Source of the DNA: Phycisphaerae bacterium
GTDB lineage: Bacteria; Planctomycetota; Phycisphaerae; UBA1845; UTPLA1
DNA length: 64,000 nucleotides
Reading direction: 5' to 3'
NCBI GenBank assembly: GCA_035275405.1
Contig: DATEMU010000008.1
Span: 186,001-250,000, forward strand
The position numbers and the translations under genes are program-made. Shown one piece after another: positions 1-64,000 of this stretch; the first letter of the stretch is position 1, and every line of letters starts with the position of its first letter. The notes under the pieces were generated by a model. It was not told the origin of the DNA and did no database searches. It saw only the letters and a list, made by a program, of their open reading frames with translations.

Positions 1-616
1 GCCGCGCCGCCCACCACGCCTGAAAGCACGCCTCATCAATCCAGTCATTGACAAAAGTGACCATGATGACGACGCGCGGTCGATGGGACGCACCGTGGAC
101 CTCGAAACACCGCAAGAACTGCGTCGGCGCGCTGGCGGAAATCCCCAGGTTCAGGACGTTGCGGCCGATCGCCGCCTCCAGCCGTTCCGTCCACGCCGCC
201 TCCAATGCAACCTTGTGGCCGAACACAAAGCTGTCACCAACCGCCACCGCCCAAACCGGAGCCTTCGTCGGATGGTCACGAAAGCACACACCGTTCGCCC
301 CAATGGGCTCGGACTTGTAGATGTATGCGCGGCCCAGTTCGTTCGTTTGCGCCACCACGACACCGCAGCGCATCGTCTTGCCAATATACGGATCGGCGAC
401 CCAATCGTCGTCGCTCCGCCATTCCGCGGTCAGAGGCGAGTACCCCCGGCGAAATTCTTCGCTGCCTTCCGATCTCAACCATACCCAGGCCGAGAATCCG
501 AACAACACCAACGAAATGCTGAGGAGGCCGAGTGCCAGGCGCGCGTACAACGGCCCTCGATGGGACACCGACGATGGCGGTGCAGGTTTATTCGCTTCGG
601 TGGGGTCGTGCGTCAT
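1..616 (-). CDS. SGNH/GDSL-hydrolase-like membrane-anchored protein (partial, runs off the left edge)
   Basis: Translating the minus strand from the ATG at 616 gives an open frame of about 205 residues that continues past base 1. Residues 25-45 form one hydrophobic segment after a short Pro/Ser-rich head, so the protein is probably anchored with its main part outside. Later come AVAVGDSF (block I GDS), LNLGISASAP and a block III-like TFVND. These are typical of SGNH esterases and AlgX/DltD-like acyl-modifying proteins. The catalytic His region is beyond the window. The start overlaps the stop of the GT39 gene as ATGA, so the two are probably translationally coupled and may act on the same surface glycan. 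Family assignment is from motifs only. Confidence 0.7.
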   Translation of the reverse strand, partial: MTHDPTEANKPAPPSSVSHRGPLYARLALGLLSISLVLFGFSAWVWLRSEGSEEFRRGYSPLTAEWRSDDDWVADPYIGKTMRCGVVVAQTNELGRAYIYKSEPIGANGVCFRDHPTKAPVWAVAVGDSFVFGHKVALEAAWTERLEAAIGRNVLNLGISASAPTQFLRCFEVHGASHRPRVVIMVTFVNDWIDEACFQAWWAAR

Positions 617-2355
617 GGTGTCTCAATCGGTTGAATGCGTTCCGCCCGCAGATAATCCTGCCACTCCCGCCATGGCCGCCCGCGAAAGTAAACCGTGCAG
701 AGATCGCCATAGCGCACTTGTCCGCCGTAATCGCGCCGGACCCATTCCTTCAGCGGTGCCAGGAGCCGTCCTTCGAGGTGGCCATGCCGGAGATCGGGTT
801 CCTCCGCCAGTGAAAAACCGCCTGCCGGAACCAGAAGCGTCGGCGGAGATGCCGCGTCGCTTGGATCCGACGGTTGCACATCGATCGGCGTCCAATCGAC
901 GATCGTTTCCGGCGGCGTCGCTTGCAATCGCATCAACACCTCCGGCAGCGGCGGATCGAGCAGCCGAATGCGCCCCCCAAAGATGTCGATCGCCTGGCAG
1001 ATCTCCAGCGGTGTCCGGCGACCGGCGTAGTAGCTCACGGCGTGATCGCTCGGCCAAAGCATGATCGCCTGATCGTCGGCCGACGTCTCACGCAAGACGC
1101 GGACCAGTTTGTCCACGCGCTCGCGGCGATGGTGGTACGCCCTTCGCGCACTGCTCTGCGGGCTCATCAGAAATTGAACGTGGTCCCGGAGTTGGCAGAC
1201 CCCGACGACGAGACCGATCAGGAAGACAAATGTCGTCGCCGGGCGTTTCCGCGGCGTCCAGGGCGCATCCATCGCCCAGGCCGCGAGCACCGTTGCCGGC
1301 GGCGCCGCCTGCAAGAGGTAGTGCCCGTACCCATGCGGAGCAACCACGAATATCAGCGTGGCGGCCAAGGCGTACACCACAACCAGTCCGAATTCGACGT
1401 CAATCGTTTCATAGGCGCCCTCCTCCCCGGTCCCGGCGCGCCGGGATCGCCGTCGCGTCCAATAGCCCATGCACGCCGCCAGCGCCGGGCCGAACACGAT
1501 CACGCTGAGAAAAAGATGCCGACCGACGCCCGACCAATGGTCCCACTCCAAAATGCGCCATCGCTGGTGCTCCGCCGATGTGGCCCGAAACAGGTCATGC
1601 ACAGCGACCTGCCGCCAGAACGCCCCGAGCGATTCATTGGCCCGTAACCAGATCAGGATACCGATCCATGGGATCGCCGCGCCCAGCCAACACAGGGCCA
1701 TCGATTTCCAACCGGATGATCGCCCCAACGCCCGCCATCGGGCCAGAATCCCAATCGAAATAATGGCGAGCAGCAACACGCCTGTCTGCTTGAACGTCGC
1801 CGCCAGCCCGCAACATAGCCCGATGAGCAACCATCGTGCCGCCGCCCGACGCGCGACCAGAAGCCACACGGCCGACATCTCAAACAACGCCACGAACTTC
1901 TCCAGGTTGTCTCCCCAATCCGCCAGGACGCGATGACTCAGGACGACGCTCAAAAAACATGTCGCAAAAACCGCCGGGCCGCGCGGCGCAAAACGCCGGG
2001 CCACCGCGTAAGTCACCCCGCAGACCGCGACGGTTAGAAAGGCATCCAGCCAAAGGAAAGCTCGATCATCACCCACCCCGAAGACCCGATCCAGGCCGGC
2101 AAAGGTCAGGAATATCCCCGGCGGCTTGCTCTCCCACAGATCCTGATAAAGCCGTGCTCCGTCGAGCATCCTGGCCGCAAAATAGGCCCATATTCCGGTA
2201 TCCGTCTGGAGGGGAATCTCCGACCACACCCACCGCCCGGCAATGACTTGGATCAGGGCCGCCGTAACCACCAGGGACAGGGTCCAGTCCCATCGACCCG
2301 ACTTAGGGATACCTGGCGAAGCCTTTTGTGCCGGGAGCGCGTCGGGCGTGGTCAT
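613..2355 (-). CDS. GT39/ArnT-type integral membrane glycosyltransferase
   Basis: A 580-residue multispanning protein. The first extracytoplasmic loop has TDTGIWAYFAARMLDG followed by LYQDLWESKPPG, the acidic and Lys-Pro-Pro pattern of GT39/PMT/ArnT enzymes. These move a sugar from a polyprenyl-phosphate donor to lipid or protein at the outer face of the inner membrane. About ten hydrophobic segments precede a soluble C-terminal part. The ATG at 2355 is chosen over the in-frame TTG at 2361 because a TAGACT hexamer ends six bases before it, with no Shine-Dalgarno. The gene is coupled to the SGNH-like gene downstream. Donor and acceptor cannot be read from sequence. Confidence 0.85.
   Translation of the reverse strand: MTTPDALPAQKASPGIPKSGRWDWTLSLVVTAALIQVIAGRWVWSEIPLQTDTGIWAYFAARMLDGARLYQDLWESKPPGIFLTFAGLDRVFGVGDDRAFLWLDAFLTVAVCGVTYAVARRFAPRGPAVFATCFLSVVLSHRVLADWGDNLEKFVALFEMSAVWLLVARRAAARWLLIGLCCGLAATFKQTGVLLLAIISIGILARWRALGRSSGWKSMALCWLGAAIPWIGILIWLRANESLGAFWRQVAVHDLFRATSAEHQRWRILEWDHWSGVGRHLFLSVIVFGPALAACMGYWTRRRSRRAGTGEEGAYETIDVEFGLVVVYALAATLIFVVAPHGYGHYLLQAAPPATVLAAWAMDAPWTPRKRPATTFVFLIGLVVGVCQLRDHVQFLMSPQSSARRAYHHRRERVDKLVRVLRETSADDQAIMLWPSDHAVSYYAGRRTPLEICQAIDIFGGRIRLLDPPLPEVLMRLQATPPETIVDWTPIDVQPSDPSDAASPPTLLVPAGGFSLAEEPDLRHGHLEGRLLAPLKEWVRRDYGGQVRYGDLCTVYFRGRPWREWQDYLRAERIQPIETP
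1431..1450. repeat. Palindromic 20-mer, intragenic copy
   Basis: Identical over 20 bases to the element at 6292-6311, but inside the GT39 coding sequence. The 16-bp core TCCCGGCGCGCCGGGA is a perfect palindrome. Confidence 0.6.
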
Positions 2356-2361
2356 TTGCAA

Positions 2362-2367
2362 AGTCTA
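2362..2367 (-). promoter_or_regulatory. -10 hexamer TAGACT placed for a leaderless GT39 mRNA
   Basis: On the minus strand TAGACT is followed by six bases and then the ATG at 2355, so transcription would begin at or next to the start codon. No purine-rich ribosome-binding site lies between. The same spacing recurs at several other genes here. Confidence 0.5.
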
Positions 2368-2513
2368 GTCGGAGCCCGGGGCCGCGAGAAATATTCCGAC
2401 TCCCCTCGTTAATACCTCATGGAACCGGAATCTCATTGCGCGGGCGGCCCAACTTCTCGACCGCCCCCGCCAGCCGTGTAATTCTTTGGCCGCCTGAAAC
2501 TCGGAGGAAAGTC

Positions 2514-4448
2514 ATGAATCGCTCGCGAACCCTGCTCGCTGCCCCCACCCTCACCCTGTTACTTATCGCCGCCACCCCTACCAATGCCCTCGCCCAGTCC
2601 AGCAATCAGCCCGAATTCTACAAGGCGTACTACCTCGAAAAAGAGGCCAAGGACTACGCCGCCGCCCGCACACTTTACAGCAAGGTCGTTAATGCCCGGG
2701 TCAGCGATGATGTAGCCTCCGCCGCCCGGGCCGGCGCCGATCGCTGCCGCGACCACCTTGCCGCGCAGAACTTCGCCTCCCTCATGCCCCCGGATGCCCT
2801 GGCCTATGTCGAGATCACCCGCCCCGGTCAAATCATTGAAAAGCTCGCCGAAATGCTCGGCCTCACCACGAACGACATGCAGCAGGTTCTGTCCAAACGC
2901 CCGAGCAAGGCGTCGTCGGCCCCCTTCCATGTCCCCGAGGAAGTCGCTATCAGCCCGGCGCTCTTTGAAGTGCTCAGCAGCTTTGGCGGCGCGGCCTTCG
3001 CGATGACCAATTTCGATCCGAACGAAGGCGGCCCGCCCTCCGGTCTCGCCGTCATCCACCACGGCGACGCCGCCTTGCTCAAGGGTCTTCTCGAAACCTT
3101 CTTCCAGTTCTCCCCCGTCGCCGAAAAAATCGGCGATATGCCCACCTTTGGTTTTCATTGTTCCAAGATGGGTGAAATCACCGGCGTTCTTACGCAATCG
3201 CTTCTTATTGTCGGCACCGGCCGTGATCTCGTCGAAGGCGCGGTCAAACGCCTGGTAAACTCGGATACCCCATCGCTCGCCACGCGCGACGACCTCTCCG
3301 AGGTCATGACCGATCGGACCGGTGCAACAATATTCGCATTCTGCGACCTCGCGGCCGTCTTGAAGCGCGTGACCGGCTCGATGTCTGAGGATGACCGGCA
3401 AGAGTTTCAAGTCGCCAATGTCCTGGGCGATCTCGACCATCTCCGCTGGGCGACCTACTCGATGGGTATCCACGAAGGCGCGCTCACTACGCAACTCGCC
3501 GTCCGCTACGCCGACGATCATCGCAGCATCGTCTACAACCTCCTGCGGCTTCCGCCGATGACGCGACAGTGCCTGTCCCGCGTGCCCAAGGACGCCGCAG
3601 GATTCTTCGGCCTCGGCCTCAACCCAGCCCTCGTCCAGGCCGCCGCCGACGCCGCTGGCCAGCCCGGAGACAAAGTCGCCGTGACCGGCTTCGACATCGG
3701 TCGCGAGTTCTTCGGAAACATCCGCGAGGTGTGCGCGTTCATCGTGCCCGGCGCGATGTCCGAAGGCGACGGCGAGGTCTCGAAAATCCCCAACGTCGGC
3801 ATCCTCCTCGCCGTGAACGACGTTGCCCGCTCCAAAGCCCTGTGGAACCAACTACTGACCATCCCTGGTCTCGTCGCCGGCAAGGAGCCGATCGCACCCA
3901 AGGCGGTGCAAATTGGGGAGACGGACGTGATGTCTTACGCCATTCCCGAATTCGGCCGGGTCTATCTCGCCGAATTCGACGGTTGCATCGCCATCGGCCT
4001 GACGCGCACTGCCCTCAAAGCCGCCATGCAGGCGGGCAGCAAGAACCGCAGCGTTCTCGACGATCCCGTCCTCGGCAAGGTGATCGAGAAGATGCCGACC
4101 GACAGCAGCATCATGGTCGTCGCCCACGTCGGCCGGCTCGCCAAGGTCGCCGCCGGCTCCGGCGACATGGGAATGGCGATGGCCGCCGGCCCCGCCGCCG
4201 AACTCTGCAGCAACACCGTTGCCTGGCTGGGCCTCGGACAATCGCCGACGCAGCTTACGCTCCGCACCTCGATCAGCGGCCTACCCAACATCAACGCGGC
4301 CATCAAGAAGTTCTCGCCGATGATCAACGCCTTCGCCGGCCAGGCCGGGGCGTTTCATCAGGAGAAGGACGACGATGTAGTGAAGGTCGAGAAGCGGACG
4401 GAAAAGCGCACGGACAAGAAGCGAAAGCACAAGCCCGAACCGCTGTAG
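2514..4448 (+). CDS. Secreted hypothetical protein, planctomycete type
   Basis: The 644-residue product starts with a clear signal peptide (basic head, LLAAPTLTLLLIAATP core, ALAQ cleavage site), so it is exported. The start is set by GGAGGA about 8 bases before ATG 2514; the open frame extends upstream but lacks a signal there. A helical stretch with a TPR-like feel (residues 30-75) is followed by a long mixed alpha/beta region containing AYVEITRPGQIIEKL and several repeated modules. The C-terminus is a Lys/Glu/Arg-rich tail. I recognise no catalytic motif. It resembles large secreted proteins of unknown role common in Planctomycetota. It is convergent with purH. Confidence 0.75.
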   Translation: MNRSRTLLAAPTLTLLLIAATPTNALAQSSNQPEFYKAYYLEKEAKDYAAARTLYSKVVNARVSDDVASAARAGADRCRDHLAAQNFASLMPPDALAYVEITRPGQIIEKLAEMLGLTTNDMQQVLSKRPSKASSAPFHVPEEVAISPALFEVLSSFGGAAFAMTNFDPNEGGPPSGLAVIHHGDAALLKGLLETFFQFSPVAEKIGDMPTFGFHCSKMGEITGVLTQSLLIVGTGRDLVEGAVKRLVNSDTPSLATRDDLSEVMTDRTGATIFAFCDLAAVLKRVTGSMSEDDRQEFQVANVLGDLDHLRWATYSMGIHEGALTTQLAVRYADDHRSIVYNLLRLPPMTRQCLSRVPKDAAGFFGLGLNPALVQAAADAAGQPGDKVAVTGFDIGREFFGNIREVCAFIVPGAMSEGDGEVSKIPNVGILLAVNDVARSKALWNQLLTIPGLVAGKEPIAPKAVQIGETDVMSYAIPEFGRVYLAEFDGCIAIGLTRTALKAAMQAGSKNRSVLDDPVLGKVIEKMPTDSSIMVVAHVGRLAKVAAGSGDMGMAMAAGPAAELCSNTVAWLGLGQSPTQLTLRTSISGLPNINAAIKKFSPMINAFAGQAGAFHQEKDDDVVKVEKRTEKRTDKKRKHKPEPL

Positions 4449-4552
4449 CGTCCGCCCTCTGTGGCGGACGATGGCGAACGTCAATCGTGCGGGAATCCTT
4501 TGCCGCGCTTGACTTTTTTCGCTATTCGCTATTCGCCATTCGCAATTGCACT

Positions 4553-6268
4553 TCAGTGCTTAAAGTGCCTTGTACCCGTAAAGATCATCGCCGCCCCACG
4601 TTCGTCGCAGGCGGCGATGGTCTCCGCGTCGCGCTTTGACCCGCCGGGCTGAATAATCGCCGTCACCCCCGCATCGAGCAGAATCTCCGGCCCATCGCGG
4701 AACGGGAAAAACGCGTCTGACGCGGCCACGGAGCCTTTGATCTTGTCCGCGTGCCCGTTCTCCTTGGCCAACCACGTCGCAATCCGGCAGCTCATCACCC
4801 GCGACATCTGCCCGGCCCCGTTGCCAATGAGCATCCCGTCCTTGCAGATGCTGATCGCGTTGCTCTTGGTGTGCTTGGCAATGAGCCACGCCATCCTCAA
4901 ATCCGCCATTTCCGATTCACTCGGCGCTCGCTTTGTCACGACCTTCCACTGATCTTCGTTGAGCCCGATGAGGTCGCGCGATTGAACGAGCATGCCGCCG
5001 GCGATGGTCTTGTACTCCATTTCGTCGGCGCTCGGCGCAGCACTCATGTCGCCGACGGCGAGCAGCCGGACGTTCTCGCCCCACTTCTTCTTCGTGCGAA
5101 TGATCTCGACGGCCTTTTCATCAAAAGACGGTGCGACCCAGACTTCGACAAAGAATCCGCCCGCCCCCGCCACTTTGCCGAAGCGATCGTAGGTCTCCAT
5201 GACCAAGGTGGCGAAATCGTTCGTTACGGGAAAGTTGACGGCGAGTATCCCCCCCATCGCCGCATTCGGATCGCCGAGGTAAGCGCGGCGATAGGCTTCC
5301 CTGGATTCGGACGCTATGCCGACACCACACGCGTTAGTATGTTTTATGAAGGCACAATTAGACAGAGATTTGTTCGCACGCGTCAATTCCGCGCAAAGCT
5401 CCAACGCGGCGTTGGCATCAACATAGTTATTGAAAGACAAGTCCGTTGCGACCGATTTCACGACCCAGTCTTTCAGCCCTCCACTGATCGAAGACACGCC
5501 GGCAATTCCGATCGCCGACCGGATCAGCCATATGCAGGCTTCCTGATCGGGATTCTCTCCATATCGCGCAACATCTATTCGATCGAGCGCGAGCATGGCA
5601 CTAGCCGGGGCAGGCTCAAATTGTGCGTCTCGGCCTGATTGTTCAGCCTTTCGCTCCATTGCCCATTCGATGAATCGACTCCAATGTGTGTAGATGCCTA
5701 AATCGTATTGGCTCGTTCGCTGAAACACGCCCGTCGCATAGACAAGGCTCATCATGTAGGGGACCTGCCCTTTGTCCTTCCGCATCGCGTCCAAAACGTA
5801 TGGGTATTGCCGAGGATCGCCGATTACGACCAGACAGCCGAAATTCTTCGCCGCCGCCCGCAAGAGACACGGCCCCCCAATATCAATCATCTCAATCGCC
5901 TCCTCAAACTTGCAGTTCGGATCGGCGACGGTCTTTTCAAACGGGTACAGGTTCACCACGACCATGTCGATCGGCTGGATGCCCTGCTCGGCGAGCTGAC
6001 GCATGTGCTCGGGATTGTCGCGGTCGGCGAGGATCGCCGCGTGGATTTTCGGATGCAGCGTCTTCACCCGCCCGTCGAGCATCTCCGGAAAGCCCGTGAC
6101 CTCCTCGACGAGCGTCACGGGGATGCCCGCGTCCTTCAGGTGCCTGGCCGTTCCGCCGGTCGAGATGATCTCGATGCCGAACTCGTCCACCAGGGCCCGC
6201 GCGAAATCGGCGATGCCCGTCTTGTCATAGACGGCGATCAGGGCTCGGCGAATCTTGTGCTCAGCCAT
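4553..6268 (-). CDS. purH: Bifunctional AICAR formyltransferase / IMP cyclohydrolase
   Basis: A 571-residue enzyme for the last two steps of IMP synthesis, acting in the cytoplasm. The N-terminal IMP cyclohydrolase half has ALIAVYDKTGI, IISTGGTARHLKDAGIPV, DGRVKTLHPKIHA and VVNLYPFEKTV. The C-terminal AICAR transformylase half has the Lys-His pair in FIKHTNACG, then SNAISICKDGMLIGNGAGQMSR and ending AAMIFTGTRHFKH. It is slightly longer than the usual 510-530 residues. AAGGA stands before the ATG. The stretch 5290-5650 is noticeably less GC-rich in its third positions than the rest of the gene. purQ, another step of the pathway, lies far away at 50436. Confidence 0.97.
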   Translation of the reverse strand: MAEHKIRRALIAVYDKTGIADFARALVDEFGIEIISTGGTARHLKDAGIPVTLVEEVTGFPEMLDGRVKTLHPKIHAAILADRDNPEHMRQLAEQGIQPIDMVVVNLYPFEKTVADPNCKFEEAIEMIDIGGPCLLRAAAKNFGCLVVIGDPRQYPYVLDAMRKDKGQVPYMMSLVYATGVFQRTSQYDLGIYTHWSRFIEWAMERKAEQSGRDAQFEPAPASAMLALDRIDVARYGENPDQEACIWLIRSAIGIAGVSSISGGLKDWVVKSVATDLSFNNYVDANAALELCAELTRANKSLSNCAFIKHTNACGVGIASESREAYRRAYLGDPNAAMGGILAVNFPVTNDFATLVMETYDRFGKVAGAGGFFVEVWVAPSFDEKAVEIIRTKKKWGENVRLLAVGDMSAAPSADEMEYKTIAGGMLVQSRDLIGLNEDQWKVVTKRAPSESEMADLRMAWLIAKHTKSNAISICKDGMLIGNGAGQMSRVMSCRIATWLAKENGHADKIKGSVAASDAFFPFRDGPEILLDAGVTAIIQPGGSKRDAETIAACDERGAAMIFTGTRHFKH

Positions 6269-6291
6269 CGTCCTTCATCCGGGTGCGAGAA

Positions 6292-6311
6292 TCCCGGCGC
6301 GCCGGGATCGC
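6292..6311. repeat. Palindromic 20-mer, intergenic copy
   Basis: TCCCGGCGCGCCGGGATCGC occurs here in the purH upstream region and again, identical over all 20 bases, at 1431-1450 inside the GT39 gene. Here it extends to the perfect 18-bp palindrome ATCCCGGCGCGCCGGGAT. It could be a protein-binding site or a dispersed repeat. Confidence 0.6.
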
Positions 6312-6330
6312 ACCAGCACCAGCGCAACAA

Positions 6331-6362
6331 AAAGGCCGGCTCGTCACCACGAACCGGCCTTT
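6331..6362 (-). terminator. Rho-independent terminator of the PQQ-protein gene
   Basis: Read on the minus strand, AAAGGCCGGTTCG, a short loop and CGAGCCGGCCTTTTT form a strong GC stem ending in a T run. It lies 40 bases beyond the stop codon of the PQQ-protein gene and just before purH, so it separates the two transcripts. Confidence 0.85.
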
Positions 6363-6402
6363 AGCCTAGCAGATTGAGTTTTCGCGGCAATCGCCGCCGG
6401 CC

Positions 6403-8340
6403 CTATCGGGCACCGGGGGATTCCTCCTCCTTTTCCTCGGGCTCCTTGTCTTCTTCCTCGCCTTCCGAATCTTCCGATTCGTCGGGACTCTCCTCATCAC
6501 CCTCTTCCGCCTCGGAATCCTCCGATTCCTCGTCGGCGCCTTCTTCATCCTCATCGGCGGGCTCACTCGTCGCGGAATCTTCGTCTTCCGCCTCCTCCTC
6601 GTCGGCCTCTTCGCCTTCCTCCTCAGCCTCGTCCTCGCTGGCTTCGTCGCTGGCGCCCTCCTCCTCAGCAGGCGATTCTTCGGCTTCAGCATCCTCCGCC
6701 GCGCCCTCTTCCTCGGACTCCTCGGTTTTCTTCGCGGCGGGCTTGGACTTCGGCTTCACCGGCTCTTCCTTCACACCGGCCAGCCCGCGTCCCCCCACCG
6801 GCCGCGCCGTGCTCTTGCTCGTCAGCCAGTCTTCCTCAAACAGCCACTCCGGCAGCTTGCTTCGCTTCGGGGGCTCCGGCGCCGCCTTGACCTTAGCCGC
6901 GAGCTTCGCCGCTTCGACATCCGCCGCCGCCTTGGCGCGGCGATCGTTCCGCAGGACATCCACCACCTGTTCCGGACTCAGTCTGGGCGCATCCGTCGAG
7001 CGCAAACACGAGATCTCCCCGCCGCTTCCCACCAGATAGACCGATTCATCGGGCTGCGACGCCGCCGCGAACGCGATCATCGACGCGTTGAGCGTCTGCT
7101 CGACGCTGCCCGTCGCCGTGCTGACCCTCAGCACCTCCCCAGACCCCTCCGAAAGCAAATAGGAATACCGGCCAAACTGCAACAGAAACTGCCCGCCCTC
7201 GCGCCGCCGCCAGATCTGCGCGCCGGTCCCGGCTTCCAGCGCGTACAGCCCCTCCTCCGGAATCGATTGGTACACGCGGTCCAGCGCCGCGTGCGGCGAC
7301 GTGAGCAGCGGCGTATCAAACCGCACGCGCCAGCGCCGCTTCCCGATCACCCGATCCAGGCAATACAGCGACCGATCGCTCGACGCGACATAAACCGAGT
7401 CCGGCGTGACCACGACATCGCTGAAGACGGGCGCCTCGGTGTCAAACGTCCAATTCTTGACTTTATCCTCTTTCGTGCAGGAAACGACGCGGCCATCCAG
7501 CCCGGCAAAATACAGGTTGCCGCCCGAGATGACTGGTGTCCCGGCGACCGTGTTGGGCGTCATCAATTGCCAGTATTGGATGCCCCGCAGGATATCGATC
7601 GAGTAAAACCGCTGGTTCGCCGCACCGACGTAAATCCGCTTTTCGTCCGCCACGGCCGCGCAGCTCGCCGCGAACGGCAGCTTCACTTCTTCCAGCGGCA
7701 ATTCCAGATCGCCGACGACGCGATCGCCCGGGCGGACCTTGTCCCCACCCTCCAGCCGCGTCAATTTGCCCATAGATTGGCGGTTGAGCACCGACGATAA
7801 CTTCAGTTCCGCCAGCGCCGACCCCGAGACCTCGCCGACTTCATTCGGCCGATACACTCGCAACGTGTCGCCGACCCGGACGCCATGCGCCTCGCCGACG
7901 CTGATCGTAGACGTATCGTGCTGCACCTCGATCACGACGCCGTTGATCGAGCGCGGCTCCAGCGCCGGCTCACCCGTCCGCCGGTTCAGGACCATCACGG
8001 TCCCACCCGTCGTGAAGAAAACGTAATCCTCGCTATGGGACGGGCCGCGCAGCGCCTGATCGGCTTCGGCCAGCAGGGCCGACCAGCGAATAATCCCTGT
8101 CGGCGCGTGAACCGCGTAGGCTCGATTGGCGTTCGTAATGACGTAAAGGCTGTCGTCGAGCAGGGCGATTCGCGAAACGAGTTCCCCGTTCAGTTTCAGG
8201 TCCACCTCCCAGGCGCGTTGCAGGCCGAACCCGGCCAACGCCCCGGGGGCGACGACATCTCCGCGAACCGCCGCAGCGGAAACCAACAGGCCCGCGCAGC
8301 AAATAACACCCAACGATCTCAGGCTCGCTCTCACAGTCAT
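6403..8340 (-). CDS. Exported PQQ-like beta-propeller protein with internal FlgT-C-like beta domain and acidic tail
   Basis: A 645-residue exported protein. The ATG at 8340 is preferred: GGAGG lies just upstream and a signal peptide follows (SLGVICCAGLLVSAAAVRG). Blade repeats of the PQQ/BamB kind follow, for example YVGAANQRFYSID, LYFAGLDGRVV, VYVASSDRSLYCLDRVIG and GLYALEAGTGAQIW. At residues 133-212 the propeller is interrupted by a small beta domain (VVIEVQHDTSTISVGEAHG ... VRPGDRVVGD). This domain resembles the C-terminal domain of the divergently encoded coiled-coil protein at 8926. The last 160 residues start basic/Pro-rich and become almost only Glu, Asp and Ser. A structural or scaffolding role at the envelope is likely; no enzyme residues are evident. 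Confidence 0.85.
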   Translation of the reverse strand: MTVRASLRSLGVICCAGLLVSAAAVRGDVVAPGALAGFGLQRAWEVDLKLNGELVSRIALLDDSLYVITNANRAYAVHAPTGIIRWSALLAEADQALRGPSHSEDYVFFTTGGTVMVLNRRTGEPALEPRSINGVVIEVQHDTSTISVGEAHGVRVGDTLRVYRPNEVGEVSGSALAELKLSSVLNRQSMGKLTRLEGGDKVRPGDRVVGDLELPLEEVKLPFAASCAAVADEKRIYVGAANQRFYSIDILRGIQYWQLMTPNTVAGTPVISGGNLYFAGLDGRVVSCTKEDKVKNWTFDTEAPVFSDVVVTPDSVYVASSDRSLYCLDRVIGKRRWRVRFDTPLLTSPHAALDRVYQSIPEEGLYALEAGTGAQIWRRREGGQFLLQFGRYSYLLSEGSGEVLRVSTATGSVEQTLNASMIAFAAASQPDESVYLVGSGGEISCLRSTDAPRLSPEQVVDVLRNDRRAKAAADVEAAKLAAKVKAAPEPPKRSKLPEWLFEEDWLTSKSTARPVGGRGLAGVKEEPVKPKSKPAAKKTEESEEEGAAEDAEAEESPAEEEGASDEASEDEAEEEGEEADEEEAEDEDSATSEPADEDEEGADEESEDSEAEEGDEESPDESEDSEGEEEDKEPEEKEEESPGAR

Positions 8341-8925
8341 CCTCGTACCTCCGGGCACATCGCCGCGGCCGCATTCCCCGGCAAGGAAGGCCAACGGTCT
8401 CAGGCAGGCTTGGCTGGCAGGATTAGCGACACGGGACGTATCGCAATGGCTGGCCGATGTCTCATCTAATCTAAGGGACGCGAGGGTCACGAATCAAGCC
8501 AATCGGCCCCCGATCGCACCCGAGAGGCCGCAAACCCCGCCGGGGACCGCCGCGGTCGGAGGCATTGCGGAAGCCGATAACACATCGCCGGTGTCCCGCC
8601 CCGCGCTGGACTCGTGCCGACCCGCCATTACTGGCCCTGCCATGACCGAAATCAGAATTCGCCGCAAAGCGAATTGTCGAGACCCCTACCCCTTGCAAAT
8701 GGCCTGCCACGTGGGGATAATCAAGTAATCCTACCGGGTTTCCGGCTGCGGATTTGCCGGGGCATGGTAGGGCCTCACCAAGACCGCGCGGCGCCGACAA
8801 TCGCCCGCGAGCAAAACAACACGCGCCACGGGCTGCGACATCCCTGCCGGGGGGCGGGTGGAAAGAGCGAGCGTAAGCGAACAAGCCTGCCGGTCCGTAG
8901 CGCGATACAAGCCAGGAGGATTGCC
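8341..8925. other. Divergent intergenic region without a supported gene
   Basis: 585 bases between the divergent PQQ-protein gene and the coiled-coil gene. Small frames cross it on both strands but have no ribosome site, signal or recognisable motif. I see no tRNA or well-known ncRNA signature. It should hold both promoters, but no clear -35/-10 pair was found. Confidence 0.5.
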
Positions 8926-9837
8926 GTGAGCGTCCTGACAAAAGTGTTGGTCACCCTGCTGACCTTCTTATCCATTGCCCTCGCTATGCTCGTGGTCTCG
9001 GCCTTCGCCCAGCAGCAGAACTGGAAGCAGTCTGCGGAAGACTGGCAGACGGCCGCGACCGCCGCGCAGGCCAAGGAGCGGACCGTCGCCGCCAACGCCG
9101 CCCTCGAAAAACAGCGGGCCCTCGATCAGCATCTCGCGGACTCGGCAACCATCAGCAAGCTCAACGGCGATCTGGCCGAAAAGGAAGGCACGATTTCCGA
9201 ACTGAATCGCGCCGTCGCCGACGCCCAGAGCAAACTCAGCATCGAGCAGGGTCAGGCCTCCAGCTTCGGCGAGAGCCTCAAGCTCGTCCAGGCCGATCTC
9301 AGCCGCGAGCGGGAATTCAGCACGAAGCTCGCCCGCCGTAACAGCGAACTCGAACGCGGTAATATCGACCTCACGGACCGCGTCAAGGAACTCACCACCA
9401 ACATCGAAATGGCCAAGGCCCAGGTCCGGGGCCTCCAGCAGCAGATCGCTGCCATGGATAGCGGAGGAGCCGGCGGCTCCAGCACCGGACTGGCCCGTGC
9501 CACGCAGATCCCCAGCGGAGTATCGGTCGAGGCAGGCGTACCCTCCGTCCATGCCCCCGAAGCCGGCGGTCTGGCGATGCCCATCCGGGGCGAGGTGACG
9601 AGCATTCAGGGCGACTTGGCCAGCATCTCGGTCGGCAGTGCCGACGGCGTCGCCCACGGCATGAACTTCCTGATCTACCGGCGGTCCGGTTCGGGTAGCA
9701 GGCCCCAGTACCTGGGCACCCTGAGAATTACCAAGGTCGAAGCCAACCAGTCCGCCGGTCAGATCGAACAGTCCGAAGGCGACATTCGCCCCGGTGACTA
9801 TGCCCGGGACGAGGCCAGCTTCGCAATGAGGGGCTAG
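8926..9837 (+). CDS. MreC-like membrane-anchored coiled-coil protein with C-terminal beta domain
   Basis: The start is GTG 8926, with AGGAGG 7-12 bases upstream. The 303-residue product has one N-terminal membrane helix (LVTLLTFLSIALAMLVVSAFA), a long coiled coil (residues 30-170, rich in Ala/Glu/Lys heptads), a Gly/Ser/Pro linker and a beta domain (residues 200-300: IRGEVTSIQGDLASISVGSA ... IRPGDYARDE). This membrane-coil-beta layout is that of MreC, which links MreB to wall synthesis, but the sequence is not a plain MreC. Its position upstream of mreB supports a cell-shape or envelope role. The beta domain resembles the insert in the PQQ protein encoded divergently. Confidence 0.7.
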   Translation: MSVLTKVLVTLLTFLSIALAMLVVSAFAQQQNWKQSAEDWQTAATAAQAKERTVAANAALEKQRALDQHLADSATISKLNGDLAEKEGTISELNRAVADAQSKLSIEQGQASSFGESLKLVQADLSREREFSTKLARRNSELERGNIDLTDRVKELTTNIEMAKAQVRGLQQQIAAMDSGGAGGSSTGLARATQIPSGVSVEAGVPSVHAPEAGGLAMPIRGEVTSIQGDLASISVGSADGVAHGMNFLIYRRSGSGSRPQYLGTLRITKVEANQSAGQIEQSEGDIRPGDYARDEASFAMRG

Positions 9838-9916
9838 CCGGTCATGTGAGAAGCGGAATCCCTCGTCGCCAAGCTAATTGAACGGCGATGATTACGACCG
9901 ACCAGGAGCGATTACG

Positions 9917-10081
9917 ATGAGCCAGATTCCCGCAGGCCCCGGAGGAGCCCCGTCGCGTCGGCCCTCCAATGACATCTATACCGTCATGGTCGCCGTCGCC
10001 CTTGCGACCGTCGCCGGCACGCTGGCCTTTGCCATCTTTCGCTGCATCGATCTCCTCGGCAAGCCCTTCCCCGGCATCTAG
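9917..10081 (+). CDS. Small single-span membrane protein
   Basis: A 54-residue protein with the start set at ATG 9917 behind AGGAG. A Pro/Gly-rich cytoplasmic head is followed by one membrane helix (VMVAVALATVAGTLAFAIF) and a short tail. It lies between the MreC-like gene and mreB and could be a small partner of that assembly. No family is recognised; the function is unknown. Confidence 0.6.
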   Translation: MSQIPAGPGGAPSRRPSNDIYTVMVAVALATVAGTLAFAIFRCIDLLGKPFPGI

Positions 10082-10326
10082 CCGCGGGTGGCACGGTCTC
10101 GCAGCAGCGAGGCCGTGGCTCTATCGAGCCCAACGCCCAACCTGGGAATTCACAGTAGGCCGCGGCACGTCCAACTTTTCTTGATTTCTGCCCGGTTCGC
10201 TATAGCGTTACGCCAGGCAAACGGTAGAATGCCGCCATCGGCTGAGCGGGACTTGTCTCTTTAAGCCGCTCGAGCGAATGGATTGCGCTTCATCGCGTCG
10301 TGGCATAAAAGAAGGGATTCGCTGCC

Positions 10327-11379
10327 TTGTTATTCGATTCACTTCTGGGAATGTTCAGCGTCGATATGGGAATCGACCTGGGCACCTGCAACACACTGGT
10401 GTGCGTGAAGGGCGAAGGCATCGTCCTGAACGAGCCGTCCGTCGTCGCCGTGCGCAAGGGCACGAATGAAGTCCTGCAAGGCGGCAACGCGGTGGGACTC
10501 GTCGCCAAGGAAATGCTCGGCAAGACGCCCGGCTCGATCATGGCCGTCCGCCCGCTCAAGGACGGCGTCATCGCCGACTTCGACATCACCGAGGCGATGC
10601 TCGGCTATTTCATCCGCAAGGTCCACGGCGGCCGGCGCTTCATTCGCCCCCGCGTCGTCATCGCCGTTCCTTCGGGCATCACCGCCGTCGAGAAGCGCGC
10701 GGTGTACGGCTCCGCTGAACGCGCCGGCGCGAGACGCGTGTACCTGATCCAGGAGCCCATGGCCGCCGGTATCGGCGCCGGTCTGCCCATCGCCGAGGCC
10801 CGCGCCAGCATGATTGTCGACATCGGCGGCGGCACGACGGAAGTGGCGATCATGGCGCTGGCCGACATCTCCGCCAGCACTTCGCTCCGCGTCGCCGGCG
10901 ACGACCTCGACGAAGCCGTCACCGCGCACATGAAGCGCACCTACAACATGCAGATCGGCCCCCAGACCGCCGAGAACATCAAGATTCAGATCGGCTCGGC
11001 CGCGCAGATGGACCAGGAGCTGACCATGGAGGTCCGCGGCCGCGATATGATCAGCGGCCTGCCCAGAAAGACCGTCATCACCAGCCAGGAAGTTCGCGAG
11101 GCCCTCCGCGAGCCGGTCAGCCAGATTCTCGAATCCGTCACGCACACGCTCGAACACTGCGAGCCCGAACTCGCCGCCGATTTGGTCGAGACGGGCATCT
11201 ATCTCTGCGGAGGCGGGGCGCTGCTTCGCGGATTACACACGCTCATGTCCGAGGCGACGGGCCTGGACGTCAAAGTTGTCGACGATCCGCTCTCCTGCGT
11301 CGCCCGCGGCACCAGCGTCTATCTGGAAAACCTCGCCGAATGGCGCAAGACGATGGAATCCGACAACGGCTTCGCGTAA
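10327..11379 (+). CDS. mreB: Rod-shape-determining actin homologue MreB
   Basis: A 350-residue bacterial actin that organises peripheral wall synthesis on the inner membrane. The phosphate-1 loop is seen in MGIDLGTCNTLVCVKGEGIV, followed by LNEPSVVAV. Phosphate-2 is in SMIVDIGGGTTEVAIMAL, and the adenosine loop is in ETGIYLCGGGALLRGL. The frame opens with TTG 10327, a rare start; a downstream ATG would trim the amphipathic N-terminal helix. The gene abuts the convergent ABC-2 permease gene with no bases between the stop codons. Presence of MreB fits planctomycete groups that keep rod-type genes. Confidence 0.96.
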   Translation: MLFDSLLGMFSVDMGIDLGTCNTLVCVKGEGIVLNEPSVVAVRKGTNEVLQGGNAVGLVAKEMLGKTPGSIMAVRPLKDGVIADFDITEAMLGYFIRKVHGGRRFIRPRVVIAVPSGITAVEKRAVYGSAERAGARRVYLIQEPMAAGIGAGLPIAEARASMIVDIGGGTTEVAIMALADISASTSLRVAGDDLDEAVTAHMKRTYNMQIGPQTAENIKIQIGSAAQMDQELTMEVRGRDMISGLPRKTVITSQEVREALREPVSQILESVTHTLEHCEPELAADLVETGIYLCGGGALLRGLHTLMSEATGLDVKVVDDPLSCVARGTSVYLENLAEWRKTMESDNGFA

Positions 11380-12195
11380 TCACCGCGCTGGAATGTCCCG
11401 CCGGACAAAGATCGCCAATCCCGCAAACCAGAATACTGCTGCTATGGCGAGCAAGGCGGCCATGTCCTTCCACGGCCACGCGGCGTCGCGGATGATGACG
11501 AGCGGCGCGTAATAGTGCAGGAAACCCGTGAAATCGATCGGCCGCAACGCCGGCCACAGCGAGCACAGGAAGTTCACGACGAAGGAGTAGAAGACGAGGA
11601 AGAACGCGGCGGCTACCGCCATCCCCCGCCGATCGGATGCGGCCGATATGGCCAGCCCCAGGCAGCAAACGAACACGACCGCCGCGCTGAGGTTACACGT
11701 CACGATGGCGAACAGGTCCAACGGCACACCCTGAAATCCCGTCAGCCGCAGCCCGATCTTCGCCCCCAACCAAACAAACCAACATAGCGCCGCGCTCATG
11801 CCCACCAGTGCAACGCTGACGGACGCGTAAATCGTGGCCCGTGAAACCGGCAGCGTGGCCAAGACGTCCGCCGTTCCGCGATCGACTTCTCCGGCCAGCG
11901 CGCCGCTGGCCAGCGTGAGCGAAAACGCAACAAGCAGCACCCACACCAACGGATGGCTGAAACCCAGGCTCAAGAGGCCGCCCGGCTTGGTAAACTCCGC
12001 CACATCGGCCCCGACCAGGGCCGAAATCAGCGACCGCACCCACGGCAACTTGAACCACTGTTCGGTCTGGTCGCGCGGCACGGAGTCCAGCGCGAAGTTG
12101 AAGAGCACGAGAAATGTTGCAAGAAGGATGGCTGCGGCGACCCAGAGCAGGAAATAGTCGCGGATGGTCCGACGGACGAGTGGCAGGCTGATCAT
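11380..12195 (-). CDS. ABC-2 type exporter permease
   Basis: A 271-residue integral membrane subunit with six hydrophobic segments, typical of ABC-2/NatB-like exporters. The longer open frame is trimmed to ATG 12195 because this start overlaps the stop of the ATPase gene by ATGA. The N-terminus MISLPLVRRTIRDYFLLWV is the usual amphipathic entry into helix 1. It pairs with the ATPase just upstream. The substrate is unknown; such systems export drugs, lipids, Na+ or peptides. Confidence 0.85.
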   Translation of the reverse strand: MISLPLVRRTIRDYFLLWVAAAILLATFLVLFNFALDSVPRDQTEQWFKLPWVRSLISALVGADVAEFTKPGGLLSLGFSHPLVWVLLVAFSLTLASGALAGEVDRGTADVLATLPVSRATIYASVSVALVGMSAALCWFVWLGAKIGLRLTGFQGVPLDLFAIVTCNLSAAVVFVCCLGLAISAASDRRGMAVAAAFFLVFYSFVVNFLCSLWPALRPIDFTGFLHYYAPLVIIRDAAWPWKDMAALLAIAAVFWFAGLAIFVRRDIPAR

Positions 12196-13103
12196 GATCG
12201 CGCCTCCTTCCCGGGCGCGGGCGTGTCCTCCCGATAGTACGCCGCGAACAAGTCCTCCAGGTCCGGTGCGCCGATCGCGACGTCCTGCAGCTTGAGCGAC
12301 CCGAGCCACGCCAGAAGTCCATCCACCGGTCCGCGCCAGCTTCCCAAGACCGCCCCGTCGCGACTCGACCCGTCGATCCAATCTTTCGGAAAGACGGCTT
12401 TTCGTAATTCGTCATCCGTCATGCGTAATTCCACGCGGCGAACGGCCCGCGCGCGCAGGTCGGCAATGCTGCTGTCGGCAATGATCCGACCGGCCCGGAT
12501 AATCGCCACGCGATCGCAGAGCAGCTCCACCTCGCTCAGCGTGTGGCTGGAAAAGAGCACCGTCCGCCCCTTACTCGCCGCCGATCGGAGTTCGTCGTAA
12601 AGCGTCTGCTGTACCAGGGGATCCAGCGCCGTCGTCGGCTCGTCCAGGATGAGCAGCTTCGGGCGATGGGCCAGCGACGCGATCAACCCCAGCTTTTGCT
12701 TCATCCCCCGCGAGTAATTGCGAATCCGCCGGTCGAGATTCAAATCGAGCCGCCGGGCGAGCCGGTCGATCTCGCCCCACCCCCCATCACCCCGCATCGC
12801 ATCGCACCACGCAGCGAACCGCCTGCCGGTCATCCACTCATAAAGCCGCACGTCGCCGGGCAGATACCCGACATCCCGCCGGATCGCCGTCGATTCCCGC
12901 CACACATCGCGGCCCAGGACCGTCGCCTGCCCGCCGCTCGCCCGCAAGAGCCCCACCAGAATCCGCATCGCGGTCGTCTTGCCCGCCCCGTTCGGCCCCA
13001 GAAACCCAAAGATCGACCCCGCCGGAACGCGCAGGTCCACCCCCGCCAATGCCTGGACGTCGCCGTAGTGCTTGGTCAGCCCGACCGTCTCAATCGCGAA
13101 CAT
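12192..13103 (-). CDS. ABC-2 exporter ATP-binding subunit
   Basis: A 303-residue ATPase of the CcmA/NatA/DrrA type. The Walker A is GPNGAGKTTAM, the signature NYSRGMKQKLGL, Walker B LLILDEPTTALDP, and the switch His is in FSSHTLSEVELL. The C-terminal 80 residues form the accessory domain seen in ABC-2 exporters. It is coupled to the permease by a 4-base overlap. A TAGAAT hexamer ends seven bases before the ATG, so the mRNA may be leaderless. Confidence 0.93.
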   Translation of the reverse strand: MFAIETVGLTKHYGDVQALAGVDLRVPAGSIFGFLGPNGAGKTTAMRILVGLLRASGGQATVLGRDVWRESTAIRRDVGYLPGDVRLYEWMTGRRFAAWCDAMRGDGGWGEIDRLARRLDLNLDRRIRNYSRGMKQKLGLIASLAHRPKLLILDEPTTALDPLVQQTLYDELRSAASKGRTVLFSSHTLSEVELLCDRVAIIRAGRIIADSSIADLRARAVRRVELRMTDDELRKAVFPKDWIDGSSRDGAVLGSWRGPVDGLLAWLGSLKLQDVAIGAPDLEDLFAAYYREDTPAPGKEARS

Positions 13104-13110
13104 TGCGGGT

Positions 13111-13116
13111 ATTCTA
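13111..13116 (-). promoter_or_regulatory. -10 hexamer TAGAAT for leaderless ABC transporter mRNA
   Basis: TAGAAT on the minus strand, then seven bases, then ATG 13103. There is no Shine-Dalgarno between hexamer and start. The -35 is weak. Confidence 0.5.
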
Positions 13117-13241
13117 TCACTTGCCGGGAGGCTGTAATCTCGTGGCGGATGGTTTAGCGCCCGGGGCCCTTGGAGTCATTGTTCTTGCCTTTCACTGCGG
13201 GAGTCAGGAGTTACCCAGATTAACTTTTTGATCGAGACTTG

Positions 13242-13289
13242 CTTGAAAAACAGAAATTTGACCTTGAAAACGCTTGAAAATCTTGAAAA
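13242..13289. repeat. Four direct copies of CTTGAAAA
   Basis: CTTGAAAA occurs at 13242, 13263, 13273 and 13282, making an AT-rich block in GC-rich surroundings. The last three copies are spaced 9-10 bases, about one helical turn. It may be a regulator-binding array or simply a short tandem repeat. Confidence 0.6.
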
Positions 13290-13449
13290 TCCCCGGGTAC
13301 GCGCACGACGCGCACCGTCCCCGCGGCCGGGCGACAACTCGTTTCACGCGTCATGTTCGCCCGACGTTTCCTGTCGACTGCAACCACACTCTTGCTCAGC
13401 GCTCCCTCTGGAGGGTGTGAATCGCTCCTCAAGAATTGCCCAAATGGGG

Positions 13450-13640
13450 CAATGCCAGACAGCCCAGGGTTGGTCGCCAAGGCGCCCTACCCTGGGATTG
13501 CGCAAACGCGAAACCGGACTCAACCCCATCGCGGTTGTGCCGCAACCCTTTCAGGGTTGTGCCGTTAGGCCGCGCTGGGTTTCCAGGGTAGTCGCTGCGG
13601 CGACAACCCCGGGCTATGGGCCGGTACGCTGTTGGCGCAG
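13450..13640. repeat. Dispersed palindromic repeat element, copy 1
   Basis: An approximately 190-base element built from nested inverted repeats: CCCAGGGTTGGTCGCC, CAACCCCATCGCGGTTG, CAACCCTTTCAGGGTTG, CCAGGGTAGTCGC and GACAACCCCGGGCTA. Copy 2 at 40165-40350 has the same blocks in the same order. This kind of element is familiar from planctomycete genomes. It fills the gap between the ABC transporter and the amidohydrolase gene. Confidence 0.8.
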
Positions 13641-13647
13641 AGCATTT

Positions 13648-15459
13648 GTGCCATCGGCAATTAGCCGGTGCGGTCCCTTTCGATTTTTCTTCGGCATCGT
13701 AATTGGCATCCTCCTCGTCTCAACTCATTTCGGATGTGACTATCCCGCGCCGTATTACATGGTTGTCACAAACGCGCGAATCTGGACTGGCGACCCCAAG
13801 TTACCGGAGGCGAATTCGCTGGTGGTCCATGAGGGTCGTTTTGTCTTTGTCGGCGACGATGCCAGACCCGAGTCCTGGCGTCGTCGAGGATTCAATACGG
13901 AAGTCATCGACGCCAAAGGCGCTCGCCTCATCCCCGGTCTCATCGATGCGCACCTCCACCTGGTCTCCGGCGGGCTGCAACTCTCGCGGCTCAATCTCCG
14001 CGATGTCCCCGACCGCGCGGCGTTCATTGGCGCCGTGGCGGAGCGTGTGAAAAAAACACCCAAAGGCGAATGGATCCTCGGCGGTCGATGGTCGACGGAA
14101 AGCTGGCCCGACCCCGCGCAGCCGACCAAGGAATGGATCGACGCCGTCACGCCGGATCACCCCGTCCTGCTCTCGCGCATGGACGGTCACGGGGCGCTGG
14201 CCAACTCCGTCGCCCTGAAGATCGCCGGCATCGATAGGAACGGCCCTTCCGACCCGCCCGGCGGTCAGATCGAACGCGACCCCGCGACCGGCGAATCGAC
14301 CGGCATCCTTAAGGATGCAGCGATTGACCTCGTCGAAAAACATATCCCCCCGCCCACGGTCCGCGAATCACGCCATGCACTCATCGCGGCGATGAAAGAG
14401 GCCCACCGGCACGGGATCACGAGCGTCCACACGATGTCCGAATGGCGGGAACTTGCCCCCATCGAACAATATCGCAACTTCGATATGCTCACGCTTCGCG
14501 TCCGCTTCTACGTGAGCGAACACGACTGGCCCGCCTATCTCGATCGCGTCAAGGCCCACAAGGGCGACGACATGCTCCGGGTGTGTGGGTTCAAGGAATA
14601 CGCCGACGGTTCTCTCGGTTCCCGCACCGCTTACATGGCCGATCCGTACTCTGACAATCCGCCGGACAAGAAAGATTGGCGTGGTCTGCCCCGCCCCTTC
14701 ATTCATTCCACGAATCGTTCCAAAACGGATCCGAATCGTAAATCAGAGCTTCATCGCCTTTGCCAAAACGTCCCGCCGTTGTCTATTGCTGTACACTGCA
14801 TTGGGGATGAGGCAAATTCAATAGTTTTGGCTATTTATGCCCGGGTCTTTGGTAATCACTTTGGTCCTCCCGAGAAAAGGACCCCCTGGATAGACGAAAT
14901 GGGACAGGTTGGAGTGACCGGAGACGGATCACCGCCTTCTAAATCTATGCGATTGCGCATCGAGCATGTCCAACATTTGTTGCCCTCCGACATCCCAAGA
15001 TTCGCTCAATTCGGCGTCGTCGCCTCCATGCAGCCGCTGCACAAGGCCGACGATGCCCGTTACGCCGAGAAGGCCATCGGCCCCGAGCGGTGCAAGACGA
15101 GCTACGCCTTCCGCAGCCTCCTCGACGCCGGGGCGCATGTCGCCTTCGGCAGCGATTGGCCCGTCGTCTCGCTCAACCCCTTTCTCGGCATCCACGCGGC
15201 CGTGACCGGCGAGTCGTTGGACGGCAAGGTCTTCGTCCCCGAGCAGAACATCACGGTCGAAGAGGCCCTGCAGTGCTACACGAGCGGCGCGGCCTACGCC
15301 GCCGGTGACGACGATCGGCTGGGCAGGATCAAGGAAGGCTATCTCGCCGATTTCGCCATCCTCGATCGGGACATCTTCGATGTGCCCGCCGGGGAGCTGA
15401 AGTCGATCGGCGTGAAGGCGACGTATGTGGGCGGCAGGGCCGTATGGACGGCGCCCTGA
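13648..15459 (+). CDS. YtcJ-like amidohydrolase, predicted lipoprotein
   Basis: A metal-dependent amidohydrolase of the YtcJ/NfdA family. The frame is open far upstream through a repeat, so the start is placed at GTG 13648. From there a 29-residue lipoprotein signal ends in STHFGC, giving a 603-residue mature-type length. The metal motif HLH is in IPGLIDAHLHL. Further motifs are HRHGITSVHTM, VHCIGDEAN, RIEHVQ and FGSDWPVVSLNPF. The enzyme would act at the outer face of a membrane; the substrate is unknown. The start codon sits in a GTGCCATCGGCAATTAGCCG element related to those at 37830 and 37901. The stretch 14700-15000 is less GC-rich than its flanks. Confidence 0.85.
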   Translation: MPSAISRCGPFRFFFGIVIGILLVSTHFGCDYPAPYYMVVTNARIWTGDPKLPEANSLVVHEGRFVFVGDDARPESWRRRGFNTEVIDAKGARLIPGLIDAHLHLVSGGLQLSRLNLRDVPDRAAFIGAVAERVKKTPKGEWILGGRWSTESWPDPAQPTKEWIDAVTPDHPVLLSRMDGHGALANSVALKIAGIDRNGPSDPPGGQIERDPATGESTGILKDAAIDLVEKHIPPPTVRESRHALIAAMKEAHRHGITSVHTMSEWRELAPIEQYRNFDMLTLRVRFYVSEHDWPAYLDRVKAHKGDDMLRVCGFKEYADGSLGSRTAYMADPYSDNPPDKKDWRGLPRPFIHSTNRSKTDPNRKSELHRLCQNVPPLSIAVHCIGDEANSIVLAIYARVFGNHFGPPEKRTPWIDEMGQVGVTGDGSPPSKSMRLRIEHVQHLLPSDIPRFAQFGVVASMQPLHKADDARYAEKAIGPERCKTSYAFRSLLDAGAHVAFGSDWPVVSLNPFLGIHAAVTGESLDGKVFVPEQNITVEEALQCYTSGAAYAAGDDDRLGRIKEGYLADFAILDRDIFDVPAGELKSIGVKATYVGGRAVWTAP

Positions 15460-15511
15460 GCGGAATCTACGATGGCGCGAGCGAATCGAATCCCCTCTGG
15501 GTCAACCGCGC

Positions 15512-16591
15512 GTGTACCGACTCCGCATTGACGAACTGAAGTTCCCGCCCCCGCGGCGGCGCGTACTCTATTCCCGTTTCTGGCGCGAATGGTGCTTTCT
15601 CCGAGTACTTATTCTGCGATTCTACCTTCGGTTTGCCATTCTTTTCGGAGTCCTTGTCGCCGGGAGCTTTGCCTTCCAACGCCTCGAACCGGAAAAGAAC
15701 CACACATTCTGGAAAGGCATGCACTGCGTCTGGTGCCTGATCTTCGGCCAGCCGCCCGAGGATTTTCCGGAGTCCGGCTATTTGCAGGCCCTTTTTTTCC
15801 TGGTCCCCGTGATCGGTCTGACCGTCATCATCGCGTGGATCGTGGACTTCGCCGTCATGATCGGCGACCGCAAACGATCGGAAAGGAGCTGGTGTGTCAT
15901 GATGGCCACGTCTGTGACGGACCATATCGTGCTCGTGGGGCTCGGGAAACTGGGCTATCGGGTGTACCGCCTGCTGCATCGGATGGGTGAACCACTCGTG
16001 GTCATCGAGCGAAACGCGGGCAACCAGTTCCTGGATACCGTCCGGCGCGACGGCGTGCCGCTGCTCATCGGCGATGCCCGCCGCGAGGCGCTGTTGGGCG
16101 ATGCGGGAATCATGAAGGCCCGCAGCCTGGTCCTCGCCGCGGACGACGATCTGGCGAACCTGGAAGTCGCCCTTGATGCACGAAAGCTGAATCCGGGGAT
16201 CCGCGTCGTCATGCGGATGTTCGATCAGAATATGGCCGACAAGATCCGCGACGCGTTCAACATCCATATCGCGATGTCCCAATCGGCCCTCTCGGCCCCG
16301 GCCTTCGCGACCGCCGCGGCGCAGGGCATGATCGTCAACAGCTTTGTCGTGGGGAACGAGCTGGTCGTCGTGCAGCGCTGGCCGGTCGATGCCGATGGTC
16401 CGCTCAACGGCCGGACGGTCGGGGAGACAATGGAGCAACATCAGCTCGCGGTGATCGAGCACATCCCGCCGACCGGCGGGAGCCGCCTCTTCCCGCCACC
16501 CGGCACGCGCCTCTCGACGGGCGACGAGGTGCTCATTCAGGGAACCTACGAGGCCCTCATCGAACTCAAGAAAAAGGCGGCGAGTCGCTGA
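15512..16591 (+). CDS. Ion-channel-like protein with RCK (TrkA-N/TrkA-C) regulatory domains
   Basis: About 359 residues from GTG 15512. Two membrane helices (near residues 30-55 and 90-115) flank a loop; then comes an RCK-N Rossmann domain (HIVLVGLGKLGYRVYRLL, VIERNAG, LLIGDARREALL) and a TrkA-C-like domain (VGETMEQHQLAVIEHI ... STGDEVLIQGT). This is the layout of two-helix K+ channels gated by NAD or ATP. The loop between the helices reads VWCLIFGQPPEDF and lacks the TVGYG filter, so conduction of K+ is uncertain. It starts 52 bases after the amidohydrolase stop. Confidence 0.75.
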   Translation: MYRLRIDELKFPPPRRRVLYSRFWREWCFLRVLILRFYLRFAILFGVLVAGSFAFQRLEPEKNHTFWKGMHCVWCLIFGQPPEDFPESGYLQALFFLVPVIGLTVIIAWIVDFAVMIGDRKRSERSWCVMMATSVTDHIVLVGLGKLGYRVYRLLHRMGEPLVVIERNAGNQFLDTVRRDGVPLLIGDARREALLGDAGIMKARSLVLAADDDLANLEVALDARKLNPGIRVVMRMFDQNMADKIRDAFNIHIAMSQSALSAPAFATAAAQGMIVNSFVVGNELVVVQRWPVDADGPLNGRTVGETMEQHQLAVIEHIPPTGGSRLFPPPGTRLSTGDEVLIQGTYEALIELKKKAASR

Positions 16592-16686
16592 GCCCAAGTG
16601 AACAAAGCCGCATCGAACCGCGCGGGGAAACTCCACCCGTCAATTCCCCTGCAGTTGACAGTCCTTTGCGGGGCTCGCCGTCGAAT

Positions 16687-16869
16687 CTACATCTTCTTGG
16701 CGGCGCCCGCGCGCTCGCCCGATTGCTTCCCTGCCGGCTCCTCACAGGTGCAACCGGTACCGTCGGCGCAGCCCTGGCAGCAATAGGTCTTGCCGTTCTT
16801 GGTCACGCCTCGGTCGTTCGGCCATGTGTCCTTGGTCATACCGCACGCGGGACAACTGGTCTGGTCCAT
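16687..16869 (-). CDS. Small Cys-rich, probably metal-binding protein
   Basis: A 60-residue protein with seven cysteines: SCPACGM near the N-terminus and YCCQGCADGTGCTCEE in the middle. AAGGAG lies seven bases before the ATG, which supports a real gene despite its size. The pattern resembles bacterial metallothionein-like or zinc-ribbon proteins. The Lys/Ala-rich tail carries no motif. It is likely cytoplasmic, binding Zn or Cu. Confidence 0.7.
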   Translation of the reverse strand: MDQTSCPACGMTKDTWPNDRGVTKNGKTYCCQGCADGTGCTCEEPAGKQSGERAGAAKKM

Positions 16870-17023
16870 GGGATTCTCCTTGAGTTGGTCGGGCCCATCG
16901 AATCACTTGCGACAGTTGCTTACGGAACCGCCGAGTGATCGACGCGATGGAATCCTATGCGCGCGAAAGGAACGGAAGATGAAAACCGGATGACGTGGAG
17001 TTTATCTCGGTGGCGCCGGCACC

Positions 17024-17971
17024 TCAGCCAGTGGATTTGGGGCGCGCTGCAATCGCCCCATTCCGCCTCCACATCTCCAGTCGCGCCCGATCCGTCGCCT
17101 TGCCTTGAGTCGAATCCCGGTACGCATGCTCGTCCCATGCCGCGATGTCTTTCAAGGGCGGCCACACTGCGTCCGTCGAATGCGGCGCAAACTCTCGTTC
17201 CGTCGTCGGGCGGACCTCACGATTGTATGGGCAGACCTCCTGACAGATGTCGCAGCCGAAGACCCAATCGCCCATCTTCTCCGCCAACTCCGGCACAATC
17301 TCGCTGCGATGCTCGATTGTCAGATACGAGATGCACCGCCGGGCATCCATGACGTATGCCTGCGGGAACGCCTGCGTGGGACAAGCCTCCAGGCAGCGCG
17401 TACACGAGCCGCAATGATCCGGCTCCGGCGCATCCGGCGCGAGCGGCAGATCGGTGATGATCACGCCGAGAAAGAAGTACGAACCGAGATCGGGGTGCAG
17501 CACCATCGTGTTCTTGCCGATCCAGCCGATCCCCGCCATTGCCGCCAGCTCGCGCTCGATGATCGCCGATGTATCGACGCAGACTTTGGCCTCGAATGGC
17601 TCAGGGAACTGTTCCCGCATCCGCGCGACCAGGGCGTCCAGTTTCTCCCGGACGACGACGTGATAGTCCTCGCCCCAGGCGTACATGGCGACCCGACCGC
17701 GTGGCGCGTCGTTGGGCTTGGGCGGGGCCCGCTGTGCATAATTTAGCGCGACGACGATCACGCTCCGCGCCGAGGGCAGCCAGGCGCGCACGTCCACGCG
17801 CGATTCGACGTGCCGCTGCAGATAGCCCATCGTCCCGGCGTATCCCTTTGCCAGCCATTCGCGGACGAAGTTCGCCCGCGGAATCTCGCTCGCCGGCGCG
17901 ATCCCGCACCGGCCGAAGCCGATTTGGGCCGCCGCCCGCTTGATCCAATTGCTACGTTCAGCGTCGGTCAT
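17024..17971 (-). CDS. queG: Epoxyqueuosine reductase
   Basis: A 315-residue B12- and Fe-S-dependent enzyme for the last step of queuosine synthesis in tRNA. The N-terminal cobalamin-binding part contains GMAxx-type YAGTMGYLQRHVESRVDVR. Two 4Fe-4S motifs are seen: CGSCTRCLEACPTQAF and CDICQEVCPYN. It lacks the HEAT-repeat C-terminus of some homologues; its length suits the short form. It depends on cobalamin, matching the BtuFCD-like importer at 47562-50318. Confidence 0.95.
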   Translation of the reverse strand: MTDAERSNWIKRAAAQIGFGRCGIAPASEIPRANFVREWLAKGYAGTMGYLQRHVESRVDVRAWLPSARSVIVVALNYAQRAPPKPNDAPRGRVAMYAWGEDYHVVVREKLDALVARMREQFPEPFEAKVCVDTSAIIERELAAMAGIGWIGKNTMVLHPDLGSYFFLGVIITDLPLAPDAPEPDHCGSCTRCLEACPTQAFPQAYVMDARRCISYLTIEHRSEIVPELAEKMGDWVFGCDICQEVCPYNREVRPTTEREFAPHSTDAVWPPLKDIAAWDEHAYRDSTQGKATDRARLEMWRRNGAIAARPKSTG

Positions 17972-18019
17972 GGTCGTCGAGCATGCCCCTCACAAAAGCG
18001 TAGCGACGCCGTCCGTGTT

Positions 18020-18048
18020 TTGACAGCCCCGCTATCCACGACTAGACT
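18020..18048 (+). promoter_or_regulatory. Sigma70-like promoter TTGACA-17-TAGACT
   Basis: TTGACA at 18020-18025 and TAGACT at 18043-18048 are separated by 17 bases. Transcription should begin near 18055, giving a leader of about 33 bases to ATG 18088. It is the clearest two-part promoter in the window. Confidence 0.75.
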
Positions 18049-18087
18049 TCCTTTTCTTACCCCGTGAACCCGCAACAGGAAAACGCC

Positions 18088-18549
18088 ATGCTCTTCAACT
18101 ACGACTGGTGGTTCGGCGCGGACTACGCCCGCCGGACCCAGGAAGCCAAGCGCCGCTGCGCCGTCAACCACTTCGCGCGCCTGGAGCCGTCCCGCCCCGC
18201 GAGCGAAGAGGTCCTCGCCGAATTCATGGGGCAGCTCGAAGCCCGCACGATCGTCTACCTCCGCGACGGATTTTCCTACGAAATGAAGGAACCCATCGAC
18301 CTGAAGACGACCGCCTCGCTCACCTTTGAATGCACCCCCGCCGACGACACCTACAAGGTCGGCGCCTTTGTCATCACTATCCCCTTCGAAGAGATCGTTC
18401 GCATCGAGGTCTTTGCCTTCCATCCCCAGGAAAAGCCCGAAGAGATGGCCGCCATCAAGGGCTTCGCCAGCGCCCAGGCCGCCACGATCCCCGCCAAGCG
18501 GCTGGAGGAGCGGCCCCTCCGCCGCGACGCCGTTGAGGAAGTCCCTTAG
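18088..18549 (+). CDS. Hypothetical soluble protein
   Basis: A 153-residue protein with no signal or membrane helix. The ATG at 18088 is preferred over the in-frame GTG at 18064 because CAGGAAA stands before it. The N-terminus has LFNYDWWFGADYARRTQEAK, and the middle is a beta-rich segment (TIVYLRDGFSYEMKEPIDLK, FVITIPFEEIVRIEVFAF). I do not recognise a family. It is monocistronic, divergent from queG and driven by the TTGACA/TAGACT promoter. Confidence 0.7.
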   Translation: MLFNYDWWFGADYARRTQEAKRRCAVNHFARLEPSRPASEEVLAEFMGQLEARTIVYLRDGFSYEMKEPIDLKTTASLTFECTPADDTYKVGAFVITIPFEEIVRIEVFAFHPQEKPEEMAAIKGFASAQAATIPAKRLEERPLRRDAVEEVP

Positions 18550-18794
18550 CGCCGCTTAAATATTCCGCCGGGGTGCTACAATTCTTTGTGAGGCGGCCTG
18601 CAAATTATGGCGTGAGACGCCCCTTGGCCCCCCGTTTAACTGGCGGGATTGACAGTCGTGACGCAACGTAAGAGTCACCCGTTTTGCCCGATCAGCCCCG
18701 ACCGGCGTGGATCGCAAGCGGACAGCGCCGAATGCAGGGCCGACCGCCTCATCCGGTCAGAAACCCAGAACCTAGTTTTTGGTGGAGCAGAGCC

Positions 18795-20648
18795 ATGAAA
18801 CAGTTTAGGTATCTCCTCATTCTCAGCCTCGCGTTCAGTCCCTTAGCGGCCGAGCCGGCCGCGGCGGGCGAGGACGATGTCGTCGCGGTCTTCGAGATCA
18901 AGGGCGACGTTCCCGAGGCCCCGGACTCCAGCGGCCTGGGCGAACTCTTCGGCGAGCAAGCCCCCACCACCATGTTCGACTTGCTCGAAAAGCTCCGCGC
19001 GGCGCGGACCGATGAGAACGTGCAGGCCGTCGTCTTCGAGATTGAGAATGCCGCGTTGGGCTTTGCGCAGATTCAGGAACTGCGGGCGCAGTTTGAGGCG
19101 CTGAAGGCCGCGGAGAAGGACGTCTGGGTCTTCGCCGAGACGCTCCACAGCGGTTCGCTGGCCCTCGGCTCCGCCGCCAGCCACCTCGTCCTGCTGCCGA
19201 CGGGCGAGGTCGATTTCCGGGGCCTCTACGGCGAGGCTTCGTACTTCAAGAACATGCTCGACAAGATCGGCGTCGAGGCCGATATCCTCCACTGCGGCGA
19301 TTACAAATCCGCCGGAGAGCCCTTCTATCGCACCGGCCCGAGCAAGGAGGCCGATGAGCAGACCAATCGCCTGCTGGACGGGATTTTCGAGGAACTCATC
19401 GCTTCGGTGGCCAAGAGCCGCCGGCTGGACCCGAAGCGCGTCCGCGAGTTGATCGACATCGGCGCGTTCAGCGCGAAGGAGGCCCTCGAAGCCAAGCTGG
19501 TGGACAAGCTGGCCTATCGCGAGGAATTTGTTAAGACCATCAAGAAGCGGTACGGGGCCGACGTCAAGATCACCCACAAGTACGGCAAGAAAAAGGGGCC
19601 CGAGGTCGACTTTGAAAACCCCTTCGCCTTCTTCAAGCTCTTTTCCGACTTGATGAAGGGGCCGGAGGAGTCCGACAAGCCCGCCATCGCCGTCGTTTAT
19701 GTTGAAGGGCCGATCACCACGGGCAAGACCGAGTCCGGGTTGTTCGGCGGCTCCTCCAACGCCGGTTCAACGACCGTGCGCAAGGCCATCGCCAAGGCCG
19801 CCGCCGATGACAACGTGAAGGCCCTGATCCTCCGCGTCGATTCCCCCGGCGGATCGGCCATCGCCAGCGACATCATCTGTGAGGCCACCAAGCGCTTTAA
19901 GAAGAGCGGCCGGCCGTTCGTCGTCTCCATGGGCAATGTCGCGGGCAGCGGCGGCTATTACGTCGCCACGCTCGGCGACACGATCTTCGCCGAGCCCTCG
20001 ACCATTACCGGGTCAATTGGCGTCGTCGGCGGGAAGCTCGTGACCAAGGGGCTCTGGGACTGGGTCGGCATCACTGGTCATGAATACAAGCGCGGCAAGC
20101 ACGCCGACATTATGAATACGAATCGCAAGTTTTCCGAAGAAGAGCGTGCGAAGATCAGCGAGATGATGAACCGCGTTTATGAGGAATTCAAAGGGCGCGT
20201 CGTGGAGGGCCGTTCGGACCACATCAAGGGCGAACTGGAGTCGCTCGCGGGGGGCCGCGTTTATACCGGCAAGCAGGCCCTGGAGATCGGTTTGGTCGAT
20301 CGGCTCGGCGGCTTCGCCGACGCGATCAAGTACACCGCCAATGAGGCGGAACTCGGCAACGACTACGAACTCAAGGTCTTCCCCAAGCCCAAGAACATCA
20401 TGGACATCTTCGCCGAGGCCTTTGGCGGCAAGGAAGATAAGGAAGACTTCGTCAGCCTGAGGACGGCCGGAATGCAGATCGGCGCGAAGTTCGCCGGCCT
20501 GCCCGGCATCGCCGCGGGTGTCGAAGCGCTCAACAAGCTCGACCCGCAAAAGGCGCGGGCCATGAAAAACTTTTTGATTCAGATGGAACTTTTGTCCAAC
20601 GAAGGGGTATTACTAGTAGGCCCTCCGTGCATGGAGATGATGCCTTAG
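18795..20648 (+). CDS. sppA: Signal peptide peptidase SppA, 67K (double-domain) type
   Basis: A 617-residue envelope serine protease of family S49 that cuts remnant signal peptides. The start is ATG 18795, giving the signal LLILSLAFSPLAAEPAAAG. Two S49 halves are present. The N-terminal half holds the general-base Lys in HCGDYKSAGEPFYR, and the C-terminal half holds the nucleophile Ser in NVAGSGGYYVATLGD. LRVDSPGGSAIASD and TGSIGVVGGK are further family motifs. The tail ends with a Cys- and Met-rich LLVGPPCMEMMP. Confidence 0.93.
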   Translation: MKQFRYLLILSLAFSPLAAEPAAAGEDDVVAVFEIKGDVPEAPDSSGLGELFGEQAPTTMFDLLEKLRAARTDENVQAVVFEIENAALGFAQIQELRAQFEALKAAEKDVWVFAETLHSGSLALGSAASHLVLLPTGEVDFRGLYGEASYFKNMLDKIGVEADILHCGDYKSAGEPFYRTGPSKEADEQTNRLLDGIFEELIASVAKSRRLDPKRVRELIDIGAFSAKEALEAKLVDKLAYREEFVKTIKKRYGADVKITHKYGKKKGPEVDFENPFAFFKLFSDLMKGPEESDKPAIAVVYVEGPITTGKTESGLFGGSSNAGSTTVRKAIAKAAADDNVKALILRVDSPGGSAIASDIICEATKRFKKSGRPFVVSMGNVAGSGGYYVATLGDTIFAEPSTITGSIGVVGGKLVTKGLWDWVGITGHEYKRGKHADIMNTNRKFSEEERAKISEMMNRVYEEFKGRVVEGRSDHIKGELESLAGGRVYTGKQALEIGLVDRLGGFADAIKYTANEAELGNDYELKVFPKPKNIMDIFAEAFGGKEDKEDFVSLRTAGMQIGAKFAGLPGIAAGVEALNKLDPQKARAMKNFLIQMELLSNEGVLLVGPPCMEMMP

Positions 20649-20658
20649 CAATATATAG

Positions 20659-20715
20659 CGGCCGGCCCCTCTGCCGGCCGTAGAAGCAGAACAACGCACC
20701 GACCGGAGCCGGTGC
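20659..20715. repeat. Two adjacent GC-rich stem-loops after sppA
   Basis: CGGCCGGC/GCCGGCCG (20659-20666 and 20673-20680, 6-base loop) and GCACCG/CGGTGC (20696-20701 and 20710-20715). No T run follows, so these are palindromic repeats of the dispersed kind more than intrinsic terminators, though they could end transcripts. Confidence 0.6.
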
Positions 20716-20791
20716 GATTCAGACTCCCACTCCACCCTTGGCCCGGTCGCTGGGACCACATCCCCGCGGCCGGGCCAGATTCGTTTTACCT

Positions 20792-20797
20792 TATAAT
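20792..20797 (+). promoter_or_regulatory. -10 hexamer TATAAT for a leaderless mRNA
   Basis: A consensus TATAAT is followed by six bases and then ATG 20804. No Shine-Dalgarno can fit between. Confidence 0.6.
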
Positions 20798-20803
20798 GTC
20801 TGC

Positions 20804-21298
20804 ATGTCGTTCGATCCCTACGCGCTGCCGATTCCCGATCTCGGCCTGTTGTGCCGCCAATGCCGCTATCCGCTGGCGAGCCTGACCGCGCATCGCTGCC
20901 CGGAGTGCGGTCGGCCTTTTGACATCGACGAACATATCCCCAAGGGCGATTTCCCGACGGTCATCTTCAACGGCAAGGAAGTACCGCTGACCGTGGAGAT
21001 GATGGATCTGATGCAGACCTATCGCATTCCGTTCATGGATGCCCTGCGTCACGTGGACACCGGCTTTGGCTACGACCGGTCGGTGACCACCCGCAGCCGC
21101 CTGGCAGTGCCGCGGGCAAGCTATTTCGAGGTGATCGACCTGCTCCGCCGCCGCGCCGCCGGCGAACCCCTGCCCGAGCCTCCGCCAGTGATTGACGGGC
21201 CCGAATGGCCCTGCGCCGCATGTGGCGAAATGAACCCCGGCAATTTCGAGGAGTGTTGGAACTGCGGAGCGGGAACCGTAACTCCCGCCCCGCGCTGA
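20804..21298 (+). CDS. Double zinc-ribbon protein
   Basis: A 164-residue soluble protein. The N-terminal ribbon is LCRQCRYPLASLTAHRCPECGRPFD, split here as CRQC and CPEC; the C-terminal ribbon is CAACGEMNPGNFEECWNCG. Each carries four Cys for Zn. Between them is an alpha/beta region without known motif. Planctomycetota encode many such proteins. The start is fixed by TATAAT six bases upstream. The gene for the STN-like protein follows within 20 bases. Confidence 0.8.
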   Translation: MSFDPYALPIPDLGLLCRQCRYPLASLTAHRCPECGRPFDIDEHIPKGDFPTVIFNGKEVPLTVEMMDLMQTYRIPFMDALRHVDTGFGYDRSVTTRSRLAVPRASYFEVIDLLRRRAAGEPLPEPPPVIDGPEWPCAACGEMNPGNFEECWNCGAGTVTPAPR

Positions 21299-21315
21299 AT
21301 CTGGAGGGAGAGACG

Positions 21316-22026
21316 ATGGTCACACATATGACGGCGTTGTTGTTGATGACCCTGTTGCCATTCGACGATTCTACGCAGGCCGCAAGTGCCGAGGGAGCGC
21401 CGCTCGACAAGACCCTCGCCGAGGTGTCGTACCTCGGTGAGGATTTAGACGACGCGATCAGCGATTGGGCTGAGCAAGCCGGCGTGAATGTAGTGCCGGA
21501 CTGGCCTGCCTTGGAGGCGCTGGGCATCTTCAGCGACACGCGTATCGACCTGTCGCTGAAAAATGTCTCGGCGGCGACCGCGCTGCACGCGATTCTCAAT
21601 GTCGCCGACCAGCGTCACCTCGGCGCGTCCTATGAGTTGCAGGAAGGCATCGTGACGGTTACCAGCGCGGCCGTACTTGACCGTCGGATGGAAGTTCGCA
21701 CCTACGATTGCGCCGCCCTTCTCCAATCCATCGACGCCGAACGGCCGCGTTACCGCTCCCGGCATCATTACTGTCTGTTCGACCCGACGTGGCGGGCTCG
21801 TCACATTTCCAGCGAAGACGGCCCTCAATCAATCCTATTGGACGCAATCGAATCGACCATCGCTCCCGAAAGCTGGGACCACCACGGCGGCCCGGCCAGC
21901 TCGCGAATCGTCGCGGGAAAGCTCGTGGTTCGGCAGACCCGCGATAATCACTATCAGATCGCCCGCCTGCTGCACTCACTCAGTGCGTCCGATGTAGTTT
22001 CACACGTAACCCTATCTGCTCCATAA
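21316..22026 (+). CDS. Secreted protein with STN/secretin-N0-like region
   Basis: A 236-residue protein behind GGAGGGAGAG with a weak N-terminal signal (MTALLLMTLLPF). Residues 35-110 read like an STN/secretin N0 fold: LDDAISDWAEQAGVNVVPDW, LKNVSAATALHAIL, YELQEGIVTVTSA. The second half has the planctomycete pattern SWDHHGG ... GKLVVRQTRDNHYQIARLLHSL. It lacks the C-terminal beta barrel of a full secretin. The gene at 22090 may provide a barrel-like partner. Confidence 0.65.
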   Translation: MVTHMTALLLMTLLPFDDSTQAASAEGAPLDKTLAEVSYLGEDLDDAISDWAEQAGVNVVPDWPALEALGIFSDTRIDLSLKNVSAATALHAILNVADQRHLGASYELQEGIVTVTSAAVLDRRMEVRTYDCAALLQSIDAERPRYRSRHHYCLFDPTWRARHISSEDGPQSILLDAIESTIAPESWDHHGGPASSRIVAGKLVVRQTRDNHYQIARLLHSLSASDVVSHVTLSAP

Positions 22027-22089
22027 TCTTAAGACTCGCGTTACGCCGATTAGGTTGCGCCGACTATAGGGGATGAAAGGAGATCGTTT

Positions 22090-22767
22090 ATGTATCTCGC
22101 CCAAGTTCTGTTGTTGGCTTGTCTCTCGTTCGTCGCGGCGCAGCATCCTGCCCTCAAACCGGCCTCACAGCCCGCGGAGAAACAGCGAAACGAGTTGCGC
22201 TTCACCCCTTGGCGAACAAGTATCAATGTGGCGGTCTACCAGACGACTCTCGCCGCCGATCGGGTAGACGAACTGGACCCGGATACCCTCCGAAAATCCG
22301 CGGTTACCATGAAGGACCTGAAACTTGCGCTGCAAAAGTTCGGCGAAACCAAGCTGATCAATCTAACCGATCAGTACGTCAGCGCAGATTCGGAACAAAC
22401 GATGCAGATTGGGGTGTCCCGCCCCGTGCCGTCGGGGAGCCAGACGTTTAAGGGGCAGACTTCTACACAGGTCGAATACCAAGACACGGGCCTATTGCTA
22501 GAGCTCAAGAGCAGATGGAGTGACGACAACCCGACTCAAGGAATGATCGACTTGGGAATCGAGATTTCATGCCTGGGAGCTTCACAAATCCAATTATCGC
22601 CCGGCAGCATGGCCCCGATCATGTATCAGATGCGAGAGAGGCTCTCCGGACCTGTACGCTCAGGCGAACCCATGCTTCTCCTCAACATCGAAGGCGGCAA
22701 TCAAGGCACGAATCTCCATGCGTACGTGACACGCGTCGTTTTTCATCGGACGCAAGTCACTCAGTAA
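22090..22767 (+). CDS. Secreted hypothetical, secretin-C-like beta region
   Basis: A 225-residue exported protein (signal LAQVLLLACLSFVAA), with AAAGGAG before the ATG. After a Gln/Pro linker, the body is beta-rich: TQVEYQDTGLLLELKSRW, MIDLGIEISCLGASQIQL, RSGEPMLLLNIEGG. The VEYxDxGLxLxL pattern recalls the secretin barrel domain, but the protein is too short for a full secretin. It may act with the STN-like protein. The base composition is less GC-rich than neighbours. Confidence 0.6.
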   Translation: MYLAQVLLLACLSFVAAQHPALKPASQPAEKQRNELRFTPWRTSINVAVYQTTLAADRVDELDPDTLRKSAVTMKDLKLALQKFGETKLINLTDQYVSADSEQTMQIGVSRPVPSGSQTFKGQTSTQVEYQDTGLLLELKSRWSDDNPTQGMIDLGIEISCLGASQIQLSPGSMAPIMYQMRERLSGPVRSGEPMLLLNIEGGNQGTNLHAYVTRVVFHRTQVTQ

Positions 22768-22881
22768 ATGGCGCCCTCGACCCCTGATTGAATCCGCCCA
22801 CTTAAGAAACACCGGTCGCGGGTAGCACCGCAATAAGGGTGCTCCTATACTGCCCCGACAAACTAGCGGGTACGACAACTA

Positions 22882-25116
22882 GTGCGCATTGGGATAATGC
22901 TTACGGTCTACTTCACGCTTGGAACCGCGGTCATATTAACGTTTGGGCGCGCTTTGAATGCGGGCAGTGAGCCGCTTGAAGAGCCAAAAGGCAAGGCCGA
23001 GATGAACACAACAACAGCCGCATCGCGCCACACCAACCGCCTCATCCACGCGACCAGCCCCTACCTCCTCCAGCACGCCCACAATCCCGTCGACTGGAAT
23101 GAATGGGGGTCCGAGGCGCTGGAGCGGGCGAAGAAAGAAGACAAGCCGATCTTCCTGTCCATCGGCTACTCCGCCTGCCACTGGTGCCATGTCATGGAGC
23201 GCGAGAGCTTCGAGAACGAGGACATTGCGCGGGTCATGAACGAGCACTTCGTCTGCATCAAGGTCGATCGCGAAGAGCGGCCCGACCTCGACGACATTTA
23301 CATGATGGCCACGCAGGTCTTCACCCAATCCGGCGGATGGCCGATGTCGGTCTGGCTCACGCCGGATCAGCGGCCGTTCTTCGCCGGAACCTACTTTCCG
23401 CCCGACAGCCGCTACGGCCGGCCGGGCTTCAAGGACGTGCTGAAATTCCTCGCCACAGCGTGGAAGGAGAAGCGCGACGACGTGACCAAGCAGGCCGATG
23501 GCCTAACCAACGCCGTGCGGCAACTCACGACCGTCGAGCCGGGCACCAACATCGTGCCGTTCGAGGTCCTCGCCCGGACGGCCGGTCAACTCGCTAAGGC
23601 GTTCGACCCCGTCAAGGGCGGGATGAGCGGCGGCGGCACCATCAAATTCCCGCCGTCGATGGCGATGGACCTGATGCTGCGCGTTCACCACCACGCCCAA
23701 TCCGATCCGAAGGCGGCGGAGACCGCCGGCAAGCAGCTACTGGGCCTCGTCGAATTGACGCTCGACAAGATGGCCTACGGCGGGATCTACGACCAGCTCG
23801 GCGGCGGAATCGCGCGTTACTCGACCGACGTGGACTGGCTTGTGCCGCATTTTGAGAAAATGCTCTACGACCAGGCGCTCGTCTCGGACATCTATCTCAA
23901 GGCGTATCAAATGACGAAGAAGCCGCTCTACGCCCGGATCGCCCGCGAGATCTTCGATTACGTCATCGCCGATCTGCAAAGCCCGGAGGGCGGCTACTAC
24001 TCGACGCGCGACGCCGACAGCGAGGGCGTCGAAGGAAAGTTCTATGTTTGGACGCGGCAGGAAGTCGAGCAGCTACTCGGTCCGGACGCCGCCGTCTTTT
24101 GCGATTACTACGACGTGACCAAGGACGGCAACTGGGAGCACCACAACATCCTCAACGTGCAGCGGCCCGCCGAGACTGTCGCCAAGCTGCACAAGATATC
24201 CGTCGACGAACTTGAACAACGGCTTGCCTCCTCACGGATGAAGCTGTTCGACGCCCGTGAAAAACGTGTCAAGCCGCATCGCGATGACAAAATCCTCGCC
24301 GGTTGGAACGGTCTCATGATCGCCAGCATGTCCAAAGGTCATCGCATTTTGGGCGACACTCGATACCGCGACTCGGCGGCGCGGGCCGCGGATTTCGTCC
24401 TCACCAAAATGACCCGCGACGGCCGTCTCCAAAGAACCTACCGCCAGGGCAAGACCCACACGCTCGCCTATCTCGATGATCACGCGTTCATGATTGAAGC
24501 GCTGCTGAATCTGTATGAAACAACCTTCGACCTCAAGTGGCTGAACCAGGCCGTCGCGCTCAATGAACGGGTTATGAAGCACTTCCGCGATCCCGCCGGA
24601 GGGTTCTTCTTTACGGCCGACGACGCGGAGACCGTTCTCGTGCGGGCGAAGGATGCCAGCGACAGTGCCATCCCCTCCGGCAATTCAGTCCAGCTCATGA
24701 ACCTCCTCCGACTCTCGGTCCTGCTCGATCGCAAGGACCTTGCCCAGGAGGCCGAGAAAATGATGACCGTCTTCGGACGACAGCTTGCCGAATCGCCGTT
24801 CCGCTCCGAGCGAATGCTTTCCGCAGTGGACTTTTATTATCGCCGCCCGCGCGAGGTCGCCTTTGTCGCCAGGTCCGCCGACACCGCTGTTCTCGACCAA
24901 ATGATTGACGCGGCCTGGCGAACGTACGCGTCCAGTACCGTGTTCGCCCGGCTTCTGGAGGATGCCCCCGACGCTACTCAAACAGCGAAGTTGATTCCGT
25001 TACTCGAAGGTAAGAAGACCCTCGGCGGAAAGCCGGCCGCATACGTCTGCAAGAATTACGCCTGCCAGGCGCCGACAAGCGACGTTGGAAAGCTCTGCCA
25101 GCAAATCGGCCGATAG
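22882..25116 (+). CDS. DUF255/YyaL-type thioredoxin-fold protein with six-hairpin domain
   Basis: A 744-residue member of the DUF255/spermatogenesis-associated-20 family. The N-terminal thioredoxin-like domain has [21 protein letters not shown] and [19 protein letters not shown] with the CHWC redox pair, then [13 protein letters not shown] and [12 protein letters not shown]. An (alpha/alpha)6 barrel related to N-acylglucosamine epimerases follows ([41 protein letters not shown]-like). The GTG start at 22882 adds a signal-like segment; ATG 23002 would give the usual cytoplasmic form. Its biochemical role is unknown. Confidence 0.9.
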
Positions 25117-25167
25117 GCTACCATCCCGATCGAAGGCCGCGAAAGGCGAATTTGGAGTACAAAGACC

Positions 25168-25773
25168 ATGAATAATAGCCATCAAACCCGATTGACCGCT
25201 CTCCTCTTTGTCGCCTTTATGGCCGTCGCAACCGTGGCCATGGTCTCGGCCCAGGATCGATCGGACTCGTCCTCCTCAACGACTCGACCGGCGGTCGAAC
25301 GGAAGTCGGACGCCGCGCCCGAACTCGAACCACCGCGCGAACCCTCCCCCGAGGAGATCCTCAAGGAGCTTTCCAAACAAGGCGACGCCGCGCCGCGGCC
25401 GGTCATTCCCCCGTCGCGCCCCGGTCAGACCGTGCGCAAGACGGTGGACCCCTCCGCCCTTCCGCCCAACACGATCGCCCCGCCGACGCCAAAACTATTT
25501 CCCGACGGTTACCGCATCGTCGATCGCCCCGGTCGCCTGACGCGCGAGGGCGACTACTACACGTTCACCTTCGAAAGCCGGAGCCAGGGCACGCCGGAAC
25601 TTCCCATTCGCCTGCTCCCGAATCGGCTGCTTGAAGATATGGAGATCGTCTCCGAGGGCGGGACCAAGTCCGTCGTGTTCCTTATTAGCGGCGAATTGAC
25701 GGAGTATCACGGCGTCAATTACCTGTTGATCCAGAAGCTGTTGACGCGGCCGAACTTGGGGAATCTAAAGTAG
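25168..25773 (+). CDS. Secreted Ser/Pro-rich hypothetical protein
   Basis: A 201-residue protein with a signal peptide (LLFVAFMAVATVAMVSAQ) and TTGGAG before the ATG. Residues 28-100 are low-complexity Ser/Thr/Pro/Glu. The C-terminal 90 residues form a compact beta-rich unit (GYRIVDRPGRLTREGDYYTF ... SGELTEYHGVNYLLIQKLLT). This end is recognisable as a recurring planctomycete type, but its function is unknown. Confidence 0.7.
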   Translation: MNNSHQTRLTALLFVAFMAVATVAMVSAQDRSDSSSSTTRPAVERKSDAAPELEPPREPSPEEILKELSKQGDAAPRPVIPPSRPGQTVRKTVDPSALPPNTIAPPTPKLFPDGYRIVDRPGRLTREGDYYTFTFESRSQGTPELPIRLLPNRLLEDMEIVSEGGTKSVVFLISGELTEYHGVNYLLIQKLLTRPNLGNLK

Positions 25774-25857
25774 GGCGGGCTATCCCCTTGGACGATTTAC
25801 GGAGCAACCGAGATCGTTGCCGTTTGACGCGGAACAGGGTCCGTATTCCATTCAGGA

Positions 25858-25887
25858 TTGTGACGCGTCGAATCGAGCGGCTATAAT
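25858..25887 (+). promoter_or_regulatory. Promoter of hicBA (TTGTGA-18-TATAAT), leaderless position
   Basis: TTGTGA at 25858-25863 and TATAAT at 25882-25887 with 18 bases between. Six bases later comes the hicB ATG. Autoregulation by HicB at this site is usual for the family. Confidence 0.65.
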
Positions 25888-25893
25888 CTGAGC

Positions 25894-26121
25894 ATGAAGC
25901 CGATCAAAGTCATTATCGAGAAACATCCGGACGGATATGTTGCCTATCCTCTTGGCCTCAAGGGAATTGTTGTCGGCCAGGGGGATTCCTACGACGAGGC
26001 GCTCGCCGATGTCACGTCGGCGATCAAATTTCATGTCGAAACCTTTGGGCTCGATGAATTGGACGGGGATCCGCCCGTGCTGGAAGCGTTTCTGACGGAA
26101 GCCCAGGTTGCCGTAGCATGA
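25894..26121 (+). CDS. hicB: HicB-type antitoxin
   Basis: A 75-residue HicB-like protein with the partial RNase H fold: IKVIIEKHPDGYVAYPLGLK, VGQGDSYDEALADVTSAIKFH. It neutralises HicA and may repress the operon. It lacks an extended DNA-binding C-terminus, so it is the short form. The antitoxin comes first, with the stop overlapping the hicA start as ATGA. Confidence 0.85.
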   Translation: MKPIKVIIEKHPDGYVAYPLGLKGIVVGQGDSYDEALADVTSAIKFHVETFGLDELDGDPPVLEAFLTEAQVAVA

Positions 26122-26354
26122 AGTTCCCCAGCGACGCGCCCAAGGAGCGGGTCGTCAAGGCGTTGCAGACGCTGGGGTTTCAAATCGTCCGAAAGGCGGA
26201 ACACATCGCGATGCTCCGGCAGAACCTGGATGGTTCACGGACGCCGCTCACACTGCCTAACCATCGGACGATCAAAGGACCGACCCTGCGGACGATCTGC
26301 ACCCAGTCGGGAATTTCCCGGGCCGATTTTCTGAAAGCCTACGAGCAGGCTTAG
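26118..26354 (+). CDS. hicA: HicA-type mRNA interferase toxin
   Basis: A 78-residue double-stranded-RNA-binding-fold toxin that cuts mRNA. VVKALQTLGFQIVRKAEHIAML holds the catalytic His, and TLPNHRTIKGPTLRTICTQSG matches the second family block. The GSH form of the motif is AEH here. Four-base overlap with hicB gives coupled translation. Confidence 0.87.
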   Translation: MKFPSDAPKERVVKALQTLGFQIVRKAEHIAMLRQNLDGSRTPLTLPNHRTIKGPTLRTICTQSGISRADFLKAYEQA

Positions 26355-26414
26355 TTATGTAAGACGGGCCCTACGTGCCGCAATGAGAGTTTTCGAAGGC
26401 CCGAGAAACCCGCC

Positions 26415-27497
26415 CTATACCGCCTTCTTCAGCAACTCGATCGCCTTCTCCTCCAGGGCGCGGGCTTTCTGCAGAGTCTCGATTTGCCGGCTGCGAACTT
26501 CGATGGAGGGGATGGACGATGAATAGAGGTACTCGGGCGGGACATTTTCCAGGCCGCTGAGCAGCAATCGCACCTCCTCGTCGTACGCGTCGGCTGCTGA
26601 CTTCAGGTGGATCTCTTTCGACCCGAACTCCGGAGCGATGCTCCTCAAGTAGCGAACCGCCGCCCCCCGCGCGTCGATCAGCCCAATGTACGTCCAGAAG
26701 TTCGGATGCAGGTAATTTCGATCCCGCGCCGATCGCAGGCTGAGGCACCATTCATCAAACGCCTTGCGACCCAGGGCGTATTCGCCGCTCGCCCGCGTGT
26801 CGAACAGCTCGACCGCACGACGGATGGAGGCGACATGCACCGGCCCGCGGTCCGGCAACGCCTTTTTTGCAGAGAGAATCACGACCGCCGTTGGCCAGCC
26901 CGCCGCGGGCTGATCGATCTGCTGCGCCGAGGTGTCGTACGCGCGGCATAGCCAGAGTCGATCGCGCCGGTAACCTGTGATGATCCCCCAATCCTCCGGC
27001 GGAATTACGTTGGCCGCCATCACCGGCACACCCTGATCGACACTGTGCCGGATGGCACGAGTGAGCGCATCGGCCTCGGCCAGCTCGTCGCGCCTGACGA
27101 CCCGCAGGTCGTACTGCCAGCCGATGGCCGCAAAGAGCGCGTCCAGGCAACTGTCTCCCACCAGTGGGTCGGGGTTGCCGACGTCCCACTTGTCCACTCG
27201 AAATTGCGTGCGAAAGGCCATGCCGCTCACGCCCATCAATTCGTCGTAGCCGATCCTGCGCCCGGTCGCCTCCAGGATCAGTTCCAGGCAGTGCATGAAG
27301 GTGCAGTCGCGGCCCCTGGCGAAGCCGCGGATCGGCCCCACGCCCTCGACGCGAATGGACCCCGGCTGCTCGCGAACGATAGACAGCCGCGAGCGCTCCA
27401 CGGGCGGCGGTGCCTTGGGCGCCGCGCACCGGGCCGAAAAAACAATCACCATCGTGCAAAGGAGCAATGCGATTTGCTGGTTTGAAGGAAATGTCAT
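26415..27497 (-). CDS. Lipoprotein with C39/BtrH-like papain-fold region
   Basis: A 360-residue lipoprotein: signal IALLLCTMVIVFSARCAAP with Cys after SAR. The start at ATG 27497 overlaps the TrkH stop by ATGA, which fixes it. CTFMHCLELILEATGRRIGYDELMGVSG resembles the Cys-helix start of C39/BtrH-type domains, and QGVPVMAANVIPPEDWGIITGY gives the Asp/Trp and strand expected there. A helical, Arg/Glu-rich C-terminus follows. Catalytic His is not obvious, so it may bind and not cut. It ends the long minus-strand run. Confidence 0.6.
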   Translation of the reverse strand: MTFPSNQQIALLLCTMVIVFSARCAAPKAPPPVERSRLSIVREQPGSIRVEGVGPIRGFARGRDCTFMHCLELILEATGRRIGYDELMGVSGMAFRTQFRVDKWDVGNPDPLVGDSCLDALFAAIGWQYDLRVVRRDELAEADALTRAIRHSVDQGVPVMAANVIPPEDWGIITGYRRDRLWLCRAYDTSAQQIDQPAAGWPTAVVILSAKKALPDRGPVHVASIRRAVELFDTRASGEYALGRKAFDEWCLSLRSARDRNYLHPNFWTYIGLIDARGAAVRYLRSIAPEFGSKEIHLKSAADAYDEEVRLLLSGLENVPPEYLYSSSIPSIEVRSRQIETLQKARALEEKAIELLKKAV

Positions 27498-29197
27498 ACG
27501 GCTTCGGCCGGTCTCGATGTTGGTGTGCGCAGGGCGGCGGTCACTTCCCGGGACAATCCCAACCAGAATGCGACCGGCAAGAGCCGGCCCAGAACCATCA
27601 TGGCGATCATCGCCAAGCGCCCGCCCCACGTCAAATGCAGCGACAATCCCGTGGACAGTCCGACGCTATTGAACGCAGCGACCGCTTCAAAGACAGACTC
27701 ATACCAGGAGCCATCCGTCACGGACGCCAGGACCAGTACGACCGTCGCGTTCAAGAGAAGCCAAAGCGTCAGCCACCGAGCGCAGCGGCGAAGCAAGGCA
27801 TCGCGAACCGCCGGCCCTCCCGGCGTCGCCCACGCCGTCCGATTGACCAGTAGCGTCAACGCCAACAAGAGAAGTACGGACAGGCGCATCCCCCCCGCGA
27901 CGCCCCCCAGGGATCCGCCAATCATCATCCACAGCAGCAGCATCCCATACGAGGGCCACGAGATCGCCCCTTGAGACAAGGGAAAACTCTGCAACCCAGC
28001 CGAACGCAGCGTCGCGGATTGAAATGCGCTCATCGACCAGCGGGCGCGCGGCCCGATGTCGTCGCGGATGGACACGCGTCCCTCGCCGAAATCCACTGGT
28101 CGCGACGGAACCAGCCGCTCCGGCACGACGCGCGGCGTCTCGAAGTAAAAAAGCAAGACCGCACCCAGAACCAACATGACCAAGGCGCCTCCGGCCTCCC
28201 AGGAGACCAGGCGTTGCCAAGCCGGCTGCGGTAGGGCTCTCCCGCCTGCCGGGCCACGGATCAGATCCAACAAGACGGGAATGCTCAGTGAGCCTGCTAT
28301 GGCCAGTAAGGCCATCGTGCTGAAGATCATGGAGTCCGACAGGTACGCCGCCAAACCGTCGGAACGCAGCATCCACCCGCTGTTCCACAGCGCGCTGCCG
28401 GCATGAACGACGCCCCACCATATTCGCTGTGCCCCTCCGGTGACATCCCCCGCTGACCAGAACGGAGCCATGATCAGGATCGCGACAACCTGAATGACCA
28501 CCGACGTGAGCATGACCGTTCGCAGGCGGATGACCCGCGACAGAAAGGGCTGGACAGCTGCCAGCCCGAGTGCGGCGAAGGCCATCCCCGAAAGTTGCGT
28601 GAGTACGACAATGACGAACTGACCGAAGCGCGTGTAGTTGCCCCCGAGATCATAAGCGCCGACACCCACCAGGCACGCGGAACTCACGGCGGCGTGAGCG
28701 CTATTGACGATGTGCAGCCAGAAGTTGTGGCGATAGTCCGGCACCCAGGAGTGTGTGGCGAGTGGAAGTGACAAGAGCACGGTCCCAGCCAGCGCGACAC
28801 AAGTCCAGGAACGAATGACGAGGACCAACAGACCCGCCGGCTCCAGGACACGCTCGTCGATGCGGTGATAAACGTGGGCCAGCCATCCTAAGAGTAGTTG
28901 CGCGGCAATGAATACGGTTGTCGCCGTAAAAAAAACATCCGGCGAACGCCGCCAGAATGCCAACATCGCGGCCCCGACCGCCACGACGCCCGTCAGCGCC
29001 CGGTCGATCGATGGTCCAGAACCCGGAGTAGCGGTTCGCCCGCCCGCCTTCGATATCGCCCACACGATGACGAGCGGCGCCTGCGCCAAGGCCATCGCCC
29101 AGGCCGGCCAGTACGCGATGCCGTTCGCATCGCGGGCCAGAGCGGCGGCGACGGCGAGGAAGGCAAGTGCAGATATGAGAGGGGCTGAAACACCCAC
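27494..29197 (-). CDS. TrkH-family K+/cation transporter
   Basis: A 567-residue membrane protein of the TrkH/KtrB family (K+ or Na+-coupled uptake). The last repeat is clear: FEAVAAFNSVGLSTGLSLHLTWGG followed by MMVLGRLLPV. An earlier one is VNSAHAAVSSACLVGVGAYDL and VVLTQLSGMAF. Filter glycines in the first loops are altered, which could change ion choice. The N-terminal half has extra helices compared with KtrB. The RCK protein at 56178 could be its regulator, though it is not adjacent. Confidence 0.82.
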   Translation of the reverse strand: MGVSAPLISALAFLAVAAALARDANGIAYWPAWAMALAQAPLVIVWAISKAGGRTATPGSGPSIDRALTGVVAVGAAMLAFWRRSPDVFFTATTVFIAAQLLLGWLAHVYHRIDERVLEPAGLLVLVIRSWTCVALAGTVLLSLPLATHSWVPDYRHNFWLHIVNSAHAAVSSACLVGVGAYDLGGNYTRFGQFVIVVLTQLSGMAFAALGLAAVQPFLSRVIRLRTVMLTSVVIQVVAILIMAPFWSAGDVTGGAQRIWWGVVHAGSALWNSGWMLRSDGLAAYLSDSMIFSTMALLAIAGSLSIPVLLDLIRGPAGGRALPQPAWQRLVSWEAGGALVMLVLGAVLLFYFETPRVVPERLVPSRPVDFGEGRVSIRDDIGPRARWSMSAFQSATLRSAGLQSFPLSQGAISWPSYGMLLLWMMIGGSLGGVAGGMRLSVLLLLALTLLVNRTAWATPGGPAVRDALLRRCARWLTLWLLLNATVVLVLASVTDGSWYESVFEAVAAFNSVGLSTGLSLHLTWGGRLAMIAMMVLGRLLPVAFWLGLSREVTAALRTPTSRPAEAV

Positions 29198-29254
29198 GAT
29201 CAGCGGAACCTAACGCACGTTACACGTGGTGACAACTGCAGGCCGACGCGACGA

Positions 29255-29509
29255 CTATTTGGGTCCATTCGTCGGGTCTTCATCCGCGGCCGGCTTCGAG
29301 CGAAAGTTATCCATAAGTGCACTCGCCTGCACTTTCGCTTTCCGAAGCAGACGCTTGGCCCAGACAAACTCCGTCGCCAGGATCGCCAAACCCAGAAACG
29401 TCAGCGGAATCCCGGGGATGATGGGCATGACGTACCCGACGAGGCTGAAAAGGAGGACCGTTCCTCCAATGACCGCGATGATCACGCGCCTGGCGTTTTT
29501 GAGCAGCAT
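29255..29509 (-). CDS. Small PGPGW-like membrane protein
   Basis: An 84-residue protein with two hydrophobic spans (VIIAVIGGTVLLFSLVGYVM and IPLTFLGLAILATEFVWAKR) joined by a PIIPGIP turn. This fits the PGPGW-type small membrane protein family. The tail is hydrophilic. It lies 15 bases after the TerC stop, so it belongs to the same run. Function unknown. Confidence 0.75.
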   Translation of the reverse strand: MLLKNARRVIIAVIGGTVLLFSLVGYVMPIIPGIPLTFLGLAILATEFVWAKRLLRKAKVQASALMDNFRSKPAADEDPTNGPK

Positions 29510-29524
29510 CGCGGTTTCCCCAGG

Positions 29525-30505
29525 TTACGGCTCGGTCGGCGGGCAGGGAGGCGGCTCTTTCTTGCCGAACAGCGAGGCGACGATGCCGACGCCAAGGATG
29601 CTGACGATGACCGCCAGCGAAACGATGGTATCAATATGGTAATGGTGCGAGAGGATCATTTTCACGCCGACGAACGCCAGGACAAAGACCAGGCTCGCCT
29701 TGAGATAGCGGAAGTGCCCCATCATGCCGGCCAGGGCGAAGTAGAGCGAGCGCAGCCCCAGAATGGCAAAGACGTTTGAGGTAAAGACCAGAAACGGGTC
29801 CTGAGTAATCGCAAAGATCGCGGGGATGGAATCGACCGCGAAGAGCACGTCGGTGCTCTCCACTACCAGGAGCACAAGAAACATGGGCGTGATGGCCTTC
29901 TTCCCGTCGATGTAGGTGAAGAACTTCTGCTCGTGAAAATCGGATGTCACGGGGTAGAGCCGCCGGGCGAGGCGGACGAGGGGGTTCTTTTCGGGCTCCA
30001 CCTCGTCGGTCTGGGTCAGAAGCATTTTGATAGCCGTCACAATTAGTAGCCCACCGAAGACATAGATGATCCAGTCGAACCGCTGGATGAGCGCCGACCC
30101 GGCCCAGATCATCAGGCCGCGCATGATCAACGCTCCCAGGATGCCCCAGAACAGCACGCGGTGTTGGTACTTGGGAGGGACCCCGAAATACCCGAAGATC
30201 ACTGCGATCACAAAGATGTTGTCGAGGCTCAGAGAGTATTCGATGACCCAGCCGGTGAAGAATTGAATCGCCGCGTCTTTTCCGGTCAGGCGCGATCCCT
30301 CTCCCGTGCCGATGCCCAGCCAGTGGTATTTGTACATGAAGTAGATGAGGCCGTTGAACAATAGCGCGAGCACGATGCACAACGCCGTCCAAGCGAGCGC
30401 TTCGCGCGTGCGGATTACGTGCGCCTTGCGATTAAAGACGCCGAGGTCCAGCGCCAGCATCACCAGGACGAAGACGATGAACCCGATCCAGAGCCAGACG
30501 ACCAT
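29525..30505 (-). CDS. terC: TerC-family membrane protein
   Basis: A 326-residue, nine-span membrane protein. The acidic membrane motifs SLDNIFVIAVIFGYF and VVESTDVLFAVDSIPAIFAIT are diagnostic. TerC/Alx proteins are linked to Mn export during protein folding in the envelope, and to tellurite resistance. A short Pro-rich tail follows. It is encoded 63 bases after the RND pump on the same strand, which suggests a metal-export unit. Confidence 0.93.
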   Translation of the reverse strand: MVVWLWIGFIVFVLVMLALDLGVFNRKAHVIRTREALAWTALCIVLALLFNGLIYFMYKYHWLGIGTGEGSRLTGKDAAIQFFTGWVIEYSLSLDNIFVIAVIFGYFGVPPKYQHRVLFWGILGALIMRGLMIWAGSALIQRFDWIIYVFGGLLIVTAIKMLLTQTDEVEPEKNPLVRLARRLYPVTSDFHEQKFFTYIDGKKAITPMFLVLLVVESTDVLFAVDSIPAIFAITQDPFLVFTSNVFAILGLRSLYFALAGMMGHFRYLKASLVFVLAFVGVKMILSHHYHIDTIVSLAVIVSILGVGIVASLFGKKEPPPCPPTEP

Positions 30506-30568
30506 TCGGTAATCCTGTCACCGCGCCAACGTTGCGGGCCGCAGAGTTTAGCGGCGACCGGGCCAAGA

Positions 30569-33500
30569 TCAAACACCCGGCGCGATTTCTTCGGCGGGCG
30601 TTGTCTCACGAGTAATGGTCCGAGGTTCACGGCGTCCCCAGACAGCGTAGATGGCGGGCAGGACCAGGAGGGTCAAGATGTTGTCCGAGATGATTCCCCC
30701 GATCACCACCGTCGCTAACGGTCGTTGAACCTCGGCACCCACGCCGGTATTCAGCGCCATGGGGACAAATCCCAGCGCGGCGACGAGCGCGGTCATGAGC
30801 ACGGCCCGGAGGCGGATGAGCCGCGTTTCCAGGATGGCGTCGATGAAGGGAACGCCGGCTGCAATCCGCTGTTTGATGGTTGAAACAAGGACCAGCCCGC
30901 TCAACATCGAGACGCCGGAGACCGCCACAAACCCGACTCCCGCGGCGATCGTGAAATCCATGTTCCGGATCCATAACGCCATGACGCCGCCGAGCGCGGC
31001 AAACGGCGCCCCAGTCAGCACGATCAGGGAATCCCGGATCGTCCCGGTGCTGAAATACAACAGGACGAAGATCGAGACTAATGCGATCGGCACGATAATC
31101 ATCAGCCGGTTCCCGGCCCGTTCCAGGTGCTCGAACTGACCTCCGAACGTCGCGTAATACCCCGGCGGCATGGAAACGTCTTCGGAAATCCGCCGCCGTG
31201 CCTCTTCGACAAAGCCCCCGAGGTCGCGACCGCGGACGTTGCACTGCACCACGATCCGGCGCTTGCCCCACTCGCGCGAAATCGTCGAAGGCCCTTCCAC
31301 TTGGCGAATCTTGGCGAGTTGGGCGAGGGCCAGCCGCTCCCCGGATTCCGTCGGCACCAGGATGCCTCCGACGGATTCGGGATCGTTTCGATACTGATCC
31401 GCCAACTTTACGACAAGGTCGAAGCGGCGCTGTCCCTCGCGGATTTGTCCGACCGTCGTCTGGCCGAGAGCCTCGACGATTTCCAGCACATGATCCGCAG
31501 AAACACCGTACCGGGCGATGGCGTCCTGATCGACGAGTATTTCGAGGACCGGCTGCCCCGTGATTTGTTCGGTGTTGATATCGGCGCTGCCCGGAATCGC
31601 CTCGATAACGGAATGTACCTGACCGGCGACGCGCTTCAATTCCTCGAGATCGTCGCCGAACACTTTGATGCCGACATCCGAACGGATGCCGGCGATCATT
31701 TCATTCATGCGCATCTCGATGGGCTGGGTAAAGACCGCCCGCATTCCCGGCAGCATCGCCAGATCGGCGGCCATGAGATCCGTCAACTCGGCCTGCGTCG
31801 CCGCCTTTTTCCATTGTTCGCGCGGCTTCAGCGAAAGAAAGACGTCCGTCAGCTCCAGCCCCATGGGGTCCGTCGCGACCTGGGGCATGCCCGTGCGGCT
31901 CCAGACGTGCCATACCTCATCAGGATACGAGTCGAGGAGGAGCTTTTCGATCCGCGTGCTGTAGCGCAAGGATTCCTCCAGCGAGACGCCCGCCAGTCGA
32001 ATGGTATTGACCGTGATCGCCTCTTCATACAACCGCGGAATGAACGATCGGCCGAGTTGGGTGGCAAGGTAGGCTCCGAGCGCGATCATGAGCGCCCCCG
32101 CACCGATCGTTAGCCCACGATGCCGCAGCGACATGGCCACAAACGGCCGATGTATCCAGTGAGCCGCGCGGACAATGATGTTCTCCCGCTCCGACACTTT
32201 CTTGGGCATCAACAGGCTGCACAGCACCGGCGTCAGCGTGAGCGAGAAGATCAGGGAACTCGCCAGGGCGAAGACGACGGTCAGCGCCATCGGGCGGAAG
32301 AGCTTTCCCTCCACTCCTTCCAACAGCAGGATCGGCAGATAGACGACCATAATGATCATCTCCCCGAACATCGTCGGTCGGCGGACCTCCACCGCCGCAT
32401 CGCGAATCACGTCGATCAAAGGTCGCTTCCCGCCGCGATCCCGCTCCTGACCCACGCGACGAACGCTGTTTTCGACGATGATGACGGAGCTATCGACGAC
32501 GAGCCCGAAGTCAATCGCCCCGAGGCTGAGCAGGCTGGCGGCGATCCCGAATTGAAGCATCGCGCTGAAGGAGAACAGCATCGCCAGCGGAATCGCCAGC
32601 GCGACGATAATCCCAGTCCGCAAGCTCCCGAGGAACGCGAAGAGTACGGCAACGACAAGCAGAGCGCCCTCAAACAGGTTCTTCTTGACCGTGTGGATGA
32701 CACGGTCGACCAGCTCGGTGCGCTTGTACATGATCTGCACGTCGACATTGTCCGGCAGCGTCTTGCGCACCTCGTCCAGTCGCGCTTCCAGCCGCCGCGT
32801 CACCTCATGGCTGTTCTCCCCCATGAGCATGAACCCGAGCCCGAGCACCACTTCGCCCCCGCCCTGCGCCGTCACGCCGCCCCGCCGAATCTCGAACCCC
32901 TCCCGCACGCCCGCGACGTCGTCGATGCGAATGGGCACGCCGTCATGCGCCTCGATCACGATATTCCCGATCTCCGCGAGGTTGGTGGTGAACGCGACCC
33001 CGTGAACGAGACTGGCCTCGCCCGACCGAACGATGTATCCGCCCCCGACCGCCGTATTGTTCCGCCGCAGTGCCTCCACCACGTCGTCGACAGTCAAGGA
33101 ATACTTAATTAGCCGGACCGGATCGATCAGCGTCTGGAATTGTTTGCGCTGGCCGCCCCACGTGTTGACTTCTGCGACGCCGCGGACGCTTAACAGTTGC
33201 GGCCGAATCGTCCAGTCGTGGATCGTCGTCAGCTCGGTCAGACTGGCCGGGCTTTCGCCCTTGCCCACGACGATATAGTGAAAAACCTCCCCCAAGCCCG
33301 TCGCCACCGGCCCCATCTCGGGCGGATCAATCCCGGCCGGCAGTTTGGCCGATCCGAGCTGCTCGTTGATCCGTTGACGGGCGAAGTAGATATCCGTGCC
33401 GTCTTCAAACGTCGCGGTAATCTGCGAGAGGCCGAATTTGGAGATCGAACGCATCTCCACAAGGCGCGGAATTCCTCCGATCACCGCCTCGACCGGCGCG

Positions 33501-33697
33501 GTAATCAGGCGTTCGATCTCGACCGGCGCCAGCGACGGCGCGACCGTATTGATCTGCACCTGCACCGGCGTCGTATCCGGAAATGCGTCGATCTCGAGGT
33601 GCGACAGCGAATAGGCCCCGCAACCAACAATGACCGCCGTAAACAGGATGACCAGAAAGCGATGATGCAGCGACCAGCCGATGATCCAGTTCAACAT
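30569..33697 (-). CDS. czcA: CzcA/CusA-type heavy-metal RND efflux pump
   Basis: The 1042-residue inner-membrane proton/metal antiporter of a tripartite efflux system. Family marks include SHLEIDAFPDTTPVQVQI, SLGAIDFGLVVDSSVIIVEN with the TM4 Asp, and QPIEMRMNEMIAGIRSDVGI, which is closer to CzcA (Zn/Co/Cd) than to CusA (Cu). AGGA precedes the ATG. It follows the adaptor and a Cys-rich module gene. No outer-membrane TolC-type partner is encoded in the window. Confidence 0.94.
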   Translation of the reverse strand: MLNWIIGWSLHHRFLVILFTAVIVGCGAYSLSHLEIDAFPDTTPVQVQINTVAPSLAPVEIERLITAPVEAVIGGIPRLVEMRSISKFGLSQITATFEDGTDIYFARQRINEQLGSAKLPAGIDPPEMGPVATGLGEVFHYIVVGKGESPASLTELTTIHDWTIRPQLLSVRGVAEVNTWGGQRKQFQTLIDPVRLIKYSLTVDDVVEALRRNNTAVGGGYIVRSGEASLVHGVAFTTNLAEIGNIVIEAHDGVPIRIDDVAGVREGFEIRRGGVTAQGGGEVVLGLGFMLMGENSHEVTRRLEARLDEVRKTLPDNVDVQIMYKRTELVDRVIHTVKKNLFEGALLVVAVLFAFLGSLRTGIIVALAIPLAMLFSFSAMLQFGIAASLLSLGAIDFGLVVDSSVIIVENSVRRVGQERDRGGKRPLIDVIRDAAVEVRRPTMFGEMIIMVVYLPILLLEGVEGKLFRPMALTVVFALASSLIFSLTLTPVLCSLLMPKKVSERENIIVRAAHWIHRPFVAMSLRHRGLTIGAGALMIALGAYLATQLGRSFIPRLYEEAITVNTIRLAGVSLEESLRYSTRIEKLLLDSYPDEVWHVWSRTGMPQVATDPMGLELTDVFLSLKPREQWKKAATQAELTDLMAADLAMLPGMRAVFTQPIEMRMNEMIAGIRSDVGIKVFGDDLEELKRVAGQVHSVIEAIPGSADINTEQITGQPVLEILVDQDAIARYGVSADHVLEIVEALGQTTVGQIREGQRRFDLVVKLADQYRNDPESVGGILVPTESGERLALAQLAKIRQVEGPSTISREWGKRRIVVQCNVRGRDLGGFVEEARRRISEDVSMPPGYYATFGGQFEHLERAGNRLMIIVPIALVSIFVLLYFSTGTIRDSLIVLTGAPFAALGGVMALWIRNMDFTIAAGVGFVAVSGVSMLSGLVLVSTIKQRIAAGVPFIDAILETRLIRLRAVLMTALVAALGFVPMALNTGVGAEVQRPLATVVIGGIISDNILTLLVLPAIYAVWGRREPRTITRETTPAEEIAPGV

Positions 33698-33740
33698 GCG
33701 GAGTTCCTAGAGGAGAGCCGGCAATCGGTTTCGCGGGGCA

Positions 33741-34103
33741 TCACGACTTCCCATGCTCGCCAGGCTTGACCTTCTTGGCCAGTTCCGGATGACAGACGAA
33801 ACACTGCGAATCCGGCGCACTGTGCTTCGCGCACCAATCCCCCTTGGCCCGGAACGCCGACTTCAGGTAGGGCCGACACTGGTAACACAGCGCCTCGGCC
33901 ACGCCGTGCTCGCCGCAAAAGCCGTCGCTCTCAATCAAGCTCGGCGTGCAGAATGGGCACTTGTCCTTTTTGATCTCGTGCGGACACCCCGTGGCGTCTA
34001 CCGCCGGCTTGGCAGCGTCGTCTTTCTTCTGCTCGCACGTCGATGATGCGAGCAACAGCATTCCGGCCAGCGCGGCCGCCCACCATTTGGAATCTCGTTT
34101 CAT
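33741..34103 (-). CDS. Free-standing Cys/His-rich lipoprotein module
   Basis: A 120-residue product from ATG 34103; GAGAGGT lies just before it. The signal WAAALAGMLLLASSTC suggests a lipoprotein. The rest has CPxxI and a three-fold motif: CPFCTPSL, CGEHGVAEALCYQCRPYL, GDWCAKHSAPDSQCFVCHPEL. Nearly the same module, aligned without gaps over 60 residues, forms the N-terminus of the adaptor encoded next upstream. Four CxxC/CxxxH-like pairs suggest a Zn- or Cu-binding carrier that feeds the pump. Confidence 0.8.
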   Translation of the reverse strand: MKRDSKWWAAALAGMLLLASSTCEQKKDDAAKPAVDATGCPHEIKKDKCPFCTPSLIESDGFCGEHGVAEALCYQCRPYLKSAFRAKGDWCAKHSAPDSQCFVCHPELAKKVKPGEHGKS

Positions 34104-34124
34104 GACTACCTCTCTCAAAAAATG

Positions 34125-35654
34125 CTACTTCGCGAGATGATCGACCTCGCAACATCCCGCCCCGATATTTCCCTTCATCAGTTCCGTCTTTAGCAGGAAG
34201 CTGCCCTGCGTCACGATCGTCGCTCCCGGCTCCACGCCTTCCAGCACCTCGTAGTAGTCCTCCGCCGCGTAGCCCAATCGTAGGGGATGCGGCACGAAGA
34301 GCTGATCGTTCTGACGTACAAAGACCACGTTGCAGCACCCATCCCATTGCACGGCCGACTTGGGCACGACGACCCGATCGTCGCCCTGGCGTATCGTGAC
34401 CAGCGCCTGGCCGAACATGTTCGCCCGCAAACGACCGTCCGGATTCTCCAACTCCGCCCGCGCCTTCAGCGTCCGCGTCCGCGCGTCCAGTTGCGTGCTG
34501 ATCCACGTGATCGATCCGGCGAACGATTCCCCGCGCACTCCGCCGACCGTCAGAATCACGGGCTGCCCGAGGCGAATCAGCGCCAAGTCGCTTTCATAGA
34601 CGTCGAGCAGCGCCCACATCCGGCTCGTATCGGCGATCGCAAAGAGCGGTCGCATCGTATCGACCGCCTCGCCCACGACGGCCGACCGTTCGACGACGAT
34701 CCCGTCAAACGGCGCGCGCATCGCCAGCAATCCCTCCGTCTCGCTGTCCTGCGCCAATCCCTTGATCTCGTCCTCCTTCAGTCCCAGGCTCTTGACCTTC
34801 TGCCGCGCGGTCGCCAGGGCCAGCCGGCTCTCCTCCAGCTTCGCCTCGGCCTCCAAATCCTCCTTCGCGGCGGAAATGCCCTGCTTGACGAGGTCGTGTG
34901 TCCGCTCGTGGTTCTTGTCCCACAGGTTCAGCCGTGCCACGGCCTGCAAATACTCCGCTGTCGCCGACGCAAGCTCCGCCGATTCAATGACCGCTAGGAC
35001 ATCCCCGGCCTTCACCGCATCGCCGAGGTCTTTTTCGACCTCGCGGACGATCCCCGAAGCCCGCGGCGTCACGCGGGCATAGTGATTGCCGTCGTAGGCG
35101 ACCGCGGCGTTACAGGCCACCGTGGCCGTCAGCGGGCGGCGCTCTACTTCTTCAAACTCCAGCCCGGCCTGTTTGGCGATCCCGGGCGAGTTGAAACGCA
35201 CCCGCAGGGAATTGTTCTTGCACGTGACCGACGGCGGGCGCGTGCTTCGCGGCTGCTCATCCGTCGACGCGACGAGCTCAATCTGCTTCGGCGGCATCGC
35301 GGCGGTGGGCATGGCATTGGCCAACTCCGGGTTACAGAGGACGCACTGCGATTCCGGCAGGTCATGACCGGCGCACCAGTCGTTCTCGATCTTGAACGCC
35401 GCCACCAGAAACGGCCGGCAACGGCTGCATAGCGCCTCCGGCACGCCATGCTCCCCGCACTCGCCCTGCTCTTTGATGATGACGGGATTGCAAAAAGGAC
35501 ATTGGTCCGGCGTCAGACCGTGCTTTGCGCATGCCCCTTGCGTAGCCGGTGCAGATGTCGCCGCCGGCGCTCCCGCGCGATCGCAGCCCCATACAAGCAC
35601 GCCCAACCCGATAAACGGGATTCCGAGCACGCGGATAGACCTTTTACGCAGCAT
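34125..35654 (-). CDS. czcB: CzcB-like RND adaptor with N-terminal Cys/His-rich module
   Basis: A 509-residue periplasmic adaptor (membrane fusion protein). GGAGAG precedes ATG 35654; the signal ends in VLVWGC, so it is lipid-anchored. Residues 45-110 are the Cys/His module (CPFCNPVI, CGEHGVPEALCSRCRPFL, NDWCAGHDLPESQCVLC). Then come the adaptor parts: a lipoyl half (RVTPRASGIVREVEKDLGD), a coiled-coil hairpin (residues 270-330), LLAMRAPFDGIVVE and beta-barrel TSRMWALLDVYESDL. The terminal Gly-Cys-Cys-Glu-Val-Asp-His could also bind metal. Confidence 0.9.
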   Translation of the reverse strand: MLRKRSIRVLGIPFIGLGVLVWGCDRAGAPAATSAPATQGACAKHGLTPDQCPFCNPVIIKEQGECGEHGVPEALCSRCRPFLVAAFKIENDWCAGHDLPESQCVLCNPELANAMPTAAMPPKQIELVASTDEQPRSTRPPSVTCKNNSLRVRFNSPGIAKQAGLEFEEVERRPLTATVACNAAVAYDGNHYARVTPRASGIVREVEKDLGDAVKAGDVLAVIESAELASATAEYLQAVARLNLWDKNHERTHDLVKQGISAAKEDLEAEAKLEESRLALATARQKVKSLGLKEDEIKGLAQDSETEGLLAMRAPFDGIVVERSAVVGEAVDTMRPLFAIADTSRMWALLDVYESDLALIRLGQPVILTVGGVRGESFAGSITWISTQLDARTRTLKARAELENPDGRLRANMFGQALVTIRQGDDRVVVPKSAVQWDGCCNVVFVRQNDQLFVPHPLRLGYAAEDYYEVLEGVEPGATIVTQGSFLLKTELMKGNIGAGCCEVDHLAK

Positions 35655-35740
35655 GATTCGCTCTCCAAAAAAGCAGCCGTACAAACGGAACAATGGGCGC
35701 GCGGAATCACCCGCGCCGAATACGAGCGCAAGGAGAGCAA

Positions 35741-36154
35741 TCAGATTTGCAGGGGTAGCGCCGCCGATGCTAGTCCGAAGCGATCCCGAAGCGTCTCTCG
35801 GAATCCATCGGTACTGAGGGATGTGATGGGATTTGTTGCCGCGCACGAATCGACGGGCGGCAGGGCTATGCACCAACTCGGCTCAAGGGAGGGTCGCTGC
35901 GGCCCGGCGTCGAGCAGCGTAAGCGGTGCACAGGTGATGACACAGGTCGGACACTCATTTTCCGGCGAGGGGTCGGAACACGGGCATTCGCAAGGGCCCG
36001 CCTGCTTTTCGTCGCCGCAGCCGCCGTCGCAATCCTCGTCGGCAAGCTCGCAACTCGTCACCGGCGCGCAGCAGGGAATCAAACCACCGGGGCACAGAAG
36101 TGGTGTGCCCAGGATCGCCCAGATCGATGCCAGCGCCGAGACGTAGACCCGCAT
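35741..36154 (-). CDS. Cys-rich secreted protein at the head of the metal-efflux run
   Basis: A 137-residue protein with signal VSALASIWAILGTPLLCPGG. It holds 15 or more Cys, clustered in residues 28-80 (CCAPVTSCELADEDCDGGCG, CECPC, CPTCVITC). The tail has no motif. It is 86 bases upstream of the adaptor gene on the same strand. A role as periplasmic metal buffer or sensor is inference. A TAGAAT hexamer seven bases before the ATG suggests leaderless transcription. Confidence 0.7.
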   Translation of the reverse strand: MRVYVSALASIWAILGTPLLCPGGLIPCCAPVTSCELADEDCDGGCGDEKQAGPCECPCSDPSPENECPTCVITCAPLTLLDAGPQRPSLEPSWCIALPPVDSCAATNPITSLSTDGFRETLRDRFGLASAALPLQI

Positions 36155-36161
36155 TGCCGAT

Positions 36162-36190
36162 ATTCTATGATAGTTCGCGACGCCGGTCCA
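36162..36190 (-). promoter_or_regulatory. Promoter TGGACC-17-TAGAAT for the metal-efflux run
   Basis: On the minus strand TGGACC (36190-36185), 17 bases, TAGAAT (36167-36162), then seven bases to ATG 36154. No operator palindrome is evident around it. Confidence 0.55.
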
Positions 36191-36281
36191 CCGTAATGCT
36201 CTGCGGGCCTTGTGAAACGGCCCTTCCGCGACGTTACCGGCCCGGCCGCACTGTCGTGATGGTCTTCAAGGCACCCCACAA

Positions 36282-37829
<1,548 letters not shown>

Positions 37830-37853
<24 letters not shown>

Positions 37854-37971
37854 TTCTCTCCCCTTACAAAGAGTGGGTAAGGGCGGGATTGTCTGCCTTT
37901 GTGGCACCGGCTATTAGCCGATGAACTCTCCCTCTCCCTATCAGAAAGAGGAATAGGGTAAGGGTACGATT
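37830..37971. repeat. Two tandem 71-base repeat units (GTGGCACCGGCT type)
   Basis: Unit 1 starts at 37830 and unit 2 at 37901. Each has GTGGCACCGGCT, an imperfect palindrome with CCGRTGA, then a CTCTCCC block and a purine block (AGAGTGGGTAAGGG or AGAGGAATAGGGTAAGGG) that can pair with it. Unit 1 supplies the NCS1 stop codon. A related half-element occurs at 13648. Confidence 0.75.
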
Positions 37972-38132
37972 ACCCCGTGCGCACGACTTGTGACGGCGAG
38001 TCGAAGACCTCGTCGTAGTGGGGCTCCTGCCGAGCCCTTTAGAGCGGATCAATCCCCCGTCCCGTGGTGCTGATTTCAGAAGGAAAAGGCATATCGCAAA
38101 AGCAGAATGTCCCCCTCACTTCACACTATTCG

Positions 38133-38720
38133 CTACTCAGTCAACGACCTTATCGCGCCGCCCAACTGCGGAGAAATAATGTCCACTATAAATTGCACAA
38201 ACTTGTTAACCTTAATCGACATTTGTCGCCTGACGAAGACTCCGGCCATTGGGCAAATGAATTGAGGGAGTTGACCTGGCATTTCATCCATCAACATTCT
38301 GGCTTTTGCCGTCTGACCTGGATTGATGTGCGGTAAGCGAATTGCACAGGATTCTCCATCATTGCGTTCGAACATCCAAATTGTTTCATAACCAGGCGGC
38401 GGTGACTCAAAGTAACCGGGTATTACGTACGTGGCTCCGGGCGCGCGAATCTCTATTGGTGGATTTTCGATGACTGCGTTTCCCGTATTGGTTACATCCA
38501 CAGAAAGAAGTACCGGTTCTGGCAGCTCCTCGCCTTTGTAGGATATTCGCAAGTCCGTAGCTTCCAATGCGGGAATGGGGCTACGTAGAATTGGTTCCAT
38601 TGTCACCTTATACGTGAGTTCTCGTCTAGTCTGCGAGTAGCGCGCAACTCTCCAAGTCACGATAACGCCCAAGAGAGTGGCTGCAACACCAAGCGCGCCG
38701 ATCCAATATTCTGTTGTCAT
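38133..38720 (-). CDS. Single-span membrane protein, partner of the TIR-like gene
   Basis: A 195-residue protein, AAAAAGG before the ATG. One N-terminal helix (YWIGALGVAATLLGVIVTWRV) is followed by a beta-rich, Ig-like outer or inner part: LRISYKGEELPEPVLLSVDVTN, NTGNAVIENPPIEI, YETIWMFERND. It has two Cys near the middle and end. It is 53 bases downstream of the TIR-like gene on the same strand, so co-transcription is likely. The region is less GC-rich than its neighbours. Function unknown. Confidence 0.7.
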   Translation of the reverse strand: MTTEYWIGALGVAATLLGVIVTWRVARYSQTRRELTYKVTMEPILRSPIPALEATDLRISYKGEELPEPVLLSVDVTNTGNAVIENPPIEIRAPGATYVIPGYFESPPPGYETIWMFERNDGESCAIRLPHINPGQTAKARMLMDEMPGQLPQFICPMAGVFVRRQMSIKVNKFVQFIVDIISPQLGGAIRSLTE

Positions 38721-38773
38721 ATGCCTTTTTCTAGCGAAAGTTCCGCATCAATGTCGTCTGCTTCATCCTATTG

Positions 38774-39937
38774 TTAGCTTTCAACTTCCTGCCCAGGAAG
38801 TGGGTAGTTCTTGATGTCTTTGATCGCCTCTAAGAGCTTGATAGTAGCGCCCGCATCCAAGGTGTCGTTCGAATAGCGAACCTCATACAGCCCTTGCAGA
38901 TTTGACGGGAGTTTTACGCCCTCGCGAACGAGCAGAATAAAGCGTTTACCGTAAAAAGCCATCGCAGCGCCAATCTCAATGAGAACGTTTGGATTGAGCA
39001 CGACATGCTCGTTGCCGTCTTTGTCCACAATCGTGCGGTCGGCATCGACGTGGATGATTGCAGCTCCACAGCCCCGCATGTCGCCCATCACCTTTTCAGG
39101 GACTGGTTTCGATACTGACTGTCGGTCCACAGATACGACGGCTTCGAGTTCACCAAACTCAAGGAGCTTTTTGATCGGGTCGACTAGGTCCCGACTCTTC
39201 CCATGCGTTATGAACACCCGTCGGCGGCGGAAGTCATCAACAATAGCCGCCGTGAATTCAGCGCCCTTTGGCTGAACTGCCGGAGGTGCCGCCGGTGTCC
39301 GGGGCGTGTCACGAACAGGTAGTTCACTCTCTGGTTCTCCCAGAGGAGTTGTCTCTGTCGATTCTGACGGCGGTGTCACTGCACCCTGCAGGGTGACGTA
39401 GTTTTTTCCCTTGATCTCTTCGATAAAACCAACAGAGCGCGCCGACGCATCAATCCGCTCCAGTACCTCGGCCGTCTTTTCACGAGGGACCCCCATTCCC
39501 TCTAGAACGTTCATGGCGATGTCCGAACGAGGAAATGCGTTACCATCGTACTGGCGCAAGAAATCACAAAAAATACGCGGCTTAAGAACAGCCTCACGTT
39601 TCGCTGCTACATCGGCCCCTTCAGCAGTCGGGCGCACTATCTGCCGCGCTAGCTCGGTTACGGATATTGAGGCGGCTTGAGCGCCGCCATCGACCAAACC
39701 GAAAGCGATTGCCGCTCCGGTTAGCAGGCGAATCTGGGACCCCTTCGGATCAACGTCGAGCGCCTTCGCAAGCTGAAGAGGGGGCGTGGGTTTTCCGGCA
39801 TAGTTGTCAACGATTGCTTGAGGTATCCGCAGCGCATCATCGAGGGACGCTGCCGGTACGTCCGCCTGCTTTAGGTATGACCGTTTGGTAGAGGACTCTG
39901 AGCCACTTGCCGAGGGCGTCTTCTTTACTTTCGCCAT
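38774..39937 (-). CDS. TIR-like (PF10137-type) nucleotide-binding protein with N-terminal winged-helix-like region
   Basis: A 387-residue protein. The C-terminal 150 residues have the TIR-like pattern of bacterial CAP12/Pycsar-type effectors: RRVFITHGKSRDLVDPIKKLL, IHVDAD, LNPNVLIEIGAAMAFYG with the Glu expected for NAD cleavage, then RFILLVREGVKLPSNLQGLY. The N-terminal 170 residues (SLDDALRIPQAIVDNY, QLAKALDV, GSQIRLLTGAAIAFGLVDG) look like an HTH-type sensor region. A Pro/Thr/Glu linker joins them. An NADase role in phage defence is inference from the fold. The base composition differs from the flanks. Confidence 0.8.
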   Translation of the reverse strand: MAKVKKTPSASGSESSTKRSYLKQADVPAASLDDALRIPQAIVDNYAGKPTPPLQLAKALDVDPKGSQIRLLTGAAIAFGLVDGGAQAASISVTELARQIVRPTAEGADVAAKREAVLKPRIFCDFLRQYDGNAFPRSDIAMNVLEGMGVPREKTAEVLERIDASARSVGFIEEIKGKNYVTLQGAVTPPSESTETTPLGEPESELPVRDTPRTPAAPPAVQPKGAEFTAAIVDDFRRRRVFITHGKSRDLVDPIKKLLEFGELEAVVSVDRQSVSKPVPEKVMGDMRGCGAAIIHVDADRTIVDKDGNEHVVLNPNVLIEIGAAMAFYGKRFILLVREGVKLPSNLQGLYEVRYSNDTLDAGATIKLLEAIKDIKNYPLPGQEVES

Positions 39938-40140
39938 ATCAGATCCAGTCCACTATGTGTTGACAGCCAAGCATGTTTTGGCCGAGCCATTTAGCACTCC
40001 AGACACGGTTAGATTACCAGATCAATTCGGAAGCGATCAGGGCGAAGTGCTTTGCCCGGCATTCCGTGTCGCGTGGCCGATTTCTTACCACTGTATCTTA
40101 CGTGGAACAGCAGCATATCCGGATTACGGAGTGCATTCAA
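39885..40140 (+). pseudogene. Possible remnant of a trypsin-like serine protease
   Basis: The plus frame reads GVFFTFAISDPVHYVLTAKHVLAEP, with TAKHV like the catalytic His segment of bacterial trypsin-like proteins. The frame then runs into repeat copy 2 without Asp or Ser segments. Its first part is antisense to the start of the TIR-like gene, so chance is a real alternative. Confidence 0.3.
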
Positions 40141-40164
40141 CGCCAACGGAGTTGATGTCCGCTA

Positions 40165-40350
40165 GCCCAAGGGTTGGTCGCCGCAGCGACCCACCCTGGG
40201 ACAACAAACGCCCGCGAAACCACCCAACCCCATCGGGGTTGCGCCTCAACCCTTACAGGGTTGTGGATGCGCTGGCCGCGACGTTGACCCAGGGTAGCCC
40301 CGGTGCACCGGGACAACCCTGGGCTAGTGCCGAAGCCCCGTTGGGGCAGG
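40165..40350. repeat. Dispersed palindromic repeat element, copy 2
   Basis: Blocks match copy 1 at 13450-13640 in order: GCCCAAGGGTTGGTCGCC, CGCGAAACC, CAACCCCATCGGGGTTG, CAACCCTTACAGGGTTG, CCCAGGGTAG, GGGACAACCCTGGGCTAG. It then ends with GCCCCGTTGGGGC. The copies differ by scattered substitutions, so they are old relatives. Confidence 0.8.
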
Positions 40351-40823
40351 TTAAAGTGTTAACATCATCCGCAGGCTCGCGGCAAAGCGTTTTCTGCGTT
40401 CTTCCCTCACGCCCCAGTCTTGGACCCATGAACCCTTCGTCCCTCGCCCCATTTTTACAGGGATCACTGAGCAAGTGTTATGGGCAGGAAGGAAAAAGAA
40501 AGGCAGGCCGTATCTCTCGCAGAAGACCGAGGGACACAGCCCCGGAGATTCCCCGCCCATGCGTCGAGAATTCAAGAAATTGAACTTTGTCAGGCCAATA
40601 CAACCACTTTATTTTTTTCTGCGCGACGTGCAGCGGTCCATCTTCAACGCCCAAGCCTCGCCTTTGCGCTCGTTTGCGGTCAATTGCGCTTCAAAAAAAA
40701 CTGTGCCCATCGGCGCCAGGAGTTTACCCGCCGTGTCCGCAGGACCTCGCCGTGGCGGGGCGGGCGGATTCAGCCTCGTTCCGCCTCGTTCAGGCTCATT
40801 CACCCACCGGGGGGACCCGCCGG

Positions 40824-40852
40824 AACGCCACCACTCGGCGTTTTCATCTTTT
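40824..40852 (+). terminator. Weak terminator-like stem-loop
   Basis: AACGCC (40824-40829) pairs with GGCGTT (40837-40842) across a 7-base loop, followed by TTCATCTTTTTT. No gene clearly ends upstream, so the call is weak. Confidence 0.35.
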
Positions 40853-40970
40853 TTCACCTTGTCTCGGCTTTTCTCGGCCAAAAAAAAATTTCCGTGCCAC
40901 GCGGCGCGCTTCCGTCTTGTCACCAGCGATCGCCGTCGAGCCCGGACAGTCAGCTCTCTGGAATTGATGC

Positions 40971-40976
40971 TAGACT
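40971..40976 (+). promoter_or_regulatory. -10 hexamer TAGACT for a near-leaderless mRNA
   Basis: TAGACT followed by eight bases and ATG 40985. No Shine-Dalgarno present; -35 not evident. Confidence 0.45.
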
Positions 40977-40984
40977 TATCCGCT

Positions 40985-41362
40985 ATGAGCATCTACGCAA
41001 CGGTGGCTGAGATTGGCGTCAAACGCTTTGGCGACAAGGAGTTTGTGGACATCCTGGTCCAGGGTATACCGCCGCACATCGATTACACCGGGCCCGAGTG
41101 GGAGTTTTTGCCGCCGCCGGTTGATCCGGAAGGATCGATCATGCGAGCGGTGTTTTTCGTCGAAGCGGGCGATGAGAAGGGGACGGAACGGTGTGGGCAG
41201 GAATACGTTCGACCACTGCTGATGTTGACGGGCAAGGAATACGAAGACATTCCCTTTGTCGAATTGATGAAAAGGCTGGACGATGCGCTGGATGCGAAGT
41301 ACGGACAGCGACCGGGGATGATTTACATCGATCCAGAGGGAGAAGAAAGGAAGTTTTACTGA
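40985..41362 (+). CDS. Hypothetical soluble protein
   Basis: A 125-residue acidic protein from ATG 40985. It is alpha/beta with VAEIGVKRFGDKEFVDILVQ, a Pro-rich PPHIDYTGPEWEFLPPPVD and YEDIPFVELMKRLDDALDAK. No signal, membrane span or metal site. The open frame extends far upstream through repeat sequence, but the TAGACT hexamer supports this start. I do not recognise a family. Confidence 0.6.
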   Translation: MSIYATVAEIGVKRFGDKEFVDILVQGIPPHIDYTGPEWEFLPPPVDPEGSIMRAVFFVEAGDEKGTERCGQEYVRPLLMLTGKEYEDIPFVELMKRLDDALDAKYGQRPGMIYIDPEGEERKFY

Positions 41363-41452
41363 GCTTACCGGCTACAAGAAGAGGATATCCCCGTTCGCAC
41401 CATCTGCGGAAGTGCAATCCAAAATCTTGTCAATCCTGCAAATCCTGTCCAT

Positions 41453-42304
41453 TCAACTCCGTCGCACGCGCCGAACGACTCCCCCACCCGCCAGCGCCAG
41501 CAGATAAACCGCCCCCGCCAGCACGATCGTCGTCGCCCCCGTCGGAAGACTGGGGCCGTAGCTGATCGCCAGACCGCCGGTCGTCAGAACGACGCTCAGC
41601 AGTGCGGAGAGGCCCATCATCTCCAGGAGCGTCCGCGAGAACTGCCCCGCGACGGCGACCGGAAGCGTGAGCAGCGCGATGACCATGATGATGCCGACGA
41701 CCTTGATAAGAACCACGACCGTCAGGGCCGTCAGGCAGAGCAGGAGCAGGTAGTAGAACTCGACGCGAATCCCCCGCAGCCGGGCGAACTCCTCGTCGAA
41801 GCAGACGGCGAGGAACTTGTTGTAAAACAAGAGGCCCATGAGCACGACGACGATGTCGAGCCCGGCGATGAGCCAGAGGTCCTGGCCGGAGACCATGAGG
41901 ATATTGCCGAAGAGATAGCTCATCAGGTCTTCGCTGTAGCCCGGTGTCTTGGCGATGAAGAGGATGCCGATGGCCATGCCGATCGCCCAGATCGCCCCGA
42001 TGACCGTGTCCTCGCGCTGTTTCGCGCGGAGCGTGACCCAGCCGATGATCAACGCTGCGACGAGCGCGGCGACGAGGGCCCCGGCGAGTGGATGACAGAA
42101 CTGCCAGCCGTACACGGCCCGGCAATAGCCCGCCGCACCCATGCCCCCAAGGACGCAGTGGGAGATGCTCGCGGCGATGTACGTAATCCGCCGCGTCACC
42201 ACATAGGTCCCGACGATCCCGCAGGCGACACTGGTCAGCACGCCCGTGACCAGCGCGAAGCGGACGAAATCGTGCTTGCCGACGGCCTCGAAGAACTCGC
42301 CCAT
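41453..42304 (-). CDS. znuB: Zinc/manganese ABC importer permease
   Basis: A 283-residue permease of the ABC-3 family (ZnuB/MntB). Eight or nine spans; LTSVACGIVGTYVVTRRITYIAASISHCVLGG is the family N-terminus in pieces, and GIIMVIALLTLPVAVAG is the conserved coupling region. The stop of the ATPase and this ATG share one base (TGATG). It is the last gene of the Zn operon. Confidence 0.93.
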   Translation of the reverse strand: MGEFFEAVGKHDFVRFALVTGVLTSVACGIVGTYVVTRRITYIAASISHCVLGGMGAAGYCRAVYGWQFCHPLAGALVAALVAALIIGWVTLRAKQREDTVIGAIWAIGMAIGILFIAKTPGYSEDLMSYLFGNILMVSGQDLWLIAGLDIVVVLMGLLFYNKFLAVCFDEEFARLRGIRVEFYYLLLLCLTALTVVVLIKVVGIIMVIALLTLPVAVAGQFSRTLLEMMGLSALLSVVLTTGGLAISYGPSLPTGATTIVLAGAVYLLALAGGGVVRRVRRS

Positions 42305-43122
42305 CAGGAGTGGCCCCCTTCGTGGCGGCAATCGTGATCGTGGTGGACCATATGCACATCGCGGCCGTACAGCGCGACGATCGCGTCGCCGCCCAGTTCG
42401 GTCGCGCAGTGCACCGAAACGGTACGGTTCACGCACACGACCGTTCGGACCAGCTTGGAGACGAATCCCACGTCGTGCGACACCAGTATGACGGTCAGGC
42501 GCTCGCTAAGATGGCGCAGGAGTTCGTAAAAATCGTCCTGGATACCGATGTCGAGGTTGGAAGTGGGTTCATCGAGCAGGAGCAGGTCCGGCTCGCAGGC
42601 CAGCGCACGGGCAATGAGCACGCGCTGGCGTTGGCCGCCGGACAGCATGGAAAACGGCCGGCGGCCCATGTCGGCGAGTCCGACCTCCGCCAGGACGCGC
42701 TGGGCCACGCGCCGATCCGCGGCACCATACGGCCCGAAGATTCGTCCCATGCCCAGGCGTCCCATGAGAACGACGTCCAGCACGCTGACCGGGAACTGCG
42801 GATCGAGCTGCGCGTATTGCGGCATGTACCCGACGCGCGGTCGCGCCCGTTCGGGCGTCACGCCGAAGACGCGAAGCGTCCCGCGCGACGGGGTGAGCAA
42901 ACCGAGAATCAACTTGAGCAGCGTCGTCTTCCCCCCGGCATTCGGTCCCACGATGGACACGAAGTCCCTTTCGGCGATACGGATCGTCACGTCCTTCAGG
43001 ACGGGTTCCCGCTCGTACGCAAAAGAGACGTCCTCGAACTCGATGATCGATCGCCCGTTCGCCCGGCTCGCCGGCGAGGCGGAGTCCGATGTGGGCCGTT
43101 CTGTCGCGGGGACCTTCATCAT
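42304..43122 (-). CDS. znuC: Zinc ABC importer ATPase
   Basis: A 272-residue ATPase. Walker A GPNAGGKTTLL (Ala-Gly in place of Gly-Ala), signature LSGGQRQRVLIARAL, Walker B LLLLDEPTSNLD, His switch LVSHDVGFV. The C-terminal HMVHHDHDCRHEGGHS is His-rich and may bind Zn. The start ATGATG overlaps the znuA stop. Preceded by the solute-binding gene. Confidence 0.94.
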   Translation of the reverse strand: MMKVPATERPTSDSASPASRANGRSIIEFEDVSFAYEREPVLKDVTIRIAERDFVSIVGPNAGGKTTLLKLILGLLTPSRGTLRVFGVTPERARPRVGYMPQYAQLDPQFPVSVLDVVLMGRLGMGRIFGPYGAADRRVAQRVLAEVGLADMGRRPFSMLSGGQRQRVLIARALACEPDLLLLDEPTSNLDIGIQDDFYELLRHLSERLTVILVSHDVGFVSKLVRTVVCVNRTVSVHCATELGGDAIVALYGRDVHMVHHDHDCRHEGGHS

Positions 43123-44057
43123 TGCGCTTGTGTCACCCGATCTGTCGCCTGGCCGGTCCCGGTGCGCAGCGACGCCGCGATCTTCTCGGCCATGCCGACG
43201 TAATTGTTCAAATAGTCGCGGGCCAGCGGATCGATCGTCACCACCTCGGCCCCAATCTCCGCCGCGACGGTGCGGGCCGCGCTCGACGAGAATTGCGGCT
43301 GCACGAAGATGGCCCGTGCGCCGGTCTGCCGGGCCTGTTCGATCATCGCCGCCAGTTGCCGCCCGCCCGGCTCCTTGCCGCCTTCCTCGACGGCGACCTG
43401 CTTCAAGCCATAGGCGTCCCCGAAGTAACCAAAGGTCGGGTGAAAGACAAAAAACTCGCGGCCCTTGAATGGGGCCAGCGCCGCCGCGGCCCGCTGATCC
43501 GCCGCATCCAGGTCGGCCTGAAACGCCCGCAGGTTCTTCTCGTATTCGTCGGCATTATCGGGGTCCAGTCGCGCCAGCGCGGCGGCGATCGTCGCGGCCT
43601 GCGCCTTCACCAGCTTCGCGTCCAGCCAGATGTGCGGGTCCATTCCTCCTTCACCATGATCATGACCCTCGTGTCCGCAATGATCGGTCGCGTGACGCAT
43701 CGCGACCCCCGCGCGCGTATCCACCACGACAAGGTCGGGCCGCGTCGAACGGACCTTTTCCTCCAACGTGCGCTCGAACGGAACGCCAATCGTGAAAAAC
43801 ACCTGCGCCTCCGAAAGGTCGGCGATCTGCCGCGGGGTCGGCTCGTAGCTGTGATAGGACTGACCGGTACCGACGAGGACCTGCACGGCCACGCGCGATC
43901 CGCCCACGCGCTCGACGAAATACGCCTGCGGCAGGATCGTCACCACGGCCCTCACGACATCGATTGCCTGCACCGGGGCCATTTCCCGACGACAGCCGCC
44001 CGCGTGAGCGAGCAACAGGGCCAGACTTACCAATCCAGATATCCCGCGCATGACCAT
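43119..44057 (-). CDS. znuA: Zinc-binding lipoprotein of the ABC importer
   Basis: A 312-residue cluster A-I solute-binding protein. The start is ATG 44057 (or 44051), giving the lipoprotein signal LVSLALLLAHAGGC; the longer frame would translate the operator. The His-rich loop HATDHCGHEGHDHGEGGMDPH is typical of ZnuA, and metal ligands lie in FVFHPTFGYFGDAYGL and FVQPQFSS. It scavenges Zn (or Mn) outside the membrane. A perfect Zur-like palindrome lies just upstream. Confidence 0.93.
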   Translation of the reverse strand: MVMRGISGLVSLALLLAHAGGCRREMAPVQAIDVVRAVVTILPQAYFVERVGGSRVAVQVLVGTGQSYHSYEPTPRQIADLSEAQVFFTIGVPFERTLEEKVRSTRPDLVVVDTRAGVAMRHATDHCGHEGHDHGEGGMDPHIWLDAKLVKAQAATIAAALARLDPDNADEYEKNLRAFQADLDAADQRAAAALAPFKGREFFVFHPTFGYFGDAYGLKQVAVEEGGKEPGGRQLAAMIEQARQTGARAIFVQPQFSSSAARTVAAEIGAEVVTIDPLARDYLNNYVGMAEKIAASLRTGTGQATDRVTQAQ

Positions 44058-44069
44058 CCCATCCCGGTA

Positions 44070-44086
44070 GTAATACATTGTATTAC
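44070..44086. promoter_or_regulatory. Zur/Fur-type operator upstream of znuACB
   Basis: GTAATACATTGTATTAC is a perfect 8-1-8 palindrome, 13 bases before the znuA start. Its AT content stands out. It overlaps the probable -10 region (TATTAC), so a bound repressor would block transcription. Zur is the likely binder because the operon carries Zn importer genes. Confidence 0.8.
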
Positions 44087-44223
44087 AACCATCGTCGGCC
44101 GCCAACCGCGGCGATCGGGGGTAAAAACACTGAAACGGGCCGGCCATGGCCAGACCCGTTTCGGTGACCGAATGCAAAGGAGAGGTAGAGGTTTGTACGC
44201 TTAAGCGCCGCGGCGGTTCGCGC

Positions 44224-44499
44224 CTACAGATCCGTCAGGATGCGTTCGGCCGCGATCTCGAGCTTGTCGGGGGACTCATACGTCCCATTGAGAATGGCGT
44301 TTCGAACCTCGACGATCTTGCGGGCGCGGGCCTCCGGCAATTCCGCCAGCCGACTCAGGAAATCGGCCAGTTCCGAGATCTCTACGCTGTCCTCCAGAAC
44401 GGCGGCGTTGCCGGAATCCATGCGTTCAAAAGCGTGATTCGCGAAATCGCGAAGGGTGGGTGACGTTGCCAGGGTGCCGATCGTGTTAATCTCGTTCAT
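44224..44499 (-). CDS. flgM: FlgM-like anti-sigma-28 factor
   Basis: A 91-residue protein with a loose N-terminus and a C-terminal block ARKIVEVRNAILNGTYESPD then KLEIAAERILTDL, which matches the sigma-28-binding helices of FlgM. GAGG precedes the ATG. It holds back FliA until the flagellar hook is done. No other flagellar gene is in the window. The call rests on the C-terminal motif only. Confidence 0.65.
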   Translation of the reverse strand: MNEINTIGTLATSPTLRDFANHAFERMDSGNAAVLEDSVEISELADFLSRLAELPEARARKIVEVRNAILNGTYESPDKLEIAAERILTDL

Positions 44500-45048
44500 G
44501 ACATACCTCGCCGAAACTTGCCGATAAAATCACAGGTCCGATACTTGCTCATTACGCGAGATTCAACGGCGAAGTTCTCGAATCTCCACGTTTGTCAGTC
44601 CTGCCGCACGCATCGGCCGGCAATTCTTGCCTGAGAACACCGGTCAGATTTGGGGCAGAACTCGCTACCTTGGATATCGACCGGGTCTTCACTCAAACTC
44701 CAAGCGTTTTTACGTACCACCACTATATGTTGAGCCCGTCGACTTTGTGCCTTTTTTCGCGCATTGTGAATTCCCCCGCGCTCTTATCGGGCGATCGGTT
44801 ATAAGTCCTTCGCTGCCAATACTTGCGCTCGCGATGCCGGCGATCCGATGCCGGGATGGCCCGATCGGTTGTCGGAGTGACATGACCACAATCCCTAGTA
44901 TCGATCCCAAGGCCGATAAAGGAAGTTCCGATAATGATGGCATGCAGCAATTGCGCATTGGGATGCGGTTGTCGCCTACCCCATTTCGATGGGTTTTGGA
45001 TGCCCGACCGCAATGCCGAAGTTTTGCACCGTTATAATCGCCCTACCT
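44500..45048. other. Intergenic region without a supported gene
   Basis: About 550 bases, less GC-rich than average. Short frames on both strands lack a ribosome site and motif. It ends in TATAAT at 45033. I see no RNA gene signature. Confidence 0.45.
45033..45038 (+). promoter_or_regulatory. -10 hexamer TATAAT for preT
   Basis: Consensus TATAAT ten bases before ATG 45049, which leaves a leader of only about four bases. Confidence 0.5.
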
Positions 45049-46389
45049 ATGGGAAACATCCCGTCATATCAGCGCGCCGCCGAGTTGGCCCGGAATTTCG
45101 CCGATCTCGATCCGGTGCTGATTCCGGATGAGGCCCTCACGGAAGCGTCGCGGTGTCTTTTCTGCTACGACGCCCCCTGTACGCGGGCCTGTCCCACCCA
45201 TATTGATGTTCCCAAGTTCATCCGCCAGATCCTCCACAAGAATCCGCTGGGCGCCGCCGAGACGATCCTGGACGCCAATATCTTCGGCGGCTCGTGCGCC
45301 CGCGCCTGCCCCACGGAAGTGCTCTGTGAAGGCGCGTGCGTCGACAACACGCTGCTAAAGGCGCCGGTGCAAATCGGTCGGCTGCAGCGCTTCGCCTGCG
45401 ACCGCGCGACGGAAGTCGGCGTATCCTTTTTTGAAGCCGCGCCGCCGACGGGAAAAAAAGTCGCCGTCATCGGCGCCGGCCCGGCCGGGCTGACGTGCGC
45501 GCACGAGCTTCGCAAGCACGGACACGCGGTGACCGTCTTCGAGGCCCGCGAGATGCCCGGCGGCATCAACACCTACGGCATCGCCTACTACAAGTACGAC
45601 ACGAAGTTCGCCATCTCGGAAGTGGAGCGCGTGATGCAGATCGGGGGGATCGATTTGCGTCTCAAGAGTCCTGTCGATGGCGCCGGGATCGCCCGGATGC
45701 TGGGCGAATTCGACGCCGTATTTCTGGGGGTCGGGCTGGGCCGGACGGCCCCGCTGAATATAGAGGGAGAAGATCAGGACGGCGTGTGGGAGGCCCTCGA
45801 TTTTATCTTCCAGACTCACACGCTCCCCCTGGAAGCCTGCAAGTATGGTCGTAGAATGATCATCATTGGCGGCGGCAATACCGCCGTCGATGTCGCCACG
45901 GCCGCAGTTCGCCTCGGCGCGGAACACGTCACCATCGCCTACCGCCGGTCCGCCGCCGACATGCCGGCGTTTGCTTACGAGTACGAGCTTTCCAAATCGG
46001 ACGGCGTCCTGTGGGAGTTTTCCGCGGCGCCGGTCCGCTTCGTCGGGCAGGGCGGCAAGGTGACCGGCGTGGAGTTTCTTCGTACGCGGGCCACGGGGGA
46101 AGGCCGCACCGCCAAGTTGGAGATGATTCCTGGATCAAACTTCACGCTCTCCGCCGATATGGTCGTCAAAGCCCTCGGCCAGGAGCCGCTGCTCAATCTC
46201 TACCAGGCCATCCCCGGCCTCGCCATCGAAAAAGGCAAGGTCCGCGTCGATCCCCGGACGGGGGCCACCAGCGTTCCCAAACTTTTTTCCGGTGGTGATT
46301 GCACGAGCAAGGGCGCGGAGGTGGTGGACGCCGTCCAACAGGGCAAGCTCGCGGCGGCGGGCATCCATTCGACCCTCGGCGCCCGCTGA
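45049..46389 (+). CDS. preT: PreT-like NAD-dependent dihydropyrimidine dehydrogenase subunit
   Basis: A 446-residue flavoprotein of the GltD/PreT group. The N-terminal Fe-S domain has CLFCYDAPCTRACPTHID and GGSCARACPTEVLCEGAC. FAD binding is in VAVIGAGPAGLTCAHELR, and NAD(P)H binding in MIIIGGGNTAVDVATAAV, ending LFSGGDCTSKGAEVVDAVQQG. PreT passes electrons to PreA, which reduces uracil or thymine. preA is not in the window. A GltD-like role with another partner is possible. Confidence 0.87.
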   Translation: MGNIPSYQRAAELARNFADLDPVLIPDEALTEASRCLFCYDAPCTRACPTHIDVPKFIRQILHKNPLGAAETILDANIFGGSCARACPTEVLCEGACVDNTLLKAPVQIGRLQRFACDRATEVGVSFFEAAPPTGKKVAVIGAGPAGLTCAHELRKHGHAVTVFEAREMPGGINTYGIAYYKYDTKFAISEVERVMQIGGIDLRLKSPVDGAGIARMLGEFDAVFLGVGLGRTAPLNIEGEDQDGVWEALDFIFQTHTLPLEACKYGRRMIIIGGGNTAVDVATAAVRLGAEHVTIAYRRSAADMPAFAYEYELSKSDGVLWEFSAAPVRFVGQGGKVTGVEFLRTRATGEGRTAKLEMIPGSNFTLSADMVVKALGQEPLLNLYQAIPGLAIEKGKVRVDPRTGATSVPKLFSGGDCTSKGAEVVDAVQQGKLAAAGIHSTLGAR

Positions 46390-46399
46390 AGTTCGGCGA

Positions 46400-46885
46400 T
46401 TAACCAGGGACTTTCGACGTCGACTTGATCCCGGACGGGGGTTCCTTACGGGGGAGCTTGAGTTCCGCTGAATCCGGCGCCACCACGGGTAATTTGGGCT
46501 TCTCACCCGGCCGAATGGGCGCCGGTGTTTCGCGCAACCAGGCGAGCAGGCGAAGCCCGATCAGCGCACTTAACAGTTGGCTGAGCAGAAAAATCCACTC
46601 CTGCACGATCCATGCGTATACCGCCAGCATGAACGTCGCCGTGATGCCGAGGTAAATCGTCCACGGGACAAGGACAAATCGATTCGCCCGGTGCGTGGCG
46701 ATCCATTGCGACGCGATGCAGAGCGCGATGACCGCCTCCGCCGCCAGGCCGAACACCGCCCAGTTCGAGTCAAACACGTCGCCGGCGGCCCCCAGGACCA
46801 TTTGCGATGCCGAGCGGGAAGGGGCAAAGTTGACCGCGGTGGCGGCGGAATTCGTGAAGCTCATGAACAGCTCGCCGAAGTTCAT
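46400..46885 (-). CDS. Membrane protein with LpxB-N-terminal-like (LAB_N) domain
   Basis: A 161-residue protein with three hydrophobic spans. VFGLAAEAVIALCIASQWIAT, WTIYLGITATFMLAVYAWIV and WIFLLSQLLSALIGLRLLAWL fit the LAB_N pattern (Gln-Trp-x-x-Ser/Thr, then FxLxQ). The C-terminal tail is Pro/Lys-rich. The start overlaps the phosphatase stop as ATGA. LAB_N-only proteins are often near lipid-A or glycosyl transfer genes, but none is adjacent here. Confidence 0.55.
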   Translation of the reverse strand: MNFGELFMSFTNSAATAVNFAPSRSASQMVLGAAGDVFDSNWAVFGLAAEAVIALCIASQWIATHRANRFVLVPWTIYLGITATFMLAVYAWIVQEWIFLLSQLLSALIGLRLLAWLRETPAPIRPGEKPKLPVVAPDSAELKLPRKEPPSGIKSTSKVPG

Positions 46886-47502
46886 TGGTCGGATGGCGAG
46901 GTCGTCGCCGTTTTCTTCCAGCGACCCGGCCGGTATGCCTTCAACTGGTCCAGTACCGGCGACTGGTCCGCCTTATCGAAGCCGAATGATATCATCTCCG
47001 CCGTCGCTTCCTCGACGGACCATCCCATCCGTTCGATGCGATAGAGCGCACACAGGTATCCTGTCCGATGACGACCAGCGGAACAATGTACCCAAACCGG
47101 CCGGTTTGCGGGATCGTCAACGATCTCAAAAAACCGCTTCACGTGTTCGTCGGGAACCGGCTTTCGGCTCTCCACCGGAATATGGATGACGCGAAGCCCC
47201 TGAGACTGGGCATGTTCTTTTTCGTCGGGCACCGCGCGGCTCTCGCCTTCGCGGACGATCACCAGCGTTTTGACGCCGAATTCCTCGATCGTGTTGTCGA
47301 TTTGCGCAATCTTCGGCTGGGCGCTACGGTAGAGAACTCCCGGATCGACCTCGGAGAGCCGTTTGGGGAGCTGGATATGCTGAAGGTAGATCAGCCCCGC
47401 CGATGCCCCCGCGACGCCGATCAACGAAGCGACGACGATGGCAAGGCGCGAGAAAGGACGCGGCGCTCTCTTATTCATGGCAGGGGGGTCCATTGTTTCC
47501 AT
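46882..47502 (-). CDS. Membrane-anchored dual-specificity/tyrosine phosphatase
   Basis: A 206-residue protein with an N-terminal span (LAIVVASLIGVAGASAGLIYL). The catalytic loop is VHCSAGRHRTGYLCA with Cys140 and Arg146, the CX5R of Cys-dependent phosphatases. LYRSAQPKIAQID and IHIPVESRKPVP are usual in DSP-like bacterial phosphatases. The enzyme domain likely faces outward. It follows btuC in the same run. Confidence 0.87.
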   Translation of the reverse strand: METMDPPAMNKRAPRPFSRLAIVVASLIGVAGASAGLIYLQHIQLPKRLSEVDPGVLYRSAQPKIAQIDNTIEEFGVKTLVIVREGESRAVPDEKEHAQSQGLRVIHIPVESRKPVPDEHVKRFFEIVDDPANRPVWVHCSAGRHRTGYLCALYRIERMGWSVEEATAEMISFGFDKADQSPVLDQLKAYRPGRWKKTATTSPSDQ

Positions 47503-47561
47503 CGAGATGACACGGTCGCACGCCTACGAGGATAGTCGGACTCTCGCCCTACGGCAACCGC

Positions 47562-48620
47562 TTACGCGACCCGACGATGTAACAAGACCAGAAAAATCGG
47601 AACTCCGACCAGGGCGGTCACGACCCCGATCGGCAGGACCACGACGGCGAGACTCTGACCGGCAAGCGCCCCCGCCCAGACCATGGCGAGCTGAGAAATC
47701 CAGTCGCAGACCGCCAGGAAGACGCCGCCGAGCAGCGCTGACACGGGCAGCAGTATTCGGCAATCGCGGCCCACCATGAGTGCAGTCACATGCGGCACGA
47801 CCAGACCGACGAAACCGATCGGCCCGCAGACGGCGACGACAGAGGCCGTCGCCAACGAACCACATAGGATGCAGATGGCCTGGAGCCGCGCCACGTTCAC
47901 CCCGCGCGCCGCGGCCAGTTCATCGCCGAGGAGATATTGATTGAGCGCCCGGCCGGACGCCAGCAGAAGCGCGCACGCGGGGACGATCAGCGGCAGATTG
48001 GACGCCCAATTCAGATGGCCGATCGACTCCAGGGATCCCATCATCCAGCGAATGATCTCAAAGGTCTGGCGGACGTTGGACATCGAGGTGACGAGCATCA
48101 TCATCGCCGAGCAGAACATCCCCAGCGTCACACCGGCCAGGAGCAGTTCGTTGGTGGTCAGGCGGCGCGTTCCGCGCGTAAAGAGAAACACGACGGCGAT
48201 CACGGCGAGGGCGCCGATGAACGCAAAAAGCGTGACGCCGGAGATCCCGAGGATCGTGAACTCGATCCCCCAGAAAATGGCCATCAGCGCGCCGAGGGAA
48301 CCGCCGCTGGCGATGCCGAGCGTATACGGCGTGGCCAAAGCATTGCGAAAGAGCGTCTGGAAGACGGCCCCGCACAGCGCCAGGGCGACTCCCGCCTCCA
48401 ACGCAAGCAACGTGCGCGGCAGCCGCAGTCGAAAACCAATGACGTACTCGATCGGCGGAGACGGAGCGTCGTGGCGATGCAGAAAGCTCCGCCAGGCGTC
48501 CAAGATACCAATGGAATCCGATTGATTGCCGATGCCGGGACTCAAAACCAGGACAACCAGAAACAGTCCGGCGCCGACGGCCAGAGACGTGAAATAGCGG
48601 CGGCGATTGAGCCGAGTCAT
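47562..48620 (-). CDS. btuC: FecCD/BtuC-type ABC importer permease
   Basis: A 352-residue permease with about ten spans. RLPRTLLALEAGVALALCGAVFQ, NALATPYTLGIASGGSLGA and GPIGFVGLVVPHVTALMVG are signatures of the family for cobalamin, haem or siderophore uptake. The start ATG 48620 overlaps the ATPase stop (ATGA). The specificity is judged from the solute-binding protein. Confidence 0.92.
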   Translation of the reverse strand: MTRLNRRRYFTSLAVGAGLFLVVLVLSPGIGNQSDSIGILDAWRSFLHRHDAPSPPIEYVIGFRLRLPRTLLALEAGVALALCGAVFQTLFRNALATPYTLGIASGGSLGALMAIFWGIEFTILGISGVTLFAFIGALAVIAVVFLFTRGTRRLTTNELLLAGVTLGMFCSAMMMLVTSMSNVRQTFEIIRWMMGSLESIGHLNWASNLPLIVPACALLLASGRALNQYLLGDELAAARGVNVARLQAICILCGSLATASVVAVCGPIGFVGLVVPHVTALMVGRDCRILLPVSALLGGVFLAVCDWISQLAMVWAGALAGQSLAVVVLPIGVVTALVGVPIFLVLLHRRVA

Positions 48621-49429
48621 GGCGTATTCCGCTCCTTGGCGTCCGCCGGCACGATCCACTCGCGGCCCAGACCGGCCTGCACCGCCACTAACCGAACGCC
48701 ATACACCGGTTCAAGGACGCGCGGCGTGATGACCGACTCCGGAGGACCGGACGCGACGGTCCGGCCATCATCGAGCAACAAGACGTGTGTGCAGAATCGC
48801 GCGGCCAGGTTCAGATCATGCGTGACCACGACGACGGCCAGCCCCGACTGCTGCGTCAATCCCTGGAGCATCCCGAAGATCGAAAGCTGGTGAAAGAGGT
48901 CGAGTGCCGCAGTCGGTTCATCAAGCAGCAGCAGCGCCGGCTCCTGGGTCAGCGCGGCAGCGATGTGCACGCGCTGCGCTTCGCCCCCCGAAAGTGTGGA
49001 CAATGACCGATCGGCATACTCCAGGGTCTGAGTAGTGCTCATCGCTCGATGCGCAATCTGGAAATCAACCGCGCTCTCGAAAATACCGAACTGGCGATGC
49101 GGATAGCGCCCCAAGAGTACGATATCGCGGGCGGACATGGCCACGTCGCGCGGCGGGCTCTGCGGGAGGAAGGCAATTTGTCGGGCGCGATCACGAACCC
49201 CAATTTCGCCCAATGGGCGGTCTCCAAGAAGAATCGCTCCGGATCGGGGCGTCAGAAGCCCGGCGAGAAGTCGCAAAAGCGTGCTCTTACCCGCGCCGTT
49301 CGGCCCAATGATTCCCCAGCACTGACCCCGTCCAACCTCCAGCGAGACGGGCTTGAGAAAGTCCGGTCGCTGCGAGAAGCCGAACGAAACCGCTCTGGCG
49401 GCAAGGATGGGGCCTTCGGCGTCAGTCAA
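48617..49429 (-). CDS. btuD: BtuD/FecE-type ABC importer ATPase
   Basis: A 270-residue ATPase. Walker A GPNGAGKSTLLRLL, signature LSGGEAQRVHIAAAL, Walker B LLLLDEPTAALDLF, switch His VVVTHDLNLAARF. The C-terminal tail extends beyond usual FecE by about 20 residues. It overlaps the upstream solute-binding gene by eight bases. Confidence 0.92.
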   Translation of the reverse strand: MTDAEGPILAARAVSFGFSQRPDFLKPVSLEVGRGQCWGIIGPNGAGKSTLLRLLAGLLTPRSGAILLGDRPLGEIGVRDRARQIAFLPQSPPRDVAMSARDIVLLGRYPHRQFGIFESAVDFQIAHRAMSTTQTLEYADRSLSTLSGGEAQRVHIAAALTQEPALLLLDEPTAALDLFHQLSIFGMLQGLTQQSGLAVVVVTHDLNLAARFCTHVLLLDDGRTVASGPPESVITPRVLEPVYGVRLVAVQAGLGREWIVPADAKERNTP

Positions 49430-50318
49430 TCGTCGCCTCCGGATGGAACCACTTCGCCAGTTTCGCGATCACGTCCACGATCCGGGGTGACGGGATGGTG
49501 GCGTTCTCGTCGCAGAGAAGAAACACCCGGTTTGTTTCCACGGCCGGCAGAGGCCCCAGCTCCCGCCATTGCCGACGAGCCTTCGCTTCCAACTCGGACG
49601 TCAGATTCACTTCCGGCATCGCGTCGATGATAACCTCCGGCCGGGCCACGAGGATCGCCTCCTGCGCGACGCTCGGATAGGCCGCCGACAAGTCTCCAAA
49701 AACGTTTTGCCCACCCGCGGCCGTGATCATGTCGTCCACAAACGTGCCCTTTCCGCCGACCATGACGGAAGTAATCGCATCCGTACTGCGCGCCAGGGTG
49801 ATTAACACGCGCGGACGAGCCCGTCCGTCGACGGCCTTTACGATGGCCATCAGTCGGTCGCGCATTCGCTGTTGGGCGGCGGCCGCCTGCTCCCGGCAAT
49901 CGAGGACCTCGCCTAGTTCCTCCAGCGTCGCAAAGATGTCGGCGAGGCTCTCGGTTCGATCGCGAAACAGGCGTATGCCGCCGGACGCGCAGAGCTGCTC
50001 GACGCCGTGGTGCCGCCCGCGCAATACGATCAAGTCAGGATGCAACCTGAGAATGGCTTCCAGGTTGACGTCAAAGAGCCCCCCGACGCGCGGCAACTTT
50101 TTGATGGACTCCGGCCAAACGCAGAAGTCGCTGACCGCCACGAGCCGATCCGCCGCGCCCAGGGCCGCGATGATCTCCGTCGAGTTGGGCGAGATGGAGA
50201 TGATCCGCCGCGGAGCGGAGGGCGCGGACGAAACCGACGGTGACTCCGCCGGCCGACAGCCCGCACCCGTCCCGATCACCAGCCCGCACATCAACACGAC
50301 AGAAAAGTGGCTGGTCAT
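49422..50318 (-). CDS. btuF: BtuF-like cobalamin/siderophore-binding lipoprotein
   Basis: A 298-residue lipoprotein (signal ends GTGAGC). It has the BtuF/FepB fold marks: RIISISPNSTEIIAALG, VAVSDFCVWPESIKKLPRVGG, LEAILRLHPDLIVLRG. The Asp-Phe-Cys/Trp-Pro pattern favours cobalamin, in line with B12-dependent QueG, but iron chelates are possible. No cobalamin riboswitch is seen upstream; the start is only about 117 bases from purQ, divergent. Confidence 0.85.
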   Translation of the reverse strand: MTSHFSVVLMCGLVIGTGAGCRPAESPSVSSAPSAPRRIISISPNSTEIIAALGAADRLVAVSDFCVWPESIKKLPRVGGLFDVNLEAILRLHPDLIVLRGRHHGVEQLCASGGIRLFRDRTESLADIFATLEELGEVLDCREQAAAAQQRMRDRLMAIVKAVDGRARPRVLITLARSTDAITSVMVGGKGTFVDDMITAAGGQNVFGDLSAAYPSVAQEAILVARPEVIIDAMPEVNLTSELEAKARRQWRELGPLPAVETNRVFLLCDENATIPSPRIVDVIAKLAKWFHPEATID

Positions 50319-50423
50319 ATCGCCGGTATTCTCAAACCGGCGGATTGCGAAGTCAAAAAGCTGATGCCGGCCACCGCCGCACCAGTTGTCGTTGTCGCTT
50401 TTTCACTCTGCTTCCGGTTCGAC

Positions 50424-50429
50424 TACACT
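50424..50429 (+). promoter_or_regulatory. -10 hexamer TACACT for leaderless purQ
   Basis: TACACT then six bases then ATG 50436, with no Shine-Dalgarno. Confidence 0.45.
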
Positions 50430-50435
50430 CCCTCC

Positions 50436-51206
50436 ATGGGCAGCAGACTCCGTGTCCTTGTTCTCCGCGCCGCCGGCATCAACTGCGACGAGGAAACCGC
50501 CTTCGCCTGGCGAAACGCTGGCGCGGCCGTCGAGACCGCGCACGTCAATCGCCTCGTCGAGCAGCCGAGGCTCCTCGCCGAGTTTCAAGTCCTCACCATC
50601 CCCGGCGGCTTCAGTTATGGCGATGACATCGCCAGCGGAAAAATCCTCAGCAACCAACTCGTCCACCACCTGGGTGACGACCTTGGCCAATTCGTCGCCC
50701 GCGGCGGCGCCGTTCTGGGAATCTGCAACGGCTTTCAGGTCCTCGTCCGCATGGGGCTGCTTCCCGGCAGCGACTGCGGCGTGCCGTGCACCCTCACGCT
50801 GAACGACTCCGGTCGATACGAGGATCGTTGGGTTACCGTGCGGGCCACGTCGCCAGCGTGTGTGTTTCTCGATCCGGAAACGACGTTCGTGTTCCCCGTG
50901 GCCCATGGAGAGGGCAAGGTACTTCCGGCGGGAGGCGAAGACTCGATCACCCGCCTCGAGGCCCAAGGTCGGATCGCACTGAAATACGTCTCTGCGGACG
51001 GAAACGCGCCCAATTTCCCCGCCAACCCCAATGGCAGCATTGGAAACGTGGCCGGTTTGACGGACGCCACTGGGCGGATCCTGGGGCTGATGCCCCACCC
51101 CGAGCGAAACCTCTTCCCCGCCCCGCCCGGGTGCTCGACCCGCGATTTCAATGCTGAAACCGCGGGTGCAAGGTTTTTTCGGCGGGCTGTTCAACGCCTC
51201 TCCTGA
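50436..51206 (+). CDS. purQ: Phosphoribosylformylglycinamidine synthase, glutaminase subunit
   Basis: A 256-residue class I glutaminase of purine synthesis. The nucleophile Cys is in GAVLGICNGFQVLV, and the His-Glu pair is in LGLMPHPERNL. The N-terminus VLVLRAAGINCDEETAFAW and GGFSYGDDIASGKI are typical. It needs PurL, which is absent here. The length is the large form (PurQ in PurS-type systems is near 220-230). Confidence 0.95.
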   Translation: MGSRLRVLVLRAAGINCDEETAFAWRNAGAAVETAHVNRLVEQPRLLAEFQVLTIPGGFSYGDDIASGKILSNQLVHHLGDDLGQFVARGGAVLGICNGFQVLVRMGLLPGSDCGVPCTLTLNDSGRYEDRWVTVRATSPACVFLDPETTFVFPVAHGEGKVLPAGGEDSITRLEAQGRIALKYVSADGNAPNFPANPNGSIGNVAGLTDATGRILGLMPHPERNLFPAPPGCSTRDFNAETAGARFFRRAVQRLS

Positions 51207-51356
51207 TCTCAAGCCGCCTCCCTCGCATAACCCATTGGCGCAGCTTAAGGATAGCCCCGCAAAGGGTCGATAATGTCGCGACCGTTTGTGTGTTATTTGA
51301 GGGAAGCCGGCGGGCGCGGTTCAACCGCCCGTCGCAAACGCACGAGGACACTCCCC

Positions 51357-52991
51357 ATGCCGCGACACGTTCAACCGTACATCACGTTTTCCATGCTCGC
51401 ATCGGTGCTGCTGACATCGGCGTGCAGCCAAAAGATGCCAGCACCGTTCTGGAAAAAAGATCGCGAGCCGCACGCACAGTCGGACGCGCCTTTCGATCCG
51501 CCGAACACCTACCACGAGTGGGCGTACGACGCGCCCGAGTATGCCAAACCGGCGCAGGAACCGACGCCGGAGGCGGACGTCGAACCGGGTGATCCACTCC
51601 ACTTCTTCACCCGCGAAAAAGTCGTCATGATTCGCCGGCCCGACGGTTACACGCCCGAGGAGACCCCGCGCGTCGCGGTCTGGTGGACGGACAACAACGG
51701 CTTCCACTGGAACAAGGCCGGCTACTTCGGCCGCGAGCAATCGTTCTTTCCATTTGAGGTCGACGGCGATGGCGACTACGGAATCCGTTTTGTCGGCCCC
51801 GGCCAGGAGCCGTCGCTCCACACCGCGCCGCTGCCCGAGCGCGTCTATCACGTCGATACCTCCCCGCCCGCCGTCGAAGTGACCATTGAGCCCGAGCAAT
51901 CGTGGTACCACGTCGGCGACGTCGTGACGATTTCCTGGAAGGCCGCGGATTATCATCTCAGCGAGTATCCAGTCCGAATCGGAGTCCTGACGGATTTCAC
52001 GGGCGATGAACAAAACCCCGTGGAACTGCAACGCGACCTCGCCGAAAACGGCTCGATCACGCATCCGCTTTCCGCCAACGCGCTGGACCACGAGATTCGG
52101 TTCCGCGTTGACGCCGTCGATCGCGCGGGCAATCTGGGCCTCGACATCTCGTTCCCGCTTCAGGTTGTGGCCAAGACGGCGGAAGAAGAACTCGGCGGCG
52201 TTGCGGCGACGGATCCTTCCATCACCGACGCGTCGGAACGTGTGTCAGCGTCTTCTGTCGCGCAGCCCGACCCGCCACCGACACTTTCCCTGGTCGATAC
52301 CGACCCCGGCGAAAGCTCCCGGCCACGCGCCAACGGCGGCCCGGCGCGAATCGATACGACCATTCCGTTCGCGACCGCGATCGCCCGTACGGCGGAACTC
52401 GAACCCGTGGAAGTCGATCCGCCTCCGCCGGCAGAGCCCGATCCATCCTCCGACTCGCTCGATCCCCCGACCGGCAATTTCTCCCTTCCGGATTCACTGA
52501 CCAGTCTTCCAGGCTCAAGCGCGCAGCCCGACGCGGGCGCCACCATCCAGACGGATCGTGTGGACGACCCTGCCACCGTCCATGAACCGATGCGGGAATC
52601 TGTTGCCTCGGTCGACGCCGCACCACCCATTGAACCCCCTGCACCAAGTCCCGCGCCGCCCGCACCGCTGGACTTTCCGTCGATCACTTTCACCGCCCCC
52701 TCCTCCACGTCTGAGCTCCTTGTCCCAATGCCAGCCACTGTCGAAAAGCCGGACGAAGTGATCCAACTCGCCTCCGCACACCCCTGGCGATCCTTGAGTG
52801 TTTCGTGGCCCGCGGCGGTGCAGACGGTCTGGAACCTGCCCCGGCCGAATTTCACCCCCGAACTCCGGCGGCTCTTCGACATTGGCACGCTGGCGGATGG
52901 TTCCTGGGCCCGTCCGGTGGCGGAGCCACCGGCTACGACGCGGACTTTTGTCGGCCTCCCAGAGGATGCGCCGGGTGCGATAACGCCGTAG
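51357..52991 (+). CDS. Secreted lipoprotein with Pro-rich C-terminus
   Basis: A 544-residue product from ATG 51357 (CGAGGA upstream). The lipobox is LLTSAC. Residues 75-310 form a beta-rich region: VVMIRRPDGYTPEETPRVAVWW, GDYGIRFVGPGQEPS, an Ig-like VTISWKAADYHLSEYPVRI and VDAVDRAGNLGLDISF. The last 200 residues are low-complexity Pro/Ala/Ser/Asp. It recalls surface lipoproteins of planctomycetes; no enzyme motif is seen. Confidence 0.7.
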   Translation: MPRHVQPYITFSMLASVLLTSACSQKMPAPFWKKDREPHAQSDAPFDPPNTYHEWAYDAPEYAKPAQEPTPEADVEPGDPLHFFTREKVVMIRRPDGYTPEETPRVAVWWTDNNGFHWNKAGYFGREQSFFPFEVDGDGDYGIRFVGPGQEPSLHTAPLPERVYHVDTSPPAVEVTIEPEQSWYHVGDVVTISWKAADYHLSEYPVRIGVLTDFTGDEQNPVELQRDLAENGSITHPLSANALDHEIRFRVDAVDRAGNLGLDISFPLQVVAKTAEEELGGVAATDPSITDASERVSASSVAQPDPPPTLSLVDTDPGESSRPRANGGPARIDTTIPFATAIARTAELEPVEVDPPPPAEPDPSSDSLDPPTGNFSLPDSLTSLPGSSAQPDAGATIQTDRVDDPATVHEPMRESVASVDAAPPIEPPAPSPAPPAPLDFPSITFTAPSSTSELLVPMPATVEKPDEVIQLASAHPWRSLSVSWPAAVQTVWNLPRPNFTPELRRLFDIGTLADGSWARPVAEPPATTRTFVGLPEDAPGAITP

Positions 52992-53220
52992 CGGCGGCGG
53001 TTGCTTCGACACGGGAATATCCGGAGGTCGTGGCGTCTTCACCGGGGATTTTCCCCTCTGCTGTATTCACGTTCAGCGGTATCAGCGGCACCGTTGGCCT
53101 TTTTTTGGAGAACTCTGGGTACACCTTGCGCAAAAATCCATTGCCGCACCATTTTGTCGTGGGTACACTCTGAAACTGCGGGTTCGCCAAAAATCCACAA
53201 CGCTTCCCGGAGTACCGAAC

Positions 53221-54387
53221 ATGTCTCGAAGAGTCTTGGCCGCAAGTCTGGTCCTGGTCTCGATGCAAACGAGTCGCGCTCAGGTGATTTTCGAGGCTAC
53301 CGCCGCCGGTCCAGAGGCCAACGCTCAGGCCGGCATACAGGCGACCGTAGACGCGTTTCGCGCCGCGCTCGGGGATCCCAATAATGGCAACGCGGTCGGA
53401 AGCCAAGGGAGCGGGCGCCGCCAGATAACCTGGGACGGCGCAGATAACGACGCAGCACCGGCACGGCTACCGGCGGATTTCTTCAATGCCATCGCGCCGC
53501 GAGGGGCCATTTTCGGCGGCGATTCTCGGATATCTTTTCAAGTCAGCGCGGATGCGACGCCTGCCGTTCCTGGTACGCTCGATGAATTCGGAAACATAAA
53601 CGCCACGTATCCAACTGCCTTCTCTGTATTCTCGTCGCCGCGGCTCTTCTCCGCCCAGAACAACAATGTGCTGGAGGTACAGTTCGTCATTCCGGGAACT
53701 TTGGACCCGGCGGTGGTCAGCGGTTTCGGCTCGGTCTTTACGGATGTGGACCTTCCAAGCACGAGCATGATTGAGTATTTCGATGCCAGCGGCACGCAGT
53801 TGTTCACTCATCACGTGCTGGCGTCGGCCGGCAATGAGGGCCTGTCGTTCCTTGGCGTCTTGTTTGACGCACCCGTCGTGCGTCGCGTCCGCATTACGAG
53901 CGGGACACAGGCCTTGGGCCCGAACGACGTTACGCAGACGCCGAGCAACCCGGACATTGTCGTGATGGACGATTTCATTTACGGCGAGCCTTTGGCCATT
54001 CCCGACAATGACGGCGACGGCGTGATCGATCCACTTGACGGCTGTCCGGACGACGCGGCCAAGACAAACTCCGGCGTCTGTGGCTGTGGTTTGGTGGACC
54101 TCGATTCGGACAGCGACGGCACACCCGATTGCTTCGACCTTTGTGCGATGGATCCCAATAAGATCGCCCCCGGCATCTGCGGTTGCGACACGCCTGACAC
54201 CGACGCCAACGGCAACCAAGTCCCGGATTGCCTCGAATCGGCCCCGCAAATGCCGAACAACGTGTGCGGACTGTGCGCCGCTGGCGCGACGATGTCGATG
54301 AGCCTCATTCTGGGGATCGTGTTTGCGGTTAAGACCGTTCGTGGCCGTTACCGCCGGCGGGCGATGATGATGACAGACGATAATTGA
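53221..54387 (+). CDS. Secreted protein with thrombospondin-3-like Ca repeats and a Cys-containing C-terminal anchor
   Basis: A 388-residue protein with signal VLAASLVLVSMQTSRAQ. Residues 20-255 form a beta-rich module of the PEP-CTERM-protein type. Then come Ca-binding repeats IPDNDGDGVIDPLDGCPDD, DLDSDSDGTPDCFDLCAMDP and DTDANGNQVPDCLE. The C-terminus NVCGLCAAG is followed by a span (MSMSLILGIVFAV) and an Arg-rich end, like a CTERM sorting signal. It is probably surface-exposed. Function unknown. Confidence 0.75.
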   Translation: MSRRVLAASLVLVSMQTSRAQVIFEATAAGPEANAQAGIQATVDAFRAALGDPNNGNAVGSQGSGRRQITWDGADNDAAPARLPADFFNAIAPRGAIFGGDSRISFQVSADATPAVPGTLDEFGNINATYPTAFSVFSSPRLFSAQNNNVLEVQFVIPGTLDPAVVSGFGSVFTDVDLPSTSMIEYFDASGTQLFTHHVLASAGNEGLSFLGVLFDAPVVRRVRITSGTQALGPNDVTQTPSNPDIVVMDDFIYGEPLAIPDNDGDGVIDPLDGCPDDAAKTNSGVCGCGLVDLDSDSDGTPDCFDLCAMDPNKIAPGICGCDTPDTDANGNQVPDCLESAPQMPNNVCGLCAAGATMSMSLILGIVFAVKTVRGRYRRRAMMMTDDN

Positions 54388-54489
54388 CGAAGTCGTGAGC
54401 TTACGGCCTGTCGCGGCGTGCGACCGGGAATCGGGCGAGGCGGCCGGGAGTGCCGATAAATCATAACCGCCGTAACCCGGAGCGATGCC

Positions 54490-55446
54490 ATGCCCGCTAC
54501 AGCAATTGCGGTGCTATTCCTAACGATTCCGGCGACCGGTGGGCCTCTGGAGGCGGTCGGGCTCCAAGCGGCGCTCGATCGGTCGGGGTTTTCGCCGGGC
54601 TTGATCGACGGCGGGCCGGGGGCCAAGACGCAGGCAGCCCTCGAAGCCTTCCAGAGATTCAAGGGTCTTCCCGCCACGGGTCAGGCGGATGCGGTGACGC
54701 GAGCGGCCCTGGGGTACGATTCCCAGCCGGCGGTAACGCGCTATGTCATCTCCCAAGTCGATGCGGCGGACGTGGCCCCCGCGCCGGCGAACTGGATCGC
54801 CAAAAGCAAGGTGGATCGACTACGGTACACGTCGCTCGCGGCGCTCGTCGCTGAGCGTGGTCATTGCAGTCGCTGGCTGCTCGGACGGCTCAACCCGGGA
54901 ATGGATCTCGACCGGCTCAAGGCGGGCGACGCCCTCGTCATTCCCAATGTGGCGTCGTCGCTGCGACCGCCGCGGGCGATGCGCCTCGATATCGATTTCG
55001 ACGCCAGGACGATCCGTGTCATCGACAAAGCCGGTCGCACGGCGGCGCTGTTTCATTGCTCGATCGCGAAGCACAAGTGGAAGCGGCCGAGCGGGCCGTG
55101 CAAGGTCGTCGTCGTGCGGCGGGACCCGGATTATCTGTTCGATCCGAAGATGTGGCCGGAGGTCAAGGACGTGAAACGGAAGCTAGTCATCCCGCCGGGT
55201 CCGCGCAGCCCCGTGGGGTTGTGCTGGATCGGTCTGTCGCTCGACGGATTTGGGATTCACGGCACGCCGGAACCCGAGTTGATCGGCAAGACCGGCTCGC
55301 ACGGGTGCTTTCGGCTGACGAATTGGGATGCACTGCGGTTGGGAGAAATGGTGCGGGCCGGGACGCCGGTGCGGTTTACGGAGACTGCGGCAGCGGTGGC
55401 GGCGCGTACGCCTCGATCCGCGCGATCGCGTCCGGCACGGCGATGA
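54490..55446 (+). CDS. L,D-transpeptidase with N-terminal peptidoglycan-binding domain
   Basis: A 318-residue envelope enzyme. A signal-like N-terminus is followed by a PG-binding-1 domain (LQAALDRSGFSPGLIDGG, KTQAALEAFQRFKGL), a LysM-like region and a YkuD catalytic domain. Catalytic motif: GIHGT ... GKTGSHGCFRLTNWDALRL with Cys in HGCFR. It makes 3-3 cross-links or ties proteins to peptidoglycan. The 3' end overlaps truB on the other strand by 71 bases. Confidence 0.9.
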   Translation: MPATAIAVLFLTIPATGGPLEAVGLQAALDRSGFSPGLIDGGPGAKTQAALEAFQRFKGLPATGQADAVTRAALGYDSQPAVTRYVISQVDAADVAPAPANWIAKSKVDRLRYTSLAALVAERGHCSRWLLGRLNPGMDLDRLKAGDALVIPNVASSLRPPRAMRLDIDFDARTIRVIDKAGRTAALFHCSIAKHKWKRPSGPCKVVVVRRDPDYLFDPKMWPEVKDVKRKLVIPPGPRSPVGLCWIGLSLDGFGIHGTPEPELIGKTGSHGCFRLTNWDALRLGEMVRAGTPVRFTETAAAVAARTPRSARSRPARR

Positions 55447-56137
55447 GGGCAGCGCGGACGGCCTCGGGGGAAGCTTGATCCAGGCGAATCGAATCGTCGA
55501 CGGTGAACGGGCCAATTGCCTCGCGGCGAAGTTGCTCGCAGATGGCCCCGCAGCCGAGCGCATCGCCAAGGTCGCGGGCCATCGCGCGGATGTAGGTGCC
55601 GCGGCCGCAATTGATGTCGAGCGACAGTAGCGGCCACGCGTAGTCTTCGATCGTGCTGCCGTAAATGGTGATTGGCCGCGGGGCGTGTGGGACCGCGCGA
55701 CCCTTCTTCGCCAACTTGTAGCTGAGCACGCCGCCGACACGCATGGCACTGAAGGCCGGAGGGACTTGCTGAATCTCGCCGGTCAGGCGGCGTAGCACGG
55801 AACGGATCGACTCGATCGGGGGCGGAGTCGCGCCGGCAACGGGGTCGGCGGGCCGTTCCGTATCAAACGTCTCGTTGGTGACGCCGAGGCGCAGCGTCGT
55901 ACGATAACGCTTGGGCAGTTCCATCAGCCGCTCGACCAGGCGAGTCCCTTTTCCGATGCAGGCGATGAGCACGCCGTCGGCGAAGGGGTCCAGCGTGCCG
56001 GCGTGGCCGACCTTTTTGAGGCCGAAGATCGGCCGCAGACGATAGACGTAATTCGCGGAACTCTTGCCGACCGGCTTGTAAAGATTGACAAGGCCCGCGG
56101 GCAGATCGGGCGGATCGGCAGGATGGTGCGGAATCAT
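55376..56137 (-). CDS. truB: tRNA pseudouridine-55 synthase
   Basis: A 253-residue enzyme for pseudouridine 55 in the T loop of tRNAs. The catalytic Asp is in VGHAGTLDPFADGVLIACIG; others are YKPVGKSSANYV and GRGTYIRAMARDLGDALG. It has no PUA domain of note. The 3' end overlaps that of the L,D-transpeptidase gene. A TATAGT hexamer eight bases before the ATG is shared with the divergent RCK gene. Confidence 0.95.
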   Translation of the reverse strand: MIPHHPADPPDLPAGLVNLYKPVGKSSANYVYRLRPIFGLKKVGHAGTLDPFADGVLIACIGKGTRLVERLMELPKRYRTTLRLGVTNETFDTERPADPVAGATPPPIESIRSVLRRLTGEIQQVPPAFSAMRVGGVLSYKLAKKGRAVPHAPRPITIYGSTIEDYAWPLLSLDINCGRGTYIRAMARDLGDALGCGAICEQLRREAIGPFTVDDSIRLDQASPEAVRAALIAVPDAIARIEAYAPPPLPQSP

Positions 56138-56145
56138 CTAAACAT

Positions 56146-56153
56146 ACTATAAT
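56146..56153. promoter_or_regulatory. Overlapping divergent -10 hexamers of truB and the RCK gene
   Basis: ACTATAAT contains TATAAT for the plus strand (24 bases before ATG 56178) and, on the minus strand, TATAGT (eight bases before ATG 56137). Only one RNA polymerase could occupy it at a time. Confidence 0.5.
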
Positions 56154-56177
56154 CGCCGCTATAGGGTTTTCCTTACC

Positions 56178-56621
56178 ATGCCGCCCATGAATGATCATGT
56201 CATTATCGCAGGCTTCGGTGTCGGCGGTCGATTCATCGCCGAGTATCTGAAACAGCATCGCATCCCATTTGTGATCGTGGAGATGAACCCGGAGACCTGT
56301 GCGACCCAGCGCACTCTGGGCATCGAGACGATTCACGGCGACATCACCGACGAGGCGATCCTGCGCCAGGCCGGCGTGGAGAGCGCCAATGTGCTGGCAT
56401 TGGCCCTCCCGGACGAGGCGGCGGCGCTCCGCGCGACGGAAGTGGCCAATCGCCTCTGCCCGGAGATTCATATTATCGCGGCCACGCGCTACACCTCGAC
56501 CGGTCTGTCGGCCCTTCAAAAAGGGGCGGACGAAGTGATCGTGGCGGAGCAGGCCGTCGCCCACGAGTTCTACCGACGAATCTCAGCGTTCATGTCGCGG
56601 CGGGTGAATGCGACGACATGA
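56178..56621 (+). CDS. Single RCK-N (TrkA-N) domain protein
   Basis: A 147-residue cytoplasmic NAD(P)-binding protein: HVIIAGFGVGGRFIAEYL, then VIVEMNPETC and IHGDITDEAIL, ending with a helical tail. It lacks RCK-C and membrane parts. Such proteins regulate K+ channels or TrkH/KtrB transporters. No such membrane gene is adjacent; TrkH at 27494 is a candidate partner. ATG 56187 is an alternative start. Confidence 0.82.
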   Translation: MPPMNDHVIIAGFGVGGRFIAEYLKQHRIPFVIVEMNPETCATQRTLGIETIHGDITDEAILRQAGVESANVLALALPDEAAALRATEVANRLCPEIHIIAATRYTSTGLSALQKGADEVIVAEQAVAHEFYRRISAFMSRRVNATT

Positions 56622-56643
56622 TGGACCTTGTGACGAACTCCAA

Positions 56644-57117
56644 ATGATGCTGACCCTTCACTGCCATCAGTCCGATTGCCGCGGGCGAGTACGCCTCCAG
56701 GCGGACTCCGCGGGCGAGACGTCGGGAGCCTGTCCAAAATGCGGGGCGGTCGCGCGCGTAACCGTCGATCAGGCTCTGGCCCGCCATGGCGACGTCAGCC
56801 GATGCGCGGCGTGCAACGGGTCGGAGTTTTTCATCCGCAAAGATTTCCCGCAAAGACTGGGTCTAACGCTGGTCATCCTGTTCGGGGCAGTCGCATCGGT
56901 CTTCTATTACTTCGAGAACATCCCAGCCACCTTCGGCACGCTGGGCTCGCTCGTCGTTGTCGATGCCCTGATCTACTTGTTCGTCGGACGCGTAACGGTT
57001 TGTTATCGCTGTCGCGCCGAATACCGCGGGGCGGCCTACAATCCGGATCATCAGGGTTTCGATCTGGCAACGTCGGAAAAATACGACCCCGCGGCAGCGC
57101 GATTGGAGCGTCTATGA
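56644..57117 (+). CDS. Zinc-ribbon protein with two membrane spans
   Basis: A 157-residue protein. [20 protein letters not shown] and [12 protein letters not shown] are Cys pairs for Zn; two spans follow ([38 protein letters not shown]) and then [11 protein letters not shown] recurring planctomycete type, role unknown. The stop overlaps the folE start by ATGA. Confidence 0.75.
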
Positions 57118-57698
57118 CCGAGCATCGACCGCCGGAAAAACCGGTGGATGAAAAAAAGATTGCGGCGGCGGTTCGCGAGATCCTCGTCGCCGTCGGGGAG
57201 AACCCCGATCGCGAGGGGCTAAAATCGACGCCGGATCGCGTGGCGCGGATGTACGCGGAGATGTTCTCGGGGATGCGGATTGATCCGCGCGATTATTTAA
57301 AGACATCGTTCACCGAGAAATACAACGAGCTGGTCGTGCTTCGCGACGTGCCGTTTTATTCCATGTGCGAACACCATTTGCTGCCCTTTGAGGGCCGGGC
57401 GCATATCGCCTACCTGCCCAACGGCCGCGTCGTCGGTCTGTCGAAACTCGCCCGCGTCGTCGATGCCTACGCGCAAAGGCCGCAGCTTCAGGAGCGGCTG
57501 ACCACGCAAATCGCCGACGTGTTGATGGAGGAATTGCAGGCCAAAGGCGTCGCCGTCGTGATGGAAGCCGAGCACAGTTGCATGACCTGCCGCGGGGTGA
57601 AAAAGCCCGGCAGCGTCATGGTCACGTCCGCCCTGCGCGGGGAGTGCCTGACCGGCGCGACGCGGGCGGAGGTGATGAGCCTGCTGCACAAGCAATAA
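57114..57698 (+). CDS. folE: GTP cyclohydrolase I
   Basis: A 194-residue enzyme that opens the folate/pterin (and queuosine) pathway. The Zn ligands are in [14 protein letters not shown] and [12 protein letters not shown]; other marks are [17 protein letters not shown] and [20 protein letters not shown]. The start ATG 57114 is the coupled one; the frame is open far upstream but that part is a shadow of the zinc-ribbon gene. With queG it fits queuosine synthesis. Confidence 0.97.
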
Positions 57699-57708
57699 CC
57701 CGGCACTG

Positions 57709-59253
57709 CTAACGAATCTTGTATACGCGGAAAGTGACCCGCCACTCGGGATGCTTGAAAGTCGGATCAAGCCAGTCTTTCCATTTCGCGTCAAGATCCT
57801 CCAAGTAGGCCCGTTCCTCCACTAATTCGTATTCCTTGTCGAGGATCTTCTCTAGGTCCGACCATTTCGGAGAGTCGGAAAACTCCGAGCCGCGAATCGT
57901 GGCCACGCGAGGTGGTTTTCTTTCTTTCATTTTTTCGAGAATGGATTCTGGCGTCGCGGGCGCTTCATGAGACCCTCCTTGATCGGGCGGCAACGCAAAC
58001 CATCGCCAGCCGTCGCACATGACCAATGGCGAATATTCACGCCACTCGAAAGGGGCCATCTTGCATCCGTAATAATACCGGGCGGCGGGTTGACTCATGA
58101 CCCACTCTGTTGGTCCATTGCTTTTCAGACTATTCAGTGCGTGTTCCCATGGATCGAGCCAGCGGAGGCTGGACCAATGCCGTTCCGTGACGAGATTAAT
58201 GTAGCAGCCAACCCAGGCGAGCGCCAGGGACGCCGTCGCCAAGCGCGCAAATCGCGTGGGCCATGACCGCTGCGCGCCCAGCCCATAGCGAATCCAGATA
58301 GCTGCAACACCAATACAGACCAGACCACTGAACACCATGATGTATTTATCGATAATGGTCCGAGAGGCAATCCCCGCGAAGACGCACAGGGCAATGATCT
58401 GCGGCATCGGGCCGGGCCGACGCCTGGCATCGCTCGAAAATATTGCCAACAAGCTGAATGCCACCATACTGACAAAGACGAACACCCAGACCCACCACGC
58501 GCTGATGGATGCGAGATTACCGGTGAACAGCGCCATGAGCAGGCGCAGGGCGGAATCGCCATATTTCGACCATGTGAGCGTGACTTGCGGAAACGTCGTC
58601 GCCTGTTTCCAGAATGCGGGCAGCCAAGGGGCGTAGAGAATGGCTGTGATGGCCGCGGCCGGTAGCCAGCGGCGGAACTGGCCGTGGCGAATGACCATCA
58701 CTGCCCACGTAATCGCCACCAGGACCGGGCCAAAGTAGTTGGTGTAACAAACGGCCGCCGCAACGAGCGACCAAGCGATGAGTGTCCGGCGATCGACGCG
58801 CCGCGCCAGCACGCCCGTCAGCCATAAAAACAGGCCAACGAGGCAGAACATCATGCTGTACCAACGTCCGGCGAAGCCGAAGAGCAAGTGCGCCGGGTGG
58901 ATGGCGGCGATCAGCATAGCGAGCCGGCCGGTCGGGGCGTCGTACCACTCGGTTGCGGCGAGTCGCGTGAAGACAAGTCCGGCGAGGAACATGAGGATCG
59001 ACAGACTGCGCAGCCCGAGAGGGCCGACGCCGAAGATGTGGACCCAGATGTTTTGCAGGATGTAGTAAAGCGGCGGGTCGGGCTCTTCGCCGCACCAGAG
59101 CGCGGAGATCATCTCACCCATCGGCATTGTGTAACGGCGGCAACTGAAACCCTCGTCGTCGAAGACGGAGTAATGACCCGCGCCCCAGAACATGAAGGCG
59201 CCGACGCCCAGCAGCGTCAGAATCGTCCAACGATCGAACACACGATGGCGCAC
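57709..59253 (-). CDS. GT39-type membrane glycosyltransferase
   Basis: A 514-residue protein with about ten spans. The first loop has YSVFDDEGFSCRRYTMPMGE and EPDPPLYYILQNIWVHIFG, the acidic pair plus Pro-Pro-Leu-Tyr-Tyr of GT39/PMT-like enzymes. The C-terminal 120 residues are soluble. It starts with GTG and is 24 bases downstream of the TMTC-like gene, yet has its own TATCAT hexamer seven bases upstream. Confidence 0.85.
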   Translation of the reverse strand: MRHRVFDRWTILTLLGVGAFMFWGAGHYSVFDDEGFSCRRYTMPMGEMISALWCGEEPDPPLYYILQNIWVHIFGVGPLGLRSLSILMFLAGLVFTRLAATEWYDAPTGRLAMLIAAIHPAHLLFGFAGRWYSMMFCLVGLFLWLTGVLARRVDRRTLIAWSLVAAAVCYTNYFGPVLVAITWAVMVIRHGQFRRWLPAAAITAILYAPWLPAFWKQATTFPQVTLTWSKYGDSALRLLMALFTGNLASISAWWVWVFVFVSMVAFSLLAIFSSDARRRPGPMPQIIALCVFAGIASRTIIDKYIMVFSGLVCIGVAAIWIRYGLGAQRSWPTRFARLATASLALAWVGCYINLVTERHWSSLRWLDPWEHALNSLKSNGPTEWVMSQPAARYYYGCKMAPFEWREYSPLVMCDGWRWFALPPDQGGSHEAPATPESILEKMKERKPPRVATIRGSEFSDSPKWSDLEKILDKEYELVEERAYLEDLDAKWKDWLDPTFKHPEWRVTFRVYKIR

Positions 59254-59260
59254 GGTCGGA

Positions 59261-59266
59261 ATGATA
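59261..59266 (-). promoter_or_regulatory. -10 hexamer TATCAT before a GTG-start gene
   Basis: TATCAT on the minus strand, seven bases, then GTG 59253. It lies in the intergenic gap and would allow separate leaderless transcription. Confidence 0.45.
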
Positions 59267-59277
59267 GCGGCTCAGGG

Positions 59278-61257
59278 TTATGGGGTCGCTTGAGTCAAGG
59301 CATCCAATTCGGCCCTGGCCCGCGTGTGAGTCGGATCGAGGGACAGCACGGCGCGAAACGCGGTTGCGGCCTCCTGAGGGCGATTCAACGACCGAAGCGA
59401 AAGGCCGAGGTTGTACGACGCCTTGATCAGGACGTCGCGCTTGATCGCATCTGAAACGGAGAGGGCGGAACGATAGGCCGCGACCGCCTCTTGATGCCGC
59501 CCCATCTCCGCCAAAGTGAGGCCCAGATTCACCCTCGCTTCGACATAGCGCGGGTCCACTCGCAATGCATCCTGATAGACCGCGATGGCGGACTCGCGAC
59601 GGCCGGCGAGACGCAGGGCGTTGCCGAGGTTGTAATAGGCGTCGGTCAATTGTGGATCGCGGCTGATCGCGGCGGTGAATTGTTCGATGGCGTCGTCGAG
59701 GTGGCCGAGTTCCAGAAGCGTCGCGCCGTACAGGGATCGGACCCGTGCGCTGAGTCCATCCGGATCGATCCCGATCGCCGTCTGGAAGGCCCGGGCCGCA
59801 TCGGCGTAACGGCGATTGTGAAGAAAGGCTTCGCCCTTGTTGGCATACGCGCCGGCATACTTCGGATCGAGCCGCAATGCGTCATCGAACTTCGCCATTG
59901 CGCCGGTCACGTCGCCGCGCATCAGGAAAGCGTAGCCCAGGGCGTTGTGGGGCCGAGGATGGTGCGGGGCCGTGGCCACAGTGTCGTGCCAAAGCTCAAA
60001 GGGGTCGGCGTACAGGTTATTCCGCATCCACGTCATCGTGGATAGTGCGACGATGGTCATCGCCGCAACAACCACCGCGGGACCGCGCCTTCTCGGTCGA
60101 TAAATGGCCGCCTTCCAAACGACAAGGACCACGAGAGAGACGACCGCTGCAAGGGGCACGTACATGCGATGTTCGAATGCCAGGTCCTTGATGGGAATGA
60201 AACTCGATGTAGGCAGCAAAACGAGGAAGAAAGCGACACCGAGAAAGCCGACCGCCTGACGCCGCCCATATGCCCAAGCCGACGCAGAAACGAGAGCAAT
60301 GATCATGGCGGCCGGCGCAAAAACCCGCCACGGCGTTGAAGCGACGGGCCAGCCGTAGTCGAGGCACAGATTCGCCGGCCAGATCGAAAGCCAAAGATAG
60401 TGCAGGACTACGCCCGGCTGGGTGCGAAGGTACTCCAGCGGCGTGACGCCCTTGTAACCAAACCCGACCGTCGGAGGCTCGGGCTGCGGGGTGTCCATGA
60501 CGCCGCGGACCACGCCCAGCGCGAGCAATACGGACCACGTTGCGGCCAATCCGAGATAAAGGCCCCAGCGTTTCCGCAGCGCGGCGCGAAAAGTGCCGGC
60601 GGCGAAACAGCGATCGTAGAGCAGCACGACGACCGGCGCCGTCACCATGACGGCCTTCGCCGCCATGCCCAGGGCGCAGGCGATGACGGAGGCTGCGTGC
60701 CATCCGGCAACCCGCTCGGAGGACATACCCCGGATCGCGCAGTACATCGTGAGAAAATAGAAAAGCCCCATCAAGGACTCGCTCCTCTGGACGAGGTAGG
60801 TGACGCTCTCGGTTTGCAGAGGCTGGACGGCCCAGATCGCCGCGATGAGGAAGGCCAGACCGCCCTTCCCGGTCGCTCGCCGGATGACGCCGTAAAGGAC
60901 TATCGCCGCTACGCCATGAACTAGAAGATTGACAAAATGGTAGCCCCAGGGGTCCAGGCCATGCGCGGCGAAGTTCAGTGCGAATGAGAAATCGACGATG
61001 GGCTGAGAAGTATCGAAAAACCTCCCGACGGGAAAGACTTGACGGATCAGACGGTTGTCGACGATACCGGCGTAGTCGTCAAAAACGAACACACCGCGAA
61101 AGCTCGGGAGATAGGCGAGGATGGTCAACGCCGAAATGGCAGCAACTTGGACCGCGGGTGAGTTGAGAATGGCCCGATGATGGGGAGCGCGGATCGCCGC
61201 CGGCGACCCCGTTCCCCCCTTCAACCCCGCGCCTGCTCGCCTCGCTGAATGACCCAC
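59278..61257 (-). CDS. TMTC-like membrane protein with C-terminal TPR repeats
   Basis: A 659-residue protein. The N-terminal 400 residues have about ten spans and FRGVFVFDDYAGIVDN, the Asp-Asp loop of TMTC/PMT-type O-mannosyl or related transferases. The rest is six or seven TPRs (AYANKGEAFLHNRRYADAAR, AYYNLGNALRLAGRRES, ARVNLGLTLAEMGRHQ). It probably glycosylates exported proteins. The start is GTG 61257. Confidence 0.85.
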   Translation of the reverse strand: MGHSARRAGAGLKGGTGSPAAIRAPHHRAILNSPAVQVAAISALTILAYLPSFRGVFVFDDYAGIVDNRLIRQVFPVGRFFDTSQPIVDFSFALNFAAHGLDPWGYHFVNLLVHGVAAIVLYGVIRRATGKGGLAFLIAAIWAVQPLQTESVTYLVQRSESLMGLFYFLTMYCAIRGMSSERVAGWHAASVIACALGMAAKAVMVTAPVVVLLYDRCFAAGTFRAALRKRWGLYLGLAATWSVLLALGVVRGVMDTPQPEPPTVGFGYKGVTPLEYLRTQPGVVLHYLWLSIWPANLCLDYGWPVASTPWRVFAPAAMIIALVSASAWAYGRRQAVGFLGVAFFLVLLPTSSFIPIKDLAFEHRMYVPLAAVVSLVVLVVWKAAIYRPRRRGPAVVVAAMTIVALSTMTWMRNNLYADPFELWHDTVATAPHHPRPHNALGYAFLMRGDVTGAMAKFDDALRLDPKYAGAYANKGEAFLHNRRYADAARAFQTAIGIDPDGLSARVRSLYGATLLELGHLDDAIEQFTAAISRDPQLTDAYYNLGNALRLAGRRESAIAVYQDALRVDPRYVEARVNLGLTLAEMGRHQEAVAAYRSALSVSDAIKRDVLIKASYNLGLSLRSLNRPQEAATAFRAVLSLDPTHTRARAELDALTQATP

Positions 61258-61529
61258 GTCGGGCCTTGTACCGCGAGCGCCGGCAGATTGCCACCCGGTG
61301 CGAGGCCCCGCGGCGCCTCGACAAGTTCAATGTGGAGCGCCCGGTCATCGTCCGTGATGATCGGGCGGCCGCAACGCGTTGGATTCGTGGGCCAAGCCCG
61401 CCGGCGGTCACCGCCGGAACAAGAGCACGTGCCTTGCGACAATTGAAGATACCGTCGGGAGGCCGCCGTTTTACCGGCAATCACCCGTGACCGCGCGGAG
61501 GTCGAGCGCTCGACGATGAACTCGCGCAT
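61221..61529 (-). CDS. Possible small hypothetical protein
   Basis: A 102-residue frame with high GC in third positions, no signal and weak ribosome site (GTAGG). It contains four Cys (CSCSGG, RCGRPIITDDDRALHIELVE), a loosely zinc-ribbon-like look. Its end overlaps the TMTC-like start by 37 bases. No family is recognised; a decayed gene or chance frame is possible. Confidence 0.35.
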   Translation of the reverse strand: MREFIVERSTSARSRVIAGKTAASRRYLQLSQGTCSCSGGDRRRAWPTNPTRCGRPIITDDDRALHIELVEAPRGLAPGGNLPALAVQGPTWVIQRGEQARG

Positions 61530-61829
61530 CCTACTGCGAGTCCCGCGCCCGTCCGCCGCACCAGCCTAGTGCGTCTTCAACTGAGCAGAATCGCTTACCC
61601 GACTGAGCCCAACTGTCCCTTTGCATTGCCTATGACGGCTTCCGCGCCATCCGTGAGCCGTCCAACAAAGTCGATACCAGACGAAGCGGGCAAGGATGGG
61701 CGGAAGGAGGCCCTCATCCGGTCTCCTTCCGCGCCACCTCACTCGAAACTACCTCACCCAGGCAGCGCCGCGCCGCCCACTGGTCAGGTTTGCCGCCAAC
61801 TCCAAGCCCTTTCCTTCCCCTCCGGAAAC
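61530..61829. other. Gap downstream of mraZ with a strong stem-loop
   Basis: 300 bases without a supported gene. GCGGAAGGAG (61700-61709) and CTCCTTCCGC (61723-61732) make a perfect 10-bp stem with a 13-base loop, about 100 bases past the mraZ stop. No T run follows. No mraW or other division gene is found here. Confidence 0.5.
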
Positions 61830-62252
61830 CTATTGTCCAAAATTGTCCCAGCTCTGGTCGAGGAGCTTTTCGAACTCCTCGCGGGGACGGATCTCCAGAT
61901 GATCTCTTACTCCACAAATCACCACTTCCCGGCCAAGTCGAGCCTTGCGAAGCATCTTCTCCGGGATGAGGATACGCCCCTGGGTGTCCAGCTCCACGAA
62001 CTGCACCAAGGGGAAATAACGTTGTTCAAATTCGAGGTCTCGAGCGTCGGGGTTGAGCTTCGACAGGCTGGCGCTGGCCATCTGCTCGAAGTTGCGCTCC
62101 GTGTAAAGCCAGAGGCTGCCCTGCGGCCGACCGGGGACGATGACAAAGCCCCGACCGTCGCGTTCCGGGTCCCATTGGCTTCGGTACTTGGCCGGGATTG
62201 CGAGTCGGTTCTTTTCATCAATGGCGTGTTCATAGTGCCCGATGAAGACCAT
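61830..62252 (-). CDS. mraZ: Transcriptional regulator MraZ
   Basis: A 140-residue DNA-binding protein made of two AbrB-like halves. FIGHYEHAIDEKNRLAIPAKYR is the first DxxxR-type motif (Asp-Glu-Lys-Asn-Arg), and LDTQGRILIPEKMLRKARLG the second. MraZ normally begins the dcw cluster and represses it. Here it is followed by a 300-base gap and an unrelated glycosyltransferase run, so it is an orphan. Confidence 0.95.
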   Translation of the reverse strand: MVFIGHYEHAIDEKNRLAIPAKYRSQWDPERDGRGFVIVPGRPQGSLWLYTERNFEQMASASLSKLNPDARDLEFEQRYFPLVQFVELDTQGRILIPEKMLRKARLGREVVICGVRDHLEIRPREEFEKLLDQSWDNFGQ

Positions 62253-62276
62253 GAAAAACCAATAAACACAGGGCTA

Positions 62277-62322
62277 ATCCACTACCATCCACCTGATGGG
62301 ATAAGCCTACACAATTCCCCAC
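62277..62322 (-). promoter_or_regulatory. Candidate MraZ operator boxes
   Basis: On the minus strand, GTGGATGGTAGTGGAT (62292-62277) has two GTGGA boxes with a 10-base period. A second pair, GTGGGGAATTGTGTAG, lies at 62322-62307. MraZ is known to bind direct repeats with GTGG/TGGG cores at this spacing upstream of its own gene. Confidence 0.5.
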
Positions 62323-62454
62323 TTCGATGCAAGAAAAAAAAGAGGTTTTTTTCAAAGAGAATTGCAACTGCGCAGCGATGAACGGAACTTTCGCAGTTCC
62401 AGAAGGTTGCGGATTCGGGACTAGGGAATCCCCGTAGATATCACAGCGGCCCAC

Positions 62455-63555
62455 TCATCCGACGGTCCCCACCGAGTCCCCGTATAGCCGCAGCCACTGT
62501 CCTACCACGGTCGACAATTCATGCTGGGCACGGATTCGTAACAGCGCCGCGTCCGCTCTGGCCCGGGCCTTTGCGCGATCGCACAAAACACACGTCAGGG
62601 CATCCGTCAGCGCGCCTGCGTCGGTCGGAGGGCGAAGCAGACCGTCGATTCCATTACGCACCAACTCCCGGCAACTCGGAATATCGCTGGCGACGATGGG
62701 ACAGCGGCAGGCGATCGCTTCGAGGACAACATTGGGGCAACCTTCGGTAAAAGATGGGAACAGCAGCACGTCCGCACACTTCAACCATCGCGCCACGTCG
62801 GGCGACCAGCCGGCGAAACGCACGGCGCCGGTCAACCCTTTTGCAACCACTTCCCGCTCCATCGCCGGACGGACAGGACCGTCGCCGAGAAGGAGTGCCT
62901 GGACGTCCGTTCGCCGGCGCAAGCGGGCGATGACTTCCACAAAGGTCGGCAGGTTCTTCACGGGATCCATGCGTCCGGCCCAGAGGATCAGCGGCCGACT
63001 TTCGTCCAGCCCCAGCGCGGCGCGCGAGGCTGCCGGCGCCGCATCCATCTCCTTGAAGTCGATCGCGTTGGGGATGACCACGACGCGGTCTCCTGCCACT
63101 CCCAGATCGTCTCGAAGGTGCGCCGCGACGGCTTCTGAATTCGCCACGTGGACGTCTGAGAATCCCGCGGTGATCGATTCGAAAAAGCGATGGAGCGGGC
63201 GTTCGATCTCGATCGTGACGGTCGAAGTAATGATCGGTCGCGCGCGATCCAGTCGCCCGACGAGCCGCGCGGCGAGATTGGCATGGAAGAGCGAGGCGTG
63301 GATCACATCCGGATCGAACGCACGGACATGCTCCGCCAGTCGCAGCAGGCATCGGGCATCAAAGGGCCCGGCCGCATTGCACGAAAACGTCGTAACTCCT
63401 TGTCGCGCAAGCTCATGGCTCAACGGCCCGGGGGGAGCGAGGCAGCCGATAATGGGCTCCACACCGGCTCTTCTGATATGAAGCGCGAGCTTGGCCAGGC
63501 GAAGCGGAAGGCCGCCACGCTGAAGGTCCGTTGAAAGGATCAGGACGCGCAACAT
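62455..63555 (-). CDS. GT4-type glycosyltransferase (GT-B fold)
   Basis: A 366-residue cytoplasmic enzyme; ATG 63555 (AGGA upstream) is preferred over 63576. N-terminal Gly loop STDLQRGGLPLRLAKLALH and HASLFHANLAARL, then the C-terminal nucleotide-sugar half: LILWAGRMDPVKNLPTFVEVI, GWSPDVARWLKCADVLLFPSFTEGCPNVVLEAIACRCP with the EX7E motif. It probably adds a hexose to an exopolysaccharide or O-antigen chain. Confidence 0.92.
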   Translation of the reverse strand: MLRVLILSTDLQRGGLPLRLAKLALHIRRAGVEPIIGCLAPPGPLSHELARQGVTTFSCNAAGPFDARCLLRLAEHVRAFDPDVIHASLFHANLAARLVGRLDRARPIITSTVTIEIERPLHRFFESITAGFSDVHVANSEAVAAHLRDDLGVAGDRVVVIPNAIDFKEMDAAPAASRAALGLDESRPLILWAGRMDPVKNLPTFVEVIARLRRRTDVQALLLGDGPVRPAMEREVVAKGLTGAVRFAGWSPDVARWLKCADVLLFPSFTEGCPNVVLEAIACRCPIVASDIPSCRELVRNGIDGLLRPPTDAGALTDALTCVLCDRAKARARADAALLRIRAQHELSTVVGQWLRLYGDSVGTVG

Positions 63556-63601
63556 CGCGGTGGATCCTGCTGACAAAGGACGATCCGACAGATCCGACGA
63601 T

Positions 63602-63649
63602 AAAAAAACCGGCTAAGAATGGTGCGCCGTCACGGTGCGCGTTCGCCGG
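63602..63649 (-). terminator. Probable terminator of the Wzz-like gene
   Basis: On the minus strand CCGGC (63649-63645) pairs with GCCGG (63613-63609), enclosing an inner GCGC/GCGC stem, and is followed by TTTTTTT. The stop codon lies within the stem. The loop is long, so strength is uncertain. Confidence 0.45.
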
Positions 63650-64000
63650 GACGACGATAGACCCCAGGCGACCAGCATAAAGACGATTGCCGCCCCCGCG
63701 CCGTACCCGATCGCGCGATCCTTCCTGGCGAAGTCGAACGTCGGCGTCAGAGCGGAATCCATCGACGCATACTTGACGGAACCCGGAGCGCTGACGGTCC
63801 GCGACGTGCGAACTCGGGCAATCTCCGCGTCCAGCGCGCCGACTTCCCTCTCGCGTGCCGCAATCTCTTCGCGCAGATTGCGAATTTGACGCTCAAGTTC
63901 CTCTGCCTCGGCGGCCGCGGCCTGGTTTCCATCCGTCGCCTGCGCATCAATCTTCAGAAACTCGTCGCTCAGCGCCTGATGATGACGCGTTGCGGCATCC
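63613..64000 (-). CDS. C-terminus of a Wzz/GumC-like chain-length protein (partial, runs off the right edge)
   Basis: Translating the minus strand gives about 128 residues to a TAG at 63613. Most is a coiled coil (ELERQIRNLREEIAARER, LDAEIARVR), then a linker (SVKYASMDSALTPTF) and one membrane helix (GYGAGAAIVFMLVAWGL) with an Arg-rich cytoplasmic end. This matches the C-terminal half of polysaccharide co-polymerases. It precedes the GT4 gene. The N-terminal half is beyond the window, so the family call is provisional. Confidence 0.55.
   Translation of the reverse strand, partial: DAATRHHQALSDEFLKIDAQATDGNQAAAAEAEELERQIRNLREEIAAREREVGALDAEIARVRTSRTVSAPGSVKYASMDSALTPTFDFARKDRAIGYGAGAAIVFMLVAWGLSSSRRTRTVTAHHS

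Follow-up and report, generated by a model that had tools for sequence, protein, structure and literature searches.

A heavy-metal RND efflux locus in the window, the whole 64,000-nucleotide stretch of Phycisphaerae DNA analyzed here, encodes a Cys/His-rich module twice, once in a small free-standing protein and once at the N-terminus of the periplasmic adaptor. The repeats of this module, a GCC motif, and a C-terminal GAG[C/U]-x-C tail on the adaptor are best read as the ligands of a metal relay into a CzcA-type pump, with selenocysteine (Sec) in the tail of many relatives; the probability assigned to this reading is roughly 0.7. The shared module, the invariance of its ligands, its linkage to metal-RND genes, the age of the split between free and fused forms, the GAGC tail, and the UGA/SECIS evidence were all obtained computationally and are described below.

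Four genes on the minus strand of the window are transcribed in the order Cys-rich exported protein, adaptor, 120-aa protein, and pump (Table 1). The gaps between the four coding sequences, with stop codons counted, are 86, 21, and 43 bases, and because they are so short the genes look like a single operon. The pump is identified as a heavy-metal efflux (HME)-type RND protein by its TIGR00914 score, and the core of the adaptor is an HlyD_D23 domain (PF16576, 182 bits against a cut-off of 30). The adaptor body also matches TIGR01730, and its closest solved relative, both by sequence and by predicted fold, is the zinc adaptor ZneB (3lnn); against the CzcB/NccB model it scored below threshold (TIGR00999, 185 versus 319 bits). 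The Cys pair of its W-x-G-C-C motif was invariant across seven aligned adaptors (alignment A3) and is missing in many more distant ones. The exported 120-aa protein carries a non-canonical lipobox, LASSTC; a simple lipobox pattern was matched by about two-thirds of 34 relatives, and in some the N-terminus is instead a simple membrane anchor or a signal peptide. No CzcC-like outer-membrane ORF was found between positions 24001 and 44000 of the window, but many related loci do have one.

Table 1. Features of the window locus and, in the last row, of relatives with TGA at the adaptor tail (window positions unless a locus is named).
Feature	Position	Strand	Evidence or remark
CusA/CzcA-family heavy-metal RND pump	30569..33697	-	TIGR00914 1151 bits, cut-off 701
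Free-standing Cys/His-repeat protein, 120 aa, probable lipoprotein	33741..34103	-	ATG at 34103; no Pfam/NCBIfam/PDB match
Module inside free protein, residues 40-109, three C-x(1-2)-H-x6-C-x2-C repeats	33777..33986	-	
Heavy-metal RND periplasmic adaptor, CzcB/ZneB type, 509 aa, module at N-terminus	34125..35654	-	PF16576 1.3e-53
Adaptor C-terminal GAGCCEVDHLAK tail and stop	34125..34163	-	Cys501 is the first Cys of the motif; TGA, probably Sec, in relatives
WDGCCNVVFV motif of adaptor (Cys440-Cys441), conserved	34317..34346	-	Alignment of adaptors
Module inside adaptor, residues 42-112, three repeats	35319..35531	-	
Cys-rich exported protein, 137 aa, upstream of adaptor	35741..36154	-	
TGA at conserved adaptor tail Cys, with in-frame tail and GGUC hairpin	L009:2477-2479; L063 3′ end of 7488-10316 (-); L080:4047-4049; L179-L218 adaptor 3′ ends		

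Several neighboring genes were also noted. Directly downstream of the pump gene lies a TerC-like membrane protein, judged by sequence (29525-30505, minus strand), and ORFs read as ZnuABC-type zinc/manganese ABC importer genes (membrane, ATPase, and solute-binding components; 41453-44177) would place metal uptake functions a few kb away from the efflux locus. A small Cys-rich exported ORF often lies immediately 5′ of module-type adaptors, as it does in the window and at L006:526-942, L073-L085, and L195-L237. The sequences of these upstream ORFs are highly diverse between loci, and no Pfam model was matched by the two that were examined; the upstream protein is a possible third metal-binding component.

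An earlier note on this DNA had read the Cys/His-rich stretches of the two proteins as one and the same module, free and fused, and the comparison bears this out. Both ORFs are real, and their modules align without gaps with 39 of 68 residues identical (57%), a likeness that at a BLASTP E-value of 6e-30 is not due to chance. The three repeats of each copy are spaced about 24-28 residues apart, and the window genome (5.29 Mb) contains these two copies only. Searches of Pfam, NCBIfam, and PDB sequences returned no match to the module. Across 182 repeats, the four ligand positions were conserved as C in 181, H in 182, C in 182, and C in 180, with the other columns mostly variable; these figures are upper bounds, as the repeats were chosen by profile at E<0.01, which favors good matches. 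The invariant C-H-C-C ligands, taken with the genomic context, point to metal capture, and the module is probably metal-binding.

In the AF2 model of the small protein (nine sequences), the module is compact and confident (pLDDT 90-96) and is formed of short helices with no barrel, and no fold match to it was found among the PDB or viral structure libraries. Confidence in the module was moderate (57-67) in the AF2 model of the adaptor (seven sequences).

The CHP-type, CxxCH-like ends of the repeats might alternatively be covalent haem c sites, which would make the proteins small cytochromes. CxxCH does end some repeats, and weak, sub-threshold matches to magnetochrome and cytochrome c7 models were obtained; however, a c-type cytochrome assignment was rejected because the haem motif is not conserved, with His following CxxC in just 56 of 224 repeats and Asn, Asp, and Arg common at that position, even within one protein. 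The invariant His sits instead between the first and second Cys, and the haem reading is scarcely credible.

The free/fused pair was proposed in the earlier note to be a recent duplication, which the adjacency of the copies and their 57% identity might suggest. The free module of the window, however, shares 87% identity with its free counterpart at locus L003, as against the 57% shared with its own fused partner, and of 32 comparisons, 29 placed the free module nearer to another locus's free module than to its own fused partner. These values contradict the proposal, and a recent duplication inside the window genome has next to no chance of being correct. At L003 the free module is present and the adaptor lacks repeats, which argues that gain and loss of the module forms is old. 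The comparisons as a whole indicate a pair that is old and has been kept or lost piecemeal.

To describe the distribution of the module, a genome was counted when it matched the module profile (A1) at E 1e-8 or better. In total, 43 of 294 planctomycete genomes matched. Among 398 genomes of Pseudomonadota, the module was present in one, a Nevskiales MAG, and the contig in question could be mis-binned or transferred. None of the viral contigs searched contained the module, and within a plasmid collection it was found on just two plasmids, both planctomycete. By these searches the module is specific to the phylum Planctomycetota, apart from the single Pseudomonadota genome. Plasmid pK2D_1 carries czcC, czcB, czcA, and a small repeat gene beside cadA, czcD, and a gene for an HMA-domain protein.

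All profile-matched loci were pooled with others from an earlier search, giving 52 loci after duplicate removal, the window included. In every one of the 52, a gene for a heavy-metal RND adaptor or pump is present, and the small number of loci that lack a pump gene are interrupted by a contig end. A module found mainly outside metal-efflux loci, which would have spoken against a role in metal export, was thus not seen in the search across genomes, all fetched loci being of the metal-RND type. The proposal that the two forms are a functional pair for the metal pump gained support from the same loci, since the linkage is conserved and free and fused forms often occur together. Three architectures were distinguished, namely free plus fused (as in the window), fused alone, and free alone. 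The common gene orders are small protein-adaptor-pump or adaptor-pump-small protein, whereas the window has adaptor-small protein-pump. The adaptors contain between one and nine repeats. At L004, a free protein (L004:5890-6615) has two tandem three-repeat modules, six repeats in all, and the adaptor of that locus retains one repeat. Tandem adaptor-like genes occur at L179-L189, L219, and L220, with a repeat-less adaptor directly upstream of the module-bearing one.

The variable number of repeats bears on whether they serve as structural zinc knuckles, holding the adaptor assembly together or docking the lipoprotein, with no transfer path for the exported metal. The resemblance of the invariant C-H-C-C sites to structural zinc sites and the confident, compact AF2 module would suit such a role, but a range from one to nine repeats per adaptor, together with the loss of free or fused forms in some loci, fits a titratable binding array better, and a purely structural role is considered unlikely.

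At the other end of the adaptor, all 45 module adaptors of the first locus set with a complete 3′ end have a G-x-G-C tail (42, with Cys) or its TGA equivalent (three). The tail is also borne by four adaptors of the same type without detected repeats (L003, L004, L005, and L094), and it was found in none of eight ordinary module-free adaptors from the same loci. The window adaptor ends in GAGCCEVDHLAK, with Cys and not Sec. In L009, L063, and L080, the frame halts at GAG with a TGA, followed by ADCKH-stop, ADDE-stop, and AD-stop, respectively. When 398 genomes from the class to which L009 belongs were searched for read-through, TGA was recovered at the tail Cys in about 40 adaptor genes from 37 genomes; in 35 distinct genes it lies precisely at G[A/E]G, and in four it follows GKG, GDG, or GLG; the repeat module was present in 37 of 39 TGA-adaptor loci. 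The usual TGA-type tails are U-x-C-x-H, U-A-D-C-K-H, and U-L-C-E-Q, and the Cys homologs often have C-x-C. Past the UGA, the same residues are encoded in different ways (LCEQ and GCGH each in four codings, ADHNH in three).

A hairpin with a GGUC loop was found 17-24 bases past the UGA in 30 of the 35 TGA copies, and in the remaining five a strong hairpin with a related loop (GUU or GUGC context) occupies that position. None of 19 non-TGA homologs has the GGUC hairpin (Fisher p = 2e-10 against the 30 of 35, a value that is overstated because related genomes are not independent). Among 19 distinct hairpins, six of seven stem pairs showed compensatory change, and doubly changed cells numbered 28 versus 6.2 in shuffles, a count reached in 0 of 500; because GGUC and a stem of four or more pairs were required when the hairpins were chosen, the inner pairs are partly selected. 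The published bacterial SECIS model specifies a loop of 3-9 nt starting with G, a stem of 4-16 bp, and a distance of 16-37 nt from the UGA (PMC13188914). The 33 GGUC hairpins, with stems of 5-9 bp and loops 17-24 nt after the UGA, fall within these limits. Rfam returned no match to the hairpins at gathering thresholds, and single-hairpin shuffle z-scores were weak (-0.8 to -2); the case for a SECIS element rests on comparison and not on single-sequence energy. Applied to the DNA of 392 planctomycete genomes, a SECIS-plus-UGA pattern picked up G154 and G160; its other matches were taken as chance because none lies at a known adaptor.

In some loci the hairpin immediately precedes the start of the pump gene, which would be compatible with translation ending at the UGA and with regulation of the downstream gene by the GGUC hairpin. 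However, the frame runs on to a second stop through a tail that resembles the Cys homologs and varies synonymously, the offset from hairpin to UGA is nearly fixed, and non-TGA homologs with the same downstream gene lack the GGUC hairpin. Termination at the UGA is thus very improbable, and the TGA in these adaptor relatives probably encodes selenocysteine; gene callers would truncate adaptors of this type, the UGA being taken as a stop.

The machinery for Sec was examined in three of the 37 TGA genomes. That of L009 (G694) encodes SelA, SelB, and tRNA-Sec, all above cut-offs. G154 encodes SelA and tRNA-Sec above cut-offs, with no full SelB seen in a genome that is 76% complete, and in G160, a Sec candidate that is 61% complete, neither SelA nor a convincing SelB or tRNA-Sec was seen. 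The window genome (G000) itself encodes tRNA-Sec, SelB, and SelA (C15:456054-456147, C12:185003-188301), although its module adaptor has Cys, and judging from these genes the host probably decodes selenocysteine.

In the proposed relay, each C-x2-H-x6-C-x2-C repeat would be a small metal-binding knuckle, likely holding one ion. The free copy, membrane-anchored or periplasmic, would bind metal and deliver it to the adaptor's own N-terminal copy of the module, from which it would move along the adaptor body to the CzcA-type pump. A second group of soft-metal ligands in the adaptor would come from the GCC motif and from GAG[C/U]-x-C at the C-terminus, a tail whose [C/U] position would in many relatives be a selenocysteine inserted by means of the UGA and the SECIS hairpin. 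Metal binding, the identity of the metal, which way it is transferred, and what the tail does are inferred from the features described above. A divalent substrate of the Zn/Cd/Co type is favored, a preference drawn from the similarity to ZneB and the neighborhood on pK2D_1. Because some loci have the free or the fused form alone, the hand-over from free to fused would not be universal, and since the periplasm can oxidize Cys, disulfides are possible in the module. The further reading of a selenium-dependent pump, in which the adaptor GAG-U-x-C and the repeat modules of adaptor and free lipoprotein together act as a soft-metal relay into the CzcA-type pump, is held to be reasonably likely, if somewhat less so than the relay as first stated.

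Thiol or selenol redox chemistry, for instance soft-metal reduction or detoxification, could be the main action in place of a metal relay. Tails of the Cys-Cys or Sec-x-Cys kind typically occur in redox as well as soft-metal proteins, and a redox function is assumed for most known selenoproteins (PMC13188914). Against this, no oxidoreductase fold was seen in the locus, the tail belongs to a transport adaptor, and the repeats retain a His ligand that is typical of metal sites; redox chemistry as the main action is improbable, slightly more so than a structural role for the repeats.

The prokaryotic selenoprotein inventory of May 2026 comprises 119 families, and a search of its full text brought up no RND adaptor, HlyD, or membrane-fusion protein (PMC13188914). 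Neither the deep-Sep paper nor a 2022 review includes a Sec-bearing RND adaptor, and a model specific to these adaptors is lacking from NCBIfam release 20. The open-licence literature yielded no report of Sec in a metal RND adaptor, with an earlier description elsewhere being possible, and nothing relevant on Cys-rich CzcB of planctomycetes. If the reading proposed here is correct, no selenoprotein of a tripartite efflux system would have been described before these adaptors, and the module would be a metal chaperone that resembles neither CusF nor HMBD.

Most detailed work on metal RND pumps concerns Proteobacteria, in which the metal is handled by CusF, methionine clusters, or HMBD. The planctomycete phylum appears to do the job of CusF or HMBD with an undescribed repeat domain, both free and fused. 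The Sec tail is the stronger surprise, as it is recurrent, has its own SECIS signal, and is lost from ordinary gene calls, and it bears on why a cell would pay for selenium in a metal exporter.

Among known systems, the adaptor body resembles ZneB/CzcB in its matches to PF16576, TIGR01730, and ZneB itself, but window-type adaptors add the N-terminal repeats, the GCC motif, and the GAGC/GAGU tail. HMBD (PF19335), found in CusB-like adaptors and P-type ATPases, shares with the window module the order C-x2-H followed by C-x2-C, a small size, and occurrence in both short and long proteins; its His-Cys spacing is longer, however, and its CPMHP/CGM signature is missing from the module. HMBD was rejected as a family assignment, with no PF19335 hit at E 1 for either protein and an hhalign alignment of 13 columns around CxxC. 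In the Cus system, the free chaperone CusF hands metal to the N-terminus of the CusB adaptor, and in SilB of Cupriavidus metallidurans a CusF-like domain is fused to the adaptor (PMC4446572). Here, too, one putative metal-binding domain is found both free and adaptor-fused beside an HME pump; however, CusF is a beta-barrel with Met-rich sites and is C-terminal in SilB, whereas the window module consists of short N-terminal C-H-C-C repeats. Membership in the CusF/SilB family was also rejected, as there was no PDB sequence match and the AF2 model has short helices, no barrel, and no fold match. The free/fused plan is that of CusF/SilB, carried out with a different and apparently unrelated domain. 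Selenoproteins that handle metal include the Cu/Zn efflux transporter SO_0444 with UxC, a mercuric transport protein, and SaoC (PMC13188914), and the TGA-type adaptors would resemble them in having Sec for Cys at a probable metal-ligand site of an export-related protein, in this case as U-x-C.
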